Shown here piece by piece: positions 1 to 64,000 of a stretch of 64,000 nt of DNA. The position numbers and the translations under genes were made by a program. Position 1 is the stretch's first letter, and the number at the start of each line of letters is the position of its first letter. Source of the stretch: Lachnospiraceae bacterium GAM79 (GTDB lineage: Bacteria > Bacillota > Clostridia > Lachnospirales > Lachnospiraceae); the NCBI GenBank assembly GCA_003584705.1, contig AP018536.1, positions 3,348,001 through 3,412,000 of the forward strand, read 5' to 3'. Under the pieces are notes generated by a model. The model searched no databases. It was not told the origin of the DNA and saw nothing but the letters and a program-made list of their open reading frames with translations.

Positions 1-1230
1 GGAAAGGCATTTCTCCAGCCTCTCTACATTTGCCTGATGATCCTTCATCTCTTTCATTAATCCGGGAAAATGAATAAGATTTTTATTCACCTTAAACTTC
101 ACAGTCGGCAGGCACAGAAAACCATTGTCATCCAGACGGCAGTCATTGTCCACCAGCATACCGCCTTCTGCGAAGATCTCTGCTTTCTGTCTGCTTATAG
201 GCATACAGAAGTCATAATCCAGCGGGAGGTAAGGCACCGGCATCTTTTCCATGAGAAACATCAGGGTAGCCTTCATCTTCTGGTTGACCGGCTGAAGAGG
301 CGGCATTTTACTTTCATCCACTTCTTTTCTTTCTTCTGCTCCTGCCATAATGGCTCTTGCCTGCAAAATATATAATTTCTGATCCACAAACGCCCATTCA
401 ATATCCATGGGTTTGTGATAATGTCTTTCAATCTCTGCTGCAGTTTCTGTCAGCTTCCTGATCTGTTCATCAGAAAGAGAAAGTCTGCTTCTTTTTCCCT
501 CTGCAACAGGCACGGTAACCGTCTGTTTTTCTCCGTAAACAACCTGCGTTTCCTTGGCTCCGATCTGACACTTTATCACATTTCCCAGTCTGTCGCAGAC
601 CAGCTCATCCGGACTTACGACGCCAGATACCACCGATTCTCCAAGTCCGTAGGAAGCATTGATCAGCATTTCTTCTTTCTTTCCGCTGGCCGGATTTATG
701 GTAAATACTACACCTGCAGTCTCACTTTCCACCATTTTCTGGATAACGACAGCCAGTGCGACGTTCTCATCCTCATATCCTTTTTCTCTCCGGTAGCTGA
801 CAGCCCTGTCCCCCCATAGAGAAGCATAACAGCGTTTTACAGCCTCTGTCAGTTCCTCTTCTCCTCTGACATTCAGATACGTTTCCTGCTGTCCTGCAAA
901 GCTGGCATCCTCTAGGTCTTCTGCTGTGGCAGAGGATCTGACGGCAATCCGTTCTCCCTCTCCGATCCCGATATAATATTCCAGAAGTGTCACATGAAGC
1001 TCTTTCGGCATGCTGCCTGTCAGAAATGCTTTCCGGATTTCCTCTGCCGGTGCCTTCAGATCAATTTTATTTTCCTTCACATACAGCCTGTAGGCCTCTG
1101 TGGTAAGCACTGCTCCCTCCGGTACCGGTATCCCTGCGTGTACCATTTCTCCGAGGTTGGCTCCTTTGCCTCCTGCTGTCAGAATATCCTTTTTCGTAAT
1201 ATCTTCAAACCGCTGCAACAATGCTGTCAT
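1..1230 (-). CDS. PEP synthase / pyruvate phosphate dikinase-like enzyme, N-terminal part (runs off left edge)
   Basis: The 410 residues visible form the ATP-grasp (PPDK N-terminal) half of a phosphoenolpyruvate synthase, PPDK or rifampicin-phosphotransferase-like protein. The gene starts at the ATG at 1230 behind a good site (GGGAAGGAG) and stays open to base 1. Recognisable motifs are GGKGANLGEM near residue 20, the ATP-binding IAVRSSATAEDLEDASFAGQ around residues 95-115, and the PMDIEWAF..LYILQAR end of the ATP-grasp fold around residue 290. Family members usually have 780-870 residues and carry a phosphohistidine domain and sometimes a PEP-binding TIM barrel; those parts lie outside the window, so PEP synthase and a Rph-like phosphotransferase cannot be told apart. 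It is transcribed in the same direction as the sugar operon to its right, about 100 bases from the response regulator. Confidence 0.85.
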   Translation of the reverse strand, partial: MTALLQRFEDITKKDILTAGGKGANLGEMVHAGIPVPEGAVLTTEAYRLYVKENKIDLKAPAEEIRKAFLTGSMPKELHVTLLEYYIGIGEGERIAVRSSATAEDLEDASFAGQQETYLNVRGEEELTEAVKRCYASLWGDRAVSYRREKGYEDENVALAVVIQKMVESETAGVVFTINPASGKKEEMLINASYGLGESVVSGVVSPDELVCDRLGNVIKCQIGAKETQVVYGEKQTVTVPVAEGKRSRLSLSDEQIRKLTETAAEIERHYHKPMDIEWAFVDQKLYILQARAIMAGAEERKEVDESKMPPLQPVNQKMKATLMFLMEKMPVPYLPLDYDFCMPISRQKAEIFAEGGMLVDNDCRLDDNGFLCLPTVKFKVNKNLIHFPGLMKEMKDHQANVERLEKCLS

Positions 1231-1326
1231 GTTTCCACACTCCTTCCCGTTTCATGTTAGCATAGACTAACTTCTGTTGCAATCCGGTTTTCCGGGCAGA
1301 AACATCTTTTTCTGAAAACGCATCTG

Positions 1327-2457
1327 TTATTTTCTTCTCTTATATTCTCCTACTGTCATACCAGTATATTTCTTAAACTGCCTGCAGAAATAAGATGCGT
1401 ACTGATATCCCACCTTTTCTGCCAGCACATTGACATTGTCGATTCCCTGATCGATCAGCCGCCTGGCCTGCTCCATTCGCACCTCCGTCAGATAATCCAC
1501 GAAATTCTTATGCAGCTCCTGCCTGAAAAGATGGCTCAGATAGCTGGTACTGAGTTTTGTATGTTCTGCGATATCCTCCATGGATATATTTTCTATATAA
1601 TGCTCTCCTATATATTGAACTGCTCTCTGCAGATGCAGGCTGCCACTCGCTGCATTGCCCTGTTCCCCTGCATTGCCCTGTTCCCCTGCTTTGTCAGCTC
1701 CCTGTCCCTGCAGCTGGAGCTGCCTTGGAAGTCTTTCCTCAATATCTGCGATCAGGAATCCTGCCTTCATTTCCGGAGCCATGCCAAATACTGTCCGACA
1801 GATCTGGCTCATCATCTCTTCCACATCCCCAGACAGCTTCCGGTATCCCTCTTCATCCATGGCTGATGAGGTATAGATCAGTATAGGCAGCACATTTCCT
1901 TCTGCTGGACAAATGGTAAAATCACAGAAAAGAGATAGCTTTCCTGCTGCTTCCTGTGATAATCTTTTTATTTTTCCTGCATCAGAAAGGCACTGGCTGC
2001 CTTCTTTGGCAAAGCATAGAGAAAGAATAAAACCACTGGTAAATTCTCCCCTTTTCCCTCTGCCTGCATCCTGCTTTCTCTCTGCCTCAATCTTTGAAAG
2101 GACCTCATCCATCTGTTCCTTTAATTCACTTTTCCTGACAGGCTTTAACAGATAAGCATCCGCATGAAGGTGCAGCGCATCCTTTGCATAGGTAAACTTA
2201 CCATACGCTGTTTTGACGATCACATGTCCCTCATATCCCCGTTCCCTGAGAATGGTAAGTGCCTGCAATCCGTTCAGACCCGGCATCTCTATATCCAGGA
2301 TCAGTAAATCAGGATTTTCCTTTGTCACTGTTTCTACTACCTGGGTGCCATCCTGTGCATCCGGCAGGAGTACTGCTTCCGGATAATTCCTTTCCAGAAA
2401 AAAGTGCATTGCCTTAAGCTCCAGTTCTTCATCATCAGCAATCAATACCCGATACAT
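1327..2457 (-). CDS. YesN-type response regulator, receiver plus AraC DNA-binding domain
   Basis: This 376-residue transcription factor has an N-terminal receiver domain (acidic DDE at 8-10, phospho-acceptor Asp55 in LILDIEMPGLNG, conserved Lys in YLLKPV) and a C-terminal AraC/XylS double helix-turn-helix from about residue 275. The DNA-binding part shows the usual NVLAEKVGYQYASYFCRQFKKYTG signature in pieces. A middle region rich in Gln/Gly/Ala (about 245-270) links the halves. The start is the ATG at 2457 with AGGAGA upstream; it overlaps the end of the kinase gene by 16 bases, so the two are translationally coupled. It most likely activates the sugar transporter operon in which it is the last gene. 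The inducer is unknown. Confidence 0.9.
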   Translation of the reverse strand: MYRVLIADDEELELKAMHFFLERNYPEAVLLPDAQDGTQVVETVTKENPDLLILDIEMPGLNGLQALTILRERGYEGHVIVKTAYGKFTYAKDALHLHADAYLLKPVRKSELKEQMDEVLSKIEAERKQDAGRGKRGEFTSGFILSLCFAKEGSQCLSDAGKIKRLSQEAAGKLSLFCDFTICPAEGNVLPILIYTSSAMDEEGYRKLSGDVEEMMSQICRTVFGMAPEMKAGFLIADIEERLPRQLQLQGQGADKAGEQGNAGEQGNAASGSLHLQRAVQYIGEHYIENISMEDIAEHTKLSTSYLSHLFRQELHKNFVDYLTEVRMEQARRLIDQGIDNVNVLAEKVGYQYASYFCRQFKKYTGMTVGEYKRRK

Positions 2458-3917
2458 AAGCTCTCCTCATACGGGATCCTTATTCTGATCTCCGTTCCCT
2501 CTTCCGGTGTGGATATAATTTCCATCGCAAACCCGTCTTTAAAAAATGCCTTCATTCTGTCGATCACATTTTTCAGACCGATACTGTCAGAATGGATCCC
2601 CGTCTGGTCTGTCCCCTCTATATAACTTTGGATCAGTCTCCGCTTTTCTTCTTCCATGCCGCTTCCGTTATCCCGGATGGTTATATCTATCTTCCCATCT
2701 TTTCTGTGGATCCGTATGAGTATTTCCCCGCCCCGGATCGCCAGTCCATGGACGATAGCATTCTCTATAACAGGCTGAAGTGTAAGAGCGGGAATCCTTC
2801 CTTCTGCCGCTGTTTCATCATACTGCAGGTCAAACCGGATTCTTTTGCCAAAACGGATCTGCTGGATATAGATATAATCCCTGCAGTTTTTTACTTCATC
2901 TGCTACCGTAGCCACATGATGGATATCCTTCAGATTATACCGGAAGTAATCCGATACCGCTTCGATCATCTGCTCTGTGGAAGGTGCTTCCTCCAGATAT
3001 GCCATCTGTGCAATACTATTCAGTGTATTAAACATAAAGTGAGGGTTGATCCTCGCCTGAAGTGCCTTGATCTCGCTTTCCTGCAGCAACTTTTCCATTT
3101 TCACCTTCTCCAGCCTCTGCTGCTCCAGCTCCAGCTGAAGCTTCATATTCAGTTCCATCTGTCCCATCTGATCCTCAATACGGGAAAGCATCTCCTCAAA
3201 CAGCTCTGTCAACTGCCCCACCTCATCCCTATTTTGCTTCTGATAACCTTCTCTTTCTGAGCGGTAGGTTGCCGCCTTATAAGACAGTGCCGATATGGGA
3301 CTGATCACATCTCTGGAAAACCAGAGAACCATTCCGAGGATTCCAAGAGAAAATACAATAACTGCCAAAATGCAGATCCCCGAAATCACCTTCATTTCCC
3401 TGTTCAGCTCATTCTGGGCTTCATTGGAATACTGTTCCATAGCCGGATATACATAATCATAATATTTCTCAATCAGCTGCACCACAGTATAAGCTGCCTC
3501 ATCATATGCCTGCAGCCTTTCCTCTCTTGTCCCGTGCACAGTGGCTGCAATCTCCGGTTCGATCTGTTCATACAGGCTGTCTGCCATATGGCAGAGATCA
3601 TCTATTTCTCTGATATAGCTGTCTTCAAAAATAACATGCCTTAAAGAGGCACTGTCGGACCGTAGTCTCTCAAGTGCCTCTTTTGCTGCTTCTCTGTCAT
3701 CCTCCTTCTGCGAAACAGAATAATATTTATATGCCGACAATACCTCACTGAACGTTGTTTTCAGTTCATAGACCCGGTTACTCTTATCAATCAGGTCACC
3801 CAGCCTGTCTTTGGTATAATACTGCATACCAAGCAATATCACCTCTGTTGCAAAAAAGATTGCCATAACTACAAACATACAGAATGAAAATTTTCCTTTA
3901 AGAGAAAGTTTTTTCAT
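2442..3917 (-). CDS. YesM-type sensor histidine kinase
   Basis: This membrane sensor kinase has 491 residues. Transmembrane segments lie at about 10-32 and 178-200 and enclose an extracytoplasmic, mostly helical sensor region of about 145 residues. A HAMP-like linker and a coiled coil (240-285) follow, then the His_kinase domain with the phospho-acceptor His293 in INPHFMFNTLNSI, then a HATPase domain with N-box NAIVHG and G-box DNGSGM. This is the LytS/YesM class that pairs with AraC-type regulators in carbohydrate uptake. The gene begins 8 bases after the ABC ATPase stop, so it is in the same transcript, and it overlaps the regulator gene downstream. The ligand may be sensed together with the binding protein encoded three genes upstream; that is inference. 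Confidence 0.92.
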   Translation of the reverse strand: MKKLSLKGKFSFCMFVVMAIFFATEVILLGMQYYTKDRLGDLIDKSNRVYELKTTFSEVLSAYKYYSVSQKEDDREAAKEALERLRSDSASLRHVIFEDSYIREIDDLCHMADSLYEQIEPEIAATVHGTREERLQAYDEAAYTVVQLIEKYYDYVYPAMEQYSNEAQNELNREMKVISGICILAVIVFSLGILGMVLWFSRDVISPISALSYKAATYRSEREGYQKQNRDEVGQLTELFEEMLSRIEDQMGQMELNMKLQLELEQQRLEKVKMEKLLQESEIKALQARINPHFMFNTLNSIAQMAYLEEAPSTEQMIEAVSDYFRYNLKDIHHVATVADEVKNCRDYIYIQQIRFGKRIRFDLQYDETAAEGRIPALTLQPVIENAIVHGLAIRGGEILIRIHRKDGKIDITIRDNGSGMEEEKRRLIQSYIEGTDQTGIHSDSIGLKNVIDRMKAFFKDGFAMEIISTPEEGTEIRIRIPYEESLCIGY

Positions 3918-3925
3918 AATTCATC

Positions 3926-5443
3926 CTATACAACCATTCTGGTCGCAAGCTCCATTACCTTTTCCTGACTTGCATCTTCCTGCTGCAATTCTCCTGATAC
4001 CTTGCCTCCCGAAAGAACAATGATCCTGTCTGACATTGAAATCAATTCCGGCAGCTCAGAAGATATCATGATAATTGCAATACCCTGTCTTGCCAGTTCC
4101 ACCATGATCTTATAAATTTCATACTTAGTTCCCACATCGATTCCCCTGGTAGGTTCATCCATGATCAGGACTCTCGGTTTGGTCATAAGCCATTTGCTGA
4201 GAACTGCCTTCTGCTGATTTCCACCGGACAGTGTTTCCATATGGACTGTCATATCAGCTGCCTTGATCTTCAGTTCATCAAAATATTTTCTGGCAGACAG
4301 CTGCTCTTTTTTGTGATTAATGATACCATATCTGCAGATTGCTTTCAACGAAGCCAGTGTGATGTTCTCTTCTATGGACATTCCACCTACAAATCCGTCC
4401 AGCTTACGGTCTTCTGTTACAAGTGCAAGTCCTTCCCGGATCGCATCCTCCGGTTTTCTGATCTGTACCTCTCTGCCATCGATCATTACTGCTCCTGATT
4501 GTTTCCCGATAATACCAAAAACTGCATTCACCAGCTCACTTCTGCCGGCTCCTACCAGACCGCCGATTCCAAGAATTTCTCCCTTCCTGACAGTGAAACT
4601 GACGTCTTCCACAATTTTCTTTTTGGCATTCTGCGGATGTGGAACCGAGAAATCTCTGGCCTCCATGACAACTTCTCCCACAGGAACTTTGCATTTTGGA
4701 TACAGATTGTCCATTTTTCTTCCCACCATTTCTGCAATGATCCTGCTCTGGTCAAATTCCTCTCTGTTATGATTGTTGATCACTTTTCCATCCCGCATGA
4801 CAACGATCCTGTCTGAATAAGCGAATACCTCGTCCAGCTTATGGGAAATAAGCACACAGGTATATCCCTGCTTCTTTAAATTCAGCATGATCTGAAAAAG
4901 TGTTGCTGATTCTGTTTCCGTCAGGGATGCCGTCGGCTCGTCCAGGATCAGGATCCTTGGCTTATGGGAAAGTGCTCTTGCGATCGAAACAAGCTGCTGT
5001 TTGCTGGCATTCAGATTTCTTAAAATTTCTGTCGGCTCCACATCAAGCTGAAGCTGACCCAGATACTCTGTTGCCGCCTGATATAGCTTATTCCACTTGA
5101 TCACGTTTCCAAACTGCTTCCAGCCTCCAAGGAAAATATTCTCCGCCACACTCAGGTCAAGATGCATATTCAGCTCTTGATAAATCATGGCAATCCCTGC
5201 TTCCTCAGACTGTCTGGTGTTGTGAAACTGCATCGTTTTTCCTTCTACCAGAATGTTACCTGCATAGCTGTCGCAGGAATAGGAACCACTTAGGATTTTC
5301 ATCAGTGTGCTTTTCCCGGCACCGTTCTCTCCTACAATAGAAAGGATCTCCCCTTCATATGCCTGCAGAGAAACATCATCCAGCGCTTTCACACCCGGAA
5401 AGGTCTTGGTAATATGCTGCATTTCCAATACCATTTTAGCCAT
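3926..5443 (-). CDS. Sugar ABC transporter, double ATPase subunit (RbsA/MglA family)
   Basis: The 505-residue cytoplasmic energiser has two fused ABC modules. The first has Walker A GENGAGKS at 38-45, a diverged signature (NASKQQLVSIARAL) and LILDEPTASL. The second has the degenerate Walker A GGLVGAGRSEL, signature LSGGNQQK and Walker B VLIMDEPTRGID. This asymmetry and length match the ribose/galactose (CUT2) class, in which one fused ATPase serves a homodimeric permease. The start at 5443 has GGAGG at good distance. It sits between the permease and the kinase genes with 8-18 base gaps. The substrate cannot be named; CUT2 importers take up monosaccharides and some related small molecules. Confidence 0.94.
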   Translation of the reverse strand: MAKMVLEMQHITKTFPGVKALDDVSLQAYEGEILSIVGENGAGKSTLMKILSGSYSCDSYAGNILVEGKTMQFHNTRQSEEAGIAMIYQELNMHLDLSVAENIFLGGWKQFGNVIKWNKLYQAATEYLGQLQLDVEPTEILRNLNASKQQLVSIARALSHKPRILILDEPTASLTETESATLFQIMLNLKKQGYTCVLISHKLDEVFAYSDRIVVMRDGKVINNHNREEFDQSRIIAEMVGRKMDNLYPKCKVPVGEVVMEARDFSVPHPQNAKKKIVEDVSFTVRKGEILGIGGLVGAGRSELVNAVFGIIGKQSGAVMIDGREVQIRKPEDAIREGLALVTEDRKLDGFVGGMSIEENITLASLKAICRYGIINHKKEQLSARKYFDELKIKAADMTVHMETLSGGNQQKAVLSKWLMTKPRVLIMDEPTRGIDVGTKYEIYKIMVELARQGIAIIMISSELPELISMSDRIIVLSGGKVSGELQQEDASQEKVMELATRMVV

Positions 5444-5461
5444 ACCCTCACCCTCCTTCCG

Positions 5462-6403
5462 CTATTTCGATGCAATTTTCTTTAGCCGGAATGTATCTAT
5501 GCCGACTGCTGCTACCATAATGATCCCAATGGTGATCTTCTGCCAGTATACAGAAACATGGAGCAGTACCATGGCATTTGAAATAGTTTCCATCAGTGCG
5601 CAGCCAAGAATCGTGCCAAGCACTGATCCATAACCACCATACATACTTGTTCCACCGATAATAACAGCGGCAACAGCTGTCATCTCCCAGCCATCTCCTG
5701 CATTAGGCTGCGCAGAGCTTAATCTTGCTGCCATGATGATCCCCACAAAGCCAGCCAGCAGGGAAACCAGTACATGTGCAGAAAAGAGAACTCTTTTTAC
5801 ATTAATACCGGATACCCTGGAAGCCTCTCTGTTTCCACCAACTGCCATGAGACTTCTTCCATATGATGTCTTTTTGATCACGAAATGAGCGATCAGTACA
5901 ATAGCAACTGCAATAAAAACAGAATATGGGATTCCTGCCAGAGTTCCCTGTCCAAGTACCTTGAATTCATCCGGCAGCGGATAATACGGTTCTCCCTTCG
6001 TCAGTACATTCACGATTCCCCTTGCCACATACATGGTTCCCAAGGTGGCAATCAGTGCCGGGATCCTGCAATTGACGATCAATACCGCATTTACTATGCC
6101 AACCACAGCTGATGCCAGAAGTCCCATAAGAATGGAGAACCAGACAGGAAGGCTGTTTACGAGGCACAATCCGCAGATTGCGCCCCCAAGCCCCATAACA
6201 GAGCCAATCGACATATCCAGGCTGGCCCCCAGCAGTACATAAGTAACTCCAACACTGACGATCAGCAGAAAAGAAACGGATCTTGCCAGATCGATCAGAT
6301 TGGATCCGGCAAAAAACACCGGGTTGATCATACCAGTTACGATACATAATATTGCCAGCGGAACGATCTTGATCAGACCGTTCATGCTTATCTTCTTTTT
6401 CAT
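5462..6403 (-). CDS. Sugar ABC transporter permease (RbsC family)
   Basis: This is a hydrophobic protein of 313 residues with about eight to ten membrane segments, of the CUT2 permease family (BPD_transp_2). Typical features are the SLDMSIGSVMGLGG and RIPALIATLGTMYVARG stretches, the cytoplasmic SGINVKRV loop that contacts the ATPase, and the AAVIIGGTSMYGGYGSVLGTILG segment in pieces. Start choice: a GTG two codons upstream (6409) is possible, but the ATG at 6403 has AAGGTGG seven bases before it and is preferred. It lies between the binding protein and the ATPase in the operon, and the only permease gene suggests a homodimer. Confidence 0.93.
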   Translation of the reverse strand: MKKKISMNGLIKIVPLAILCIVTGMINPVFFAGSNLIDLARSVSFLLIVSVGVTYVLLGASLDMSIGSVMGLGGAICGLCLVNSLPVWFSILMGLLASAVVGIVNAVLIVNCRIPALIATLGTMYVARGIVNVLTKGEPYYPLPDEFKVLGQGTLAGIPYSVFIAVAIVLIAHFVIKKTSYGRSLMAVGGNREASRVSGINVKRVLFSAHVLVSLLAGFVGIIMAARLSSAQPNAGDGWEMTAVAAVIIGGTSMYGGYGSVLGTILGCALMETISNAMVLLHVSVYWQKITIGIIMVAAVGIDTFRLKKIASK

Positions 6404-6423
6404 AAGCACACCACCTTATCTGA

Positions 6424-7452
6424 TTACTGGGCATCTTTGTAAGTATCTACATTTTCAGCCGTCACAAAAGTAACACCGGAATCAATAACTGTCTCTGTCA
6501 GTTCTTCTCCATTGTTGATCCTGGTCAGGAGTTCTACTGCCTTTCTTCCCATAAAATCAGGCTTCTGCACAATGGTTCCCTTTACTACACCTGTACGGAT
6601 AAAGTCAAGGCATTCATCTGTATCATCCCATCCAATCACGGTAATTGTTCCAGAAAGCCCCTGCTCCTCCAGTACCTTTCCTGCTGCCACTGCGCCGGTT
6701 CCTTCACTGCCGAAGATTGCTGTCATCTCCGGATAAGCCTTCAACATATCCTGCGCCTTCTGGGTTCCTGTCAGCATATCAGAATTGCAGGCTTCTGTTG
6801 TCAGGATCTCCATATCCGGCTCATCCTTAATTGCATCCTCAAAGCCCTTGATTCGGTCGTTGTCTGTTTCCTGTCCAATGGTGCCTCTGATGATTCCAAT
6901 CTTTGCCTTACCACCGGTTGCTTCGATCATTGCCTTACCAGCCTCATAGCCCGCATCATAGTTAGAGGTTCCAACATAAGCTGCCCGCTTGCTTTCTGGT
7001 GCATCAGTATCTACCAGTACAACGGGAATTCCCGCATCTACTGCACGGTCAATGGCCGGTCCGATCGCTGCCGGGGAAAGTGCCATTGTAATGATACCAT
7101 CCACCTTGGATGCGATTGCTGTATCAATATATTTCACCATGGCATCCACATCAACCTTGGTATCTCCAAGCACTGCCACATCCACGCCCTGCTCCTTGGC
7201 ACCTGCCTGAATTCCTTCCTCTACATCTATCCAATACTCATGACTGACAAGAGGTGAAACAAAGGTATACCGATAGGTATTTTCTCCATTTGCCGTTTCT
7301 TCTGCACCGGTATCTGCTTCTGCTGATCCCTCTGCAGCTGTTTGATCCTGTGTCTCTGCTGCCTCCTGTGTATTTGTGTTTGTATTTCCGCATCCCATCA
7401 GGGAGATTGCTGTTACAGCCGCCAAAATAAGTGCAATTATCTTTTTCTTCAT
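6424..7452 (-). CDS. Sugar-binding lipoprotein (RbsB-like, periplasmic-binding fold type 1)
   Basis: This extracellular binding protein has 342 residues and a lipoprotein signal (lipobox ISLMGC, Cys21 as lipid anchor). A low-complexity Thr/Glu/Ala linker (about 22-60) is followed by a Peripla_BP_4 domain: YTFVSPLVSHEYW, then VDGIITMALSPAAIGPAIDR, then VVLVDTDAPESKRAAYVGTSN in pieces, typical of ribose/galactose/inositol-binding proteins. The hinge residues are conserved, but the family does not fix the ligand. It is the second gene of the operon, 17 bases after the oxidoreductase stop, with GAGGAAAAAGACT before its ATG. Confidence 0.93.
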   Translation of the reverse strand: MKKKIIALILAAVTAISLMGCGNTNTNTQEAAETQDQTAAEGSAEADTGAEETANGENTYRYTFVSPLVSHEYWIDVEEGIQAGAKEQGVDVAVLGDTKVDVDAMVKYIDTAIASKVDGIITMALSPAAIGPAIDRAVDAGIPVVLVDTDAPESKRAAYVGTSNYDAGYEAGKAMIEATGGKAKIGIIRGTIGQETDNDRIKGFEDAIKDEPDMEILTTEACNSDMLTGTQKAQDMLKAYPEMTAIFGSEGTGAVAAGKVLEEQGLSGTITVIGWDDTDECLDFIRTGVVKGTIVQKPDFMGRKAVELLTRINNGEELTETVIDSGVTFVTAENVDTYKDAQ

Positions 7453-7469
7453 AGTCTTTTTCCTCTTTT

Positions 7470-8828
7470 CTATATTGTTGAAATATGAATATATCTGGGT
7501 TCCGGCTTCTCCGGTTCCTGATCCCCAAGATATACGCCCTGCTTCTTCAGCTGATCCTGCAGCTTTTTCACAGAAAGCTTTCTGAAAGGAACGTCCTCTT
7601 TGATGCTCAGTGCCGCCGCTGCTCCTGCAGCTTCCCCAGTTCCATAGCAGGTGGCCATAACAGCAATTCCATCATGGGCAATGCAGCGTCCCGCTGCAAT
7701 AATATTTTCTACTTCCAGTGGAAGTAATGCCCTGTAAGGAATGCTGTAAGCGTGTCCGGGAATCAGCCAGTACAATTCACAGCCTCCTCCATTCGGATTA
7801 TGGATATCCACACCATAGGCATTCATGGAAATCGCATCATCAAATATAGTATAATTCAGGATATCATCTCTGGTCACTTTATACTCTGCCACGATTCTTC
7901 TGGATACCATCATACCCATCATATTGGCAACCTTGGTCAGTCTTGCATGCTCTGTTCCTTTATAATTATGATGAAGCCAGTCAAGAACCTCCAGTATCTG
8001 CTTTCTGCATGCAATTTCACCCTTTGTGATATCCTCTGCAGAGCAGGGATTGATACCTGTCACTCTGGTCATTTCTGCCCGGAATTCATCTTCCTTCATC
8101 AGCGGGAACAGATTGACTGCTCCATAGGCAAGGGACTTATCTACCTTCCAGGTTACTGTATCCGGCGCAAGACCATCCATACAGAACATGGTAGATACCG
8201 GACTCTTTACTTCTTCTCCATCCTTTTCTCCTACGCCTGTTTCAAATGGCGCTCCTGTGTAGGCAATGACATCTCCATCTCCGGTACAGTCGATCACACG
8301 TTTTGCATATACTGCCTGTCTGCCGGATTTGTTTTCAATGATGACACCTCGGATCGTCTTTCCTTCCATGATAGCTGCCGTGATGTAGGTATGGAATAAT
8401 ACCTTTATGCCATATTTTTCTACCAGTCTGTCAGCTGCGATCTTATACATTTCCGGATCAAACGGGCAGATCGCCGTATCCGGCTCATGGCGGTTGACCG
8501 AAAAGTATGGTCTTTCTTCTGCCAGGTGTGGTGGCTTGATACAGCCTCCCATCTCCTCCAGAAGATTTGTAAATTCCTCAAACACTCCCTTGATCACCTG
8601 TCTGCCTCCGGTATAGGCTGACATGGACATAAAGGATGTGACAAGTCCTACGGTTCCCTGTCCGCCAAGGCAGTTAAACCTTTCGATCAACAGAACCTCT
8701 GCGCCATTTTTGGCAGCGCTGACTGCCGCTGCGATCCCTGAAGGTCCACCGCCACATACCAGCACATCCACATCATAGCTGACAGGCAGTTTTTTTTCAG
8801 GTTCCACATAAATTTTCTGACTCTGCAT
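7470..8828 (-). CDS. FAD-dependent oxidoreductase (FAD_oxidored family)
   Basis: This 452-residue flavoprotein has a Rossmann FAD-binding site near the N-terminus (VLVCGGGPSGIAAAVSAAK, Gly-rich loop at 26-31, then the acidic LLIERFNCLGGQGT), and a second dinucleotide-fold element VIDCTGDGDVIAYTGAPFE. The C-terminal NIIAAGRCIAHDGIAV block is characteristic of PF12831. Members are found with carbohydrate or organic-acid catabolism genes and oxidise or reduce small substrates; the reaction here is unknown. It is the first gene of the ABC/two-component operon, with GGGAGG before its ATG, which suggests it acts on the imported compound. No other catabolic enzyme is in the operon. Confidence 0.85.
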   Translation of the reverse strand: MQSQKIYVEPEKKLPVSYDVDVLVCGGGPSGIAAAVSAAKNGAEVLLIERFNCLGGQGTVGLVTSFMSMSAYTGGRQVIKGVFEEFTNLLEEMGGCIKPPHLAEERPYFSVNRHEPDTAICPFDPEMYKIAADRLVEKYGIKVLFHTYITAAIMEGKTIRGVIIENKSGRQAVYAKRVIDCTGDGDVIAYTGAPFETGVGEKDGEEVKSPVSTMFCMDGLAPDTVTWKVDKSLAYGAVNLFPLMKEDEFRAEMTRVTGINPCSAEDITKGEIACRKQILEVLDWLHHNYKGTEHARLTKVANMMGMMVSRRIVAEYKVTRDDILNYTIFDDAISMNAYGVDIHNPNGGGCELYWLIPGHAYSIPYRALLPLEVENIIAAGRCIAHDGIAVMATCYGTGEAAGAAAALSIKEDVPFRKLSVKKLQDQLKKQGVYLGDQEPEKPEPRYIHISTI

Positions 8829-9229
8829 GAATAATCCTCCCTTATCGTTTTGAACTGTTTCTTTGTAAGATAATTGTAGGATTTTATCCGTTTCACAGAT
8901 ATAAGAGGATTTTTTGTTCCTTATAGTTTTTTTCTTTTTCGCATTATACTTTTTTGTGATTGTTATACTCTTTTGCCCTTATCCCTGGAAACAGTATCTG
9001 CTGTATCTTTATTTTGTGGTTGCATAATAAATGTATTTATGATACACTCACTTCATTCCCACCCGTTTCCGGGATTCCGGGAAGATCATGTTGATTCTTT
9101 TATTTTTATCTTTTGGCATTTCGCCGGATGTTTTCTAAACTGGTCTGCATGATGTAACTATTCACTTTTGTTTTTTGATGTTGTCCTGACATCCGGAAAC
9201 TCACATCTTTATTCAAAGGAGGTCTATCT
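8829..9229. other. Intergenic region between divergent genes
   Basis: This is 400 bases of AT-rich non-coding DNA between the oxidoreductase (minus) and the broken Rpn gene (plus). On the minus strand a TATAAT lies at 8943-8948, a possible -10 for the transport operon, but no good -35 stands 16-18 bases upstream. On the plus strand TTGCAT and TACACT are spaced by 17 bases around 9019-9047, a weak promoter candidate. No gene or clear repeat was found. Confidence 0.4.
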
Positions 9230-9383
9230 ATGACCACAAATCTACTGAAGTCTTATTTTCCTATGATCCAAAGCCGGGAGGAAATCCTTGCCAGGATCTA
9301 TTCTAACCCAAAGCTACAGCAGCTTTTTGAAAGCTGGACTGTCCTGCAGCAGAAAGAATTCCTCGATTTTTGCTCCGGTGCCG
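9230..9383 (+). pseudogene. Rpn-family recombination-promoting nuclease/transposase, 5' remnant
   Basis: It has an excellent start (AAAGGAGG then ATG at 9230). The first ~51 residues read like the N-terminus of PD-(D/E)XK nuclease-family (Rpn/PDDEXK_2) proteins of Lachnospiraceae: LKSYFPMIQSREEI followed by SWTVLQQKEFLDFCSGA. In intact members this continues into RGVK..LYDSFFKEIMNPE and about 200 further residues. Here the similarity stops right after SGA (about 9383) and the sequence continues into the antisense of a minus-strand gene. This marks a recombination junction and the left edge of the island. The family comparison is from memory of the family. Confidence 0.7.
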
Positions 9384-9690
9384 CAAGAGATGTAGAATCA
9401 CTCAAAGGATCAACATCATGCTCTGCCCCCAGTGCAATTCCAAGATAGCGTTCGCCTTTTTCTATCAGCTGCGCACTTTCAAGACTATATGTTACTGCTA
9501 CTTCATTGGAATCATTTTCGTCTTTAGAAATTTGTAGAACTTGTCTTGCCAGTTCACGAAGATTATCATATTCTGTTTCTGGTATCTCTTTATACTGAAC
9601 ACGTGGCACTTTGTTAATTGCCGCGTCTGTGATCATAATCTTATAGTCACGCTTTTTTGCCATTTCAAGATCATTTAAATTCTCACTCAT
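9384..9690 (-). pseudogene. Unrecognised protein, 3' end lost at the island junction
   Basis: About 102 residues are native, starting with the ATG at 9690 (MSENLNDLEMAKKRDYKIMI). The frame stays open beyond the junction near 9383, but from there it is only the antisense of the Rpn remnant, so the natural C-terminus is missing. The visible part is charged and soluble with a conserved-looking IPETEYDNLRELARQVLQ helix and a LIEKGERYLGIALG segment. I do not recognise the family with certainty. It lies 18 bases downstream of the HEPN gene and may have been its operon partner. The same break truncates two genes that now meet tail to tail. Confidence 0.55.
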
Positions 9691-9708
9691 ATTTACTCAC
9701 TTTCTCTA

Positions 9709-10518
9709 TCACATGTATTTTTTAACAACAATACATTGATCTAAATATTTATGAAGAAATGATATTTGCTGCAATATTTCCACTGCAGCAGCTTCATCAA
9801 TGTCCCAACGTATTCTCAATTCATGCGCTGTGACATTACGAACCATATGTATTATACCAAGTATCATCTCTTTAAGACCATTTTGTTGATTCTGTTCTGA
9901 TGATGTTCTTAGCGAATTAAAGGCAATATATGGATTTTTATTTGAAAACGCTGTCTGAATCAATTCATTTCCATCTTCAGGTAATCCTGTCATCTCACGT
10001 ACTCTGTCACACAAACTCTTGGCAGCCTCTTGTACTGCATGAAAATAATCCTCTGCCAATAATTCCTCTTTACAACATTGAAGAACATATTGATGTGCTC
10101 CATATCCATATAACTTCTGCCTAAGTTCTCTTGTTCTTCTTGTAACTTCTGATACCCCTTGTGCTTTTTGTACAGTTCTAAAGTTTCCTCCATCATCAAT
10201 TTCTATGCCTTTCAGCATCAGAATTTTATTTGTTTCCATTCTTCTTTTAGCATACTTTTCCTCATCTACAAGCCCCCTTGCTGGATCCATACACTTTTGA
10301 ATAAACATATATATTGAGTTACATGACTTTTCTCTATTATATCTTTCCACAAAGGAATTATATAATCTCTTATATTTTGTCATAGTCGGATTTTCATCAG
10401 CAAAATAATATTGTTTGAGCAACACCTCTAATTCTGAACCAGTAAAACCATACTCTGTATCTGCTAACGCTTTACTTATTGCTAAAATCTCTGCTTGCGA
10501 TAAATTTGGAAACTTCAA
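9709..10518 (-). CDS. TIGR02391 (Hypoth_Ymh) family protein with HEPN-type RNase motif
   Basis: The protein has 269 residues when started from a TTG at 10518, which has GGGGAGG seven bases upstream; the longer GTG start at 10542 would lie ahead of that site. The C-terminal ~120 residues match the Ymh/TIGR02391 family: FHAVQEAAKSLCDRVREMTG, then GLKEMILGIIHMVRNVTAHE. RNVTAH fits the R-N-x-x-x-H motif of HEPN ribonucleases, so an RNA-cleaving defensive function is plausible. TIGR02391 proteins are often found next to restriction-modification genes and within defence islands. The N-terminal half is helical with no recognised domain. It is followed closely by the truncated gene at 9384-9690. Confidence 0.75.
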   Translation of the reverse strand: MKFPNLSQAEILAISKALADTEYGFTGSELEVLLKQYYFADENPTMTKYKRLYNSFVERYNREKSCNSIYMFIQKCMDPARGLVDEEKYAKRRMETNKILMLKGIEIDDGGNFRTVQKAQGVSEVTRRTRELRQKLYGYGAHQYVLQCCKEELLAEDYFHAVQEAAKSLCDRVREMTGLPEDGNELIQTAFSNKNPYIAFNSLRTSSEQNQQNGLKEMILGIIHMVRNVTAHELRIRWDIDEAAAVEILQQISFLHKYLDQCIVVKKYM

Positions 10519-10614
10519 TACTATTCCTCCCCTTGTGTTCACAATATTTCTTCAAACTATACTTCAAAATCAAATATATCGTTTTCACATATGTAATACC
10601 TTTTTGTGGTCCTA

Positions 10615-11460
10615 TCACCTCAACGGACACTCTGACATAGTTATCCTATCTGCTAAATCATATAATCCATTTGAATATATATATTGTCGTAAAATATTTA
10701 TATTCTGCTGTGACCTCGGTCCAACTATTACTTCATCTATTATTTTTTCTAAACTGGTTCCCTTTGAATTTCCCATAATATCTGGTTTAAGTATATATAC
10801 TTTCTTTACAACATTACCAATTTCTTTTAGTGCGTATTCTGTACCATACGGAGATTTATTATCCATTGTTGTAATTCTTATTTCATGCTCATTTTTAAAT
10901 GATTTGTGTTTATGTAAATTACCTGCATAAATCAACTGCCTTATCAATTCTTCTTCAGACGAATATATATCTATATTGCCTTTATCAAAATATTTTTTGA
11001 CTATTTCAAAGTAAGCGTCATTTGTTATTGAATCATTATAAAAAACTTCATTGAACATTATATCATTATATCCATATAGGCATTTATATAATTCTCCAAC
11101 ATTAAAAGACAAACAAACACCCATAGCGGAATCCCCATATCTTTCCCATTGAGCCGCATCGTCTTTTTCCGTTGATAAACAAAATGCATATTTATAGCTA
11201 AACGGAATTTGATTATATACCTTTTCAAAAAAATCCTGTCTGCAATACGATTTTAATTCCTTTTCCAATAATTCAATAAAATATGTAATTTCTTTTCTGT
11301 CATTCATTGAACCAGTACTACTCATCCATATTTCCCGCGTTCTCATCATGCATAGAAATGCATTAAGTGAAGTATAGTGATACAATCTATTCCCAAATTT
11401 TTCTTCATACTTTTTTATTCCATTGTCCATTTGAATAAAATCAGCACTATTTAATTCCAT
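10615..11460 (-). CDS. DUF2971 family protein
   Basis: This 281-residue protein matches the DUF2971 family in layout: an N-terminal LYHYTSLNAFLCMMRTREIWMS (read in parts), SMNDRKEI, then CLSTEKDDAAQWERYGDSAMGVCL and a C-terminal HEIRI motif. Conserved His, Arg, Glu and Trp residues in DUF2971 recall ADP-ribosyl/NAD-handling folds, but the activity is not established. DUF2971 genes are common cargo of phage-defence islands. The ATG at 11460 has AAGGTGATG upstream. It is separated by about 95 bases from the HEPN gene and by 408 bases from the helicase gene. Confidence 0.8.
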   Translation of the reverse strand: MELNSADFIQMDNGIKKYEEKFGNRLYHYTSLNAFLCMMRTREIWMSSTGSMNDRKEITYFIELLEKELKSYCRQDFFEKVYNQIPFSYKYAFCLSTEKDDAAQWERYGDSAMGVCLSFNVGELYKCLYGYNDIMFNEVFYNDSITNDAYFEIVKKYFDKGNIDIYSSEEELIRQLIYAGNLHKHKSFKNEHEIRITTMDNKSPYGTEYALKEIGNVVKKVYILKPDIMGNSKGTSLEKIIDEVIVGPRSQQNINILRQYIYSNGLYDLADRITMSECPLR

Positions 11461-11868
11461 TCTAACATCACCTTTCTATAACCCCATCCAAAACACCTAT
11501 ATTATCGCCTGTCGGGTTCATTTCTTAAATCTTTCCTTTGACATCTTAACTTCTTTTGTTAAAGAAAGACGGATGACCTAAGTCATCCGCCTTTTGATGT
11601 TTAGCAGTTTACTCTGTAATGGGAATGAGTTTTAGGTCTTCAGTCCGACCACCATAAATAAGTTTTAAGTTTTCATTCCGACTATAACATCTTCTTGTGA
11701 CCTAAATATACACTATCACATGCTAAAAGTCAATTGTAGCGCTACTTTATACGTTCTATCCATTCTACGGGTTTCAAAATGTTCTTATACCATAAGGCAA
11801 CGAATATGCATATAACATTTTTATTGTCCAACTTCAAAAATGTCCCGTTTCCGGGTGCATCCTCTTAT
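11461..11868. other. Intergenic region with a terminator and two similar 23-bp segments
   Basis: This non-coding stretch lies between the helicase operon end and DUF2971. Besides the hairpin at 11565-11595 it holds two related segments at about 11630-11652 and 11665-11687 (GAGTTTTAGGTCTTCAGTCC and AAGTTTTAAGTTTTCATTCC, each followed by GAC), 35 bases apart. They are too few and too divergent for a CRISPR. Nothing else was recognised. Confidence 0.4.
11565..11595. terminator. Stem-loop, probable bidirectional terminator
   Basis: CGGATGAC (570-577) pairs with GTCATCCG (582-589) across a 4-base loop, flanked by A-rich and T-rich runs (AAAGAAAG and CCTTTTG). It is placed after the helicase operon. 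Confidence 0.55.
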
Positions 11869-14800
11869 CTACTCCTCTTTAGAATACAATTCATCCAACA
11901 CTTGATCCAGCGTTCCTTCCTTTGCATAAGGCAAAGCATCTAACTGTCTGAAATTATGCTTGATATTCTTCGTATCCTCATCAAATCCCAATATGTAACT
12001 TGTTGCTATCTTATATATGATTTCCGTTGGAGCAAGTCCGTACACCTGCTTTTCAAAGATATGCTTCAAGCGTTCCTTATTGTCTGGGAATTGCTTTTTC
12101 ATCTCGTCACTCTGATACAGCCTTTTTACAATCTCTGTAATATACAGACCGGATTTCATATACAAATCAATAAAGGTCTTATCCGGCATATCAAAACAAC
12201 CAGGATTCTCCTGCTCTAGCATGTCCACCATTTTCTTAACCATTGTCTTTGGTGTGAATATCTGGTTGGTTTTCTGCGGTGGAATATAATCAAATATATC
12301 TTCCACACTCTTTTCATCAAAATAATCCGCCAGCTTTTTCTTTAAAGCAAGAAATTCTTTTACCGAATCATCAAATACCACCGAATCAAATAGCTGTCCA
12401 TCAAAGTGCTTGGTCTGTCCGGTTTCTTCCTCTACATAATCGCCACCATCACGCAGAAATTTGAACTGATCCAGTGTGATGCTTGTCACTTCAAGAAACA
12501 CTTTATCTGGAATAATCGTATCAAAAGTCGCAAGTGTTACCGTATTATCTCCGTATGCCATAAGGAATGACGGGATTGTCCTCGAAAAACCACGCAGATG
12601 ATCTCTGACACCATCCTCGATTGTTTCCTTTTCACGCTCCTTTTTCTTGGTTTCTATGGTCTTGACTGTCTCTTTTGTAGATTCTTTTGCAAAATCAGAA
12701 ATAGCAGTTGTCAGTTCCTCATTGAATTTCTCCATAGCCACTTTCTGCTTCTGCTCAAATTCTTTATCAATCTGCTCTGAGGTTTTACCGGTTTCATATC
12801 TTGCCTGCTGTTCAGCAACACGTTGATTTTCTATAACATTTCGCTCAATCTCATAATTGGTATGCAACTTATCAATCATCCGATCGGCTTCATGATTCAA
12901 TTTTGATTCAATCTGTCTTTTATCTGCTGCTTTCATATCAGAGCCATAGGTAGACTGCGCAGTATCCACAACAGCCTTGACTGCACTCTGTTTTACTGCT
13001 TCTTTCAGTTTGTCGATGGCTTTCTGCGCCTTGTCCGGTGCCTGCTTCATCTGCGTCATTGTTTCCTGTACCTGAGATGTCACATCATAAATTTTATCGC
13101 CAAAAACATCCTGTGTTCTTCCAATCACAAATTCATCACTAAGAGCCACTTCCCCATTTTCATCCAGCGATAGATCTTTCTGCACTTCCTCCGTCAGATT
13201 TACCTTGCTCTTTGGTTCTTCTATTGGTTCAAACTTTGTGATAATATCAATGACTTCCTTCGGCGCCCCAAAGATGTTACTGATATTCTGAAACAGGAAA
13301 TTGCTCATAAACCCACGCTTTACAACCTCAATAGAACGAATTTTTCTCGGAATTGTCAGTACCTTTTCCGCATCCAGTTCTACTAATTCTCCCTGTTCAT
13401 CTTCACCAATTACAGGGAAGAAATTAAGCAATTCCTTTACATTTTCCTTCCGCTCCTCTGCAGTACCGCCGCCCTTCGCTGTATTAGGATTCAGATTGTT
13501 GGCAAACTGCTCAAAAATAGTAAGGGTTCTTGCCGGATCAAAGTCAAATACATAAGCATTTTCTTTTCTCTTGAAAGATGTCCCAACTTTAAACAGACAA
13601 GGATTCTGTGCCCGGAATGCCGCCTGCATATAAAGTGCCGGGGATCGCATATTACTAAGCATCAGCACTGCTGTCCATTCTGGAATTGTAATTCCTGTCG
13701 TAAGCTGTCCTACCGACAAAGTAATGGTCTTTTCATGCTGTGCAATAGCCGCAACCACTTTATCATAAGATTTCATTGTTTCCTCATCATCGTCCAGTTT
13801 GCCGTCGCCAGCAGCAAGAACAACTTCATATTCCTGGAATATTGGATGTTCCCTTAATTTTTTTGCCAGCACCTTTGCACTGTCTACCCTATCGAGCAGC
13901 CAGAAGGTGTGCTTTAATTCATCTCGCAATTTTTCCGTAGAAAATGGAAATTTTGTCTGTCTTGTCAGGGCATCGAGAAATTTATCAACGGAAGATTCAT
14001 GGTTAAACTTACCATTGGTAACCGCAAAAAACTCATTCAGATCAAATGCATATTCTTCTGTCTCCCCGTCAATTTCTATGCCCTGCTGAAGCTCATCCTT
14101 GATAATTTCTGACATCTGATAAGTATAGAGATTAAGCTGTGGCAATGTTGAATACGGATTTTCTTCCTCTGCTGAAACATCCCAGTCACGTTTTTTCTTC
14201 TGTTCATCTGCATAAGTCCAGTTATAGATAGCATCATCAGCAAATTTATTATTGGCAAGTGCTTTAAACGGTGTTCCTGACAAATGCAACGTAAATTTAC
14301 GCTTAATACGATCAAATGCAACATCTGTTTTGTAGGTATCCACACCCTCATGTGCTTCGTCGATGACAAGGATATCCCACTCCATATTTGCGACCTCACC
14401 TAATTTATCATACTGACCTCCAAAATAAATGGAACCTTTCATATCCTGCAAGGATACAAATTCAATACATTTTACATTTTCACTGTCTTTTCCTAAAAGA
14501 AAATGTGTATATTCTTCTCTTGTCAACACACCTCTTTTCCCTTTTAGTGCATCAACTTCACTCACAAAAAGATACCCTGATTCACTACCCAGAAATTTGG
14601 CATAATCTGAAAACCACGAATTTGCAATTGCTGGTCGGTTTGTCACAATCAGTACTTTTTCTGCACCGGTTTTCTGCACAAAATCATAGACCGATAATGT
14701 CTTTCCAAATCTCGGCTTGGCATTCCAAAGGAACTCGCCATCTTTATGCGCTGCCTGATAATCAACCGTCATTGTAACCGCACGCTGCTGTTCCTCACGC

Positions 14801-15189
14801 AATTTGTACGGAATCACTGCATCTGTGGTTTTTAGGATACCATGATCTTCCCTGAAATCACGAAACATCTGCTTTGATGTAGCACCATCCACATGAAACC
14901 ACTCATTATTCTTGCCTTTTTCCTGCTCTATACCGGATTTCCGCAAATAAGCATGAAAGTCCTTATCTATGAATGTCTCCCCTGAACCATCATCAAAAGT
15001 GGCATTTCCTTTCCATTCAAGATGCCACTTAACATCAGCAGTATGTGTCTGTTGATTGATACGAGTTTCTACATCCTGCTCTGTATATCCTATCTTCGTC
15101 CAGCCATTATGTCGAACTACTTCCGGAGTGGAATAGCCATAAAGCATCGGAACTACCTGTTTGGTTGTTTGAATGTTAGGTTTATTCAT
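11869..15189 (-). CDS. GIY-YIG nuclease / SF2 helicase / N6-methyltransferase front half, restriction-like fusion
   Basis: The protein has 1106 residues in four parts. (1) Residues 15-85 resemble a GIY-YIG/T5orf172 nuclease: LYGYS, WTKIGYT, Arg43, Glu71, and His79 in FHAYL. (2) Residues 130-600 are a superfamily-2 helicase: Walker-type AKPRFGKT at 157-164, DEAH at 277-280, SGTPFK at 304-309, and a motif V/VI-like TTGITIPEW and MQAAFRAQ. (3) Residues about 690-860 are Lys/Glu-rich coiled coil. (4) From 969 to the end is the start of an Eco57I-like adenine methyltransferase: motif X FTPK at 978, a diverged motif I FIDLYMKSGLY at 1006-1016, then VYGLAPTEI as motif II. There is no catalytic NPPY; that is the first thing in the neighbouring gene, which lies upstream, so the methylase is split and permuted. 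The start ATG is 1 base after the preceding stop, implying coupling. Confidence 0.85.
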   Translation of the reverse strand: MNKPNIQTTKQVVPMLYGYSTPEVVRHNGWTKIGYTEQDVETRINQQTHTADVKWHLEWKGNATFDDGSGETFIDKDFHAYLRKSGIEQEKGKNNEWFHVDGATSKQMFRDFREDHGILKTTDAVIPYKLREEQQRAVTMTVDYQAAHKDGEFLWNAKPRFGKTLSVYDFVQKTGAEKVLIVTNRPAIANSWFSDYAKFLGSESGYLFVSEVDALKGKRGVLTREEYTHFLLGKDSENVKCIEFVSLQDMKGSIYFGGQYDKLGEVANMEWDILVIDEAHEGVDTYKTDVAFDRIKRKFTLHLSGTPFKALANNKFADDAIYNWTYADEQKKKRDWDVSAEEENPYSTLPQLNLYTYQMSEIIKDELQQGIEIDGETEEYAFDLNEFFAVTNGKFNHESSVDKFLDALTRQTKFPFSTEKLRDELKHTFWLLDRVDSAKVLAKKLREHPIFQEYEVVLAAGDGKLDDDEETMKSYDKVVAAIAQHEKTITLSVGQLTTGITIPEWTAVLMLSNMRSPALYMQAAFRAQNPCLFKVGTSFKRKENAYVFDFDPARTLTIFEQFANNLNPNTAKGGGTAEERKENVKELLNFFPVIGEDEQGELVELDAEKVLTIPRKIRSIEVVKRGFMSNFLFQNISNIFGAPKEVIDIITKFEPIEEPKSKVNLTEEVQKDLSLDENGEVALSDEFVIGRTQDVFGDKIYDVTSQVQETMTQMKQAPDKAQKAIDKLKEAVKQSAVKAVVDTAQSTYGSDMKAADKRQIESKLNHEADRMIDKLHTNYEIERNVIENQRVAEQQARYETGKTSEQIDKEFEQKQKVAMEKFNEELTTAISDFAKESTKETVKTIETKKKEREKETIEDGVRDHLRGFSRTIPSFLMAYGDNTVTLATFDTIIPDKVFLEVTSITLDQFKFLRDGGDYVEEETGQTKHFDGQLFDSVVFDDSVKEFLALKKKLADYFDEKSVEDIFDYIPPQKTNQIFTPKTMVKKMVDMLEQENPGCFDMPDKTFIDLYMKSGLYITEIVKRLYQSDEMKKQFPDNKERLKHIFEKQVYGLAPTEIIYKIATSYILGFDEDTKNIKHNFRQLDALPYAKEGTLDQVLDELYSKEE

Positions 15190-15190
15190 G

Positions 15191-16225
15191 CTATTCCATC
15201 TCCTTTACATTAGTTTCGATAAATGCGATTTCCTCTTCGGAAAGCCCATATTTTTTATAGAGTTGCTTGTCAATGTTTGCTATGGATACAGACCAGTCGA
15301 TATCGGATTTATCAGTGAAATCTTGACGAGGGACATATTTCCATACATCAGGCGTTAAATGCTGCGTAATTTTCAATACATTTAACATAGCTCTGGCAAA
15401 CTTACTTTTTATATATTTCAACAGATTTGTTGCTTCAGCCTTGCTATCAAAGCATCCCACACTGATAAATGTTTCCGTAGATCCTATTCCCGGAATACCC
15501 AATACAGGTGCAGTAAGCGTTTCTCCAAAAACACCATTTCCATTTGCGCTTGGTAAAAAAATCTTATACTGAAACAAATTTTTAGGCTGATTAACATAAT
15601 CGGAACGAATATACTTATATACTCTTTGAGAATTTTCTCTTCCCAAAATTCGAATATATTTATTACCGTCATTAGGTGCTTCATTAAAAAAGAACTGAGG
15701 AAGCCGATTAAATATATTCGTTGACATGTCGTATGGATGTCCTTTGCTTAACTGATCCATCGCTTCCGTATGTTCTTGATGTAACTTTTCAGTTAAACGA
15801 TAAGCGGTACGTGTAACTACAAGAGTATCCATCGGAACAAAATCAATCGTATTGTTTACTTTATGAAGAATATGATTGAGTGCTGGATATTTAGTAAATA
15901 CAACAATGGGTTCATACTTAGCATCAGAAGTTCGATAAGTAATAGCTACTCCACCTTTAATATCCGTATTGGCAAATACCTTAGAAGCATCCTCCTCATA
16001 ATGCATTACTTTAAAATGTGGATCATTTAGCATTTTTTCATTCCATGCCTTCGGAGTAGATCCAGCATTAAATAGAAATCTTGCCGGATGTATCATTTCC
16101 ACAGAATCTGCTACCGCATAAGCCGCATCTAAAAATTTGTTATATACCGGTGGTGCATATGTATCATTTTCTCCTATGGCATTATCTTGATACGGCGGAT
16201 TTCCAATCGCAAAATCAAACTTCAT
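15191..16225 (-). CDS. Eco57I-like DNA adenine methylase, catalytic NPPY half
   Basis: This 344-residue protein opens with FAIGNPPYQDN: the methyltransferase catalytic motif IV is at residues 8-11, and no S-adenosylmethionine-binding motif I precedes it. The rest (MIHPARFLF, IKGGVAITYR, then a target-recognition-like region with KIFLPSANGNG and a C-terminal DIDWSVSIANIDKQLYKKYG) matches the second half of Eco57I-family methylases. It must therefore be completed in trans, either by the C-terminus of the helicase protein (motifs X-I-II) or by the 314-residue protein encoded just upstream. Stop and start codons of the three genes are 1 base apart, so all three are co-translated. A role in self-protection of a restriction-like system is inferred. 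Confidence 0.82.
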   Translation of the reverse strand: MKFDFAIGNPPYQDNAIGENDTYAPPVYNKFLDAAYAVADSVEMIHPARFLFNAGSTPKAWNEKMLNDPHFKVMHYEEDASKVFANTDIKGGVAITYRTSDAKYEPIVVFTKYPALNHILHKVNNTIDFVPMDTLVVTRTAYRLTEKLHQEHTEAMDQLSKGHPYDMSTNIFNRLPQFFFNEAPNDGNKYIRILGRENSQRVYKYIRSDYVNQPKNLFQYKIFLPSANGNGVFGETLTAPVLGIPGIGSTETFISVGCFDSKAEATNLLKYIKSKFARAMLNVLKITQHLTPDVWKYVPRQDFTDKSDIDWSVSIANIDKQLYKKYGLSEEEIAFIETNVKEME

Positions 16226-16226
16226 A

Positions 16227-17171
16227 TCATCTACCTTCCTTCATGCTTTTGTATGTCAGTGACTTATCGCTACGCCAGTCATAGATCCGGCAGTACACTT
16301 CTTCCGGTTCTTCTGTATCCTGCTTTTCCGGCTCATCTGCTACCACAAAGTCAAATAGACTAAATTGATGGTATTCCTCTTTGGGCTTTCCAAAAGGGAT
16401 TGTCCCGGATATTCCATCCATCTGCCACAGGTTCCAGACAATGACATTCACAATCTTTCGCAGTTCTGCATCTGTTGGAACTCTACCCCACCTGTCCTGC
16501 ATATAGTCCACAAAAGTTATTAGCAGATTGATTCTTGCAATCAGAAGGCTGTCTCCCTGAAATTCATAACCATACACACTCTGATATGCCCGAAGCACCC
16601 ATTTGAACCATTCTGTTTCATTGACTGTATTTTCATTTACCACACGTAGTTTTCTGTCTAAAATTCCTATCCGCTGCCTAATCTCAAGCAGTTCTCCGGT
16701 AGCTGCATCATAACGCGACACGATGTAGGGAGCTTCGCCACAGGTAATCTCAAGCCTTTTGGAATCGACATATTTTTTCCATCCATCCTCTGTGTCAAAC
16801 CCCACTTTTTCTGTGTTTACCAGCCAACCCTGTTCCTGTTCAGTATTAAAAACATTCTTTCTTCCAAACCACTCCTCATCACAGTGGTTATTCATTTTGT
16901 TGCAAATCCATGAAGGCGTAAACACCTCTGCTTTGGCTTTGGTACGCTCCTGCTGTTGTTCCTTATTCTTTAGCACCCTCGGTTGTATCTCATACTGCGT
17001 AAATCCTTTTAAGATTTCCTCCGTCATTTGTTCCGTTTCCTTGATTGGAGTACCTTTAGAACTATATACCGAAGTTGCAAATATAATATTTTTCTTTGTT
17101 GTCTTATCCTTCAGCAATGCTTTAAGATTTTCACTGACCGGATAAGTATTCAGATTAATTAACTTATCCAT
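16227..17171 (-). CDS. Methylase-like subunit (restriction endonuclease subunit M family)
   Basis: The protein has 314 residues from the ATG at 17171, chosen because GAGG stands six bases before it; an in-frame ATG at 17183 overlaps that site. It contains a motif X-like EVFTPSWICNKM, a characteristic DEEWFGRKNVFNTE, then YVDSKRLEITCGEAPYIVSR, where the E-x-x-C-G-x-x-P-Y run resembles a methylase motif I, and RIGILDRKLRVVNENT. Databases commonly call relatives restriction endonuclease subunit M. It lacks an NPPY motif, so alone it cannot be a complete methylase. It is the first gene of the three-gene operon. A GCTATC/GATAGC hairpin lies just before its ribosome-binding site (about 17190-17215) and may modulate expression. 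Confidence 0.75.
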   Translation of the reverse strand: MDKLINLNTYPVSENLKALLKDKTTKKNIIFATSVYSSKGTPIKETEQMTEEILKGFTQYEIQPRVLKNKEQQQERTKAKAEVFTPSWICNKMNNHCDEEWFGRKNVFNTEQEQGWLVNTEKVGFDTEDGWKKYVDSKRLEITCGEAPYIVSRYDAATGELLEIRQRIGILDRKLRVVNENTVNETEWFKWVLRAYQSVYGYEFQGDSLLIARINLLITFVDYMQDRWGRVPTDAELRKIVNVIVWNLWQMDGISGTIPFGKPKEEYHQFSLFDFVVADEPEKQDTEEPEEVYCRIYDWRSDKSLTYKSMKEGR

Positions 17172-17393
17172 TTTTATCCTCATTTCTAAAGCCAGCTATC
17201 CTTGATAGCCAGCTTGGAAAAAATGTATACATTTCCAGTAATCGTATACATAAAACCATTCTTACATATTGTATCACGAAATCAGTCGAAATTCAGTAAT
17301 TTTCTGTCAAAACTTCGTGAAATTTCACAGTTACAAATCCAAATTTTTCTCATGAAAAAAAGTATACCATTTCAGTTAGAACACATGAACTAT

Positions 17394-18002
17394 TTAACTG
17401 GATTTTTCATATTTTACTGCCTTGCTGTAAAACGTCTTAGGGCACATATTACAAGCCTTTGCTGCTTCTTCTATTGTGATTTTCCCTGCCCGCCAGTCTT
17501 TGTGCATCTGATAAAAGTTTTCTGGAATTGGTAATGGTGGTCTGCCGAACTTTACGCCCCTTGCTTTTGCCGCTGCAATTCCCTCCGCCTGTCTTTGCTT
17601 GATATTGGTACGTTCGTTTTCTGCGACATAGCTGAGCAATGCCAGAACAACATCGCTGATAAATGTTCCGAGCAGATTCTTTTCTCTGCGGGTATCTAGC
17701 AGTGGCATATCTATAACAACAATATCTGCTTTCTTCTCTTTCGTGATAATGCGCCATTGTTCATTCAATTCCCCGTAATTCCTGCCTAAGCGGTCAATCG
17801 ACTTGATATACAGCACACTGTTTTCATTTAATTTTCGCAATAACCGCTTATATTGTGTTCTCTCAAAATCCTTACCCGACTGCTTATCCATATAAATGTT
17901 ATTCTCAGGTACTCCCATCTCCGTTAATGCGATTTTCTGTCTATCCTCATTTTGCTCCTTGGATGACACTCGCATATATCCATAAATGTTTATTTCTTCC
18001 AT
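17394..18002 (-). CDS. Small serine recombinase (resolvase/invertase family)
   Basis: This is a 202-residue site-specific recombinase. The N-terminal catalytic domain starts YGYMRVSSKEQN with the nucleophile Ser in RVSS, followed by the active-site arginines (SIDRLGRN). The long E helix (VALLSYVAENERTNIKQRQAEG) leads to a short C-terminal helix-turn-helix (KITIEEAAKACNMCPKTFYSK). The size fits DNA resolvases and invertases, not the large transposon integrases. Start at the ATG 18002 (GGGAGG nine bases before); a TTG at 18026 is less likely. It lies 220 bases upstream of the methylase operon in the same orientation and next to the IS110 left end. It could be an island maintenance resolvase or an inversion switch; no inverted recombination sites were found by eye. 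Confidence 0.88.
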   Translation of the reverse strand: MEEINIYGYMRVSSKEQNEDRQKIALTEMGVPENNIYMDKQSGKDFERTQYKRLLRKLNENSVLYIKSIDRLGRNYGELNEQWRIITKEKKADIVVIDMPLLDTRREKNLLGTFISDVVLALLSYVAENERTNIKQRQAEGIAAAKARGVKFGRPPLPIPENFYQMHKDWRAGKITIEEAAKACNMCPKTFYSKAVKYEKSS

Positions 18003-18072
18003 GTATTTTTGCCTCCCATCTGCCAATTTTTCCTACTTAGGTCTAGTATTTGCATGCATATTGGTATATAAC

Positions 18073-18535
18073 CAACAGAAAGCTGATTCGATAAAATCAA
18101 CCTTCTGTTGTAGTGTGTAATCATCATTGTATTATTCTTGATAACCGCCATCTATCCCACCTCCTGGTATGATGTAGTCATAGACCAATAGCAGTCTTCT
18201 ACATCATTATTTAATCTATATCAAGGTTGGTAGGAGGATTCTCCTCTGATTTCATTCCAACCAAAGATACGTGTATAAGTTACATGTTTTTAGTATAATT
18301 ATTCACTCCTAGACTTCGTCTGTTACATAAGGTATTATATTCCATTGAATAGGGAAAAGGACGTTCGCCTCCTAGGGAGCTGGCTTATGTCCAGCAATAC
18401 CCGTAACTTTAGACAGTCATTCCATCAATGAAAATTTATGTTTTAGGCTGGTTGGGAGCAATTAAGCTATACCCGTATCACGTGCCAGGTAGTGTATTCA
18501 TTGTTTTTATGGAACCCTATCGGAAGGAGCTTACA
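18073..18535 (+). ncRNA. IS110 left end, candidate bridge RNA region
   Basis: This non-coding sequence between the recombinase and the transposase holds at least three strong hairpins. CAACAGAA (18073-18080) pairs with TTCTGTTG (18103-18110), with an inner TGATT/AATCA. GGTTGG (18225-18230) pairs with CCAACC (18257-18262), with an inner AGGAG/CTCCT. GCTGG (18379-18383) pairs with CCAGC (18391-18395). IS110 elements of this layout transcribe a structured RNA with two internal loops that pair with target and donor DNA. The RNA borders and the guide loops cannot be fixed without homologues, so the call is a region, not a defined RNA. Confidence 0.45.
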
Positions 18536-19828
18536 ATGTACAACAAAAACTATATTTCCGTCGGTATCGATGTCGGTTCTGCCTTTAGTTTCATGACCAT
18601 CGTTGCACCTGACGGCTCTGTAATCCAAAAACCTTTTAAAATTACACACAATAAACCGGATTCTCTGGAAAAGGCCGTTTCTGCCATAAAAAAAGCAGAA
18701 GAGCTACATTCCTTAGAAAGTCGCACCTTTCTGGAATCCACTGGGATCTATCACTTCCCGCTCTTCTGCTACCTTGTTGATTGTGGTTTTCACGTCTCCA
18801 TAATCAATCCTATTATTACACATTCTGCGAATAATACAAGTATCAGAAAAGTAAAAAATGATAAAGTTGATTCCATTGGTATTGCAAAGCTGGGATTATC
18901 CGGTGATATCCCTGTATCTCAATTCCCAGCAAAGCTGGTCCTTGAGATTCGATCCCTTACACGCAAGTATTATGATCTGACCGATGAACGGTCTGCTCAC
19001 ATCAACAAACTTAAGGGCGATCTGCATACCGTTTTTCCACAGTATCTGGACATCTTTTGTGATGTCACTGGCAAAACATCTACCATGATTCTCCGTCAGT
19101 ATGGTACTCCGGATAAAATACTCCGTGGTCATAAAAAGACCATGATTGAAAAAATATCAAAAGCCTCAAGAAAAGGACTTTCAAAAGCTGCCGAGCGCTA
19201 TGAAAAGCTCTGTGCCGCCGCAACAGCCGCAAAAACTTTCGGATGCCAGATTGATAGTATCTATTTCAACATCTCTCTGACTCTTGACCTTATCGAGAAG
19301 CTTGACTCTGCCTTGGATTCTATTTTGCAGCGGATCCATCAGCTGGTAACGTTCAATAAATCCGAAAAGTTTATCCAGCAGATTAAATGGCTTGATACCA
19401 TTAAAGGGGTTGGATTTCTTACTGCTGTGACCATCATGTGCGAAATCGGTGATTTTTCAGCATTCCGCAATCCAAAACAGTTATTCGCTTACTTCGGACT
19501 TGATCCGGAAGTAAATCAGTCTGGTAAGTTCGTTGGCACTGAAATGCATATGACCAAACGAGGCTCCAGAATCGCCCGCCGCGCTGTCTTCGCAGTAGCA
19601 CTGGCATCCATACGCACTAAACGCAATGGAGAAGGCATTAACCCATATCTTCGTGAATACTATGAGAAGAAATCCGGGCAAAAACCAAAGATGGTAGCTC
19701 TTGGTGCAGTAATGCACAAAGTGTGCAACATCATCTTTGCTGTTCTTCGTGATGAGAAAGAATTCGAATTACGGTCTCCCGAAGAACACTGCAGGCAGTA
19801 TCAACGTCCTGCTTTACAGGCTGCATAA
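18536..19828 (+). CDS. IS110-family transposase (DEDD)
   Basis: The 430-residue recombinase starts at the ATG 18536 behind GGAAGGAGC; an upstream in-frame ATG at 18428 lies in the structured left end and has no site. The N-terminal DEDD_Tnp_IS110 RuvC-like domain begins VGIDVGSAFSFMTIVAPDG with the first catalytic Asp, then FLESTGIYHFPLF with Glu, and a VKNDKVDSIGIAKLG segment with the paired acidic residues. The C-terminal Transposase_20 domain has the helix-hairpin region LDTIKGVGFLTAVTIMCEIG and the expected serine-containing GLDPEVNQSGKF. The length matches intact family members and no frameshift is seen, so the element may be active. Confidence 0.93.
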   Translation: MYNKNYISVGIDVGSAFSFMTIVAPDGSVIQKPFKITHNKPDSLEKAVSAIKKAEELHSLESRTFLESTGIYHFPLFCYLVDCGFHVSIINPIITHSANNTSIRKVKNDKVDSIGIAKLGLSGDIPVSQFPAKLVLEIRSLTRKYYDLTDERSAHINKLKGDLHTVFPQYLDIFCDVTGKTSTMILRQYGTPDKILRGHKKTMIEKISKASRKGLSKAAERYEKLCAAATAAKTFGCQIDSIYFNISLTLDLIEKLDSALDSILQRIHQLVTFNKSEKFIQQIKWLDTIKGVGFLTAVTIMCEIGDFSAFRNPKQLFAYFGLDPEVNQSGKFVGTEMHMTKRGSRIARRAVFAVALASIRTKRNGEGINPYLREYYEKKSGQKPKMVALGAVMHKVCNIIFAVLRDEKEFELRSPEEHCRQYQRPALQAA

Positions 19829-19921
19829 ACATTCATCCTGTGCTGTATATAACCATCAACAAAGCGAAAATCCAAAGGATTTACGTTTATTAAAGTTACT
19901 CATTTTTAGGTTTCAATAATC

Positions 19922-19945
19922 AATAGAAAAAGTTCTATTTTTTAT
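19922..19945 (+). terminator. Rho-independent terminator after the transposase
   Basis: AATAGAA and TTCTATT form a 7-bp stem with a short A-rich loop followed by T6 on the plus strand. It sits about 95 bases after the transposase stop. Confidence 0.55.
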
Positions 19946-19965
19946 CATTTAGGGCTTGACTATAA

Positions 19966-20160
19966 CTAGCTGGTCTTATCCGTAGATAGCCCGTAGATTC
20001 GTTTCATAAAATACTGTGTACTGACACGTCCTTTTATTGTCACGAATCCATCACCCTCAAGTTCCGCATTCAGCCGTCGTATCAGTTTATAGGAATACGA
20101 TAGTGATACTCCCAGCATTTCCATGACATCCTGTGCTGTCAAAAATCTCTTGTTCTCCAT
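19966..20160 (-). CDS. Excisionase-like helix-turn-helix protein
   Basis: This 64-residue DNA-binding protein has an N-terminal winged-helix of the excisionase/MerR-like HTH_17 kind: RFLTAQDVMEMLGVSLSYSYKLIRRLNAELE, then a small wing region GDGFVTIKGRVSTQYFMKRIYG. It has a clear paralogue at 38437-38826 (same AELEAKGYFTMRGKCPRKYF layout), which suggests this copy belongs to a second, decayed integrative element. AGGAGG precedes its ATG. It is divergent from the XRE regulator at 20528, with phased operator-like repeats between the two. It may control excision or transfer genes that are no longer present. Confidence 0.75.
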   Translation of the reverse strand: MENKRFLTAQDVMEMLGVSLSYSYKLIRRLNAELEGDGFVTIKGRVSTQYFMKRIYGLSTDKTS

Positions 20161-20196
20161 AAGTTAATACCTCCTCTCTTTTGTTTTTATTATTCA

Positions 20197-20292
20197 GTTC
20201 ATTTTCGAACGGTTTTGATGCGTTTTATATTATCAGTTCATTTTTGTACTGTCAATACTTTTCGGCAAAAAACATTTCATTTTTGCACTGTT
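20197..20292. promoter_or_regulatory. Three direct repeats at 39-bp spacing, operator-like
   Basis: The motif GTTCATTTTYGNACNGT occurs at 20197, 20236 and 20275 (the third begins TTTCATTTTTGCACTGT), each exactly 39 bases from the last. A TATAAT lies at 20298-20303, right after the third copy, so that copy overlaps a plus-strand promoter leading to the XRE gene, and copies 1-2 sit at the 5' side of the divergent excisionase-like gene. These are probable binding sites for the XRE regulator encoded downstream. Confidence 0.55.
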
Positions 20293-20307
20293 AGTGATAT
20301 AATGTAC

Positions 20308-20431
20308 GCGAAGGCAAAGTGAGCATGGAGTTTTGACGATTGATATGCGAAGCATAAACAAGCGGCAAAGCACCATGAGAACGCGCCCGCGAACGAGGAA
20401 AACCGAAGGTTTTTCGAATTTTTGCCTTCGC
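20308..20431 (+). ncRNA. Structured leader or small RNA, function unknown
   Basis: Right after the TATAAT at 20298, about 125 bases are closed by a perfect 11-bp stem: GCGAAGGCAAA (308-318) with TTTGCCTTCGC (421-431). Inside are TATGC-GAA-GCATA (344-356) and GAAAACC-GAA-GGTTTTTC (398-415), both with GAA loops, and a GC-rich segment ACGCGCCCGCGAACG. It contrasts with AT-rich surroundings. It could be a transcription attenuator of the XRE gene or an independent small RNA; no known family was recognised. Confidence 0.45.
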
Positions 20432-20527
20432 AGAAAACATATTAAGTATTAATTTTATATGCATGTTTTGTACCTCGTGCCTTCGTGCATTCTACAACAC
20501 TCATTCCACAAATAAGGAGCAGTTAAA

Positions 20528-21169
20528 ATGGGCGAGAAATTCACCAGCCGAGTAGGCTATTTGATTCGAAATTTCAGAATTGCATCTGACATGACGCAAA
20601 AAGAATTAGCCGATAAATGTGGATTAAACGAATCCACTATCAGAAACTATGAACTTGGAAACAGATATCCGGATGAAGCCACTTTATTAAATATTGCAAA
20701 CAATCTAGGTGTCAGCTTTTATGCGTTGTCCGACCCTGATGTAGCAAATATATTCAGTGCTCTTCATGTGCTGTTTGACATTGAATGGGCATACGGACTA
20801 CGACCTACTATGAAAGATGGAGAAGTATGCTTCAAATTCGAAGAGCGGCTTCCAAGTGCCGGTCCCCGTCCACAGGAAGACCTTGTTAACTTCCGAAAGA
20901 TGGTTGAGTATTGGGCACACTTACGAGACAAACTGGAAGATAACGAAATATCAGAAACGGAATATTACCTCAAAGAGGTGAAGTACCCAATGAATCCAAT
21001 AGGTCCAAATAAAGAATACACTGTTTCGTTGAATCTCAATGATGACGATCAGCTACTTGTTCAAAATATGGATGAATATGACGATGCAGAAGAAACTGCT
21101 GAATTGTTAAAAGACTTGTTTCCGGATTTCTCTTATGTGAAGAGGAAAAGGAAACCGAAAAAGGATTAA
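20528..21169 (+). CDS. XRE-family transcriptional regulator
   Basis: This 213-residue protein has an N-terminal lambda-repressor-like HTH (residues 8-63: YLIRNFRIASDMTQKELADKCG, then ESTIRNYELGNRYPDEATLLNIA in parts). The ~150-residue C-terminal region has no recognised domain and ends in a basic KRKRKPKKD tail. Similar proteins regulate integrative elements in Firmicutes; the related but different XRE gene at 39109 does this job for the right-hand element. AAGGAGC precedes the ATG. The next gene follows after 32 bases, so they are probably co-transcribed from the promoter near 20298. Confidence 0.85.
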   Translation: MGEKFTSRVGYLIRNFRIASDMTQKELADKCGLNESTIRNYELGNRYPDEATLLNIANNLGVSFYALSDPDVANIFSALHVLFDIEWAYGLRPTMKDGEVCFKFEERLPSAGPRPQEDLVNFRKMVEYWAHLRDKLEDNEISETEYYLKEVKYPMNPIGPNKEYTVSLNLNDDDQLLVQNMDEYDDAEETAELLKDLFPDFSYVKRKRKPKKD

Positions 21170-21201
21170 ACATTATATTTCAAATGAAAGGAACGAAGAT
21201 T

Positions 21202-21843
21202 ATGTCTGTATTTCAACTTTTTTGGAACTTAATATTAGGAATATCTGGAGGTATAATATCTGGTATTATTGTTTCACGAATTTTTTTGATTCAAGGAGAT
21301 TTCCAAAATCAAATAAACTCTTTTGATCTATTGTTACGAAAATTGGGATATACCAGTGGTATGCTTTTTGGAATACGTACTGTTCAAGAATTCTCATATG
21401 ATTCTGACATTAAAATGCATAATGAAATGGAAAAAGAAGGTATATCAACTGAAGAAGAATATTATAAAGCACATATAGATGTAAATTGGATATCTAAAGA
21501 TAGATTGGTCAGCGATCTTTTGAAAGAATGCAAAAAAATGAATACATCATTAAAAGATGAACTTATGGACTTACATATTAACGAATCTGGTTTACAAAAA
21601 ATACTCGATAAACTCAACAAATATGTTTCATCACTTTCCTCAACCAAAGAAATGTCTTTTTCAAAACTAAACGAACTAGAGAAACAATGTAAAGAAATTC
21701 TTAATGATTATGATTTGTACAAAAATACCTCTAGAAAAACACTCTTAACTCTTATTCTAAAAGATAAAGTTATGATTGTTCTCTACATACTCGTGCTATT
21801 AATCATAATAGCCACTGTAACAGCTTATATGCTACACATTTAA
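21202..21843 (+). CDS. Two-span membrane protein, unknown function
   Basis: The protein has 213 residues from the ATG at 21202, which has AAAGGA nine bases before; the ATG at 21184 overlaps that site. It has an N-terminal membrane segment (about 5-27, FWNLILGISGGIISGIIVSRIF), a central ~150-residue charged helical region with coiled-coil character, and a C-terminal membrane segment (about 187-210, VMIVLYILVLLIIIATVTAYM). No family was recognised. Its place downstream of an XRE regulator in a mobile region is typical of defence or immunity cargo, but nothing in the sequence proves that. Confidence 0.6.
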   Translation: MSVFQLFWNLILGISGGIISGIIVSRIFLIQGDFQNQINSFDLLLRKLGYTSGMLFGIRTVQEFSYDSDIKMHNEMEKEGISTEEEYYKAHIDVNWISKDRLVSDLLKECKKMNTSLKDELMDLHINESGLQKILDKLNKYVSSLSSTKEMSFSKLNELEKQCKEILNDYDLYKNTSRKTLLTLILKDKVMIVLYILVLLIIIATVTAYMLHI

Positions 21844-21958
21844 TACATTTCTAATATATGTATTGTTATCAACAGTAATCACAATAAATCAAATACGTTT
21901 TTCTTTACTCACCACACACTAAACTTTATTGTCATTTGATTGTCACGCAATCAAAAAC

Positions 21959-22000
21959 GAGCCAAGAAACACCGTAAATTCGGCATTTCTTGGCTCATGT
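21959..22000. terminator. Strong stem-loop after the membrane protein gene
   Basis: GAGCCAAGAAA and TTTCTTGGCTC form a perfect 11-bp stem around a loop that itself pairs (ACCG/CGGC). There is no long T-run, so it is a terminator or an element-end structure. Confidence 0.5.
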
Positions 22001-22127
22001 ACATTATTCAAACTCTTCCCAAAGGAAGTATTATCAAATCAAAAATGCTGATTTTATGCGGCATTCCACCGCATCTATTTCATCAAATGTTACTCTTTTC
22101 ATATCATTTTTAAAAACTTTAGTAGCA

Positions 22128-22148
22128 AATTAGTTGCAATTATTAAAT
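22128..22148. repeat. Copy of integrase arm-type repeat
   Basis: TTAGTAGCAAATTAGTTGCA here matches, with one change, the sequence just downstream of the integrase gene (TTAGTAGCAAATTAGTAGCA near 41216-41235), same strand. Such repeats next to int genes of Tn916-like elements bind the integrase N-terminal domain. An isolated copy suggests the leftover end of another element whose integrase was lost. Confidence 0.45.
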
Positions 22149-22271
22149 ATTGCATCTACAAAATCCATGGCAGATATAATCTACTTTTACTACTAAAAAA
22201 GAATAATCAAATGTGGCTTGCGGGTGCTTAACTGTGCCTGCTGCCACAACCACTATGAAAGGAGCTTTTCT

Positions 22272-22655
22272 ATGAGCAATCAACACAAACATCCAACTAT
22301 AAGTTTTAGAATCAGCGATGCTGAACGCACGCAAATCGAAGCCCGTATCCTTGCCAGCGGCATGATGAAAAAAGATTATTTTGTCCGTTCCTGCATCTAT
22401 AACCGCATCTGCGTTGTCGGCAAGAAAGAAAACATATATCCTCTTGTACAGACTGTTAATGCACTATATCTGCAATTACTTGAAATGCAGAAAGCATTTA
22501 CTGAATGCTGTGAACATCAAACTTTAAACAATCTTCCCACAAGTGATGAAATCAAGGAACTGCAAACCGACTATAACAATATGCTTACAGCCATCATTGA
22601 TCTTCTTGATGGTGCTAAGTATCTGTGGGAAGGAGAACACCATGAAACAAAATAA
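22272..22655 (+). CDS. MobC-like relaxosome accessory protein
   Basis: The protein has 127 residues from the ATG at 22272, with GAAAGGAGC in front. The N-terminus is a ribbon-helix-helix-like segment (PTISFRISDAERTQIEARILASGMMKKDYFVRSCIY, read in parts), typical of MobC proteins that help a relaxase nick oriT; the remainder is helical. The MobC at 37550 is another member. Its relaxase partner is probably the Mob_Pre gene that survives only as a pseudogene at 25740-26448, so this gene is likely an orphan of a decayed mobilizable transposon. It overlaps the next gene by 14 bases. Confidence 0.7.
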   Translation: MSNQHKHPTISFRISDAERTQIEARILASGMMKKDYFVRSCIYNRICVVGKKENIYPLVQTVNALYLQLLEMQKAFTECCEHQTLNNLPTSDEIKELQTDYNNMLTAIIDLLDGAKYLWEGEHHETK

Positions 22656-22908
22656 TCCTTGTTACCTGTTTGGTATGTATGAACCTGATACTAATTCCGT
22701 TATCATTAATGCTATCAATGATACATATTCCGGCACGCCTCTTATTATCAGTTGTGAAAAATGTAATTCAGCTGTCTTGCTTGATACACCTAATGATATT
22801 GCATATCTATATCGGCTGGCACAGGAAAGCCCTCTGCTGTATGCTGAATTGGCTTGCAAACCTAATGGATTACAGGAATATGTGGATGCTATGAATGAAT
22901 TTAATTAA
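22642..22908 (+). CDS. Small conserved mobile-element protein, unknown function
   Basis: The 88-residue protein starts at the ATG 22642, inside the end of the MobC-like gene, with AGGAG seven bases upstream, so translation is coupled. The sequence (CYLFGMYEPDTNSVIINAIND, then PLIISCEKCNSAVLLDTPNDIAYLYRLA) has a single CxxC and a mixed alpha/beta look. I do not recognise the family. Its tie to a mobC gene suggests an accessory of mobilization. Confidence 0.6.
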   Translation: MKQNNPCYLFGMYEPDTNSVIINAINDTYSGTPLIISCEKCNSAVLLDTPNDIAYLYRLAQESPLLYAELACKPNGLQEYVDAMNEFN

Positions 22909-23260
22909 GTCTGCATAACAGGTTATATCTTAAATTGTTTTCCAAGTTTCTATCGAGTTTTTTGAAAAAACTCGATAGAAACTCGAAGCATTAACATAGA
23001 TTGATAATATACCATCTTACTTGTGACATTAATCTTACCAATGTTTTGCACTCAACTAAACTCTTAACTATCATTGACTAAAAATATCAAGCAAATACTT
23101 AATAAATAATGTTATCATTTTGTTATCGGTATTGATAACACTTGCTCAGTAGCTGTGGATAATAGCTATATGCTATGGCTTAAATCATAAGCGAGTTTGC
23201 TTAGAAAATCAAGCCTTGTAAAATATTTAGCATACTGTATTTTTCTATTCAGATACCATC
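22909..23260. other. Intergenic region with a long palindrome
   Basis: This is AT-rich non-coding DNA. Besides the palindrome at 22946-22982 there is a smaller one, GTTATC-GGTATT-GATAAC, near 23122-23139. No gene is seen. Confidence 0.4.
22946..22982. repeat. Perfect 18-bp inverted repeat with 1-base centre
   Basis: GTTTCTATCGAGTTTTTT (946-963) is followed by one G and then its exact reverse complement (965-982). It could fold as a terminator for the two preceding plus-strand genes, or be an oriT or recombination palindrome. No T-run follows. Confidence 0.7.
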
Positions 23261-23434
23261 TTAATTTGCACTATCTATGCTAACCGAAACAACAAAGTGC
23301 TTGACATTCACAAGTGTTTGCTGTTTACACTTCGGACAGTAGAGTGGAAAGTTCTTTAATTCGGTATCTTCTTGCATCATCGTTCGGGTTTTATTTCCAC
23401 AGGTAGGACATAGAACTCATTTTATAGTTTCCAT
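23261..23434 (-). pseudogene. Cysteine-rich KTR protein with an internal TGA
   Basis: Read from the ATG at 23434, the frame encodes METIK, then TGA (23417-23419), then VLCPTCGNKTRTMMQEDTEL and LYCPKCKQQTLVNVKHF to a TAA at 23261. Two CxxC knuckles and the NKTR core mark the small cysteine-rich KTR family found in Firmicutes conjugative elements. In the family the position of the TGA is a Trp (TGG), so one G-to-A change has killed an otherwise intact 57-codon gene. The C-terminus (VSVSIDSAN) is also shorter than the usual end. This is a relic of a conjugative element. Confidence 0.75.
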
Positions 23435-23562
23435 ATTTTTCTCAATCCTTACTTCTAAATATTATCCTACTAAATTTATAAAATTTATCGCAACGGTTTT
23501 TAAGTTTTTGCTTCTTGATTACTTAACGGCGGAAAAAGAATGTTTTCACATAGGGCTGTTGT

Positions 23563-24918
23563 TTACATGTCATTTTTTTGTTTTTTTAATTCTATACCCA
23601 CCAGTACAACAGACAGCACAAACGCTGAAAAATCAGCAACAGGTCCCGCAAGCAATACTCCCATAATTCCGAAACGAAGCGGGAGCAGCAGGGTAAGCGG
23701 AATCAACAAAAAGGTCTGCCTTGTTAATGCCAACAGAGCACCTCTTAACGATTTTCCTATTGCGGTAAAAAAACTGGAAGAAAGCAACTGCACACCATTT
23801 ACCAACACCATGAAAAGATAGGTACGCATGAACAAAACAGCAAATTCAAAATACAGCTCGTCCCCATCTCCGAATAGCGAAATGATAGATTGCGGGAAAA
23901 ATTGAAATGCGATGAAAGCAATAGTGGAAACAACAAGATTCCACTTTACTGCAAGCATGTAAGCCTCCCGTACACGTTGGTATTGCCCTGCCCCATAGTT
24001 GAAGCCGATAATCGGCTGTGTTCCCTGCGAGATTCCTACAACAATCGCAAGGATTATGGCATTTGTTTTCATAACGATTCCGCAAGCAGCTAAGGGAATA
24101 TCTGATCCATATTTTGTTAATGCGCCGTAATAAGTCAATGAATTGTACTGAATGATTTGAATCACGGTAACTGCAATCTGGTTTGAGCTGCTGCTGATTC
24201 CCATGCTGCAAATTTTCATGCTTTCTTTGATGTCCAATAAAAACGACTCTTTTTCAAAATGGATTGTTTGGAAACGCCATAGATAACGGAGTGCGAGTAT
24301 GAAGGAAAAAATTTGCCCAATAACTGTTGCCCAAGCTGCGCCGGCAATTCCCCAATCGCAAACAAAAATAAAAATGGGGTCAAGAATGGTATTGATAATA
24401 GCTCCCACAACCATGCAGACCATTGAATACTTTGGTTTTCCATCTGCTCGAATCAAATTGCTCATACCATTCGTTACAATGAGAAACGGCATTCCAATCA
24501 ATGTTATGCTGGCATACTGCTTTGCATATGGAAATACATCTGTCGTTGCCCCAAATGCCTTTAGAAGCAAAGACAGAAAAGTTTCTCCAACCAGCAAATA
24601 AATAATTCCGAAAATTCCCATCAGAACAATACCATTTCCCGCTGCTTTGGCGGCAGCTTTCGGCTCTTTGCGTCCAAGGCAGAGGGAAACACGGGAAGCA
24701 CTGCCAATTCCGACCAGTAGTGCAATGGCAAGGCAGATGGTAGAAAACGGGTAGGCAACATTAGTTGCTGCATTTCCCAAATAACCGACCCCTTGACCAA
24801 TAAAAATCTGATCCACAATATTGTAGATTGAGCCGACAAGAGACGCCACAATACTGGGAACAGCAAAATTTTTCAACAGCTTTGAAATTTTTTCATAGCC
24901 CAGAGGATTTTCAGTCAT
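23563..24918 (-). CDS. MATE-family efflux transporter
   Basis: The 451-residue inner-membrane antiporter has twelve predicted membrane segments in two bundles. Typical MATE features are the N-terminal NFAVPSIVASLVGSIYNIVD and the PFLIVTNGMSNLIRADGKPKYSM segment (read in parts), and GISQGTQPIIGFNYGAGQY in the second half. It belongs to the DinF/MepA-like branch and probably exports cationic drugs or metabolites with Na+ or H+ influx. Its ATG (24918) overlaps the MarR stop by 8 bases, behind GGGGGAGGAG, so it is translated with and controlled by that repressor. Unlike its mobile-element neighbours it is intact. Confidence 0.93.
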   Translation of the reverse strand: MTENPLGYEKISKLLKNFAVPSIVASLVGSIYNIVDQIFIGQGVGYLGNAATNVAYPFSTICLAIALLVGIGSASRVSLCLGRKEPKAAAKAAGNGIVLMGIFGIIYLLVGETFLSLLLKAFGATTDVFPYAKQYASITLIGMPFLIVTNGMSNLIRADGKPKYSMVCMVVGAIINTILDPIFIFVCDWGIAGAAWATVIGQIFSFILALRYLWRFQTIHFEKESFLLDIKESMKICSMGISSSSNQIAVTVIQIIQYNSLTYYGALTKYGSDIPLAACGIVMKTNAIILAIVVGISQGTQPIIGFNYGAGQYQRVREAYMLAVKWNLVVSTIAFIAFQFFPQSIISLFGDGDELYFEFAVLFMRTYLFMVLVNGVQLLSSSFFTAIGKSLRGALLALTRQTFLLIPLTLLLPLRFGIMGVLLAGPVADFSAFVLSVVLVGIELKKQKNDM

Positions 24919-25360
24919 TGAACTCCTCCCCCTTTCTCTCTATATGGAGTTCCGATGTGATATTTCTGCCCGCCTGTATTAAGAAATCCATAAAAAGGTT
25001 CTGCTCGGATTCGCTCATACCCTGCAATAAAAGAGCTTCTGTCTTTTCGCATACCGTCTGTACCTCATCAATTACAGACAGCGCACGTTCCGTAGGATAC
25101 AGCTTACACGTCCGCTTATCCTTATCATTTGGGGAACGCATAATCATTCCCTGCTTTTCTAATGCCGCAACTGTCCGTACAATATTGCTCGGATGAACAT
25201 AAAACATATCCATTAAAGAATCTTGTAAAATGCCGGGCGAACGACAGATTTTGATTAAGAACATATATTGACTGTTGTTGATTCCATATGGGGCAAGTTG
25301 CTTGTCCAAATAGATTTTGTAAAATCGGTCTGTTACGGAAAGCCATTTTAATAGTTGCAT
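24911..25360 (-). CDS. MarR-family transcriptional regulator
   Basis: The 149-residue winged-helix repressor has DNA-recognition helices in ILQDSLMDMFYVHPSNIVRTVAALEKQGMI (read in parts) and a wing, SPNDKDKRTCKLYPT, with the conserved Asp-x-Arg. It most likely represses its own two-gene operon with the MATE pump and releases on binding a drug-like ligand. A GGAGG precedes its ATG. The promoter upstream carries a perfect 14-bp palindrome, the obvious operator. Confidence 0.92.
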   Translation of the reverse strand: MQLLKWLSVTDRFYKIYLDKQLAPYGINNSQYMFLIKICRSPGILQDSLMDMFYVHPSNIVRTVAALEKQGMIMRSPNDKDKRTCKLYPTERALSVIDEVQTVCEKTEALLLQGMSESEQNLFMDFLIQAGRNITSELHIERKGEEFND

Positions 25361-25385
25361 AGATATATACCTCCAATCAGAACGT

Positions 25386-25414
25386 ATTATACATCAATAT
25401 GCGTGCGCACGCAA
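25386..25414 (-). promoter_or_regulatory. marR-MATE promoter with palindromic operator
   Basis: On the minus strand TTGCGT (414-409) and TATAAT (391-386) are spaced by exactly 17 bases. A perfect palindrome TGCGTGCGCACGCA (400-413) covers the -35 and half of the spacer, so a bound repressor would block RNA polymerase. Confidence 0.75.
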
Positions 25415-25448
25415 CTACTTTTAACATTATATCTGCCGCTTTGTCCTC

Positions 25449-25683
25449 CTAAACACAAATCAATTCTACATCTATAATCTCTACTGCTCTGCTACGAATA
25501 TTATTCATTTTCCCGACCCATTCAAGCTGATTTTCTGCCTTTAGCTGTTCTATTACTCCCTGCCTGTCGGCATATTCCTATGGGCTTTTCTTTTTCGGAA
25601 GGTAATGCAAGCTCTGGAAGGTAATAGTCGTCCTGCTTTGCATACCAAAGACCGTTTCTTTCATCATAAATCCTGTTTTCCAT
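25449..25683 (-). pseudogene. TnpV, internally deleted
   Basis: The 5' part (ATG 25683) reads MENRIYDERNGLWYAKQDDY, then YLPELALPSEKEKPIGI, the TnpV N-terminus. After a frame change the 3' part reads EQLKAENQLEWVGKMNNIR, then RAVEIIDVELICV and TAG at 25449, the TnpV C-terminus. About 40 residues of the middle are missing compared with usual members (~120 residues). TnpV accompanies serine-recombinase mobilizable transposons, so this supports a decayed element of that sort here. Confidence 0.7.
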
Positions 25684-25739
25684 AATGTTTCCTACCTTTC
25701 CTCTTGATTATTTCTAAAGTGTTTTCCACGCTGTTTAGA

Positions 25740-26448
25740 CTATTGTACTGCCTTTGCCTGCTCTAAAAGGCTGTCCATCTGTTTACTTCCGAACGTCTTT
25801 TTCAGCAGTTTATAATTTTTGTTTTCCGCACGGAGGTTTTCATTCTCTCCCGCCAATTTCTCATTCGTTTTTGTCAATCTCTCATTTTCACGGTGAAGAT
25901 TGCTGTTTGTGATATTCAGCCGATAATAGCTGTTCTTTTTCGGACTGTACCCACTGGCTCCACTCTGTATCTCCACGACTGCCGCCCTTAAACCCCTGCT
26001 TGGCTAACGCCTGTTTGAGTGATACTCTTGTATCTAATCCCCGCTTACGGCCTGTCGTAAATGGAACAAAATCAATGTGCAGATGCGGTGTTGCTTCATC
26101 CATATGCAGATGAGCAGAGAACACATAAAGGTTAGGATTTCTTTTTTGAAACTGCTGATAATATTCGTCTAAAACCTGTCTGGCAAGGTTGCCATTCTCA
26201 CTCCATGCCCCCATGTTCTCCTTATCGCCAATCTGCAAAATCAGCTCATGGAACGGTTTTTCCTGCTTTGAGTTCCGTATCTTCTCGTAATAGTTGTCAA
26301 TACGGCGGTCTGACCTCGTTTGTTTTTCATTGTACCGCTGTAACGCTTCATCAAAGAGTTTATGATATACCTTTTTGATATTCTCATTGCAATAATCTAT
26401 ATTGAAGTGTGAGCGTTCTCCATCCACATTCTCTATTTGCTTTGTCAT
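25740..26448 (-). pseudogene. Mob_Pre (MobV-type) relaxase remnant
   Basis: The frame from 26448 encodes 186 residues of a plasmid recombination/mobilization protein: HFNIDYCNENIKKVYHKLFD, then NLYVFSAHLHMDEATPHLHI with the metal-binding HLH..HLH, then VSLKQALAKQGFKGG. It shifts frame near 25930 and continues in another frame (RLNITNSNLHRENERLTKTN) as the usual coiled-coil C-terminus to the stop at 25740. The normal N-terminal ~20 residues (SFHTGKGSVNHNxR-type) are replaced, and most of the ~500-residue protein is missing. It cannot be functional. Confidence 0.8.
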
Positions 26449-26539
26449 AATATCTTTTTGATATTAGCAATGATGCAATTGCAGAAATGAAAATGGCCAT
26501 TGCATTTTGATATAGCCAATTGCCTATTTGTGCCCACAT
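26384..26539 (-). CDS. Possible small hydrophobic peptide at the relaxase junction
   Basis: A 51-codon frame begins at the ATG 26539 with GGAAGGAG eight bases before it. It reads MWAQIGNWLYQNAMAIFISA, then IASLLISKRYYDKAN, with one membrane segment at about 14-27, and then runs on in the wrong frame through the relaxase remnant to TGA at 26384. The start region is probably genuine and its 3' end was lost in the same deletion that removed the relaxase N-terminus. Function unknown. Confidence 0.3.
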   Translation of the reverse strand: MWAQIGNWLYQNAMAIFISAIASLLISKRYYDKANRECGWRTLTLQYRLLQ

Positions 26540-26592
26540 TTTCTTCTCCTTCCAGTATCCAATACTTAATATTACTCATATGTTATTTTCTC

Positions 26593-26766
26593 AGTCTCAT
26601 CAAAGTCTCAAAATCTCATCCCCAAAATGAGACTGATTGAGACTGACTTGAGACTGACTTTTTCTGACAAATTCAAAAATCATTGATTTTACTGCATTTC
26701 TTCGACTTTGCTCAGTCTCATCCAGTATCATATCTCATGAGACTTGGTTGAGACTAACTTGAGACT
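26593..26766. repeat. Phased TGAGACT repeat array
   Basis: Nine copies of TGAGACT or its complement occur in 174 bases. Direct copies are at 26628, 26638 and 26649 and at 26738, 26749 and 26760 (spacing 10-11 and 11-11); inverted copies are at 26593 and 26604 and at 26714. Each cluster thus has three same-face direct sites preceded by inverted ones. It is located between the AlbA_2 regulator gene and the relaxase remnant. It looks like an operator array for a cooperatively binding protein. Confidence 0.8.
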
Positions 26767-26773
26767 AAGTGGG

Positions 26774-28156
26774 TTACAAAGTCCATGTTGATGTCTTTTT
26801 ATCATACATCGCACCCGTAACTTTTTTAATTTTTGCATAATCCCTGAATACCGTTGCTCTTGATATGTCAAGTTCTGCCATTACCTGTTCAACAGACAAA
26901 TGAAGATTTTCGCATATCATATTGTAAATTTTTTGTTCTCTTTCAGATAATGTCTTCTGCTCCCTTGCTTCATCTGCTGCCATTTTATCGAGGGGAATTG
27001 TTATTCTAAATACATCATCCTCAATTAATTCAGGTTTTCCACCATCTGAATAAATCGGTGTATACTTGTACAAATTTCTCACACCTGAGCCAATCCTATC
27101 TGTTCTACCAATGTTGGCAAAAAATTGCTGGATTAACGGATTTTTAGGATATGGTGTGAATTCATCGCTCATAATATTTCCATGTCGTCTTGGAATACAC
27201 CAGTTTTCTGTTTTTAGCCAGTCTTTTTCAATAATTACCTTTGCCGGAAATGCACTTGAATAATCCCTATGAACAAGTATATTACCAATTACTTCTCTGG
27301 CAATGATTCCTCTGATACTTGTATTTACATTATCAATCAGGCAAAACTTATCTGATGTGTGTTTCGCCACGAATTCCATCAAAAGGTCATATGCTTCTAT
27401 CAGATTTGTCGTTACCTGTAATCTGTCATCATATCTATCCACATTTTCAACTCTGTATATTGCATCCGTAATATATCCCGGACAGCAGGAACGAATCACT
27501 TCATCTTTTCCAAGTAATAGCACGCCTGCCAGATTATACCCCTGAATACCTGACGAAAAATCTTTTTCCCACAAACCTGCACTTGTAAGTATCTCTTCAT
27601 CAGACATTGTAAGCCACTGGTGATCCGGATTTTTGCTTTTTGCAAGATTACGCACCTTGTCCATTAAGTCAAGACGCAAATCTTCCTTTGTTACATATGG
27701 GAAAATCTTATGTTCCGCATATGTAGTGCTCTTTCTATTGTACATATTCTGTAACTGAATTGGTGAATCAGTAATATCCATATCACCATCTTCATTTCGG
27801 TCATATATTCTGTTTCCGCATTTTTCCACAGTCGCTGTCGGCGGCACATATACCCATAATATTATCTTTCCTTCATATTCAAAATCCTCAATTGAAAGAT
27901 ATAATGTTGGCGACATTTTATCCGGATTATTTAGCTGATTCACAAAATTCCTCTTCATATCCTTAACCATATTTTGCTTAACACCTATTGGAGTACCATC
28001 ATCCCCTGCCCCCATAATAATATATCCACCATATCGATTGGAAAAGGAACACACCGTTTCATAGACATCCTCCTGGATGCCAAATTGACAGGTTTTGTAT
28101 TCTACTGTTATCTTTTCATCTTTCGAAAGCAAATCTCTCATAAATTCACTTGTCAT
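26774..28156 (-). CDS. AlbA_2 / RecG-like ATP-binding regulator
   Basis: This 460-residue protein has an N-terminal Schlafen-type AlbA_2 DNA-binding domain (EKITVEYKTCQFGIQEDVYE, then GGYIIMGAGDDGTPIGV). A middle GHKL-like ATP-binding region (HATPase_c_4) is marked by IIAREVIGNILVHRDYSSAF and IGRTDRIGSGVRNLYKY, and a C-terminal HTH by LSVEQVMAELDISRATVFRD. Such proteins are annotated as RecG-like regulators and are frequent in defence islands and phages. It is the last gene of the run that starts at 35602, 75 bases after the AbiH stop, with GGAGG before its ATG. The TGAGACT array directly after its stop is a candidate binding site. Confidence 0.85.
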   Translation of the reverse strand: MTSEFMRDLLSKDEKITVEYKTCQFGIQEDVYETVCSFSNRYGGYIIMGAGDDGTPIGVKQNMVKDMKRNFVNQLNNPDKMSPTLYLSIEDFEYEGKIILWVYVPPTATVEKCGNRIYDRNEDGDMDITDSPIQLQNMYNRKSTTYAEHKIFPYVTKEDLRLDLMDKVRNLAKSKNPDHQWLTMSDEEILTSAGLWEKDFSSGIQGYNLAGVLLLGKDEVIRSCCPGYITDAIYRVENVDRYDDRLQVTTNLIEAYDLLMEFVAKHTSDKFCLIDNVNTSIRGIIAREVIGNILVHRDYSSAFPAKVIIEKDWLKTENWCIPRRHGNIMSDEFTPYPKNPLIQQFFANIGRTDRIGSGVRNLYKYTPIYSDGGKPELIEDDVFRITIPLDKMAADEAREQKTLSEREQKIYNMICENLHLSVEQVMAELDISRATVFRDYAKIKKVTGAMYDKKTSTWTL

Positions 28157-28231
28157 TTAATCGCCTCCAATTCCTACATTTTCATCATCATTTCCCAATG
28201 AATGTTGCCATTTAAATAAACACTGTACAAT

Positions 28232-30073
28232 TTATTCACTCATATTTTCTTCATATTGTTGAGCTTGGTATTCCATGTACAAGTCTTCCTCATAGCATGA
28301 TAAAATATAATTAATTCTTGATTGAACTACTGGATTATTTGCGTTTTTTGACTTTTCATCATAAAATCTATTTACTTCACTCCTATCAAAACGCATAGCA
28401 ATTGTAACTAATGCATTTAATACCTTTCTTGTATCAATTGTTGGAGAATTCATCTTATTTAAAGCATACTGAAATGTCTTATCATAATCATCAATAGAAT
28501 ATTCCTCTTCCAATTTATCAGGATGCAATAATCGATTTTCCTCTTCTTCTGATTCGTTTTGTGCAGGAAAAACTTGCCTTTCATACTGTTTTGCATTGTA
28601 AGCATTTATTTCACTAATAAAATGTGCTGTTTTGCTATCACAATAATGATGACCATCATAATCATCATACTCCCATTGTGATACATCTATTTTTACCCTT
28701 TTCCCTTTCATTTTATCATCATAAATAACCTTGGCGAACGACAACAACTTGCTTTTGTTCTCTTCTGCCAATCCTATCTCTTGTAATATATCAAACATAT
28801 TAATAACATTTATTTGGTTTCCAAAATATGAAATATTGCATTCATCTATTTTCCCAACCACACTATTTACAATTTCTTGTGCCTGCATATTATTGTATTC
28901 ATGCAGATGACGGAGTTTGTACATATCGGATGCCACTTCAAATTCACTATTTAATATTTTTATATGTTCTTGTTGCTTTTTAAAGATAATACTTGGATTT
29001 TTTCCATACACTTTACTAAGTAAAATATCCTGTCCTAATAATGCAACCAGATTTGCAATCTGATTTCCATAAATAACATCGTCATAATAAAATATTGTAA
29101 CTCGCGTATTAGGGCAACTAAATATAGTTGTCAATATATCTCTATCTGTAATATCTAAAGAGTGGCCAAAAATATACACCTCATTATCATATTTCTTAGA
29201 TTTTTCAACCGATTTGTTCTTATCAAACCAGTAGACATATTCACAATCTGTTCTTTTATGGATTCTTTGATAGTATTTCTTAAACTGAATAAACTCAGTT
29301 TTCTTGTTTTTTCTAGACTCATCCAAATACTCATCTATACCCAGTACCATATTGCATGTTTCAACTGTGTGCTCAATAGAAGCCTTTCCATGAATATAAT
29401 TATATCTAATAACACTTCTTTTATTTGAATACATTTTTTCATATGTATCCGTATAATTGAATGAAATAATACGATCTGGATTCAACTCAAAAATATCTGG
29501 TGAATAATATTCAATTTTAATATTTTGAACATAATCACAAAGATATATTTCTAGTAAACGTATCATACCATTCAAATCATTTACCCATTTTGAAATGTAC
29601 TCATTAATAGTTTTATAGCTTCCATCCTTGTATATAGCTACTGCATCAAAAGAAATCTTGTCCAATTTTCTTTTCATATAATCGGGAACATTGATATTTG
29701 TTGTTCCTTTTTTCATTTCACCAGCCACATAATCTTTAACATTTTCTAATTCTTGAACAACCTGTGATATCTCCGATTCAAAATCTATCCAATTGTCTCC
29801 AAATTCTTCTTTAACTCGCAAAAAATAGTCAATCCACATATTTGCTTCAAGCAAAGATATCACTTCATTTTTAACCTGCGTTTTTTCAGATGCAAGAAAA
29901 AGCTGTTTTATGTAAGTTTTCAAATCGGAGTCATCCAAATAAATTTTTTTGATTTTATTGTCGCTCATTCCTTTAACAACATTTACTTCTTCTATGAAGC
30001 AAAGAAAATCCTTGTATTTTGTTGGCAAATTATGATCAATATCAAATCCATTTCCTATTATCAATGTTTGCAT
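28232..30073 (-). CDS. AbiH-family abortive infection protein
   Basis: This 613-residue protein opens with the AbiH hallmark LIIGNGFDIDHNLPTKYKDF. It has the internal RIISFNYTDTYEKMY and YNYIHGKA motifs, then EVYIFGHSLDITDRDIL, in the order expected for PF14253. AbiH of Lactococcus aborts phage infection; the mechanism is not established here, but the N-terminal GNGFD nucleotide-binding-like loop suggests action on a nucleotide. The C-terminal ~230 residues go beyond the domain and are helical and acidic. The gene lies 29 bases downstream of the HEPN-like gene, on the same strand as the restriction operon. Confidence 0.85.
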   Translation of the reverse strand: MQTLIIGNGFDIDHNLPTKYKDFLCFIEEVNVVKGMSDNKIKKIYLDDSDLKTYIKQLFLASEKTQVKNEVISLLEANMWIDYFLRVKEEFGDNWIDFESEISQVVQELENVKDYVAGEMKKGTTNINVPDYMKRKLDKISFDAVAIYKDGSYKTINEYISKWVNDLNGMIRLLEIYLCDYVQNIKIEYYSPDIFELNPDRIISFNYTDTYEKMYSNKRSVIRYNYIHGKASIEHTVETCNMVLGIDEYLDESRKNKKTEFIQFKKYYQRIHKRTDCEYVYWFDKNKSVEKSKKYDNEVYIFGHSLDITDRDILTTIFSCPNTRVTIFYYDDVIYGNQIANLVALLGQDILLSKVYGKNPSIIFKKQQEHIKILNSEFEVASDMYKLRHLHEYNNMQAQEIVNSVVGKIDECNISYFGNQINVINMFDILQEIGLAEENKSKLLSFAKVIYDDKMKGKRVKIDVSQWEYDDYDGHHYCDSKTAHFISEINAYNAKQYERQVFPAQNESEEEENRLLHPDKLEEEYSIDDYDKTFQYALNKMNSPTIDTRKVLNALVTIAMRFDRSEVNRFYDEKSKNANNPVVQSRINYILSCYEEDLYMEYQAQQYEENMSE

Positions 30074-30102
30074 TCTATACCTTCTTTATCCATACAGATT
30101 TA

Positions 30103-30777
30103 TTATTCCTTAGCTGTATTTATTTTTTCTAAATCGTTAAAATATATCAATTTTAACAAAATCAAAGCAAAATTATACGACAGCCACCTCATATCCAAAC
30201 GATTACCCGCAAAATAAGTTTGTTTCTTATATTCAGGGAATCGAAAATATTCAGCATTTCTTCCTTCAACATACTCACAAAACATTTTACAAAATGAATC
30301 CACATAATTCATATAATTGTCTTTAATATCGTATTCCTCAAACACTAACTCAGCTAATTCCCCTAAATCATGAGTTGTTTCTATTTTTCCTGCTTTTTTA
30401 AGAAGCAAGTATTTGAATCCAAGTTCAATTGCATGCCTACCAACATAAATTGTGACAACAGAATCTGGCAAAATACCACAAAGCCTATCAAATGCATTTA
30501 TATATTCCAACCAATAAATTTTCCACAATTGTATCCTGTCTTCTTTTTTGTAATTTTTCTCTGTTCCATCAAAGGAATGTAAGCACCCATAAATGTCGTC
30601 AATCTTATTGTTTAATGACACACCATTTTTTCTCGAATTTCTAGCTATGTCCTTACTATCAATTCCATTAAAAATTGGTGATTGGTCATAATTTATATGA
30701 GCTACCGAAAATGCACCATCAAGTTGTAAAATATCTTTGTAATTTAATTCCTTTCCTAACGATTCGAATAATGACAT
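30103..30777 (-). CDS. HEPN-like protein
   Basis: This 224-residue protein is of mostly helical composition. The central region VTIYVGRHAIELGFKYLLLKK, followed by ETTHDLGELAELVFEEY, has the look of a HEPN four-helix domain (A-x-E-L-x-x-K-x-L-L and t-H-D-L). The R-x4-6-H ribonuclease motif is not apparent, so it could be an inactive HEPN or a binding partner. It sits between the endonuclease gene (32 bases) and abiH (29 bases), suggesting a shared transcript and a link to the defence function. Not assigned to a named family. Confidence 0.55.
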   Translation of the reverse strand: MSLFESLGKELNYKDILQLDGAFSVAHINYDQSPIFNGIDSKDIARNSRKNGVSLNNKIDDIYGCLHSFDGTEKNYKKEDRIQLWKIYWLEYINAFDRLCGILPDSVVTIYVGRHAIELGFKYLLLKKAGKIETTHDLGELAELVFEEYDIKDNYMNYVDSFCKMFCEYVEGRNAEYFRFPEYKKQTYFAGNRLDMRWLSYNFALILLKLIYFNDLEKINTAKE

Positions 30778-30809
30778 TTTTTGCCCCTTCCTCTACATGT
30801 AATTTTACA

Positions 30810-32801
30810 CTACAAATACAAATCTCTTACCAATTCCATAACTTTCTCTGTCAGCATCTCCAAACACATTCCTTCAGCCATAGAAGCAATATCTTCTTTG
30901 TTTTCAAAGCACTTCTTCAGAATTACCTTAACCACTTTTTCATCCTGTAGTTCCTGTTCTGACAAGTCTTTTATTATCTTCTCTATTTCAATAGCAGCAT
31001 CTGCTATCTGACCACAGCGAACATAAGAGTCCCCTATATCTTCTGCTACCATGCCGCCATAAGTTTCTTTTTCATATGGATCAAATCCATAAAATGCTTT
31101 ACTGGCAACCGGGCAAATTGCATCATAAATAATTTTGGCTCCGAGTTCTCTTTTTATCTGTTTTGGATATATCAGATTTCCTCGTTCAGCTTTCATCTCA
31201 AGCTTCTTTTCTGCCATTTTACTGGCATTTGTAATTCTTGTAAGATATGCCAGCATTCGTTTTGCAAAATTTTGGTTCTCTACTTCCTGTATTCCAACTA
31301 CCGGAATATATTTTCCAATCTCTCTTTCATCAATTGTTTTGTTTTCAAGATAAATATCATACATCTCTGATGCACATAACTTAACAACCGCAATATTTTC
31401 CAGTTTCTTATCTCCAATTTGATGTAGCATGTCCATCTGTACCCAGCCAAAATCCCTATCTGCTGTTTCACCTGGGCAAAAAAACATATTTTGAACATAT
31501 CGATATCCCTGTTTTACGATAAAATCATCAAACGCAAGCTGGTACAAATACTGCTTTGTCACATCTCCTACTCCGGGTTGTCCCGAAATTTTTGCTTTAT
31601 TATCTTTGACTTGATAATCTATACAGTAATATTTAGCATCATATATGCCAAAGCAATAATCCTTCTGTTCATCGTCAACAGGATATATACATACCAAATC
31701 CGGCTTTAATGTTTCTACCTTCGGATCTTTCACCATAGGGTATTCACTTTTTCTCCATCTCGGAGTTTTTATTACATCTCTTAGTGTAGTTTCTTTTGTC
31801 TCTGTCTTATTAGTCTTTTCTTTATATAACGGCAAGTCTACGATTGCTGTATCAAGCACACTTCCGAAGTTTTCAGCACACACTTTTTCCCATACCAGAT
31901 TAAAACTGTTTGTGCCATATAGACTATAACTTATATCATCCTTGTCTGTCTTATCATTTGCAATGTATGTATAAATAGTCTTCAAAAGATTTTGCTTTCT
32001 AGTAACATACTGTGACTGTATTTCTGATTGCAATCTATACAAAATATAATTATCATCCCCAAAATCCGAAAGTTCTTCTTGCGTAAGATTCACTTCCGAT
32101 AAATCAAATAACTGTAATAATCCAACACTTTTCAATTCATTGCTACAGGTTGTAAGCACACATTCATGCAATCTTCTGAAATAATCAAGGTCATTATTCA
32201 CAGTATTTTTTGTCTGCAATTCCACATAATATGGTTTATTATTTTGTATAATAGCAAAGGTTTCGTTTATAGTCTTGTCCCATAAAATCTCACCTTCTCC
32301 ATTTGTCTCAATTATTTCTTTTTGATTTGTGTAAAGTCCATCAGCATAGTATTCTTCAAGCAAATGTAACGCAACCGCTAATCTATTAAATATTCTGCTA
32401 TCATCCTCACCATTGAATAAATAAATTAGCTGTTCCGACGAATTGTATTTTTTGATTACCTTTAATACTTGTTTTAATTCCTCAAATGGTTCATCTTCAG
32501 TTTCAATATATTTTGGATAGCATTTGAATACATGCCCTTCAAGCATAACAACACCAACATAATCAAACACATACTCAATGTCATTGGAATTATCCACAAC
32601 ATCCGTCAAAACAATATCTTCATTTGATAAATCATCAAATTCTGGTTTTGTTCTTTTTACAGCTTTAACAACTCCATACTTTTTAAGAATACCAACAAGG
32701 CGTCTGGTTTCCTCTAAGTCAGCATTTTCCTTTTCATATAGAATGTCTGCTATATTTTGTAATGTATAGTGTTTTCTTTCCTTGAAGAAACCTTTCGCCA
32801 T
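30810..32801 (-). CDS. LlaJI-family restriction endonuclease (McrC-like partner)
   Basis: The 663-residue protein is the nuclease component of a McrBC-like restriction system. It has an N-terminal winged-helix-like region and a central recognition part (FDYVGVVMLEGHVFKCYPKY). A PD-(D/E)xK nuclease core is visible around residues 370-400 as LKPDLVCIYP followed by YCFGIYDAKYY, with Asp and D-x-K in the catalytic pattern. The long C-terminal region is helical. LlaJI is a lactococcal restriction enzyme in which a GTPase (R1) and this nuclease (R2) act together. It follows the McrB-type gene by 18 bases, and both have good ribosome-binding sites. Confidence 0.85.
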   Translation of the reverse strand: MAKGFFKERKHYTLQNIADILYEKENADLEETRRLVGILKKYGVVKAVKRTKPEFDDLSNEDIVLTDVVDNSNDIEYVFDYVGVVMLEGHVFKCYPKYIETEDEPFEELKQVLKVIKKYNSSEQLIYLFNGEDDSRIFNRLAVALHLLEEYYADGLYTNQKEIIETNGEGEILWDKTINETFAIIQNNKPYYVELQTKNTVNNDLDYFRRLHECVLTTCSNELKSVGLLQLFDLSEVNLTQEELSDFGDDNYILYRLQSEIQSQYVTRKQNLLKTIYTYIANDKTDKDDISYSLYGTNSFNLVWEKVCAENFGSVLDTAIVDLPLYKEKTNKTETKETTLRDVIKTPRWRKSEYPMVKDPKVETLKPDLVCIYPVDDEQKDYCFGIYDAKYYCIDYQVKDNKAKISGQPGVGDVTKQYLYQLAFDDFIVKQGYRYVQNMFFCPGETADRDFGWVQMDMLHQIGDKKLENIAVVKLCASEMYDIYLENKTIDEREIGKYIPVVGIQEVENQNFAKRMLAYLTRITNASKMAEKKLEMKAERGNLIYPKQIKRELGAKIIYDAICPVASKAFYGFDPYEKETYGGMVAEDIGDSYVRCGQIADAAIEIEKIIKDLSEQELQDEKVVKVILKKCFENKEDIASMAEGMCLEMLTEKVMELVRDLYL

Positions 32802-32819
32802 GCTATAAAACCTCTTTTC

Positions 32820-34529
32820 CTAAATGTTATCTGTGTCTTTAATACCCAAATGTCCTATATCTACAATTCCAAAAATATGTTCACCATCTTCCTCAAACGC
32901 TTTGCATATTTCCGAAAATATCATTTCCCCTTTCTTCTGAGCATAATCAATAAATATTTTCTCTGCCCGCATTTTCATGACATCCTCAAACAAATACATA
33001 ATTACCTTGCTTTCAAATGCTTTCATGTAAGATATTTCTTTTTTACATATCTCTGCCAAGATGTTATTATCTTCATCAGAACGAGATTCTTTATCTATTG
33101 CTAATATTCTGTCCTTTTCGTCTTTATTAGCTTTTATATCATCCAATACATTTTTTGAAATAAAGAATGGTCCTAACAATTTATCCTCATTCACTTTGCA
33201 ATTATCAATGAGAATACTGTTAATTCTCGTTCTCAAATCATTCCAGTTTACATAATAACCTTGTTCCGTATTCGCACACATAGGAATTACATACTTTTCT
33301 ATTTTAGCAACCTGCTCTGGTTCATTGACGCTTATGTACTCAAATTCCCATCTTCGTTTAAATGCAGTGTCCATTGGAAATACTCCCTGATCAGCACTAT
33401 TCATGGTTGCCCATATATACATATTTTCTGGAATTTTCATTTCAAGGTACATCTTTTTTTCTTCATCAGATAACTCATTTATATCTTGATCTTTCAGGCA
33501 ATCCAATTTTTCCAATAAATGCTTCTTTATATCTTCACTTGTGGCTATCGGATATTCACTTACTCCATTTTTTCTATCGAGCAATTGAAAAACATCCCCA
33601 AATACCGCTGCAACATTTGCCCTGTTAATTTCTTCTATCAACAATAAAAACTTTTTCTCCGGATTATTCAATGCATTTACATATGTTCTCATAAAAGGTC
33701 CCGGAACATATTCATACTTTATGTCTGTAGGATTTTCACCCTGAATAGGTTTATACGTTCCCACAAATTGGGCATATGAATAATTTGGATGAAAAGTCAC
33801 TCGTTCCGTATTTTCACCAAATTGTTTGCTATCTTCTTCTAATTTATGACTTTTTCCAGTTCCTGGTGCTCCAAAAATTATACGATTGTATGTGTTGTTA
33901 TCGTCTTTCTTGAGTTCATTAGATACACTATCCACTACACTGTTCATATACGGTCTACTATCAAAATATGTAATATAATTTTTAAATGCATCTGTTTTTA
34001 CAATGCCATTCTCTTGTATTTTGATAAATGACGCCTGATATATACCTGATTGATGAAAACCATTAGCACATCGAACAAAATCACTCTCTTTTCCCGCACC
34101 GATGTATTCATCCAAGAAATCATACATACTTCTCAAGTCTCTTCTCGAAGTTTCATTGTCAATATTTGTTTCAATTGCAACAATATAATCATGTGGATCA
34201 TAATTAGAAATATTTTTTGCCATTGCATTATCTTTAGAAAAAATAGTAAACAAGAAGAATCTTTTCTGATTTGTCTTTGCATATTGATAAGAAACTCTTG
34301 TTTTGTCCATAAAAACACGTATTTGAGGTTTTGCTCTATCCGAACCAGTTATACTAATATCTGCATAGCTTACTACAATTTCTTCACCCGATGGCAATAA
34401 TATTATATCCGTATTTTTACTATCTAATATTCCTCTATACTCATCCTTTTTCTCTAATATAGTCCTATCAAATTCAGCCACATTCTTTTCAATGTATTCC
34501 CTAATAATCGTTGTAGATGTCAAACCCAT
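32820..34529 (-). CDS. McrB-type AAA+ GTPase of a LlaJI-like restriction system
   Basis: The 569-residue motor has a DUF3578-like N-terminal DNA-reading domain (DKTRVSYQYAKTNQKRFFLF) and a C-terminal AAA+ GTPase. Walker A is GAPGTGKS at 220-227, then FHPNYSYAQFVGTYKP. Walker B is FLLLIEEINRANVAAVFGDV, and the McrB guanine-specific element is MNSADQG, followed by the arginine-rich FKRRWEF. It forms hexamers in McrBC and drives the nuclease partner by translocation. It is located directly between the methylase (16 bases) and the LlaJI nuclease genes. Confidence 0.92.
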   Translation of the reverse strand: MGLTSTTIIREYIEKNVAEFDRTILEKKDEYRGILDSKNTDIILLPSGEEIVVSYADISITGSDRAKPQIRVFMDKTRVSYQYAKTNQKRFFLFTIFSKDNAMAKNISNYDPHDYIVAIETNIDNETSRRDLRSMYDFLDEYIGAGKESDFVRCANGFHQSGIYQASFIKIQENGIVKTDAFKNYITYFDSRPYMNSVVDSVSNELKKDDNNTYNRIIFGAPGTGKSHKLEEDSKQFGENTERVTFHPNYSYAQFVGTYKPIQGENPTDIKYEYVPGPFMRTYVNALNNPEKKFLLLIEEINRANVAAVFGDVFQLLDRKNGVSEYPIATSEDIKKHLLEKLDCLKDQDINELSDEEKKMYLEMKIPENMYIWATMNSADQGVFPMDTAFKRRWEFEYISVNEPEQVAKIEKYVIPMCANTEQGYYVNWNDLRTRINSILIDNCKVNEDKLLGPFFISKNVLDDIKANKDEKDRILAIDKESRSDEDNNILAEICKKEISYMKAFESKVIMYLFEDVMKMRAEKIFIDYAQKKGEMIFSEICKAFEEDGEHIFGIVDIGHLGIKDTDNI

Positions 34530-34545
34530 AAAACAACCTCCTTTT

Positions 34546-35397
34546 CTAATAGTTTGTTACAACAATATGCATAGCCTCAGCATTAAATCTATTTCTTATA
34601 TTTACAGCGTACCTTTTTGGATACTGATATTGTATCAGGTCGCCATATAATTCTTCTGTTAATGCAGTTCGTCCAATAACCATCATCGCTCTACATGGTA
34701 AATTTCTGAAATTATTCGCCAAACGTCTATGTTGTTCCTCATCAAATCCGTTCTGCATATCCACATTTCCATAATCATTAAATACACAATCATATGGAGG
34801 ATCCAAAAACATAAAGTCTCCATCATGAGCCATTTCAAATATATTTTCATAATCGACATTAAATAGCTCTGCCCTTTGAAGCAATTGACTATGTTCACGT
34901 GTTATTATTCTTGTATTAAAATGTACATATCGCCCAAACGGAACATTATATTCACCCTGTCTGTTATATCGTATCATGCCCGAATATGCTGTTTTGTTAA
35001 TAAAATAATAAATAGTTCCTTCCATATATTCTCTATCTATCTGATTATTAAACATACTCCTAATTCTATAATACAATTCCTCATTCATGTTATCCACCCT
35101 ATCATCTGGATGTAACACCTTTTCTCTTGCATATATTGCCTGATTTTCTTCATATATCAATTGTAGCTCTTCAAGCTCCGCGGTAAGCTGTGCATAATTA
35201 TCCCTTACCTCAGTATAAAAATTCATAAGTTTTTCATTAACATCATTTATAATTGCACGCTCTGGCTCCAATTCAAAAAATACAGCCCCGCCACCAAAAA
35301 AAGGTTCAATATATCTATCATAATGTTCAGGAATGAACCGCCTAAATTCAGAAATTTCTCGGCTTTTCCCACCCCTGTATTTTACTAAAGTTCTCAT
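34546..35397 (-). CDS. Dam-type (D12) DNA adenine methyltransferase
   Basis: The 283-residue N6-adenine methylase is of the D12 class. Motif X is KYRGGKSREI at the N-terminus, motif I is EPFFGGGAVFFE, and catalytic motif IV is FLDPPYDCVF. All parts of the fold are present and the length is normal. It would protect the host from the McrB/LlaJI enzyme encoded downstream. LlaJI itself needs two methylases because its site is asymmetric; only one is found here, so the target may be palindromic. AAAGG precedes the ATG. It may also methylate widely without a strict partner. Confidence 0.93.
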   Translation of the reverse strand: MRTLVKYRGGKSREISEFRRFIPEHYDRYIEPFFGGGAVFFELEPERAIINDVNEKLMNFYTEVRDNYAQLTAELEELQLIYEENQAIYAREKVLHPDDRVDNMNEELYYRIRSMFNNQIDREYMEGTIYYFINKTAYSGMIRYNRQGEYNVPFGRYVHFNTRIITREHSQLLQRAELFNVDYENIFEMAHDGDFMFLDPPYDCVFNDYGNVDMQNGFDEEQHRRLANNFRNLPCRAMMVIGRTALTEELYGDLIQYQYPKRYAVNIRNRFNAEAMHIVVTNY

Positions 35398-35416
35398 ATT
35401 CTATCTGCCTTTCAAT

Positions 35417-35602
35417 CTACAATGCACTCTTTCCACTTTTAACCCATTCATCTACCTCTGAAAATTTAAATTTCCAAAGTCGTCCTACTTTATGGGCTGG
35501 TATATCCGTTTTTTTAATCCAGCTTCTAATCGTATCCTTTGTTACACCTAAGTATTCTGCCGTCTCTTCTAAGCTAGACCATTTTTCATTTATTTCTGAC
35601 AT
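35417..35602 (-). CDS. HTH_17 (excisionase-type) DNA-binding protein heading the restriction operon
   Basis: This 61-residue protein is SSLEETAEYLGVTKDTIRSW followed by AHKVGRLWKFKFSEVDEWV: a single winged helix-turn-helix of the MerR/excisionase kind. It lies 19 bases before the methylase start and on the same strand, so it is the first gene of the defence operon. Small HTH proteins in this position often act as controller proteins or contribute target recognition. An excisionase role for the island is the alternative. Confidence 0.8.
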   Translation of the reverse strand: MSEINEKWSSLEETAEYLGVTKDTIRSWIKKTDIPAHKVGRLWKFKFSEVDEWVKSGKSAL

Positions 35603-35801
35603 ATTTTTCCTCCGCTTTTATCAAATTAAGCATAGCTACCCTAATTTATCTCATTATAATACATCCTCCTTTATTTCTCAACATAATTTTATCGTTTTAA
35701 ATATGATTTAGTAGTATTTAATAGCTATTACTTTTCATAATTTCACTCATAAGACTCACAAAATTTTTCTATCTAATACATAACTGGAAGAGACAGAGGA
35801 A

Positions 35802-37571
35802 TTATCTTCCTCTGCCCCTATTCCACATCTTATCTTCTGCTTTATCTTCACCAGCATCTCTACCAACACTCTCATCATAAATTCTCTGGAATTCCTCATA
35901 CATTTCGTCTCCATCCGGCTTTATCCCCAGCCTTTTCATTACATCCGAGAACAACCATATGCTTCCACTAACATCAGCAATATTAAATCCGAATATATCA
36001 GCCTTAACAGAATCACTAATATTCTCATAACCACCAAGCTCTGATATCCTCCTGACAATCCAGCCAGCTTTGTCCACAGACACTTTTTCTTCAGATTCCA
36101 TAAATTCGTTTTTACCTGTTACATCAGTAATATCTTCATCCATTCTTGCCGTATTTACATCAGACACATTACGAATATCTGGCATTACAGACGTATCGTT
36201 CTGATTATTGTCTGGATTCACTACCTCAACATTCGTCTCCGGCTCAACAGCCACATCTTTCTCAAACGCAGTCGCCTCTTCCATCCTCGGTATCTCAACA
36301 TCCCTGTCAGCAACGATTTCTTCATTCTCCGACACCTCATAATAAGCTGTATACAAATCTTCTTTCACAATGCCATCAGCAAGCTGTATCTGCCTCTTAA
36401 TCTCTCTTTTCTCCTGCTTCAGTTCATCCAGTTCTTCCTGCACTTCCACATGCCATATCTGATATTCCCGGTACTGCTCTTCATTCTTAATATTGCGTTT
36501 CCGGCTTGAGCTTTCTCTGTATATCTCATGCTGTCTGTCCTCAATCTGCTGAATCTTTTCTTTCTGCTCACCTATGAAATCCACAAGCTCCACAACACTT
36601 TTGATGTCATTATTTACAAGCAGCAGATATTCGTCCTGTAACTGATGAAACCTTTTCAAATCCTCTGTATACTTTGCTCCACCAACCCCAAAACGCTTCT
36701 GCTCTACAATCCTTAATCTGTACAGCTTTGCATAAAATTTCTTCTGATATGGTGACAGTTTCGCCCTGTGCAATCCCCTGATATCTGACGAATAAAAGTA
36801 AGGCTTTGCCATCCAAGGCATATCCACATGATGCCGTAACATATCTTCTGAAAACATCTCGTCCAGCTTTGCCAGTTTATGATAATACTGAAATCCCGGT
36901 GCCTGCACCTCCATCCACGCATCTTTCTTGAATACATATCCAAGTCGTTTCATCAGATATTTAAAATGCTCCACATTTCCGGCTGCATACGCACACATTT
37001 TTGCATCCCTGAGAATTATCTCTTTCATGGACATTTCTATTTTCCACTTGTCCCTGCTGATATTTTTTGGGTTTCTGCTGTACTCCGCCGGCATTATGGA
37101 AAGTCCAAGTTCATCACAATATTTATTTGTAATAGGCTGGAGATGATTCTTCCAGTTGCCTTTCGGTGAATTGTATTTCTTGCCAGTTGTCATACTGACA
37201 CTATTCCAGATCAGATGCCCGTGCATATGCTCCCTGTCAGTATGGACTGCATACACCGCCTCATAATCATCACCAAGCACATCCTTCGCAAAGTGTTCCA
37301 GGACGTACATTGCCTGTTCTGCAGTTACTTTTTCTTCCGGCGAAAACGATATAATCACATGATAGCCTTGTCTTTTACCTGTCTTATGAAATATATTTTT
37401 CGTCTCTTCCATCTGCTCAAATGCAGTGTCTGGCAGGCAGTTGATCCCACCAACCAGTACGCATTCTTCTGTCTTATCCGGATTCTGAATATATTCCAAA
37501 GCATTCTTCAGGTGCGATGCCGGATTTCTGCCCTCTGATTCCATGATATTCAGGATCTTTGTAATCGCCAT
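35802..37571 (-). CDS. MOBP-type relaxase (Relaxase/Mobilization nuclease)
   Basis: This is a 589-residue relaxase. The N-terminal Relaxase domain has an early conserved Tyr (LEYIQNPDKT), the strand GYHVIISFSPEEKVT, and the histidine cluster YAVHTDREHMHGHLIWNSV, the metal site of MOBP/MobA enzymes. The middle and C-terminal parts are long Gln/Glu/Lys helices (about 320-410) and an acidic low-complexity tail. It nicks oriT of the element and pilots the strand through a conjugation pore supplied by another element, since no type IV secretion genes are present. It overlaps mobC by 22 bases. It is intact, so the element may be mobilizable. Confidence 0.92.
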   Translation of the reverse strand: MAITKILNIMESEGRNPASHLKNALEYIQNPDKTEECVLVGGINCLPDTAFEQMEETKNIFHKTGKRQGYHVIISFSPEEKVTAEQAMYVLEHFAKDVLGDDYEAVYAVHTDREHMHGHLIWNSVSMTTGKKYNSPKGNWKNHLQPITNKYCDELGLSIMPAEYSRNPKNISRDKWKIEMSMKEIILRDAKMCAYAAGNVEHFKYLMKRLGYVFKKDAWMEVQAPGFQYYHKLAKLDEMFSEDMLRHHVDMPWMAKPYFYSSDIRGLHRAKLSPYQKKFYAKLYRLRIVEQKRFGVGGAKYTEDLKRFHQLQDEYLLLVNNDIKSVVELVDFIGEQKEKIQQIEDRQHEIYRESSSRKRNIKNEEQYREYQIWHVEVQEELDELKQEKREIKRQIQLADGIVKEDLYTAYYEVSENEEIVADRDVEIPRMEEATAFEKDVAVEPETNVEVVNPDNNQNDTSVMPDIRNVSDVNTARMDEDITDVTGKNEFMESEEKVSVDKAGWIVRRISELGGYENISDSVKADIFGFNIADVSGSIWLFSDVMKRLGIKPDGDEMYEEFQRIYDESVGRDAGEDKAEDKMWNRGRGR

Positions 37572-37912
37572 ACTTCCAGCACCTCCCCGAATGTTTTCTT
37601 TACCTCATCCATGCTGCTCTGCAATTTATCAATATCGCTGTAATACAATCTGCCTTGCGAATTGCCAAGCTTTACTGCCTGATTAATATTATTTGCAATA
37701 CCTGCTATGATACGGATTGCCATTGCCCTATCATCAGGATAACTTGTATCAATGTTACCTCCTGTCCGGATCAATTCTCTTATATATGCACTTGCTGTCA
37801 TCCCCGTCCGTTTAAGTGCCGCTTTTAGAATATCCATATCTTTTTCCGACAGCTTCACAGATATCTTATAATCTTTCCTGTCAGACTTGTATCTTCTCTT
37901 TCCATCTGCCAT
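37550..37912 (-). CDS. MobC relaxosome protein
   Basis: The 120-residue accessory protein has an N-terminal ribbon-helix-helix (YKISVKLSEKDMDILKAALK, RTGMTASAYIRELIRTGG) and C-terminal IAGIANNINQAVKLGNSQG, the standard bMobC pattern. It binds oriT next to the relaxase. The ATG at 37912 has AAAGGGGAG upstream. The hairpin-rich DNA at 38121-38424 lies immediately upstream and may contain oriT. Confidence 0.88.
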   Translation of the reverse strand: MADGKRRYKSDRKDYKISVKLSEKDMDILKAALKRTGMTASAYIRELIRTGGNIDTSYPDDRAMAIRIIAGIANNINQAVKLGNSQGRLYYSDIDKLQSSMDEVKKTFGEVLEVWRLQRS

Positions 37913-38120
37913 ACGTTTCTCCCCTTTCGTAATTTTTCAATGCTGTATCAAACCAATCTCTTTTTATCTGTACCATTGCTTTTTCAACCTTTCTTAAAAT
38001 AGTGTTCACTGGTTTTGCAAGATGCGGAAAAGGTCGGACCTTTTCCCGAAAAAATATAAACGCATCAGCGTTTACATAATTTTCCGTCTTGGCAGGAGCA
38101 CCTGCACCCTGTATATGATA

Positions 38121-38424
38121 TGTGGTGGTTAATGTACCACCACAATTACTGATATGGTGGCACTTTTTGCCATCACTTTGCTGTTTTAGTGGCGTTTTCC
38201 GCCACCACTTTTCCATTTTGATGGCACATTCCGCCACCATGTCTTTTTTCTCTCTGATTTGAGTGGTGGCACTTTTTGCCGTCACTTTGCTGTTTTGACG
38301 GCGTTTTTTGCCTCCACTTTTGCATTTTGACGGCACTTTTTGCCCCCACACTTTTTCAGCTCTGATTTGTGTGGTGGCGCTTTCTGCCCCCACTTTGTGG
38401 TTTTGGGGGCGCTTTTTGCCCCCA
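38121..38424. repeat. Array of nine GC-rich stem-loops in a ~109-bp repeat
   Basis: Nine short inverted repeats of the form GTGGNGGC-N5-7-GCCNCCAC follow one another: TGTGGTGGT/ACCACCACA at 38121-38144, GTGGCG/CGCCAC at 38189-38205, and so on to GGGGGC/GCCCCC at 38405-38424. The phrase CACTTTG(C/T)(T/G)G recurs at 38174, 38283 and 38391, giving a 108-109 base higher-order period. A minus-strand frame runs through it but encodes only low-complexity sequence, so it is treated as non-coding. It lies between the HTH gene and mobC, so it could be an oriT, a replication origin or a regulator-binding array. Confidence 0.75.
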
Positions 38425-38436
38425 CATTGGTTTCGC

Positions 38437-38826
38437 CTATTCAGTTATCTCTTTTGCCATTGCATCCGATATTACATTTTCTGCTATCTCAGCACCATCT
38501 TCCGGCATCTCATTTGTTTCAGGCTGTATATCCACTTCATCCTGTTCACTTATCACAAAATCCCCAACTGCAGTTTCATAATCCATTTCTTCTGCAACCT
38601 TGCTTCGGTTACGCTGCGGCTCATAATCCGGATTGTAATAATCTTCGTAACCATAGATTTTCTGTTCAAAGTACTTCCTTGGACATTTGCCCCGCATGGT
38701 GAAATAACCTTTTGCCTCAAGCTCTGCATTATATTCCTTTATAATTGCATATGCCTTTGTCATCCCGATACCAAGCATCTGGCTTATCTCACCTGCATCT
38801 ATGAATGCTTCCTTTATACCCTTCAT
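38437..38826 (-). CDS. Excisionase-like HTH protein with acidic tail
   Basis: The protein has 129 residues. The N-terminal ~60 are a winged HTH (AFIDAGEISQMLGIGMTKAYAII, AELEAKGYFTMRGKCPRKYF), the same family as the 64-residue protein at 19966. Then follows a ~70-residue acidic tail (EISEQDEVDIQPETNEMPED-like) with no fold. GGAGGAG precedes the ATG. It is the first gene of the minus-strand mobilization run and is divergent from the XRE repressor, so it is likely a control or excision factor. The hairpin array begins right after its stop codon. Confidence 0.75.
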   Translation of the reverse strand: MKGIKEAFIDAGEISQMLGIGMTKAYAIIKEYNAELEAKGYFTMRGKCPRKYFEQKIYGYEDYYNPDYEPQRNRSKVAEEMDYETAVGDFVISEQDEVDIQPETNEMPEDGAEIAENVISDAMAKEITE

Positions 38827-39108
38827 GCAGCTCCTCCTTTCATAAATTGTTATTTTAAATACGTGTTTTCACAAAGCAGCTATCCTGTTCTTTATTTAAT
38901 CCGTATTTGTAGTTCGTGTTTATCTTAATATCCTTTTCAGAATTTGTCAATAGAACTTTTTATAATTACGCACTTGCAATTCGTTTTTGTTTATGATAAA
39001 GTAATCGTACAATCATAAATAAGTCACTTACTGATACGTATTTCATTTAATATTAATCTGATACGCATCTTTACAACGGACTATTTCATATAAAGGAGGG
39101 TGAACAGA

Positions 39109-39705
39109 ATGGCTTTCTCTGATTCCATTAAACTTACTATGTCTTCTCCTGAGGAAATCGGAAAGGCAATACAGAAGCAGCGCAGGGCACATAAAATCAC
39201 GCAAAAGGAGTTTGCACAGCGGCTTGGTAAATCAGAACGTACTATCCAGAAATATGAATCTGGTGAAATACTATTAAAGATAGATGTTTTAAAACAGATT
39301 GCAAATGAATTAAATGTTCCATGGCAGGAGCTTTTATTTGCAAAAGTTACTAATACTCCAAAAGATGATACGACCGCTGAATATCCGGCATATGAATTCC
39401 ACACTATGTCAGATGTAATCAATGCTCTCTTTGCCATAACTGAACTTACTGATTTCTCATTTGAGCTTACCAATACCAAACCTCCTGAAAATCCTGAATG
39501 GACTGCCGGGATCAAGGTTAATGGCAAAGGTGATGGAAAATATGATGCAGACTTCTGTCTCTTTATGGAAAACTGGATAACAAAGAAGAATATGCTTCAG
39601 ACAGGAAAGCTTTCAAAAGAAAAGTTTGATTCATGGAAATCAGATATGTTAGCATATTATAAGGATTCCAGACTGGATAATGAAACCGATTCAGAAACTG
39701 AATAA
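39109..39705 (+). CDS. XRE-family repressor of the integrative element
   Basis: The 198-residue protein starts at the ATG 39109 (AAAGGAGGG seven bases before; a GTG at 39100 overlaps it). The N-terminal HTH is IGKAIQKQRRAHKITQKEFA, then QRLGKSERTIQKYESGEILL. The C-terminal ~130 residues are unrecognised. It is situated between the mobilization genes and the integrase, divergent from the HTH gene, the usual place for the element's master repressor. Two TGATACGYAT motifs at about 39032 and 39060 in its upstream region are possible operators. Confidence 0.82.
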   Translation: MAFSDSIKLTMSSPEEIGKAIQKQRRAHKITQKEFAQRLGKSERTIQKYESGEILLKIDVLKQIANELNVPWQELLFAKVTNTPKDDTTAEYPAYEFHTMSDVINALFAITELTDFSFELTNTKPPENPEWTAGIKVNGKGDGKYDADFCLFMENWITKKNMLQTGKLSKEKFDSWKSDMLAYYKDSRLDNETDSETE

Positions 39706-39727
39706 TTGCAGGCTTACACCTTTAGTA

Positions 39728-39842
39728 AAGAAAAAGCTCCGGCACACTCCTTCTCGCAAAAGAAATAACCGAAGCTATGTAAGTGATTGACCCGAAGGCT
39801 TTATAATCACCCTGAACAAGTAGATTATATCATAGCCTTTTG
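39728..39842 (+). promoter_or_regulatory. Integrase leader with two stem-loops
   Basis: Between the XRE stop and the integrase start, AGCTCCGG (about 39732) pairs with CCGAAGCT (about 39770) with one mismatch. Further on, AAGGCTTTATAATC pairs with GATTATATCATAGCCTT around 39797-39840 with a small bulge, closing just before the int ribosome-binding site. Similar leaders precede int genes of Tn916-like elements and act as attenuators or terminators. Confidence 0.5.
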
Positions 39843-39881
39843 ATGATTGCACAACAATTTTACAAAAAGGAGATGATATTT

Positions 39882-41132
39882 ATGCCAGCTTACAAAGATG
39901 AAAAAACTGGTAAATGGTTCGCCAAGTTCTATTACACGAACTGGCAGGGAATCAAGAAACAGAAGTGGAAAAGAGGCTTCGCCACCAAAAAGGAAGCTTT
40001 AGGATTTGAAAGGGACTTTCTGGAAAAGCAGTCTGCCAATCCTGACATGACATTTCAAAACCTTTATGAAATTTATATGGAGGATATGGCTGCAAGACTT
40101 AAGCAGTCAACTCTTCTGACAAAAAAGACGGTACTACAGACGCATATTCTTCCATTTTTCGCTAACAAGCCAATAAATGAAATCAAAGCCTCTGATGTAC
40201 GAAGATGGCAGGCGAAGCTTATGAGTTCGCCTAATAATTACTCCCAGACCTATCTGAAAAAGATTAATACGGAGCTTAACAGCATCATCAATTACGCCAA
40301 GCGGTTCTATGATCTCAACACCAATCCCTGCGGCAAGGCAGGCACCATCGGAAAAGCGAAGGCTGAGGAAATGGATTACTGGACCTACGATGAATATATT
40401 GATTTCCGTGAGGGCGTAAAAGACAAGCCTCTATCGTATATATGCTTTGAAATCCTGTACTGGACTGGTATGCGAGAAGGTGAATTGCTTGCTCTATCAC
40501 CTGCTGATATTGACCTTGATAACAAGCTAATTTCCATCAACAGAACATATCAGCGGATAGGCGGAAAAGATGTATTTACATCACCTAAGACAAGAAAAAG
40601 TAAGCGAAAGATTCCGATTCCGGATTTTCTCTGCCAGGAGCTATCAGACTATATCCAGTCAAGGTATATGCTTGACTCAGATGAAAGGCTGTTCCCGATA
40701 ACAAAATCATATCTCTCACACGAGATGATAAGAGGTTGTAAAAACACAGGTGTAAAGAAGATACGAATCCACGATATCAGGCATTCGCACGCCAGCTTAC
40801 TTATTAATCAGGGCTGTGATGCCCTGATGTTAGCAGACAGGCTTGGACACGAAAAAGTATCCACAACACTTAACACATATTCCCATCTGTTTCCACATAA
40901 ACAGCAGGAGCTTGTGCATAGTCTGGAATCATTGCAGGCAACAGATTTGCCAACACCTGAGCCTCCATCTGATAACCCTCTGCTTGAAGCAGCAGGTATA
41001 ACCTGTGAAGTGCCTCAGGCTCAGAACAAAGGCTCAGATGTAACAATCCGACCTCAGTTTGGACCTTCGTTAGTACCGCCAAATACCGCATCAGGGAAAA
41101 TCATCCAGATGCCACAAAGAAAGATCATTTAA
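39882..41132 (+). CDS. Tyrosine-family integrase
   Basis: The recombinase has 416 residues from the ATG 39882, chosen for AAAAGGAG nine bases upstream; the ATG at 39840 is inside the leader hairpin. It has an N-terminal AP2-like arm-binding domain (KTGKWFAKFYYTNWQGIKKQ), a SAM-like core-binding domain (TFQNLYEIYMEDMAARL), and a catalytic domain with the R-K-H-R-H-Y set: Arg in TGMREGELLAL, HDIRHSHASL with His and Arg, and LGHEKVSTTLNTYSH with His and Tyr. It has a Pro/Ser/Gln-rich tail of about 70 residues. It ends 160 bases from the guaA stop, so the element most likely integrated at the guaA 3' end. Confidence 0.94.
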   Translation: MPAYKDEKTGKWFAKFYYTNWQGIKKQKWKRGFATKKEALGFERDFLEKQSANPDMTFQNLYEIYMEDMAARLKQSTLLTKKTVLQTHILPFFANKPINEIKASDVRRWQAKLMSSPNNYSQTYLKKINTELNSIINYAKRFYDLNTNPCGKAGTIGKAKAEEMDYWTYDEYIDFREGVKDKPLSYICFEILYWTGMREGELLALSPADIDLDNKLISINRTYQRIGGKDVFTSPKTRKSKRKIPIPDFLCQELSDYIQSRYMLDSDERLFPITKSYLSHEMIRGCKNTGVKKIRIHDIRHSHASLLINQGCDALMLADRLGHEKVSTTLNTYSHLFPHKQQELVHSLESLQATDLPTPEPPSDNPLLEAAGITCEVPQAQNKGSDVTIRPQFGPSLVPPNTASGKIIQMPQRKII

Positions 41133-41136
41133 AAGA

Positions 41137-41165
41137 AATCCAGCAATCATCAGGATTTCTTGCTA
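41137..41165 (+). terminator. Stem-loop after the integrase
   Basis: AGAAATCC and GGATTTCT form an 8-bp stem with an 11-base loop directly after the integrase stop, followed by TGCTATT; a weak U-tract. Confidence 0.5.
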
Positions 41166-41204
41166 TTAAAGTTAATGACAAGCACACGAAAACGATAAAA
41201 AAGA

Positions 41205-41237
41205 GTAGTTGCAATTAGTAGCAAATTAGTAGCAGAG
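41205..41237. repeat. Integrase arm-type repeats at the element's right end
   Basis: The half-sites AGTAGTTGCAATTAGTAGC and AAATTAGTAGCAG give three spaced TAGTWGCA units in the same direction, between int and the guaA terminator. Repeats of this type bind the arm domain of Tn916-type integrases. A near copy is at 22128-22148. Confidence 0.6.
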
Positions 41238-41240
41238 CAA

Positions 41241-41284
41241 AAGAAAAAGTCTCGGAATCCGCTTGTTTAGCGGGTTCCAAGACT
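41241..41284 (-). terminator. guaA terminator
   Basis: On the minus strand AGTCTTGGAACCCGCT pairs with AGCGGATTCCGAGACT (41284-41269 and 41263-41248, one or two mismatches), followed by TTTTTCTTTT. It is a textbook terminator 8 bases after the guaA stop and lies between the gene and the integrated element. Confidence 0.85.
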
Positions 41285-41292
41285 TGTAGCTC

Positions 41293-42837
41293 TTACTCAA
41301 ACTCAATCGTTCCGGGCGGCTTACTGGTAATATCATACATTACCCGATTCACATGGCTCACCTCATTGATGATCCTGCTGGTCACCTTCTGTAATACTTC
41401 ATAAGGGATCTGTGCGCTCTCTGCGGTCATGAAGTCGATCGTTTTCACGGCTCTCAGTGCGATGGCGTAATCATAGGTTCTCTCATCACCCATAACTCCT
41501 ACGGATCTCATATTGGTCAGGGCTGCGAAGTACTGGTTGATCTCGCGGTCCAGACCTGCGTTAGCGATTTCCTCGCGGTAGATGGCATCTGCATCCTGTA
41601 CGATCTTGACCTTCTCAGCGGTCACTTCGCCGATGATACGGATACCCAGTCCGGGCCCGGGGAACGGTTGACGGAATACCAGATGCTCCGGAATGCCAAG
41701 CTCCAGTCCTACCTTGCGGACCTCATCCTTGAACAGGTTGCGCAGAGGCTCGATGATCTCCTTGAAATCTACATAGTCGGGCAGGCCGCCTACGTTGTGA
41801 TGGGACTTGATTACTGCGGATTCACCGCCCAGTCCGCTCTCTACCACATCGGGATAGATGGTTCCCTGTACCAGGAAGTCCACGGCACCGATCTTCTTCG
41901 CCTCTTCCTCGAATACACGGATGAACTCTTCGCCGATGATCTTTCTCTTATGCTCCGGCTCGGATACACCTGCCAGCTTGCTATAGAAACGCTCCTGCGC
42001 ATTCACACGGATGAAGTGCAGATCGTAATTGCCGTTGGGACCGAAGACTGCTTCTACCTCATCACCCTCATTCTTACGGAGCAGGCCGTGATCTACGAAG
42101 ACACAGGTCAGCTGCTCGCCGACTGCCTTGGATAACAGTACTGCTGCCACGGAGGAATCCACGCCGCCGGACAATGCACAGAGGACTTTACCATTACCAA
42201 CCTTCTCACGAATTGCCTTAATAGACTCTTCCACGAAGGAATCCATCTTCCAGTCACCGCAGCATCCGCAGATATTACGTACGAAATTATACAGCATCTT
42301 GGAGCCTTCCACCGTGTGGAGTACTTCCGGATGGAACTGGATTGCATACAGTCCGCGCTCTACGCACTCTGCTGCTGCCACAGGGCAGTTTGCGGTGGTA
42401 GCTACGGCACGGAAGCCGGGTGCCAGCTTCGAAATATAGTCGAAATGGCTCATCCAGCAGATCGTATTCTCGGATACATCGGAAAACAGCTTGGAACTGC
42501 GGTCTACCTTCACCTCAGTCTTGCCATATTCCCGAACGGCTGCACGTTCCACCTTACCACCCAGCACATGGGTCATCAGTTGTGCGCCGTAGCAGAGTCC
42601 CAGCACGGGAACTCCTAAGTGAAACAGATCCTCGGAGCAGGTAGCTGCACCGGGTTCATAGCAGCTTGCAGGGCCGCCGGTCAGGATGATTCCCTTGGGA
42701 TTCATCGCTTTTATCTTATTCAAGTCTGTCTTGTAAGAGTAGATCTCGCAATATACATTGCATTCTCTGACTCTTCTGGCGACCAGCTGATTGTACTGTC
42801 CGCCAAAATCAATGACAACTACCAGTTCTTTTTCCAT
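41293..42837 (-). CDS. guaA: GMP synthase (glutamine-hydrolysing)
   Basis: This 514-residue enzyme makes GMP from XMP, ATP and glutamine. The N-terminal class-I amidotransferase shows the catalytic Cys in [10 protein letters not shown] and the His/Glu pair in QFHPEV. The ATP-pyrophosphatase domain has the [12 protein letters not shown] loop, then [14 protein letters not shown], and the C-terminal dimerisation domain ends in the typical [10 protein letters not shown]. Start at the ATG 42837 with GGAGG six bases before; an upstream in-frame start at 42897 would place the promoter inside the gene. Its 3' end faces the integrated element, and the coding sequence is intact. Confidence 0.98.
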
Positions 42838-42868
42838 GGTTGTCCTCCAGTATATTTTTCTGTCCTCT

Positions 42869-42897
42869 ATTATAGGGTATGGGGCAGGGGAAGTCAA
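42869..42897 (-). promoter_or_regulatory. guaA promoter
   Basis: On the minus strand TTGACT (42897-42892) and TATAAT (42874-42869) are spaced by 17 bases, starting just after the deacetylase stop. The predicted leader is only about 25 bases, too short for a purine riboswitch. Confidence 0.85.
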
Positions 42898-42900
42898 ACC

Positions 42901-43812
42901 CTACTGCACCAGTTCTTCCAATTTTCCGAAGGTATAACCCATTTCTTCCCATTTCGTGAGCAGTTCATCCAGAATCTCCCCATTGGTCTTCGAGGTATTA
43001 TGTAACAGCACCACTGCTCCTGGGTGGATCCTGCCTGTCAGCTTGGAAAAAGCTTCCTCATGGCTGGGCTGGGCATCCACGTTCCAGTCCACATAAGCCA
43101 GGCTCCAGAAAAAAGTGGAATATCCCAGATCCTTTGCCATCTGCAGATTCGTCTCACTGTATTTTCCCTGGGGCGGCCGGTAGTACATCGCCATCTCCGT
43201 GCCGGTGGTCTCCTGAAAAAGAGTTCTCACGTCATCCATTTCCTTCCGAAAAACCGCCGGATCAGAAATTTTCGACATGTCATAATGATGATAGGTATGG
43301 TTTCCCACGGTATGTCCCTCCTCCACCATGCGTTTCACCATCTCCGGCGCCGACTCCAGAAAATGTCCTACCACAAAAAAGGTCGCCGGTGCATTGTGCC
43401 TTTTCAATGCATCCAATATGGCGGAACTATTACCATTCTCATAGCCGCAGTCAAAAGTGAGATAGATTTTTTTCTCCTCCGCATCTCCCACATAATAGGC
43501 ATTGTACTCTTTTAGTTCTTCCGCAGATGCCGTGCCGGTGGGCTGTGTTCCTTCCGTCCCGAATCCCAATCCCCAGTTTTCTGCTGAAAATAACGCTTCG
43601 GTGTTCTCCAGCGCAGTTCCCGCCGTCGCCTGTGTCTTTATTTCCCGCTGCATACGCAGACCGTAGGCAATGGCTCCAATGCTTCTTCCGAGGAAAAACA
43701 TTGCCAGCAAGAGCACTCCCAGCATCAGACCATTCTTATAATGCTTCTTCATCAATACCGTCTTTTTTTTCCCGACTTCCCATATTTTTTTGAAAATAGG
43801 ATTTTCCCACAT
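42901..43812 (-). CDS. PdaA-like polysaccharide deacetylase
   Basis: The 303-residue secreted or membrane-anchored CE4 enzyme has an N-terminal membrane segment at about 29-50 (NGLMLGVLLLAMFFLGRSI). The NodB domain begins KKIYLTFDCGYENGNSSAIL (the DCGYENG form is typical of delta-lactam-synthesis PdaA proteins), then HTVGNHTYHHYDMSK with the metal-binding His pair, then YYRPPQGKYSETN and VVLLHN. PdaA removes acetyl groups from N-acetylmuramic acid in spore cortex so that it can be lactamised. The start at 43812 lacks a strong site; an internal ATG at residue 21 is possible. Confidence 0.85.
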   Translation of the reverse strand: MWENPIFKKIWEVGKKKTVLMKKHYKNGLMLGVLLLAMFFLGRSIGAIAYGLRMQREIKTQATAGTALENTEALFSAENWGLGFGTEGTQPTGTASAEELKEYNAYYVGDAEEKKIYLTFDCGYENGNSSAILDALKRHNAPATFFVVGHFLESAPEMVKRMVEEGHTVGNHTYHHYDMSKISDPAVFRKEMDDVRTLFQETTGTEMAMYYRPPQGKYSETNLQMAKDLGYSTFFWSLAYVDWNVDAQPSHEEAFSKLTGRIHPGAVVLLHNTSKTNGEILDELLTKWEEMGYTFGKLEELVQ

Positions 43813-43972
43813 CTCACGATCCCTTACCGGTATTTCTACCCGTCTCTTCTATAATATTCATAATATTTTATGTACTATAGCTTTTCCCTTATGTCATGGA
43901 TCTCCCCACGCATACACACCAAAATTCATCCCGTTGTATATATTATAAAAATGGATTCTTCGGAGTAACGCC

Positions 43973-45700
43973 ATGGACTGCAAGGAAATGATCCTGTCAG
44001 AGGACACCTATGACATTATCACAGACTTTTCCGCATCGGAATTTCTGGGAGATGACAATAATTGTTATGAACGCATCGGAGAAGATTTTTTGATTTTGTA
44101 TTTGGCCAATCTGGGAATCCGCAATCCAAAGATTGATTTTTTCCCCTATCACAATATGCCGAAGCTTTACGGGCTCATGCAGCTATCTCCCTCCGGTGAG
44201 ACGCCACCCGGTGCCGCTCCCTTTGATCCGGCAAGTCTGATTGCCAGTGGGATCACCCAGGTGCAGCGTCCACCCCTAAGTCTCACGGGGCAGGGCGTGA
44301 TCCTGTGTTTTATCGATACCGGTATTGATTACCAAAATCCTGTGTTTCTGGACGAGAACGGCAACAGCCGTGTCCTGGCGATCTGGGATCAGACGGTTCA
44401 GACCGGAGCGCCCCCTGATGGGTTAAAATATGGTTCTGAATACCGCAGAGAGGATATTAACCTGGCGTTGCGTTCCGAGGATCCTTATTCCATCGTTCCC
44501 TCCAGGGACGAAAACGGACACGGCAGTATCCTCGCCGGAGTCGCAGCCGGCAGTATCGTCAGACAAGGCAGTCCTTATATCGGTGCTGCACCGGGTGCCG
44601 ACATCGTCGTGGTGAAGCTCAAGGAATGTAAGCAATATCTGCGCAGCTTTTATCTGGTGCCCGAGGGTGTTCCCGCCTATCAGGAAAATGATATTATGCT
44701 GGGCATCAAATACGCGGAATCCTTCGTGCGGCTCTTCGAGCGTCCGGTAGTCATCTGTCTGGGTCTGGGAACCAACCAGGGAGATCATGCGGGCAATTCC
44801 TCCCTGTCACGGTATCTCTCTTCTCTCGCTGTCCGCAGAAGCCGTGCCGCCATCGTCTGCGGGGGAAATGAAGGGAACGCCTCACACCATTACCATGGAA
44901 GACTAAGCGCTCAGACACCTGGGGAGGATTCCCGGGATGTGGAGATCCGGGTCAGCGAAGGCTGTATCGGATTCTGGCTGGAGCTTTGGGGTGCTCTGCC
45001 GGATGCTTTTAATCTGAGCATCCGCACTCCCGGCGGGGAAAATATTCCCGAACTGCGCCTTGGGTTGCAACAAAGCGTGACCTATTCCTTTATCTACGAA
45101 AAAAGCAGAGTCACTATCGACTCTGCTCTTGTGGAAGAAAATTCCGGCGAGGAACTGATCCTTGTACGCATCCAGGATCCTACCCCCGGTATCTGGACCT
45201 TTCATGTCTCTGCTTCCGGTAGTTTATATAACGGTAATTTTCACATGTGGCTGCCTATCACAGAATTTCTGTCTACTCCGGTATATTTTCTCAATCCGGA
45301 TCCCGACATGACTTTGACGGAGCCCTCGATGGCGCCGGAGGTTCTGAGCGTTTCTACTTACAACGCGGAAAATAACAGTTTTTACGCAGAATCCGGCAGA
45401 GGCTTCGGACGCACCGGTCAGATCCGTCCGGACTTATCCGCTCCCGGAGTAAACATCTCCACCATTGACGGACGCCGTACGGGAAGCAGCATGGCTGCTG
45501 CTATCACTGCCGGAGCCGTAGCACAGTTTTTCCAATGGTCAGTCATTGAGGGCAATAACCGGCTGGCGGAAAGCCGGGAGATCCGCAGTTATTTCATACG
45601 CGGTGCCGTGCGTACACAGGGTCTGAACTACCCCAACCGGGAATGGGGCTACGGCAGACTGAATTTAGAGGAAACCTTCAATGCCCTGCTCCGGGTATGA
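43973..45700 (+). CDS. Subtilisin-family serine protease (CspB/CspC-like)
   Basis: The 575-residue S8 peptidase has the catalytic triad: Asp in VILCFIDTGIDYQNP, His in DENGHGSILAGVAAGS, and Ser in RTGSSMAAAITAG. A large insertion between His and Ser carries a jelly-roll-like domain, as in the clostridial germination proteases Csp. There is no signal peptide; a short N-terminal region (about 95 residues) may be a pro-segment. Csp proteases process cortex hydrolase SleC or sense germinants in spores; vegetative S8 homologues also exist in Lachnospiraceae, so the role is inferred. Divergent from the deacetylase gene, with GGAG before the ATG. Confidence 0.85.
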   Translation: MDCKEMILSEDTYDIITDFSASEFLGDDNNCYERIGEDFLILYLANLGIRNPKIDFFPYHNMPKLYGLMQLSPSGETPPGAAPFDPASLIASGITQVQRPPLSLTGQGVILCFIDTGIDYQNPVFLDENGNSRVLAIWDQTVQTGAPPDGLKYGSEYRREDINLALRSEDPYSIVPSRDENGHGSILAGVAAGSIVRQGSPYIGAAPGADIVVVKLKECKQYLRSFYLVPEGVPAYQENDIMLGIKYAESFVRLFERPVVICLGLGTNQGDHAGNSSLSRYLSSLAVRRSRAAIVCGGNEGNASHHYHGRLSAQTPGEDSRDVEIRVSEGCIGFWLELWGALPDAFNLSIRTPGGENIPELRLGLQQSVTYSFIYEKSRVTIDSALVEENSGEELILVRIQDPTPGIWTFHVSASGSLYNGNFHMWLPITEFLSTPVYFLNPDPDMTLTEPSMAPEVLSVSTYNAENNSFYAESGRGFGRTGQIRPDLSAPGVNISTIDGRRTGSSMAAAITAGAVAQFFQWSVIEGNNRLAESREIRSYFIRGAVRTQGLNYPNREWGYGRLNLEETFNALLRV

Positions 45701-45937
45701 CTATATGATCTCCTGCAGTGCATAGACCGGCTGCACACTGCAGACGCCGTTAATCTTACGCACGCTGCGCTCCAGTTTTTCCAGTTCCTTTTCCGAGGTC
45801 ACATCCGCTTTTACGAGGAAATCATATTCCCCCTCTACCTGATAGCAGGATGTGACTTCCGGTTGCTGCCGCATTTTGTCCATAAACCCGGCATGATATT
45901 TTTTATGCTGCACCGTCACCTCTAAAAATACTTCCAT
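45701..45937 (-). CDS. Stand-alone AsnC/Lrp ligand-binding (RAM) domain
   Basis: This 78-residue protein matches only the C-terminal ligand-binding domain of Lrp/AsnC regulators: EVFLEVTVQHKKYHAGFMDK, then VTSCYQVEGEYDFLVKADVT, without any HTH. Stand-alone RAM proteins bind amino acids and modulate full-length Lrp proteins or act independently. It is convergent with the protease gene (stops abut), with AGAGGTGG upstream of the ATG. Confidence 0.88.
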   Translation of the reverse strand: MEVFLEVTVQHKKYHAGFMDKMRQQPEVTSCYQVEGEYDFLVKADVTSEKELEKLERSVRKINGVCSVQPVYALQEII

Positions 45938-46060
45938 AAGCCACCTCTCTTCTCAAATCTTTTACTTGATCACCGAATAAAAAACGCTTGATGATGTATC
46001 TTCGTCAAATACAGCCTCCTGTGCAGGCACAAATCCGTGTTTGACTCATTGTATACATAA

Positions 46061-46100
46061 AAAGAGGAAAGACACCGTACACACGATATCTTTCCTCTTT
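46061..46100 (-). terminator. Strong intrinsic terminator
   Basis: AAAGAGGAAAGA (46061-46072) and TCTTTCCTCTTT (46089-46100) form a perfect 12-bp stem. On the minus strand TTTTTAT follows, so it terminates the gene ending at 46213. Confidence 0.85.
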
Positions 46101-46212
46101 GAAAGTGATTGCATCATACCATATTCTTTCTATACTTACAAGTCGTCTGATAAATCTTATCAGAATTTTAATATTTCGGACAATACTTTCTGCCGATTTG
46201 TACGCTATAAGC

Positions 46213-46938
46213 CTATTTTACATCCGCTTTGGAAAAAATTCTGGCATACCCATAGGACAGCGGACGGTCCGTCATGTCCGCAAACCGCAGAGGGAAATTC
46301 TCCTTTTCCTCCATGCGGTTCGGGCAGTCTCTCCTGCCGCATCCCAGACAGATTCCGGCACATTTGGTAAAAGGATCCTTCGTCAGCTCCGCATAAAATA
46401 CCACACTTTTCTTCGGGATCATACAATACGCTGCATTACAGGTAACCGGCAATGCAAGCTCCTGCAGAAGCATGGGAAGGTTCGCCAGCCGCAGCAGACT
46501 GCTTATTTTTTGTTCTGAAGTCTCAGAAATCTCCCCACCTAAAAAATGCAGTCTGGCAACATGCAGATCCCGATGCACAACCAGCCACTCTGTATAAGCC
46601 CGGTAGCTTTCTAATAATAATTCACTGGACAGTACTTCGATCATATAACTCTCTGTCAGAAATCCGTTCTGCAAATACTTTTCCTGCAGTTCATCGATCC
46701 CTTTTCCCAGAGTAATGCCTACAGCCAAAAAAGACTGATCCCTCCCGGGAAAAGTCTCTTGGATTTCTCTGTCCTGCCATCCCGCTTCTGTCTCCAGGCA
46801 GGGGATCATCTCACCTGCCAGCCTCTTCAGATTGGGGTATTCTTCCGGATCATAATGATATTTTTCCATCACACTGTGCAGAAATTGTTCGTTCCTGCAC
46901 AGTGCTGTAATTTCTGAAAAAAAAGTCTGCATGTCCAC
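46213..46938 (-). CDS. Putative vitamin B12-dependent methionine synthase activation-like protein
   Basis: The 241-residue soluble protein has VGITLGKGIDELQEKYLQNG, then EVLSSELLLESYRAYTEWLV (a helix pair seen in cobalamin methionine-synthase activation domains) and a C-terminal Cys cluster CAGICLGCGRRDCPNR. The CxxC..CPxR ending occurs in small MetH-activation proteins of Clostridia. Those proteins help reductively reactivate the corrinoid. The identification rests on these patterns only; a lone metal-binding protein of unknown role is the alternative. The start is a GTG at 46938 with GGGAG five bases before, or the ATG six bases on. Confidence 0.45.
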   Translation of the reverse strand: MDMQTFFSEITALCRNEQFLHSVMEKYHYDPEEYPNLKRLAGEMIPCLETEAGWQDREIQETFPGRDQSFLAVGITLGKGIDELQEKYLQNGFLTESYMIEVLSSELLLESYRAYTEWLVVHRDLHVARLHFLGGEISETSEQKISSLLRLANLPMLLQELALPVTCNAAYCMIPKKSVVFYAELTKDPFTKCAGICLGCGRRDCPNRMEEKENFPLRFADMTDRPLSYGYARIFSKADVK

Positions 46939-46995
46939 CTGTTCTCCCGGAATACCGGTGATCTCATGACGCAGGCATATTTTGCCTGCATCCGG

Positions 46996-48867
46996 TTAAT
47001 TGTTTTTAATGCGCAGGCATCTGATGGCATTGAGCACAGCCAGTACCATAACTCCTACGTCTGCGAAGATAGCAACCCACATGTTGGCGATACCCAGCGC
47101 ACCCAGGATCAGGCAGATGGCCTTAACTGCCAGCGCAAATACGATGTTCTCGTAAACGATGCGCAGACATTTCCGGGAAATCCGCATAGCCAGAGCGATC
47201 TTGGCAGGATTGTCATCCATCAGAACCACATCCGCTGCCTCAATGGCCGCATCTGAGCCAAGGGCTCCCATAGCGATACCGATATCCGCACGGGAAAGTA
47301 CCGGTGCATCGTTGATACCGTCACCCACGAATGCCAGTTTTTCCTTCTCGCTCTTGTCCTGCAACAGCTTCTCCACGCAGCTTACCTTGTCTGCGGGAAG
47401 CAGTTCACTGTGTACCTCATCCAATTTTAACTCACCGGCCACATGTTCTGCAACTGTTTTGCTGTCACCGGTCAGCATAACGCATTTCTTCACACCGGAA
47501 TTCTTCAGAGATGCAATGGCTTCCTTCGCACCATCCTTGATCACATCAGAGATCAGGATGTATCCGGCATATTTTCCGTCTACCGCTACATGAACCACTG
47601 TACCCACACCGGTATTTTCCGTATAAGCCAGGTTCAGACTCTTCATCAGTTTCGCATTACCGGCCGCTACCTGCTTGCCATTTACTTTGGCAGTAACGCC
47701 GTGTCCGCTGATTTCTTCCACATCACTGACGTTGGACGCCTCCAGCTCCTTGCCGTAAGAAATCTTCAGGCTCTTGCTGATGGGATGGCTGGAATAGCTC
47801 TCCGCATATGCAGCATACTCAAGCAGTTCATCCTCTGTGAAATCCCTGCCGGGGTAAATACCCGTCACATCGAATACACCCTTGGTCAGGGTACCGGTCT
47901 TGTCAAATACCACATATTTGGTCTCAGACAGCGCTTCCAGATAATTGGACCCCTTCACCAGAATACCACAGGCACTTGCTGCTCCGATTCCTCCGAAGAA
48001 AGAAAGGGGAATGGAAATGACCAGTGCACAAGGGCAGCTGATTACCAGGAAAGTCAAGGCACGAATGATCCACGTGCTCCAGACTGCCGGATTGCCCATG
48101 ATCAGGTTGATCACAGGAGGCAGGATGGCCAGTGCCAGAGCACTGTAGCAGACTGCCGGGGTATAATATCTTGCGAACTTCGTAATAAAGTTCTCAGACT
48201 TGGACTTCTTCATACTGGAATTCTCTACCAGATCCAGAATCTTGGATACGGTGGATTCTCCAAATTCCTTGGTGGTACGGATCTTAAGTAATCCGGTCAG
48301 GTTCACACAGCCGCTGATCACATCCTGATCCACTGTGATCTCTCTGGGGACGCTTTCACCGGTCAGGGCACTGGTATTCAGTGTGGATGTACCTTCCACT
48401 ACCACACCATCGATAGGAACCTTTTCACCGGGACGTACCACAATCACGGTTCCGATCTCTACATCATCGGGATCTACCTGCTCTAAGCTGCCGTCCTCTG
48501 CCTCAATGTTGGCATAATCCGGGCGGATATCCATCAGGGCGCTGATGTTCTGACGGCTCTTGCCCACAGCTACCGCCTGGAACAGTTCACCGATCTGGTA
48601 GAACAGCATAACGGCCACGCCTTCGGAATACTCTCCCAGTCCCATGGCACCTACGGTAGCTACCGCCATCAGGAAATTCTCATCAAACACTTCACCGTGC
48701 ATAATGCCCAGAACGGCTTTTCTGAGAATATCATAGCCGATCACCGCATAGGGAATCAGGTACAGCAGTCCCAGCCAGATCCCTTCCAAAGGTACAAAAT
48801 GCAAAATAATTAACAGTACTGCCGCCACAATGATGCGGACCAGTACTTTTTTCTGTTTCTTAGTCAT
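46996..48867 (-). CDS. Heavy-metal translocating P-type ATPase (Cd/Zn/Pb type)
   Basis: The 623-residue P1B-type pump exports a soft metal ion. It has four N-terminal membrane helices, the actuator loop with LTGESVP, the membrane metal site SCPCALVISIPL, the phosphorylation site FDKTGTLTKG, the SSHPISK motif of P1B pumps and the hinge GDGINDAP. CPC with the P1B-2-like second half points to Zn/Cd/Pb. It has no own metal-binding HMA domain; this is supplied by the small protein encoded just upstream. GAGGAAGC precedes the ATG. It is controlled by the ArsR-type operator 240-300 bases upstream of its start. Confidence 0.93.
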   Translation of the reverse strand: MTKKQKKVLVRIIVAAVLLIILHFVPLEGIWLGLLYLIPYAVIGYDILRKAVLGIMHGEVFDENFLMAVATVGAMGLGEYSEGVAVMLFYQIGELFQAVAVGKSRQNISALMDIRPDYANIEAEDGSLEQVDPDDVEIGTVIVVRPGEKVPIDGVVVEGTSTLNTSALTGESVPREITVDQDVISGCVNLTGLLKIRTTKEFGESTVSKILDLVENSSMKKSKSENFITKFARYYTPAVCYSALALAILPPVINLIMGNPAVWSTWIIRALTFLVISCPCALVISIPLSFFGGIGAASACGILVKGSNYLEALSETKYVVFDKTGTLTKGVFDVTGIYPGRDFTEDELLEYAAYAESYSSHPISKSLKISYGKELEASNVSDVEEISGHGVTAKVNGKQVAAGNAKLMKSLNLAYTENTGVGTVVHVAVDGKYAGYILISDVIKDGAKEAIASLKNSGVKKCVMLTGDSKTVAEHVAGELKLDEVHSELLPADKVSCVEKLLQDKSEKEKLAFVGDGINDAPVLSRADIGIAMGALGSDAAIEAADVVLMDDNPAKIALAMRISRKCLRIVYENIVFALAVKAICLILGALGIANMWVAIFADVGVMVLAVLNAIRCLRIKNN

Positions 48868-48891
48868 AGCTTCCTCTTTTCCGAGAGCATC

Positions 48892-49110
48892 CTATAAATA
48901 GATCTCGCAGTCATCCTCTACTCTCTTGCAGGCTTTTACCACGTTCTCCATAACGGCCTTCTCATCGCTGCCATCGGCAAATTCCACCTTCATCTTCTGG
49001 GTCATGAAGCTGACGGTTGCACCGGTAACACCCTCTACCTTCTTCGCTGCATCCTCCATCTTCAGAGCACAAGCTGCACAGTCTACTTCGATCTTGTAAG
49101 TTTTCTTCAT
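48892..49110 (-). CDS. HMA-domain metallochaperone
   Basis: This 72-residue protein is essentially one ferredoxin-like heavy-metal-associated domain: YKIEVDCAACALKMEDAAKKV with the CxxC motif (Cys-Ala-Ala-Cys), and GVTGATVSFMTQKMKVEFAD. Start at the ATG 49110 (GAGGAGG nine bases before); the frame is open further upstream, but that lies in the promoter. It delivers metal to, or senses it for, the P-type ATPase encoded 24 bases downstream. Confidence 0.92.
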   Translation of the reverse strand: MKKTYKIEVDCAACALKMEDAAKKVEGVTGATVSFMTQKMKVEFADGSDEKAVMENVVKACKRVEDDCEIYL

Positions 49111-49186
49111 GGTAATATCCTCCTCTTTCTCCATTCGCATTTTTTGTTTAGTTGCTAATGATTTGCATTTAGTTTTAATATTCATT

Positions 49187-49239
49187 CATATGAACCACTG
49201 TTCATATGTTTATATTACCATATGCCTGGAAAAAGTCAA
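49187..49239 (-). promoter_or_regulatory. Metal-efflux promoter with ArsR/SmtB-type operator
   Basis: TTGACT (49239-49234) and TAATAT (49217-49212) form a promoter with a 16-base spacer. Directly downstream are CATATGAAC (49187-49195) and GTTCATATG (49200-49208), a perfect inverted repeat with a 4-base centre, the form bound by ArsR/CzrA-type metal-sensing repressors. No arsR-like gene is in the neighbourhood. Confidence 0.75.
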
Positions 49240-49259
49240 TACTGTTTTTAAATGTTTTG

Positions 49260-49771
49260 TAAATTGAGAGTTAGTAAAATAATCCCGTAGCCCTTGGCAG
49301 GGTATAAGAAACGCGGCACGCTCGTACTTTATTTAGTACGATGCGCTCCTGTCGCAGAGCGTAGCGGTACATAAGCGGTCATAATACGACCGCAATGCGT
49401 CCCTTGAGACGCTATGGTACCGACGTCTGCTTACGGCACTGCTTATTCTTATACCCAGCCGGGGCTACTGGTTTTTGAAAGCTTTCCAAAACGCAGAACT
49501 CCCGGAGTATGCGGTGCCATGTCGAAGATGTTTGTCGGAGGATGTTGATATTTTCTAGAAAAGTGCTGAAAGACAGGGGGAAAGCGGACACGATGTCCGC
49601 GTCAGCCGATTGTCGACATGGATGTCGACTGTAGGCGGCCCCGTCATGACGAGAACCACTCATCACTTTTCGTAGAAAATTCACATCTGGAGACCTTACA
49701 TCGAGACATGTGTATCGCATGCTCCGGGAGTTCGTGGATTTTGCCAATGTATTTCACTAACTCTCAATTTA
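49260..49771. mobile_element. MITE-like element with TA target duplication, inserted at the clpX stop codon
   Basis: It is flanked by 20-bp terminal inverted repeats (AAATTGAGAGTTAGTAAAAT at 49261-49280; its complement at 49751-49770 with one mismatch) and by TA on both sides. The interior is non-coding and folds into two large hairpins: GTAGCCC..GGGTATAAGAA at 49288-49311 pairs with 49446-49468, and GAACTCCCGGAGTATGCGG near 49493 pairs with the segment around 49715-49734. There are smaller perfect ones inside (GCGGTC/GACCGC; GCGGAC/GTCCGC; GTCGACAT/ATGTCGAC). TA duplication suggests an IS630/mariner-type mover. Confidence 0.75.
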
Positions 49772-51352
49772 TTTCTCTTCCACCGGAATCTGCTTCAGAT
49801 TCTCCACGGGTTCCAGGATCTCATTACTGCGGATGTCGATGATGGGGCCGCCGGTTCCTTCAATGTACTCTCTGGTAATGGTAACCCTTCCGATGTTATC
49901 ATCCTTCGGGATCTCATACATGATATCCAGCATGAAGTCCTCGATGATGGAGCGCAGAGCTCTGGCACCGGTATCGCGCTTCATTGCCTTCTCGGCAATG
50001 GCATCCAGGGCATCGTCTGTGAACTCCAGTTTTACCTCATCCAGCTCCAACAGCTTCTGGTACTGCTTAAGAATCGCATTCTTCGGCTCTTTCAGGATCT
50101 TCACCAACATATCCTTTGACAATCCCTGTAAAGTACAAATGATCGGCAGACGACCGATAAATTCCGGAATCATACCAAACTTGCGGATATCCTCCACAGT
50201 CACCTTGGATAAAATATCGGTATCTTTATCGTATTTATCCTTCAGTTCCGAGTTGAAACCGATGGATGCGGTCTTGGTCAGGCGCTCCTTGATGATCTCG
50301 TCCAGATCCGGGAACGCACCACCGCAGATAAACAGGATATTGCGGGTGTTCACCGTTGCCAAAGGTACCATGGCATTTTTGCTGTTGGCACCTACCGGCA
50401 CCTCCACTTCCGCACCTTCCAGAAGCTTCAACATACCCTGCTGTACACTCTCTCCGCTGACATCCCGGGAGTTGGTGTTTTTCTTCTTGGCGATCTTGTC
50501 GATCTCATCGATGAAGATGATACCTTTTTCCGCCTTTTCTACGTCATTGCCCGCCGCTGCCAGCAATTTGGATACCACGCTCTCGATATCATCACCGATA
50601 TAACCCGCCTCAGTCAGAGAGGTGGCATCAGCAATAGCCAGAGGCACATCCAGAAGTTTTGCCAGTGTCTTTACCAGATAGGTCTTACCGGAACCGGTGG
50701 GGCCGATCATGAGGATGTTGGACTTTTCGATCTCAATCTCATCCATAGTGTCAGTGGCCACTCTCTTGTAATGGTTGTATACTGCTACGGAGATGACCTT
50801 CTTGGCTTTTTCCTGTCCTACCACGTATTCATCCAGACTGGCCTTGATCTTATGAGGTGCCGGAATGTCCTTGATATTGAATACCGGTTTGGGACCTTCC
50901 GCCTTCTTTTTCTTCTTGAGTTTCTGCTTGTTGGGAATACCGCCGTCTCCCTGAAGATCCGCCAGATTCACAAAACTGATGTTGGGGAATCCGTTCTGTC
51001 CGTTAAACTGGTTGAAATCATTGGGATTGTTCAACATTCCCTGATAATCGAACTGGCTCACAGTCTCCATGGTCTTGTGCATGCAATCATCGCAGATGCA
51101 GATATGGTTGGGCAGCTTGAACATTCTGCCGGCTTTGCTCTCCGGTCTGCGGCAGATAAAGCAGACATCTTCGTATTCGCTGCTGTCCTTTTTGTCCTCT
51201 GACTTTTTTTCGGTGGAATTTTCTTTTGCAGTATCCGCCACCTGTGTGTTTCCGTTATTTTTTTCGTTATCCTGAGTTTCACTCACATTGGTCTCTGTTT
51301 TTTCCTCCTCAGGGATCACTTCTCTATAATCATCATTATAATTATCTGTCAT
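49769..51352 (-). CDS. clpX: ATP-dependent Clp protease ATP-binding subunit ClpX
   Basis: The 527-residue AAA+ unfoldase feeds ClpP. It has an acidic ~62-residue N-terminal extension, then the zinc-binding domain (CFICRRPESKAGRMFKL, CICDDC), a linker, and the AAA+ core: Walker A IGPTGSGKTYLVKTLA, Walker B IIFIDEIDKIAKK, pore loop in the SGESVQQGML region, sensor RLPIICTL, and the GARALRSI C-domain. Start at the ATG 51352 (GAGGAG eight bases before); the open frame continues upstream through a repeat region that is leader, not protein. The stop TAA is formed where the MITE-like element joins. No clpP is nearby. Confidence 0.96.
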   Translation of the reverse strand: MTDNYNDDYREVIPEEEKTETNVSETQDNEKNNGNTQVADTAKENSTEKKSEDKKDSSEYEDVCFICRRPESKAGRMFKLPNHICICDDCMHKTMETVSQFDYQGMLNNPNDFNQFNGQNGFPNISFVNLADLQGDGGIPNKQKLKKKKKAEGPKPVFNIKDIPAPHKIKASLDEYVVGQEKAKKVISVAVYNHYKRVATDTMDEIEIEKSNILMIGPTGSGKTYLVKTLAKLLDVPLAIADATSLTEAGYIGDDIESVVSKLLAAAGNDVEKAEKGIIFIDEIDKIAKKKNTNSRDVSGESVQQGMLKLLEGAEVEVPVGANSKNAMVPLATVNTRNILFICGGAFPDLDEIIKERLTKTASIGFNSELKDKYDKDTDILSKVTVEDIRKFGMIPEFIGRLPIICTLQGLSKDMLVKILKEPKNAILKQYQKLLELDEVKLEFTDDALDAIAEKAMKRDTGARALRSIIEDFMLDIMYEIPKDDNIGRVTITREYIEGTGGPIIDIRSNEILEPVENLKQIPVEEK

Positions 51353-51384
51353 GTTATTCTCCTCTTTGTTTCCTACCACTATTC

Positions 51385-51527
51385 CGCAGTGTATCTCGGT
51401 AACACTTCGTGTTCCCTCGATATCCGGGCTTCGTCCTATCATCCCCGGCTCCAAAGCATCTTCGCAGTGTATCTCGGCAACACTTCGTGTTCCCTCGATA
51501 TCCGGGCTTCGCCCTATCATCCCCGGC
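51385..51527. repeat. Two ~64-bp REP-like units at 78-bp period in the clpX leader
   Basis: The unit beginning GCAGTGTATCTCGG and ending CTATCATCCCCGGC occurs at about 51386-51449 and 51464-51527 with two differences. Each unit folds into GGGC-GAA-GCCC and AACAC-GAA-GTGTT hairpins inside a TATC/GATA stem, resembling a small three-way structure. They lie between the promoter at 51601 and the clpX start. Confidence 0.75.
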
Positions 51528-51528
51528 C

Positions 51529-51567
51529 ATTATGCAATAATGCCTGCAAGCAGTCATATTGCATAAT
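51529..51567. other. Stem-loop in the clpX leader
   Basis: ATTATGCAAT (51529-51538) and ATTGCATAAT (51558-51567) form a perfect 10-bp stem around a 19-base loop, just upstream (in transcription order) of the REP-like units. Confidence 0.6.
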
Positions 51568-51600
51568 ACCCGTGTCTGACACTTCTCATTGCCTACGCTT

Positions 51601-51629
51601 ATTATACTCAATGAAGTAGCGGGGCACAA
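51601..51629 (-). promoter_or_regulatory. clpX promoter
   Basis: On the minus strand TTGTGC (51629-51624) and TATAAT (51606-51601) are spaced by 17 bases. This places the transcript start near 51594 and gives a ~240-base leader that includes the repeats. Confidence 0.75.
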
Positions 51630-51681
51630 GTTAAGTTTTTCTAAACCATTTATAACTATTCATATTTTGGTAAATATTACA

Positions 51682-51716
51682 AGACCCGGGCAAAACTATA
51701 TGTCTCGCCCGGGTCT
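51682..51716 (-). terminator. Stem-loop after htrA
   Basis: AGACCCGGGC and GCCCGGGTCT form a perfect 10-bp stem with a 15-base loop, 34 bases after the htrA stop. The U-tract is weak on the minus strand. Confidence 0.6.
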
Positions 51717-51749
51717 CTTTCCATTTCCTTTTATTTACCTGTTATTTCT

Positions 51750-53177
51750 TTATTTCTGGCTTGCAGGTCTGCTGCCCAGTGTCAGATTCAGCTCGATGGA
51801 TACATATTCACCGTTCTGAGGTCTCTGTACCGTTACGGTTACGGAATCACCGACCGCATAATACTGTAACGTTTTCTGCAGATCAGAGTAGGAAGAGATA
51901 CTGCTGCCGTCAAATTTGGTAATGATATCACCTTTCATGATACCGGCATTGGCTGCTGCGCTGCCTTCCTCTACAGATACTACATAGATACCTTCCGGCA
52001 TGTTGTACATCTGGGAGATCTGGGAAGTTACTTCCTGCAGGGAGATGCCGATGTAACCGACTTCATCCTCAGCTACCTTGGTTCTGGTCTGACGCTCCAT
52101 CAGATCTGCAATGATAGGACTTGCCGAAGTAATAGGGATAGCATATCCCATACCTTCTACGGCAGTACCACCGATCTTGTTGGAGTTGATACCGATAACC
52201 TCACCATTCATGTTCAGCAGTGCACCGCCGGAGTTACCGGGGTTGATGGCTGCGTTGGTCTGGATGAAAGTACCGGTAGAGCCGTTCTCCAGAGTGATCT
52301 CACGATTCAGGGCACTTACAATACCGTTGGTAACAGACTGACCATAGCCAAGGGCATTACCGATAGCGATGACCGGCTCACCAAGCTTCAGATCATCACT
52401 GCTGCCAAGTGTTGCTACTGTAATAGCATTCTTGGTATCATCACTCAGATCATTTAAAGATACTGCGATCACTGCCAGATCCATATCGGAATCCAGTCCT
52501 TTGACCTGTGCCTGTGCTTCACTGCCATCGATAAAAGTAACGGTCAGAGTATCTGCACTCTCTACTACATGATTATTGGATACGATCAGCAGTTCATCAT
52601 CGGTCTTACCTACAATGATACCGGAACCACTGGCTGCTTCTTCCTGTGTATACTGCTGTCCGAAGACATTGGCTGTCTCGGTAAAGTTATTTACGATGGA
52701 TACCATGGCAGGCATTACTTTTTCTACCACATTGGATACATCGGACTCTACATAAGTAACATTGGTAGCCAGCTGTGCACTCTGGGTACTTTCTGTCGTT
52801 GCCTCAGAAGCGATCTCATCTACCACTGCGGTATCTGTGCTGGTCGTAAACATCCCGGTTCCCTGCTGTACTGCATAGAAACCGATTCCTGCGAACAGTC
52901 CAAAGAACAATCCCAGGCTGACACTTACCATTGCCTTCCGGAAGTAACCGCCATGTTTTTGGGTTTTCTTAGGCTCCGTATTGTTGCTGCCTGTGGTTCC
53001 GCCCATCTGATATGTGGTGTAACCATTCGTGCTTCCTGCTGCACTCTGGGTAGTACTATGATTTTCATAGCCATAACTGTTTTCTGTTCTTGTCTCATTC
53101 AGATCTGCTCCACTGAATGTACCGGTTGTATTTTCATTGCCGGTTCCGTAACCGGAAAAATTATCATTCTCGTACAT
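51750..53177 (-). CDS. HtrA/DegP-like S1C serine protease
   Basis: The 475-residue membrane-anchored quality-control protease has a cytoplasmic Asn/Gly/Thr-rich N-terminus (1-80), one membrane segment at about 87-108 and a trypsin-like domain. The catalytic triad is visible: His in LIVSNNHVV, Asp in LDSDMDLAVIAV, Ser in NPGNSGGALLN. A C-terminal PDZ domain follows (YIGISLQEVTSQISQMYNM, GDIITKFDGSSI). It degrades misfolded exported proteins. AGGAGG precedes the ATG. It is transcribed in the same direction as clpX but separated by a stem-loop and the clpX promoter. Confidence 0.95.
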   Translation of the reverse strand: MYENDNFSGYGTGNENTTGTFSGADLNETRTENSYGYENHSTTQSAAGSTNGYTTYQMGGTTGSNNTEPKKTQKHGGYFRKAMVSVSLGLFFGLFAGIGFYAVQQGTGMFTTSTDTAVVDEIASEATTESTQSAQLATNVTYVESDVSNVVEKVMPAMVSIVNNFTETANVFGQQYTQEEAASGSGIIVGKTDDELLIVSNNHVVESADTLTVTFIDGSEAQAQVKGLDSDMDLAVIAVSLNDLSDDTKNAITVATLGSSDDLKLGEPVIAIGNALGYGQSVTNGIVSALNREITLENGSTGTFIQTNAAINPGNSGGALLNMNGEVIGINSNKIGGTAVEGMGYAIPITSASPIIADLMERQTRTKVAEDEVGYIGISLQEVTSQISQMYNMPEGIYVVSVEEGSAAANAGIMKGDIITKFDGSSISSYSDLQKTLQYYAVGDSVTVTVQRPQNGEYVSIELNLTLGSRPASQK

Positions 53178-53318
53178 ATTGCTTCCTCCTATCCTGTTGC
53201 AAGTGAGAAACTCTTTTTACCATTACCTGTTTCATTTCTTCCTCTCACCTTATGAACACAGTATATCCGTCAATTGTGTCCGAATTGTGATAACTTTCTG
53301 AAGCAATTATGAATCCTG

Positions 53319-53359
53319 AAAAAAAAGAGAGTCTGTTCTGCCTGCAAGCAGTCTCTCTA
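53319..53359 (-). terminator. glmS terminator
   Basis: On the minus strand AGAGAGACTG pairs with CAGACTCTCT (one mismatch) and is followed by T8. It lies 19 bases after the glmS stop codon. Confidence 0.85.
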
Positions 53360-53377
53360 TGGGTAAGTTATTACACT

Positions 53378-55204
53378 CTACTCAACAGTAACGGATTTTG
53401 CCAGGTTTCTGGGTTTATCCACGTCACAGCCGCGTCCCACTGCCACATAGTAGGAGAACAACTGCAAAGGAATGATTGCCAGAGAATTGGTAAAGTACGG
53501 ATTGGTCTCGGGGATGTATATTACATAATCCGCCGCTTTCTCAATGGCCTTGTTGCCTTCAATGGTGACTGCCATAACAAAGGCTCCTCTTGCTTTTACT
53601 TCTACCATATTACTGATGGTCTTCTGGAACAGATCCGGCTGGGTTGCCAAAGCCACTACCAGCGTACCATCTTCGATCAGAGAAATCGTACCATGTTTCA
53701 GTTCTCCGGCTGCATAAGCCTCAGAATGAATATAGGAAATCTCTTTCAGTTTCAGGGATCCTTCCAGCGAGATTGCATAGTCAATACCGCGTCCGATGAA
53801 GAAAATATCTCTTGCTCCCACGTAACGATTGGCAAAATGCTGAATCTTCTCCTTCTGTCCCAGAAGCAGTTCGATCTGATCCGGCAGGCATCTTAAATCT
53901 GTCAGCATACCGGCGAACTTCTCCTGATCAATAGTACCACGTACCCTGGCGAATTTCATAGCCAGCATGTAAAGTGCAGTTAGCTGTGCACTGTAAGCCT
54001 TGGTGGTAGCCACTGCGATCTCGGGACCTGCCCAGGTATACATAACACTGTCTGCCTCTCTGGCAATGGAGCTTCCCACCACATTGACAATGCCCAGTAC
54101 CTTGAAGCCCCTTTCCCTGGACTCTCTCAGTGCTGCCAGAGTATCTGCCGTCTCACCGGACTGGCTGATGACAATGACCATATTACCCTTCTGAAGAATC
54201 GGATCACGATAACGGAATTCACTGGCCACATCCACTTCTACCGGGATTCTTGCCAGACCCTCGATCACATATTTTGCGGTAACTCCGGTATGATATGCGG
54301 AGCCGCAGGCCACAATATGGATCTTCGTGATCTCTTTGATCTCTTCATCACTCATGTTCAGCTCTTCGATCACAATATCATTATCCTTGATTCTCGGAGA
54401 GATGGTATCGTTGATGGTCTTCGGCTGCTCATAGATCTCTTTCAGCATGAAGTGCTCATATCCAGCCTTTTCTGCCGCATTGGCATCCCAGTCAATGGTC
54501 ACCGGCTGCTTCTCGATCTCTTCCTCATCCACGGAGAAGAAACGCAGACTACCCTGCTGTAATTCCACAACTTCCTGATTGTCTACATAATATACGGTTC
54601 TGGTATATTTCAATATCGCAGGAACATCGGAAGCGATAAAGCTGCCGTTGTCGCTCTTTCCCACGATCAGCGGGCTGTCCTTGCGGGCTGCAAAAATCTT
54701 ATCCGGCTGATCTGCAAACATGATTCCCAGCGCATAAGAGCCTTCCACACGATGAAGCACCTTCGTGATGGCTTCCAGAGGATTTCCCTTGTAATAATAG
54801 TCTAACAGATGTGCCAATACCTCGGTATCAGTCTCGGATACGAACTGATACCCCTTATCCTGCATCTTTTTCTTCAGGGGAATATAGTTCTCGATAATGC
54901 CGTTGTGTACCACGGCAATGGTTCCCGCATTGTTCATATGCGGATGGGAATTGATATCGCTGGGAGCTCCGTGAGTTGCCCAACGGGTATGTCCGATACC
55001 GGAGGTTCCTTTCATATTCTCTCCGCCGTGGGTCAGGTTCTCCAGAACCTTAAGTCTTCCCACTGCTTTTCTGGTGTTGATCTTCTCACCGTCAAAAATC
55101 GCCATACCTGCGGAATCATATCCACGGTATTCCAGCTTGGACAGACCGTCCAGAATGATCGGCGCTGCCTGTTCTGTTCCAATATAACCTACAATACCAC
55201 ACAT
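53378..55204 (-). CDS. glmS: Glutamine-fructose-6-phosphate aminotransferase (isomerizing)
   Basis: The 608-residue enzyme makes glucosamine-6-phosphate from fructose-6-phosphate and glutamine, the first step to UDP-GlcNAc. The N-terminal nucleophile amidotransferase starts at Cys2 (MCGIVGYIG), with GIGHTRWATHG. The two SIS sugar-isomerase domains show VACGSAYHTG, then ISQSGETADT and FIGRGIDYAISLEG, and the C-terminus is KPRNLAKSVTVE. Start at the ATG 55204, with AAAGGA nine bases before; an upstream frame extension overlaps the glycosyltransferase gene. There is no glmS ribozyme: only 2 bases separate it from the upstream stop. Confidence 0.97.
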   Translation of the reverse strand: MCGIVGYIGTEQAAPIILDGLSKLEYRGYDSAGMAIFDGEKINTRKAVGRLKVLENLTHGGENMKGTSGIGHTRWATHGAPSDINSHPHMNNAGTIAVVHNGIIENYIPLKKKMQDKGYQFVSETDTEVLAHLLDYYYKGNPLEAITKVLHRVEGSYALGIMFADQPDKIFAARKDSPLIVGKSDNGSFIASDVPAILKYTRTVYYVDNQEVVELQQGSLRFFSVDEEEIEKQPVTIDWDANAAEKAGYEHFMLKEIYEQPKTINDTISPRIKDNDIVIEELNMSDEEIKEITKIHIVACGSAYHTGVTAKYVIEGLARIPVEVDVASEFRYRDPILQKGNMVIVISQSGETADTLAALRESRERGFKVLGIVNVVGSSIAREADSVMYTWAGPEIAVATTKAYSAQLTALYMLAMKFARVRGTIDQEKFAGMLTDLRCLPDQIELLLGQKEKIQHFANRYVGARDIFFIGRGIDYAISLEGSLKLKEISYIHSEAYAAGELKHGTISLIEDGTLVVALATQPDLFQKTISNMVEVKARGAFVMAVTIEGNKAIEKAADYVIYIPETNPYFTNSLAIIPLQLFSYYVAVGRGCDVDKPRNLAKSVTVE

Positions 55205-55206
55205 AG

Positions 55207-56145
55207 TCATACATCCTTTCTGTTCTGTTTCCAGTATTCCTTGTTGGAAGTAAAAGCAAGTACCCATTTTTTCGGGAGCCTGCGATAGTTCTTTCCCAGT
55301 AAATAACCTGCATATTTACAGGCGCATTGCATATAAAAATGGGGCAATCCGGCAGACATATGGTTGCTGCGCAAATATACCGTCACATCTTTCACCATTC
55401 GTTTTCCCTCGGACTCCGAAGGATATGCTGCAAAAATCTCGGGATGCTCTGCCTGCGATACTCCCAGGTCAAAGTTTCTGTGGAACTGCTGCCCGTTGGT
55501 ATAATTATGAGAATGCACCACCTGCGCATCCGCCGCATAAGCCACAGAGTATCCTGCTTCCACCGCCTTTGCCGCATAGATCATATCTTCATTAAATATC
55601 GTATGTCTGACGAACCCGCCCAGTTCCTCATAGATCTCCCGGCGATAGGCCGCACAGACATTGGAGCAGAAAAAGGTCTTGATCCCCAGGCTGTCCAGGT
55701 CTGCTGCCGATTTGATCCGGGACTTTGCCGGATAGTTAAATTCTCTGGTATAGCTCTCCACCGGTGTCGAATCCTCTCTGGGCAGCTGTCTCGCATAGGC
55801 CACCGCCACTTCCCCCTGCAGGGGTTCCACCAGTTTTTCGATCAGCCTGTCATCTTTCGGCATGGCATCCTGTGTCATCATCACGAAGACATCCGCAGAA
55901 GACTTTTTTACTCCCATCCGTCTCGTACCGCCATGATCGAACTCTCTTTTGGATACATGGTATACCTTGATATTCTGATAGGTTTCCAGAAATCTGATTC
56001 CGTAGATCAGCTGATCAAAATATTTTTCTTCCGTATTCAGAAGAATCACCTGATGTACCGGTACGCTCTGACTGCCCAGTTTATCCAATAATGTAAATAA
56101 TTCTTTTCCCGGCTTATACAGGGGAATGATCACATCTATCTCCAT
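55207..56145 (-). CDS. GT2 glycosyltransferase (rhamnosyltransferase-like)
   Basis: This 312-residue GT-A fold enzyme starts EIDVIIPLYKPGKELFTLLD and has the DxD-equivalent in VFVMMTQDAMPKDDR. The YHVSKREFDHGGTRRMG segment and FCSNVCAAYRREIYEELGGF, then FNEDMIYAAKAVEAGY, are typical of rhamnosyltransferases of cell-wall polysaccharide clusters. The C-terminus has hydrophobic and basic stretches for membrane contact. It ends 2 bases before the glmS start, so glmS translation is likely coupled, a link of wall sugar supply to glycan assembly. GAGGAGC precedes the ATG. Confidence 0.88.
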   Translation of the reverse strand: MEIDVIIPLYKPGKELFTLLDKLGSQSVPVHQVILLNTEEKYFDQLIYGIRFLETYQNIKVYHVSKREFDHGGTRRMGVKKSSADVFVMMTQDAMPKDDRLIEKLVEPLQGEVAVAYARQLPREDSTPVESYTREFNYPAKSRIKSAADLDSLGIKTFFCSNVCAAYRREIYEELGGFVRHTIFNEDMIYAAKAVEAGYSVAYAADAQVVHSHNYTNGQQFHRNFDLGVSQAEHPEIFAAYPSESEGKRMVKDVTVYLRSNHMSAGLPHFYMQCACKYAGYLLGKNYRRLPKKWVLAFTSNKEYWKQNRKDV

Positions 56146-56256
56146 GTCAGAGCGCTCCTCACTTTTCCAATCTCTGGTTCATTATACTTTAACTCTTATT
56201 GCGGCACAAGCCTTTTCCTACTGTCCAAAAGGCTTATAACCTTCTGGGTAATGCAC

Positions 56257-56290
56257 AAGGGAGCCCCGGCAGATTCCGGAAGACTCCCTT
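56257..56290 (-). terminator. LCP gene terminator
   Basis: AAGGGAG..CCGG pairs with CCGG..CTCCCTT (11 pairs with two interruptions), 34 bases after the LCP stop on the minus strand. It separates the LCP gene from the glycosyltransferase. Confidence 0.65.
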
Positions 56291-56323
56291 GTATTCCTGT
56301 TGCTTTACTCTATACACTGTTTC

Positions 56324-57535
56324 TTACTTATTCAGATAAGGTGATGTGTCAGATTCAATCTTATTGCTGTATTCCTTCACGTTGCTGGTTACGGAATAGC
56401 TGGCATCATCAAACAGGAACTGATGCAGCCATACTACATTGCTTTCGAGATTTACCGGAATAACACAGCTTCCCTTTGCACCGATATTGCCGGTGTCACG
56501 CATGGTCTCTTCGGGGAAACCTCCTTCGTCCACTATGCGATAATTTGAAATATTGCTCAGCAGATCCAGGATGTCCTTGGAATCCAGACTGGTGTAAATA
56601 TCGTCGATGACACTGTTGAATACCTTGGACAATGTTGCATAATCTGCTTTCTTTGCCTGATCTTCGATTGCCTGAATGACTTCACGCTGACGGGCAGCAC
56701 GCTTAAAGTCGTTACCAGCGGTATAACGGATACGGCAGTAAGCAGTAGCCTGCAGACCATTCAACAGCTGCATACCGGTCTCAGTTACCGGTGTATAATC
56801 GCATTTCAAAACTTCTGCAATACCGATCTGATAGTTGTTGATATGCTTGATCTCCTCAGAGTCCACATCAATATAGACACCGCCCAGACCGTCGATCACT
56901 TCGCTCAGTCCTTTATAGCCTACGGTCACAAAGTTCGTAATATCCATATCCAGATTCATGTTCAGCATCTTAACCGCCTGCTCTGCTCCGCCATAGGAAT
57001 AAGCGGAATTACATTTCTGGTAGGAATCCGTACCGATATTCAGGTACGTATCACGATATACGCTGACCAGTTTGATATCACCGGTATCCATGTTGATGCT
57101 GGCGATCATGATACTATCGCTTCGGCTGCCCTTGTACAGCTGGCTTTCCTTGGTGGCATCCACACCGAACAGGGCAATGTTCATATAGCCCTTCATAGTT
57201 TCATCCTGCTGCACCTCTTCGGGAATCTGAAGTTCTTCTGTCTCCAGAACGGTTACCTTGGGGCCCTCATTGCTGGTATGAGTCATTACCAGATACAATA
57301 CTGCTACCATGAACAGGATCACTACGATCTCTACGCCAAAGATGATAACCTTTCTTCTCTTCCTGGCTGCACGCTGTTTGGCAGACATTCTCTTCTGTCC
57401 GTTCGCAGCTCCGGTTCTCTGTCCACTGCCGGCAGGTCTCTGTCCTGTAGGTCTCTGTGCGCTTCCGGAAGGTTTTCTTCCGCTTCCGGCAGGTCTCTGA
57501 CTATTGCCGCCATTGTTGTTAGAATTTGTTGCCAT
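56324..57535 (-). CDS. LytR-CpsA-Psr (LCP) family ligase
   Basis: The 403-residue protein has a cytoplasmic Asn/Gly/Arg-rich, disordered N-terminus (1-60, with repeated QRPAGSG-like units), one membrane segment at about 64-88, then the extracellular LCP domain: NIALFGVDATKESQLYKGSRSD with the Arg/Asp that bind the polyprenyl pyrophosphate, YRDTYLNIG, GLGGVYIDVDSEE, and CRIRYTAGNDFKRAARQREV. LCP proteins attach wall polysaccharides from lipid carriers to peptidoglycan. It is the gene after the initiating transferase, 17 bases away, so the two are one operon. AAGGAG precedes its ATG. Confidence 0.93.
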   Translation of the reverse strand: MATNSNNNGGNSQRPAGSGRKPSGSAQRPTGQRPAGSGQRTGAANGQKRMSAKQRAARKRRKVIIFGVEIVVILFMVAVLYLVMTHTSNEGPKVTVLETEELQIPEEVQQDETMKGYMNIALFGVDATKESQLYKGSRSDSIMIASINMDTGDIKLVSVYRDTYLNIGTDSYQKCNSAYSYGGAEQAVKMLNMNLDMDITNFVTVGYKGLSEVIDGLGGVYIDVDSEEIKHINNYQIGIAEVLKCDYTPVTETGMQLLNGLQATAYCRIRYTAGNDFKRAARQREVIQAIEDQAKKADYATLSKVFNSVIDDIYTSLDSKDILDLLSNISNYRIVDEGGFPEETMRDTGNIGAKGSCVIPVNLESNVVWLHQFLFDDASYSVTSNVKEYSNKIESDTSPYLNK

Positions 57536-57552
57536 CTTGTCTTCTCCTTGTA

Positions 57553-58959
57553 CTAATAAGCATTTTTATTGATAAATCCTGTAAAGAACGTCATAAGAAT
57601 GATCTTGATATCAAATCCAATGGTCCAGTTCTCAATATAGTAAATATCATATTCGATTCTCTTCTTGATGGAGGAATCACCGCGCAAGCCATTCACCTGT
57701 GCCCATCCGGTCAGTCCCGGCCGTACCTGATGTTTTACCATGTAACGAGGAATCTCTTCCTTGAACTTTTCCACAAACTGCGGTCTTTCCGGTCTGGGAC
57801 CGACCAGACTCATATCTCCCTTTAAGATATTGAACAGCTGGGGAAGTTCATCGATACTGGTACGTCTGAGAACCTTACCGATACCGGTGACTCTGGGGTC
57901 ATTGCGTACCGTCCATCCCTTTTTCTCTTCCGCCGCCGTCTGCATTGCCATGCTGCGGAATTTGTACATATAAAACGGCTTATTATGAAGTCCTACCCGT
58001 TCCTGCTTAAAGATCACCGGTCCCGGGCTGGACAGCTTTACCAGAATTGCTGATATGAGCATGATCGGTGAGGTAATAATGATACCGAAAATGGAACCAA
58101 CGATATCCATTGCCCGCTTGATCACCATATTGCCTGTGTTCGTCAGCGGTACATACCGGATATTGATCACCGGTAATCCCATCAGATCCTCCGTATAGGG
58201 TCTGCTGGGGATCAGACTGCTGTAATCCGGAATGAATTTGGTGTGCACCCCGGATTTCTCACAGATATCCACCACACCTTCCAGATAATCATAATCCTTC
58301 AGGGAAAGTGTGATTGCGATTTCATCCAGCTTGTTCTCCGGAAGGATGTATTCCAGATTACCAAGCGTTCCCAGTACTTTCACTCCCTTGTAGGTCGTGC
58401 CTCCGGGGATATGCTCATCCAGAATACCGCACACCACATATCCCCATTGGGGATTGCTGAGGATTCTGTCGATATATTCCTCTGCCGCCCGGGAATATCC
58501 TACCAGCAAAATATGCTTCAGGTTGTACCCCTTTTTCCGTATGGAACGCAATGCCTTGCGCATGATGATACGGAATACGGAAGTCAGAAAAACATTCAGA
58601 ACATAAAAAATCGCCATGACGGATCGTGAAAAGTTGATCTCACGGATGATCATATATAAAATAATGATCAAAGCCGCCAGGCCAATGGTATTTGCCTGCA
58701 GAATGCTGTAGATCTCATGTCTGCGGCGGACGGTACGCTTCGGTGAATACACACTGCACCGGTAATACAGGAACATATAACCGGGTACAATAAAGGGAAG
58801 CAACATGTAGTAATCCCGCACCGGCAGGACACCGATCCCCGGACCGTCATTTAAGATATAAAATTTGATATAATAGGCAAGGACAAAAGATACTGCTGTG
58901 ATCAGCGCATCTATTATCACAAGAAGCCTGTTAAAGACTTTCTGGTTGTCTTTTATCAT
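57553..58959 (-). CDS. Polyprenyl-phosphate sugar-phosphate transferase (initiating, WbaP/CpsE-like)
   Basis: The membrane protein has 468 residues from the ATG at 58959; an in-frame GTG is nine bases upstream. Four N-terminal membrane helices and a CoA-binding-like Rossmann segment (LKHILLVGYSRAAEEYIDRI) precede the C-terminal bacterial-sugar-transferase domain: KRAMDIVGSIFGIIITSP, FKQERVGLHNKPFYMYKFRSM (read in parts), and RRTSIDELPQLFNILKGDMS. It loads the first sugar phosphate onto undecaprenyl phosphate to start polysaccharide synthesis. Its promoter is at 59008-59036. Confidence 0.93.
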   Translation of the reverse strand: MIKDNQKVFNRLLVIIDALITAVSFVLAYYIKFYILNDGPGIGVLPVRDYYMLLPFIVPGYMFLYYRCSVYSPKRTVRRRHEIYSILQANTIGLAALIIILYMIIREINFSRSVMAIFYVLNVFLTSVFRIIMRKALRSIRKKGYNLKHILLVGYSRAAEEYIDRILSNPQWGYVVCGILDEHIPGGTTYKGVKVLGTLGNLEYILPENKLDEIAITLSLKDYDYLEGVVDICEKSGVHTKFIPDYSSLIPSRPYTEDLMGLPVINIRYVPLTNTGNMVIKRAMDIVGSIFGIIITSPIMLISAILVKLSSPGPVIFKQERVGLHNKPFYMYKFRSMAMQTAAEEKKGWTVRNDPRVTGIGKVLRRTSIDELPQLFNILKGDMSLVGPRPERPQFVEKFKEEIPRYMVKHQVRPGLTGWAQVNGLRGDSSIKKRIEYDIYYIENWTIGFDIKIILMTFFTGFINKNAY

Positions 58960-59007
58960 ACGGGTCACCCAATCTTTAAGTCCGAAAAGCTTCTTTTCAA
59001 CGATTTC

Positions 59008-59036
59008 ATTCTACAATAACGGTGGTTTTTTCTCAA
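59008..59036 (-). promoter_or_regulatory. Promoter of the transferase-LCP operon
   Basis: On the minus strand TTGAGA (59036-59031) and TAGAAT (59013-59008) are spaced by 17 bases. The leader to the ATG at 58959 would be about 40 bases. Confidence 0.65.
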
Positions 59037-59060
59037 CTTAAGAATTTATGAAGCGATTTC

Positions 59061-60077
59061 TTAAGATTTCATAAGAATTCGAAAAACATTCAGGTATAAT
59101 TGCCACTGAATCTTCACATAATTCCATAAATGACTCCATTGAAAGCGCACTTTTGCCTGCTTTCCCACAGGACCCACAGTACGTTTCCACCCTTCTGCCA
59201 GTCCCTTTAAATATAGTTTTCCCATTCTCTTCTTGCAAAAAAACAGAAATTTTATGCCAAATCCAAGCAAAAAGAACGGCAGATTCAGGATCCACTGTAG
59301 TAGCGGCATATTTTTGCCGATGACATAGATATTATTGGAAGAAGACAGTTCCGTTTTCCGGGAATTGTAGCGGGATCCCGTAGAAGCACTGCCGTAATGC
59401 AGAACGGATGCCGTCGGCTCGTACCGGTTCTCATAGCCGTAGATCCGGGCACGGTAACCGATATCCAGATCTTCCAGATAAGCAAAATGCGCTTCGTCAA
59501 AATAACCGATCTCCTCAAATACCTGACGTCTGTAAATTGCCGCTCCGCCACAGGCTGAGAATATGCTGACATTCTTGTCATAATCCACAGCAGGCCGGCC
59601 TTTTCCCCGGGAATATGCCCATCCCAGAACGCAGTAGCGGTCTCCCGCATCATCCAGCAGCTCTGGCTTATCCCACATAAGCATTTTGGCGCTGACGGAA
59701 AAGATCTTTTCATCCTTCCGAATGGCATCATACAATCCTTTCACAAATCCAGCTTCTACTCTGGTATCGTTGTTCAACAGGATCACATAGGGGCTTCGTG
59801 CCTCCCGGATTCCCAGATTCACCGCATGACAGAAGCCGGTGTTCTCCGGCAGGGCGATCAGACGCACCTGCGGTTTTCCCCCCTCTTCTGCCGGTGCCTC
59901 TTTTTTGCGACACCATTCGCTGTCCAGATATTCCACGCTCCCGTCAGCAGAACCATTGTCTATGATCAGCACTTCATATTCCGGTGCATTTTCCTGTCCC
60001 TGACGCAGGGAAGCCATGCATTCCGGTAAATATTTCATTCCGTTGTAATTGGGTATAACGACGGTTACTTCCTTCAT
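59061..60077 (-). CDS. GT2 glycosyltransferase
   Basis: The 338-residue GT-A enzyme has EVTVVIPNYNGMKYLPECMA, the acceptor-loop VILLNNDTRVEAGFV with an N-N-D-T metal site, and CGGAAIYRRQVFEEIGYFDE, then FAYLEDLDIGYRARIYG. This is the rhamnosyl/WcaA-like family of wall-polysaccharide genes. The C-terminus has a membrane-associated hydrophobic helix (LLQWILNLPFFLLGFGIKFL). The ATG at 60077 overlaps the upstream stop as ATGA, so translation is coupled; a start at 60089 is possible but lies inside the previous gene. Confidence 0.9.
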   Translation of the reverse strand: MKEVTVVIPNYNGMKYLPECMASLRQGQENAPEYEVLIIDNGSADGSVEYLDSEWCRKKEAPAEEGGKPQVRLIALPENTGFCHAVNLGIREARSPYVILLNNDTRVEAGFVKGLYDAIRKDEKIFSVSAKMLMWDKPELLDDAGDRYCVLGWAYSRGKGRPAVDYDKNVSIFSACGGAAIYRRQVFEEIGYFDEAHFAYLEDLDIGYRARIYGYENRYEPTASVLHYGSASTGSRYNSRKTELSSSNNIYVIGKNMPLLQWILNLPFFLLGFGIKFLFFCKKRMGKLYLKGLAEGWKRTVGPVGKQAKVRFQWSHLWNYVKIQWQLYLNVFRILMKS

Positions 60078-61498
60078 AGTCTCTCCCATTTCTCCGGATA
60101 CTCCGGCAGATACAGCAGTCTTCCCCGTTTTCGTAATGCTTCCGATAATTGCAGACTTAAAAGCCGGATATCTGCCCCGGCAGGCAGTGTGGAGCTGTCA
60201 AATACCGGCTGTTGTTCCGGACCTCTTACTACTTCCGTATAAGGCACTCCCACGATTTTTTCAAACAATTCCCTGTCAGCTGACCGGATCCTGATGCACC
60301 GAAGGTCTAACGCTTCTGCATCCTGGGACAGCTCCGCCCGGTGAAGATAACCACCAAAGTCCTTCGGCAGTCCCTCGTAGAACACCTTTCCGTCCGCAGT
60401 CATTCTGCCGCCGGCGATCCTGCCGCGGTTTTTCCCGGACAGCACTCTGCCACCTACGGCAGCCACATCCGGTCTCTCCTGTAATACCTCTGTATATTGT
60501 AACCGATAAAATCCTACATGTCTGGTCTCCTCTGCCTTTGCCGGGATCCCACGCTCTGCCGCATGATCCTGCAGTGCACGCAGCCCCGCTTCGTAAGCAT
60601 ATTTCTTGCTGTGGGGATTGGCTGCTGTAGATGCTTCATGGCATCTCCAGTGATACAGCACTCTGGGAATATGAAGAATTCTCTCCTCCCCGGAGCGGCC
60701 ATCTGCAGCCAGCACCTCTGACACTGCCCGCAGCACCAGATCATAGTCCTGGGCACCGTCGCATTCTGGCCGGAATGCAAGTTTCTTCATCAGATCTGCA
60801 TCCATCACCAGAAAATGGCAGATATAGTTATTACTCAGGATTAAATCGTAATTAAAGTCTTCTTTATGGTTGGGATCGTAATATTTTGTCTCATCCCCGT
60901 TGCATTTGTCTTCATCCGAATAAGCGAATGCGACTCTGACACCTCTGTCATTTGCTTTGGTAATAGCATCCGCCATCTCATACAGAGCATCCGGTGTCAA
61001 TACATCATCATGATCCAGCAGGCCGATATATTCTCCCCTTGCATAGGGTAATGCCTGATTGGTATTCGCCGCAATTCCGGCATTTTCCGTAAGATGTATA
61101 TAGTGGATCCTTGCATCCGCTGCAATAGTTTCCGCATTTTCCGGGAGCCGTTCTGTCAGGAATCCCTGATTTGTCAACGTCTCCTCCACACTGTGATCCT
61201 CTGTGGCATCCGCCAGAATCAGTTCCCAGTGAGGATAGCTCTGTTGCATAACGCTTGTTATCATTCTGTTCAGATAGATTTCCGGGGTACGGTACAACGG
61301 CACCACAATGCTGAGTGTAACCGGATTATCCCATTTTCTGCAACTTTGCCTTTCCAGTTCCTCTTCCGGACAGGGCACATAAAAATAGCGGTCTGTCTCT
61401 GTCAGGCGTTCCCTTACAGAGATCCAGGTTTCCCTCAGGCCGTTGCGTTGCAGATAATATAGAGTTTTCTTAAGGTTTGCTATGTTCAGCTTTGCCAC
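60074..61498 (-). CDS. GT2 glycosyltransferase with degenerate second domain
   Basis: This is a 474-residue protein. The start is the GTG at 61498 with GGAGG six bases before; the frame is open further upstream but that is the pgcA terminator region. After a ~55-residue helical lead, the catalytic GT-A domain reads VTLSIVVPLYRTPEIYLNRM, then IGLLDHDDVLTPDALYEMAD with the DHDD metal site. The C-terminal ~150 residues (VAAVGGRVLSGKNRGRIAGG..) resemble the second domain of the larger enzyme at 63467 but lack its ALxD/EDVD catalytic parts, so that half is probably non-catalytic. In operon with the following GT2. Confidence 0.88.
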   Translation of the reverse strand: MAKLNIANLKKTLYYLQRNGLRETWISVRERLTETDRYFYVPCPEEELERQSCRKWDNPVTLSIVVPLYRTPEIYLNRMITSVMQQSYPHWELILADATEDHSVEETLTNQGFLTERLPENAETIAADARIHYIHLTENAGIAANTNQALPYARGEYIGLLDHDDVLTPDALYEMADAITKANDRGVRVAFAYSDEDKCNGDETKYYDPNHKEDFNYDLILSNNYICHFLVMDADLMKKLAFRPECDGAQDYDLVLRAVSEVLAADGRSGEERILHIPRVLYHWRCHEASTAANPHSKKYAYEAGLRALQDHAAERGIPAKAEETRHVGFYRLQYTEVLQERPDVAAVGGRVLSGKNRGRIAGGRMTADGKVFYEGLPKDFGGYLHRAELSQDAEALDLRCIRIRSADRELFEKIVGVPYTEVVRGPEQQPVFDSSTLPAGADIRLLSLQLSEALRKRGRLLYLPEYPEKWERL

Positions 61499-61517
61499 GG
61501 ATACCTCCACTTTTATA

Positions 61518-61555
61518 AAAGAGCAAATCGCCCTTCCCGGGCGATTCGCTCTTAA
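61518..61555 (-). terminator. pgcA terminator
   Basis: AAGAGCAAATCGCCC (61519-61533) pairs with GGGCGATTCGCTCTT (61539-61553), one bulge, and is followed by TTTTAT on the minus strand. It is just upstream of the GT2 start and ends the phosphomutase transcript. Confidence 0.85.
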
Positions 61556-61647
61556 AAATAACATTAACTATTCAGAACCCCATTCGCAAAATCGCTCTTC
61601 CAGAGCTTTCCTGAATAACATACCTGCATGCTATTTGCTCATAGTGG

Positions 61648-63369
61648 TTACAGTACAGCCTTTACATCCTCGGTCAGCTTCTCTACCTTGGCCTGTGCAT
61701 CCTCTATGCTGTTACCTTTAACACCCATGTAGAACTTGATCTTGGGCTCGGTTCCGGAAGGACGGGCGCAGCACCATGCATTGTCGGGAAGCTCAAAATA
61801 CAGGACATTAGACTTGGGAAGTCCGGTAGTGGTCTTCTCGCCGCTCTCCATGTCGATGACTACATCGTTCAGATAGTCACGGAATTTCTCCACTTTCAGG
61901 TCACCGAATGCCTTGGGCGGATTCTTACGAAGCTTATCCATGATCTCAGCGATCTGTCTTGCACCGTCGATACCCTTCATGGTAATGGTGTACTGGGTCT
62001 CCTTGAAGTAACCGTATTTCTCATACATGGATACCATCATATCCCACAGAGTCATGTTGTGCTTCTTGCAGTAAGCCGCCACTTCACACAGACACATAAC
62101 TGCTACAACTGCATCCTTATCTCTTGCATGAGTACCTGCCAGACAGCCGTAGCTCTCTTCCAGACCGAATACATAATTGTTGCTGCCGGTCTGCTCGAAG
62201 AACTTGATCTGCTCACCGATGAACTTGAAGCCGGTCAGTACTTCGATCAGCTTTACACCATAAGCTTCGGTGATGGGCTTGGTCATATTGGTGGTAACGA
62301 TGGTGGTTACCAGTGCGGGATTCTCGGGCATAGTGCCGGTAGCAGTCTTCTCTCTCAGGATATATTCTGCGATCAGCATACCGGACATGTTACCGGTAAA
62401 TGCCACATACTCGCCGGTCTTGGTATCCTTGGCATACACACCCAGACGGTCTGCATCGGGATCGGTTGCCAGAACGATGTCCGCATCCTTCTCCTTGGCC
62501 AGACGCAGTGCGTATGTAAATGCCTTGGGATCCTCAGGGTTCGGGTAATCCAGTGTGGTGAAGTTTGGATCCGGATTCTCCTGTTCGGGAACTACATAGA
62601 CGTGCTTAAATCCCAGCTCGGACAGGATACGTCTTACCGGCTTGTTACCGGTACCGCATAACGGAGTATATACGATCTTGATGTCATCAGCCATTTCCTG
62701 AATAACATCGGGATGAATGATCTGCTTCTTCAGCTCAGCCATGTACTTGTCATCGATCTCTTTACCGATCACCTGATAGAGGCCTGCTTTTTCCGCATCT
62801 TCTCTGCTCATGGTCTTCACGGTATGATAATCCTTGATGGCCTGTACTTCGGTGATGATGTCCTTATCAATAGGAGCGGTTACCTGTGCGCCGTCCTCCC
62901 AGTATACTTTGTAGCCGTTGTACTCAGGAGGGTTGTGGCTTGCAGTCACTACGATACCTGCGGTACATCCCAGCGTACGAAGGGCAAAGGACAGTTCCGG
63001 GGTAGGTCTTAAAGATTCAAAAATGTATGCCTTGATGCCATTGGCTGCCAGACATCTTGCTGCCTCATCGGAAAACTCGGGAGACATGCGGCGGGAGTCA
63101 AATGCGATAGCCACACCCTTGCTCTGGGTGCCGCGCTTAATGATATAATTAGCAAGACCCTGAGTTGCCTTACGAACGGTATATACGTTCATGCGGTTGG
63201 TTCCTGCACCGATCACGCCACGTAAACCGCCGGTACCGAATTCCAGTTCCTTGTAAAAACGATCTTCCACTTCTGCCTCGTTGTTGCGGATTGCCAGAAG
63301 TTCATCCTTGGTCTTCTGGTCAAAATAATCATCATTCAACCAGAAATTCAGTTCGTCCATATAACTCAT
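61648..63369 (-). CDS. pgcA: Phosphoglucomutase / phosphomannomutase
   Basis: The 573-residue alpha-D-phosphohexomutase interconverts glucose-6-phosphate and glucose-1-phosphate, feeding UDP-sugars to the polysaccharide genes around it. The four family loops are present: the phosphoserine loop VVTASHNPPEYNGYK, the metal loop ATDPDADRLGVY, the sugar-binding GLEESYGCLAG and the phosphate-binding RPSGTEPKIKFY. The length and LNFWLNDDYFDQ N-terminus match Bacillus PgcA. AGGAGG precedes the ATG at 63369. Confidence 0.95.
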   Translation of the reverse strand: MSYMDELNFWLNDDYFDQKTKDELLAIRNNEAEVEDRFYKELEFGTGGLRGVIGAGTNRMNVYTVRKATQGLANYIIKRGTQSKGVAIAFDSRRMSPEFSDEAARCLAANGIKAYIFESLRPTPELSFALRTLGCTAGIVVTASHNPPEYNGYKVYWEDGAQVTAPIDKDIITEVQAIKDYHTVKTMSREDAEKAGLYQVIGKEIDDKYMAELKKQIIHPDVIQEMADDIKIVYTPLCGTGNKPVRRILSELGFKHVYVVPEQENPDPNFTTLDYPNPEDPKAFTYALRLAKEKDADIVLATDPDADRLGVYAKDTKTGEYVAFTGNMSGMLIAEYILREKTATGTMPENPALVTTIVTTNMTKPITEAYGVKLIEVLTGFKFIGEQIKFFEQTGSNNYVFGLEESYGCLAGTHARDKDAVVAVMCLCEVAAYCKKHNMTLWDMMVSMYEKYGYFKETQYTITMKGIDGARQIAEIMDKLRKNPPKAFGDLKVEKFRDYLNDVVIDMESGEKTTTGLPKSNVLYFELPDNAWCCARPSGTEPKIKFYMGVKGNSIEDAQAKVEKLTEDVKAVL

Positions 63370-63466
63370 TTTCCTATCCTCCTGTTTTATCGCTATCTTT
63401 ATCTTTCTTCAGTAAACGCTCTCCGCCATTATTCTACCATAGATTACCTTTACTGAAAAGAGCAAT

Positions 63467-64000
63467 TTAACGTCCGCTAACCGGATCTCTCAGCGCATAG
63501 TCACTGCGATCCAGAGAGAAATTCGGGTTGTAATAGGGGTCTCCTGCTTCCAGCTCTGCCTTCCATTTTTCACGGAAATGCTCGGATTCTTTGTTGTAAC
63601 GCTCCGCCTTCTCTCCCTGATCATCCAGACCTCTGGAAATAGATTCATAATGATACAGTTCCGCAAAAGGGGTCCATACATTCAGCAGTCCCAGTTTGCG
63701 CAGTTTCAGGCAGAAATCCACGTCATTCAGAGAGATCACAAAGCTCTCGTCCAGTCCTCCCACCTGCTCATACAGACTCTTTTTCACCAACAGACATGCT
63801 CCGGTCACTGCCGTGGCATTCTGGGTATAACACAGGCGTCCCATGTAGCCGAGGTTCTGTACCGGAATACGATAATGGGTATGTCCTGCGGTGCGATGTG
63901 CCCCCAGTCCGATGACTACACCGGCATGCTGGATTGTCTTGTCCGCATAATACAGCTTTGCACCTACGGCACCCACATCTTCCCGCTGTGCATACATCAG
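63467..64000 (-). CDS. GT2 glycosyltransferase, C-terminal part (runs off right edge)
   Basis: 178 codons are visible, with no start inside the window. VGAVGAKLYYADKTIQHAGV, then QNATAVTGACLLVKKSLYEQ and ISLNDVDFCLKLRKLG are the signature of large two-domain GT2 enzymes in wall-polysaccharide clusters. The C-terminus PYYNPNFSLDRSDYALRDP is the standard end of that family. It precedes pgcA by about 100 bases with no clear terminator seen between them. The N-terminal GT domain would lie to the right. Confidence 0.88.
   Translation of the reverse strand: MMYAQREDVGAVGAKLYYADKTIQHAGVVIGLGAHRTAGHTHYRIPVQNLGYMGRLCYTQNATAVTGACLLVKKSLYEQVGGLDESFVISLNDVDFCLKLRKLGLLNVWTPFAELYHYESISRGLDDQGEKAERYNKESEHFREKWKAELEAGDPYYNPNFSLDRSDYALRDPVSGR

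What the first reader, a model, noticed from the sequence alone, without database searches (positions are those of the whole stretch)
11869..17171. Three-gene restriction-like system with a split, permuted adenine methyltransferase fused to a GIY-YIG helicase
Seen directly: the helicase protein ends with methylase motifs X (FTPK), I-like (FIDLYMKSGLY) and II, but has no NPPY; the adjacent 344-residue protein starts with NPPY and has no motif I; a third protein carries another FTP..EITCGEAPY front end. The three genes are separated by 1 base each. Known families: Eco57I-like methylases, SF2 helicases, GIY-YIG nucleases. Inference: nuclease, motor and a methylase assembled in trans form one defence system with an unusual order (NPPY gene first, front half at the C-terminus of the motor). 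Two competing front halves raise the question of which one pairs with the NPPY subunit.
Basis: partly seen in the sequence, partly recalled or inferred. Interest (0 to 1): 0.75.

Follow-up and report, generated by a model that had tools for sequence, protein, structure and literature searches.

The report
Restriction system sharing one methylase half
Three adjacent bacterial genes look like a DNA-cutting defence system in which one target-reading, catalytic half of a DNA-marking enzyme can pair with two different partner halves, one that still looks able to bind the methyl donor and one on the cutting motor that does not, so marking and cutting may share one sequence reader.

Summary
In detail: on the minus strand, 318-aa S (FTP, EITCGEAPY, no NPPY), 344-aa B (starts MKFDFAIGNPPYQ) and 1106-aa H-F (GIY-YIG, SF2 helicase, then FTPK/FIDLYMKSGLY) lie 1 base apart. 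S and B are collinear halves of a gamma-class adenine methyltransferase: of the 80 closest genome loci, 32 have an S-B fusion beside H-F and 14 the window's split, and a natural S-B fusion folds confidently as one methyltransferase with recognition domain. The helicase's F is a homologous but altered second front half: the motif II acid is kept in 129 of 129 S and 0 of 113 F; the first motif I glycine is Lys in 107 of 112 F. Yet F is under strong purifying selection, and in other lineages B is fused to F, with S separate: two front halves, one back half. Best reading: an ATP-dependent restriction-modification system; S with B writes methyl marks, and H-F docks on the same B to read and restrict. 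The writer is well supported (activity untested); F docking on B is inference. PADLOC files the parts as Type II/IIG; ten literature searches showed no description of the shared half.

The parts
16227..17171 (-). S: 314-aa front half of the methyltransferase (motifs X, I, II, III); the ORF reaches 17183 (318 aa) if the first ATG is used
   Evidence: PDLC03390 6.9e-108; the S-B fusion stands beside H-F in 32 of 80 genome loci
16725..16754 (-). S motif I, LEITCGEAPY
   Evidence: Glu and first Gly kept in 127 of 127 aligned S rows; the second Gly is Ala in the window and in 70 of 71 S rows of its kind, but Gly in 56 of 56 rows of the other kind
16563..16574 (-). S motif II, YGYE (ribose-binding acid in known MTases; that role is recalled)
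   Evidence: acid in 129 of 129 S rows
15191..16225 (-). B: 344-aa back half, NPPY plus target recognition domain
   Evidence: Eco57I Pfam back half only; PDLC03375 and C-terminus of PDLC03626
16190..16201 (-). B motif IV, NPPY
   Evidence: N-P-P in 137 of 137 rows with letters there (8 more rows have gaps), Y in 136
15401..16000 (-). Variable target-recognition region of B
   Evidence: 46-62% DNA identity to L009 in 150-base blocks here; 73-75% in the two blocks beside it; 83-99% in the other operon blocks except 13001-13300, where L009 lacks a stretch
11869..15189 (-). H-F: GIY-YIG nuclease, SF2 helicase, connecting region and C-terminal altered front half
   Evidence: conserved Y17, G34, R43, E96 and helicase motifs in 114 aligned H proteins
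14866..15189 (-). GIY-YIG (MUG113) nuclease domain
   Evidence: Pfam MUG113 residues 32-108; Y17, R43 and E96 each in 113 of 114; the second motif reads KIG or K-V/L-G
13510..14808 (-). SF2 helicase core (GKT, DEAH, SGTPF, QAAFRAQ)
   Evidence: ResIII residues 128-308; conservation
11869..12354 (-). F: altered second front half (FTPK, FIDLYMKSGLY, QVYGLAPTEI)
   Evidence: homologous to S: hhalign probability 94.7%, E 6.4e-8; motif II acid absent in 113 of 113, first motif I Gly to Lys in 107 of 112; dN/dS 0.033 against L009

Best explanation
An ATP-dependent restriction-modification system built from half-domains. S (SAM-binding front half) and B (NPPY catalytic and target-recognition half) assemble into a complete gamma-class N6-adenine methyltransferase that marks host DNA (well supported by sequence and fold; activity untested). 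H-F is the restriction arm: a GIY-YIG nuclease on an SF2 motor ending in F, a front half that has lost SAM-site residues. F most likely docks on the same B, in place of S or beside it, so that the restriction complex reads the same site through B without methylating it; an unmodified site would start ATP-driven movement and cutting (inferred, by analogy with Type ISP enzymes). Because both arms use one B, a single exchange of the recognition region would change the specificity of marking and cutting together (the exchange is seen; its effect is inferred).
For: Collinear natural S-B fusions are common and join just in front of KFDxxIGNPPY. AF2 of such a fusion (L054, 652 aa): mean pLDDT 89.6, pTM 0.82; it aligns over residues 63..636 to CamA, Z 19.6 (rmsd 8.4, 413 aligned), and to the LlaGI and LlaBIII Type ISP chains, Z 16.9 each. 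Motif II acid and first motif I Gly kept in S and lost in F; NPPY kept in B. S scored in 116 of 121 loci with H and B; of the 5 misses, L006 has S across the record's start, L106 has a weak S (66 bits) and L017, L098 and L114 stop at contig ends. Retrieval by H instead of B: of 8 fetched loci, the 6 with room all have S, F and B. S+B with no H or F in view: phages FNU4 and PTm1, and viral loci L128 and L207. F is not a relic: dN/dS 0.028-0.102 in 9 of 10 pairs (the tenth saturated), the same range as the helicase's 0.058-0.108. B's middle is exchanged while S and H-F stay alike: window vs L009; in L077-L091, L061-L078 and L094-L101 B alone is strongly diverged. LlaGI flips its target adenine in the absence of AdoMet (PMC4872093, passages), so reading without SAM is known.
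Against: No complex could be predicted. S of the window's kind is itself not canonical: its second motif I Gly is Ala in 70 of 71 rows, while F keeps that Gly in 112 of 112 and a motif I Asp or Glu in 109 of 111; the case that S and not F binds SAM rests mainly on the motif II acid and the first Gly. The FNU4 S-B fusion lacks motif X, which was not seen in the short ORFs upstream either. The single-chain F-B model is weak (pLDDT 76.4, pTM 0.62) and leaves the stretch 184-194 around NPPY below 50, though its F rows are more divergent; it aligns to CamA over 91..511 at Z 11.8. In distant jumbo-phage relatives (L143, L153, L284) F has intact motifs I and II and S is still there, so S is not merely a substitute for a broken SAM site. 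In H-F-B and F-B lineages (57 of 135 rows in the H tree) B is covalently tied to F, so S would have to displace F. No activity, recognition site or phage phenotype is known.
Confidence: 0.55

Rival explanations
1. One reading: F on the motor and B form the working methyltransferase in trans, and S is an alternative or accessory front half.
For: F and B are fused in one chain in LAB plasmids and many viral loci; the F-B model aligns to CamA as a front plus back half at Z 11.8; distant phage F halves keep intact motifs; F keeps the second motif I Gly that the window's kind of S has lost.
Against: F lacks the motif II acid in 113 of 113 rows and has Lys for the first motif I Gly in 107 of 112; S has kept both and accompanies B nearly everywhere; FNU4, PTm1, L128 and L207 have S and B without F or motor, although distant L284 keeps F-B chains with intact motifs plus S and no motor in view; the S-B state changes 11 times on the H tree, at least 10 forced by starred branches.
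Confidence: 0.1
2. A ternary or pseudo-dimer arrangement: S completes the fold of B permanently, and F binds S or the outside of S-B as a docking domain without ever occupying the front-half seat on B.
For: S-B folds confidently as a complete enzyme, while F attaches to B only weakly in the model; S persists even where F is intact.
Against: F joins B at the same junction, just before KFDxxIGNPPY, in H-F-B and F-B chains, as S does, which points to the same seat.
Confidence: 0.25
3. S-B is a plain Type II-like methyltransferase; H-F acts independently of B (for instance on modified or damaged DNA) and F is a retained vestige of an ancestral H-F-B enzyme.
For: F-B fusion is found in several separate clades of the H tree, so F without B may be a left-over; S-B also occurs without H in two genome loci (L018, L062).
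Against: F is kept in 117 of 121 loci and its dN/dS (0.028-0.102) is in the helicase's range; the 6 H loci with room all have B and S.
Confidence: 0.08

Closest known systems
Type ISP enzymes LlaGI and LlaBIII
   Same: SF2 motor, gamma-class adenine methyltransferase and recognition domain serving restriction; the S-B model aligns to their MTase-TRD parts at Z 16.9; H-F-B relatives are one long chain in a similar order.
   Different: Those are single chains with an Mrr nuclease (PMC4666363 search listing; PMC3874165 passages); here the nuclease is GIY-YIG, the front half on the motor has lost SAM-site residues, and a second, separate front half accompanies it.
PADLOC models PDLC03390, PDLC03375 (Type II MTase) and PDLC03626 (Type IIG RE-MTase)
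   Same: PDLC03390 matches S (6.9e-108) and PDLC03375 matches B (6.4e-35); PDLC03626 matches H-F-B relatives (L036 1.1e-40; L010's separate chains), and the C-terminal part of its profile matches B (4.1e-26), so the parts are catalogued.
   Different: PDLC03626 did not match the window's H-F at E 0.1. The models file the pieces as separate methyltransferases and a Type IIG enzyme; they do not express one back half with two front halves.
Naturally split C5 methyltransferases M.AquI and M.EcoHK31I
   Same: Methyltransferase divided into two polypeptides (PMC3404938 passages).
   Different: Those are cytosine-5 enzymes split elsewhere (M.AquI: I-VIII versus IX-X; M.EcoHK31I: IX alone); the passages mention no rival front half and no motor.
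EcoP15I (Type III, Mod2Res1)
   Same: A dimeric methyltransferase said to methylate only one strand, with a helicase arm (PMC4490356, start of abstract in the search listing only; 'one strand' partly recalled).
   Different: The two Mod subunits are copies of one protein (recalled); here the inferred division uses an intact and an altered front half.

Membership tests
gamma-class N6-adenine DNA methyltransferase (S+B) | Motif order X-I-II-III-IV then recognition domain | tested here: met
   S then B in the window; same order within single chains of fusions
gamma-class N6-adenine DNA methyltransferase (S+B) | Class-I MTase fold with C-terminal TRD | tested here: met
   Model of relative L054, Z 19.6 to CamA over 413 residues; the window's own S and B were not folded together
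gamma-class N6-adenine DNA methyltransferase (S+B) | Canonical glycines of motif I | tested here: inconclusive
   first Gly kept; second is Ala in the window and in 70 of 71 S rows of its kind
gamma-class N6-adenine DNA methyltransferase (S+B) | m6A activity | not testable with these tools
   needs expression and m6A calling
beta-class (permuted) methyltransferase | NPPY block in front of the motif X-I block in one enzyme | tested here: not met
   B follows S; only the altered F lies after B, in another gene
Type ISP restriction-modification | Single polypeptide | tested here: not met
   three genes in the window; H-F-B relatives are one chain but come with S
Type ISP restriction-modification | N-terminal Mrr-family nuclease | tested here: not met
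   MUG113/GIY-YIG instead, with conserved Y17, R43 and E96
Type ISP restriction-modification | SF2 helicase-like motor | tested here: met
   ResIII 1.7e-10, motifs conserved
Type ISP restriction-modification | Helical coupler between motor and methyltransferase | not tested
Type ISP restriction-modification | Cleavage between head-to-head sites after ATP-driven translocation | not testable with these tools
   needs biochemistry
Type IIG | Nuclease and complete methyltransferase on one chain | tested here: not met
   nuclease on H-F, methyltransferase halves on S and B
Type I restriction-modification | Separate HsdS for recognition and an HsdM holding both motif I and NPP(F/Y) | tested here: not met
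   variable recognition region lies in B with NPPY, motif I in S

The most novel reading that the evidence does not exclude
The system works by exchange of front halves: one catalytic and recognition half (B) toggles between S, which makes it a methyltransferase, and the altered F on the motor, which makes it a methylation-incompetent reader that licenses cutting. The writer-to-reader switch would be a subunit swap, with the conserved Lys of F occupying or closing the SAM pocket.
Probability: 0.3. Interest if true: 0.85.

Novelty: new variant of a known kind. Interest (0 to 1): 0.62.

Why it matters
Restriction-modification systems must keep marking and cutting at exactly the same sequence. 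Here that would be solved by sharing one half-enzyme between an intact and an altered partner, in a family found in bacterial genomes, plasmids and phages whose parts are catalogued only as separate methyltransferases and a Type IIG enzyme. It offers natural variants in which the shared half is free, tied to the writer or tied to the motor, so the question of how one reader serves two opposite outcomes becomes directly testable, and it shows half-domain fission and fusion at a fixed point in front of NPPY.

Tried and rejected
Searches of PDB sequences with profiles of B, S-B and F-B (E 0.01) and with the 1106-aa protein (E 0.1) gave no match. NCBIfam gave only sub-cut-off matches for H-F and B and none for S. 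A chance or lone-fragment origin of the 344-aa protein was rejected by conservation. An invertible or duplicated B cassette in the window was looked for: the own genome has one B copy, and the repeats reported in 8800-18200 are short and imperfect. A natural single chain holding S, F and B side by side, to fold as a stand-in for the complex, was not seen among the loci classified. Ten paper searches listed no paper whose title or abstract start describes a shared NPPY half with two front halves; several searches list only the best 12-20 of many papers, and papers outside that open library were not seen. Papers read only as passages: PMC3874165, PMC6158711, PMC3404938, PMC1564403, PMC4872093; PMC4490356 and PMC4666363 seen only as search listings.

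The S and F rows passed score thresholds and still hold redundant copies (L001 is the window's own genome; in the H tree L131-L133 are identical, and so are L094, L095 and L105), and the F profile was first built from five rows with altered motifs, so intact distant F halves (L143, L153, L284) fell outside the 113. The tree is a quick one with long-branch warnings (L106, L242) and no inferred root, so the direction of fusion changes is open; its label F-B includes chains where B shares an ORF with H though F scored too low, and L011 and L135 are labelled free because a separate B piece scored best. dS near or above 1 in several pairs is near saturation, and the B values there are inflated by exchanged middles; in one pair, L050-L051, B is by far the most alike part (pN 0.001), the opposite of the other pairs. 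A4's rows for F are more divergent than A3's for S, so the weaker F-B model is not evidence that F cannot pair with B.
Full report
WHAT IS THERE. Pfam sees ResIII and MUG113 in H-F and the back half of Eco57I in B, and nothing convincing in S; PADLOC models file S and B as Type II methyltransferases. The own genome has one copy of B.

RELATIVES. B-like proteins were found in 84 plasmid and 6 phage records. From genome contigs 470 relatives were confirmed and the best 80 kept; from viral contigs 62 loci were kept. Profiles for S, B, H and F were used to read the gene layout of each locus. S comes in two kinds, A (the window's, about 310 aa) and B (about 205-250 aa). In the 80 genome loci: 32 S-B fusions beside H-F with kind A (34 with L060 and the kind-B L063); 14 in the window's split order with kind A (16 with two of kind B); 9 with S beside one H-F-B chain (5 and 3 with S first, 1 with S last); 4 with S | H-F | B; and smaller or truncated classes. 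In the 62 viral loci, 24 are S | F-B | H, some from near-identical contigs. The same B is thus tied to S in some lineages, to F in others, and free in others. In E. faecium and L. brevis plasmids and in Arthrobacter S is the small protein annotated 'N-6 DNA methylase' or hypothetical. Two phages carry S and B with no motor within the fetched flanks: Fusobacterium phage FNU4, as a fusion that lacks motif X, and Tenacibaculum phage PTm1, as two genes in the order B, S; L128 (fusion) and L207 (two genes) are similar.

TWO FRONT HALVES, ONE BACK HALF. S and F are homologous (hhalign 94.7%, E 6.4e-8 between window-type F and kind-B S; 71.9%, E 3.4e-5 against the S-B profile). Their SAM-site residues differ: motif II acid 129 of 129 in S, 0 of 113 in F; first motif I Gly 127 of 127 in S, replaced by Lys in 107 of 112 F and by Thr in 5; NPP 137 of 137 in B. 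The Thr rows (L005, L074, L086, L090, L097) have an acid two positions before the lost one. The contrast is not total: the second motif I Gly is Ala in 70 of 71 kind-A S rows, the window included, Gly in 56 of 56 kind-B rows, and Gly in 112 of 112 F rows. Of 121 loci with H and B, S scored in 116 and F in 117; L006's S was found across the record start, L106 has a weaker S, and L017, L098 and L114 are cut by contig ends. For F, L014, L040 and L076 are truncated contigs; in L032 the helicase ORF stops at 625 aa and no F was found after it. Retrieval by the helicase rather than B gave the same picture: 8 loci were fetched, the 6 with room have S, F and B, and two lie at contig ends. The system is patchy: 3 of 61 relatives including the own genome, one of them only a 95-residue remnant of F, and 8 of 398 genomes of the phylum, the own genome included.

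STRUCTURE. A natural S-B fusion (L054) gives a confident single model (mean pLDDT 89.6, pTM 0.82) with short beta strands at motifs I, II and III in S (139-142, 199-203, 248-250) and the strand leading into NPPY in B (313-318). It aligns with CamA (Z 19.6), BrxX (17.4), LlaGI and LlaBIII (16.9) along most of its length, mostly at rmsd near 8-9 A as several domains are superposed together, and with the PacII M subunit at 3.2 A over 223 residues spanning both halves (4..422, Z 15.4); Foldseek's best rows include the same enzymes. The F-B segment of L036 is weaker (76.4, 0.62): B is good, F poor, and the stretch 184-194 around NPPY is below 50; still, CamA aligns over 91..511 at Z 11.8, while M.BseCI rows begin at 192-193, i.e. 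B only. The comparison leans towards S as the natural partner, but the alignments differ in divergence.

EVOLUTION. On a helicase tree of 135 rows the state of B (fused to S, fused to F, free) needs at least 15 changes in all; the S-B label changes 11 times, at least 10 forced by starred branches, the F-B label 4 times. The window sits with L009; its smallest starred sets hold 2 and then 5 free rows, then 9 free and 1 S-B. The window's operon is 83-99% identical in DNA to L009 in most 150-base blocks, 46-62% in the middle of B (15401-16000), 73-75% in the blocks beside it, and low in 13001-13300 where L009 lacks a stretch and its helicase frame is broken: the recognition region has been exchanged while both front halves stayed. 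Other close pairs show a strongly diverged B beside little-changed S and H-F (L077-L091, L061-L078, L094-L101), and one pair the reverse, a nearly identical B between more diverged partners (L050-L051). F itself is under strong purifying selection (dN/dS 0.028-0.102 in 9 of 10 pairs; helicase 0.058-0.108; in 3 of the 9 pairs F is slightly above the helicase), also where B is fused to S (L077-L091, L029-L057), so it looks like a working part, not a vestige.

MECHANISM. Shown by sequence or model: the layout, homologies, motif retention and loss, the S-B fold of a relative, S+B without motor, selection on F, exchange of the B middle. Inferred: S+B methylate adenine; F binds B; the F-B complex reads without methylating; H moves and GIY-YIG cuts at unmodified sites. 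LlaGI flips its target adenine although AdoMet is absent, with the catalytic Asn contacting it (PMC4872093 passages), so a SAM-less reader is plausible. Against a simple story, distant jumbo-phage relatives have an F with intact motifs and still carry S (L143, L153, and L284 with five F-B paralogues and one S), so S is not just a substitute for a broken site and may have an additional role.

KNOWN OR NEW. The closest known architecture is Type ISP, but the nuclease, the number of chains and the extra front half differ (membership rows). PADLOC's PDLC03626 covers H-F-B relatives and PDLC03390/PDLC03375 cover S and B. Natural split methyltransferases are known for C5 enzymes (PMC3404938 passages). 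The ten literature searches named in Tried and rejected showed no description of a shared back half. I rate it a new variant of a known kind.

Noticed in passing
window 17394-18026 (-): A resolvase-type serine recombinase gene lies 210 bases upstream of the S ORF; homologues sit 139-304 bases upstream of the system, same strand, in L009, L024, L026, L027, L042, L077, L079 and L081, so it may be a regular part of, or vehicle for, the cassette.
   Followed up: partly
window 9709-11460 (-): Downstream lie a Hypoth_ymh protein matching PADLOC PD-Lambda-3_B (2.8e-60) and a DUF2971 protein matching PDC-S31 (1.9e-07): perhaps a second defence system, i.e. a defence island.
   Followed up: no
L284 3311-10349 (same contig as L149): A viral contig carries five tandem 378-396-aa methyltransferases with nearly identical front ~110 residues and different back/recognition parts, followed by one small S protein: several specificities perhaps sharing one S.
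   Followed up: partly
L135 7895-11159: An extra B on the opposite strand, with inverted repeats of 160 nt (76%) and 33 nt (97%, over an NPPY start) in that region: perhaps an invertible recognition cassette.
   Followed up: partly
L070, L034, L080, L049, L019 between S and B: Other genes are inserted between S and B: an NTase-like/HEPN-like pair (L070, L034), a DUF262-like protein (L080), a small GIY-YIG-like protein (L049), a DUF559-like protein (L019) (these names are recalled, not tested).
   Followed up: partly
L082 861-6082: Order B | H-F | S with an about 60-residue remnant of a second B after S: looks like an operon-level rearrangement by duplication and loss.
   Followed up: no
L289 (unnamed same-genus genome G002): Only a 95-residue remnant of F (residues 1011-1105, 87% identical, one TGA) matched the 1106-aa protein there: probably a deleted copy.
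   Followed up: no
L009 7028-10151 (MT835780.1, labelled phage): A near-identical operon in a faecal contig deposited as phage lacks a stretch of its helicase gene, whose reading frame is broken into two ORFs.
   Followed up: partly
L018 9047-10261: An S-B fusion without H-F is followed by a 404-aa protein with no Pfam match at E 0.1, possibly a different partner.
   Followed up: partly
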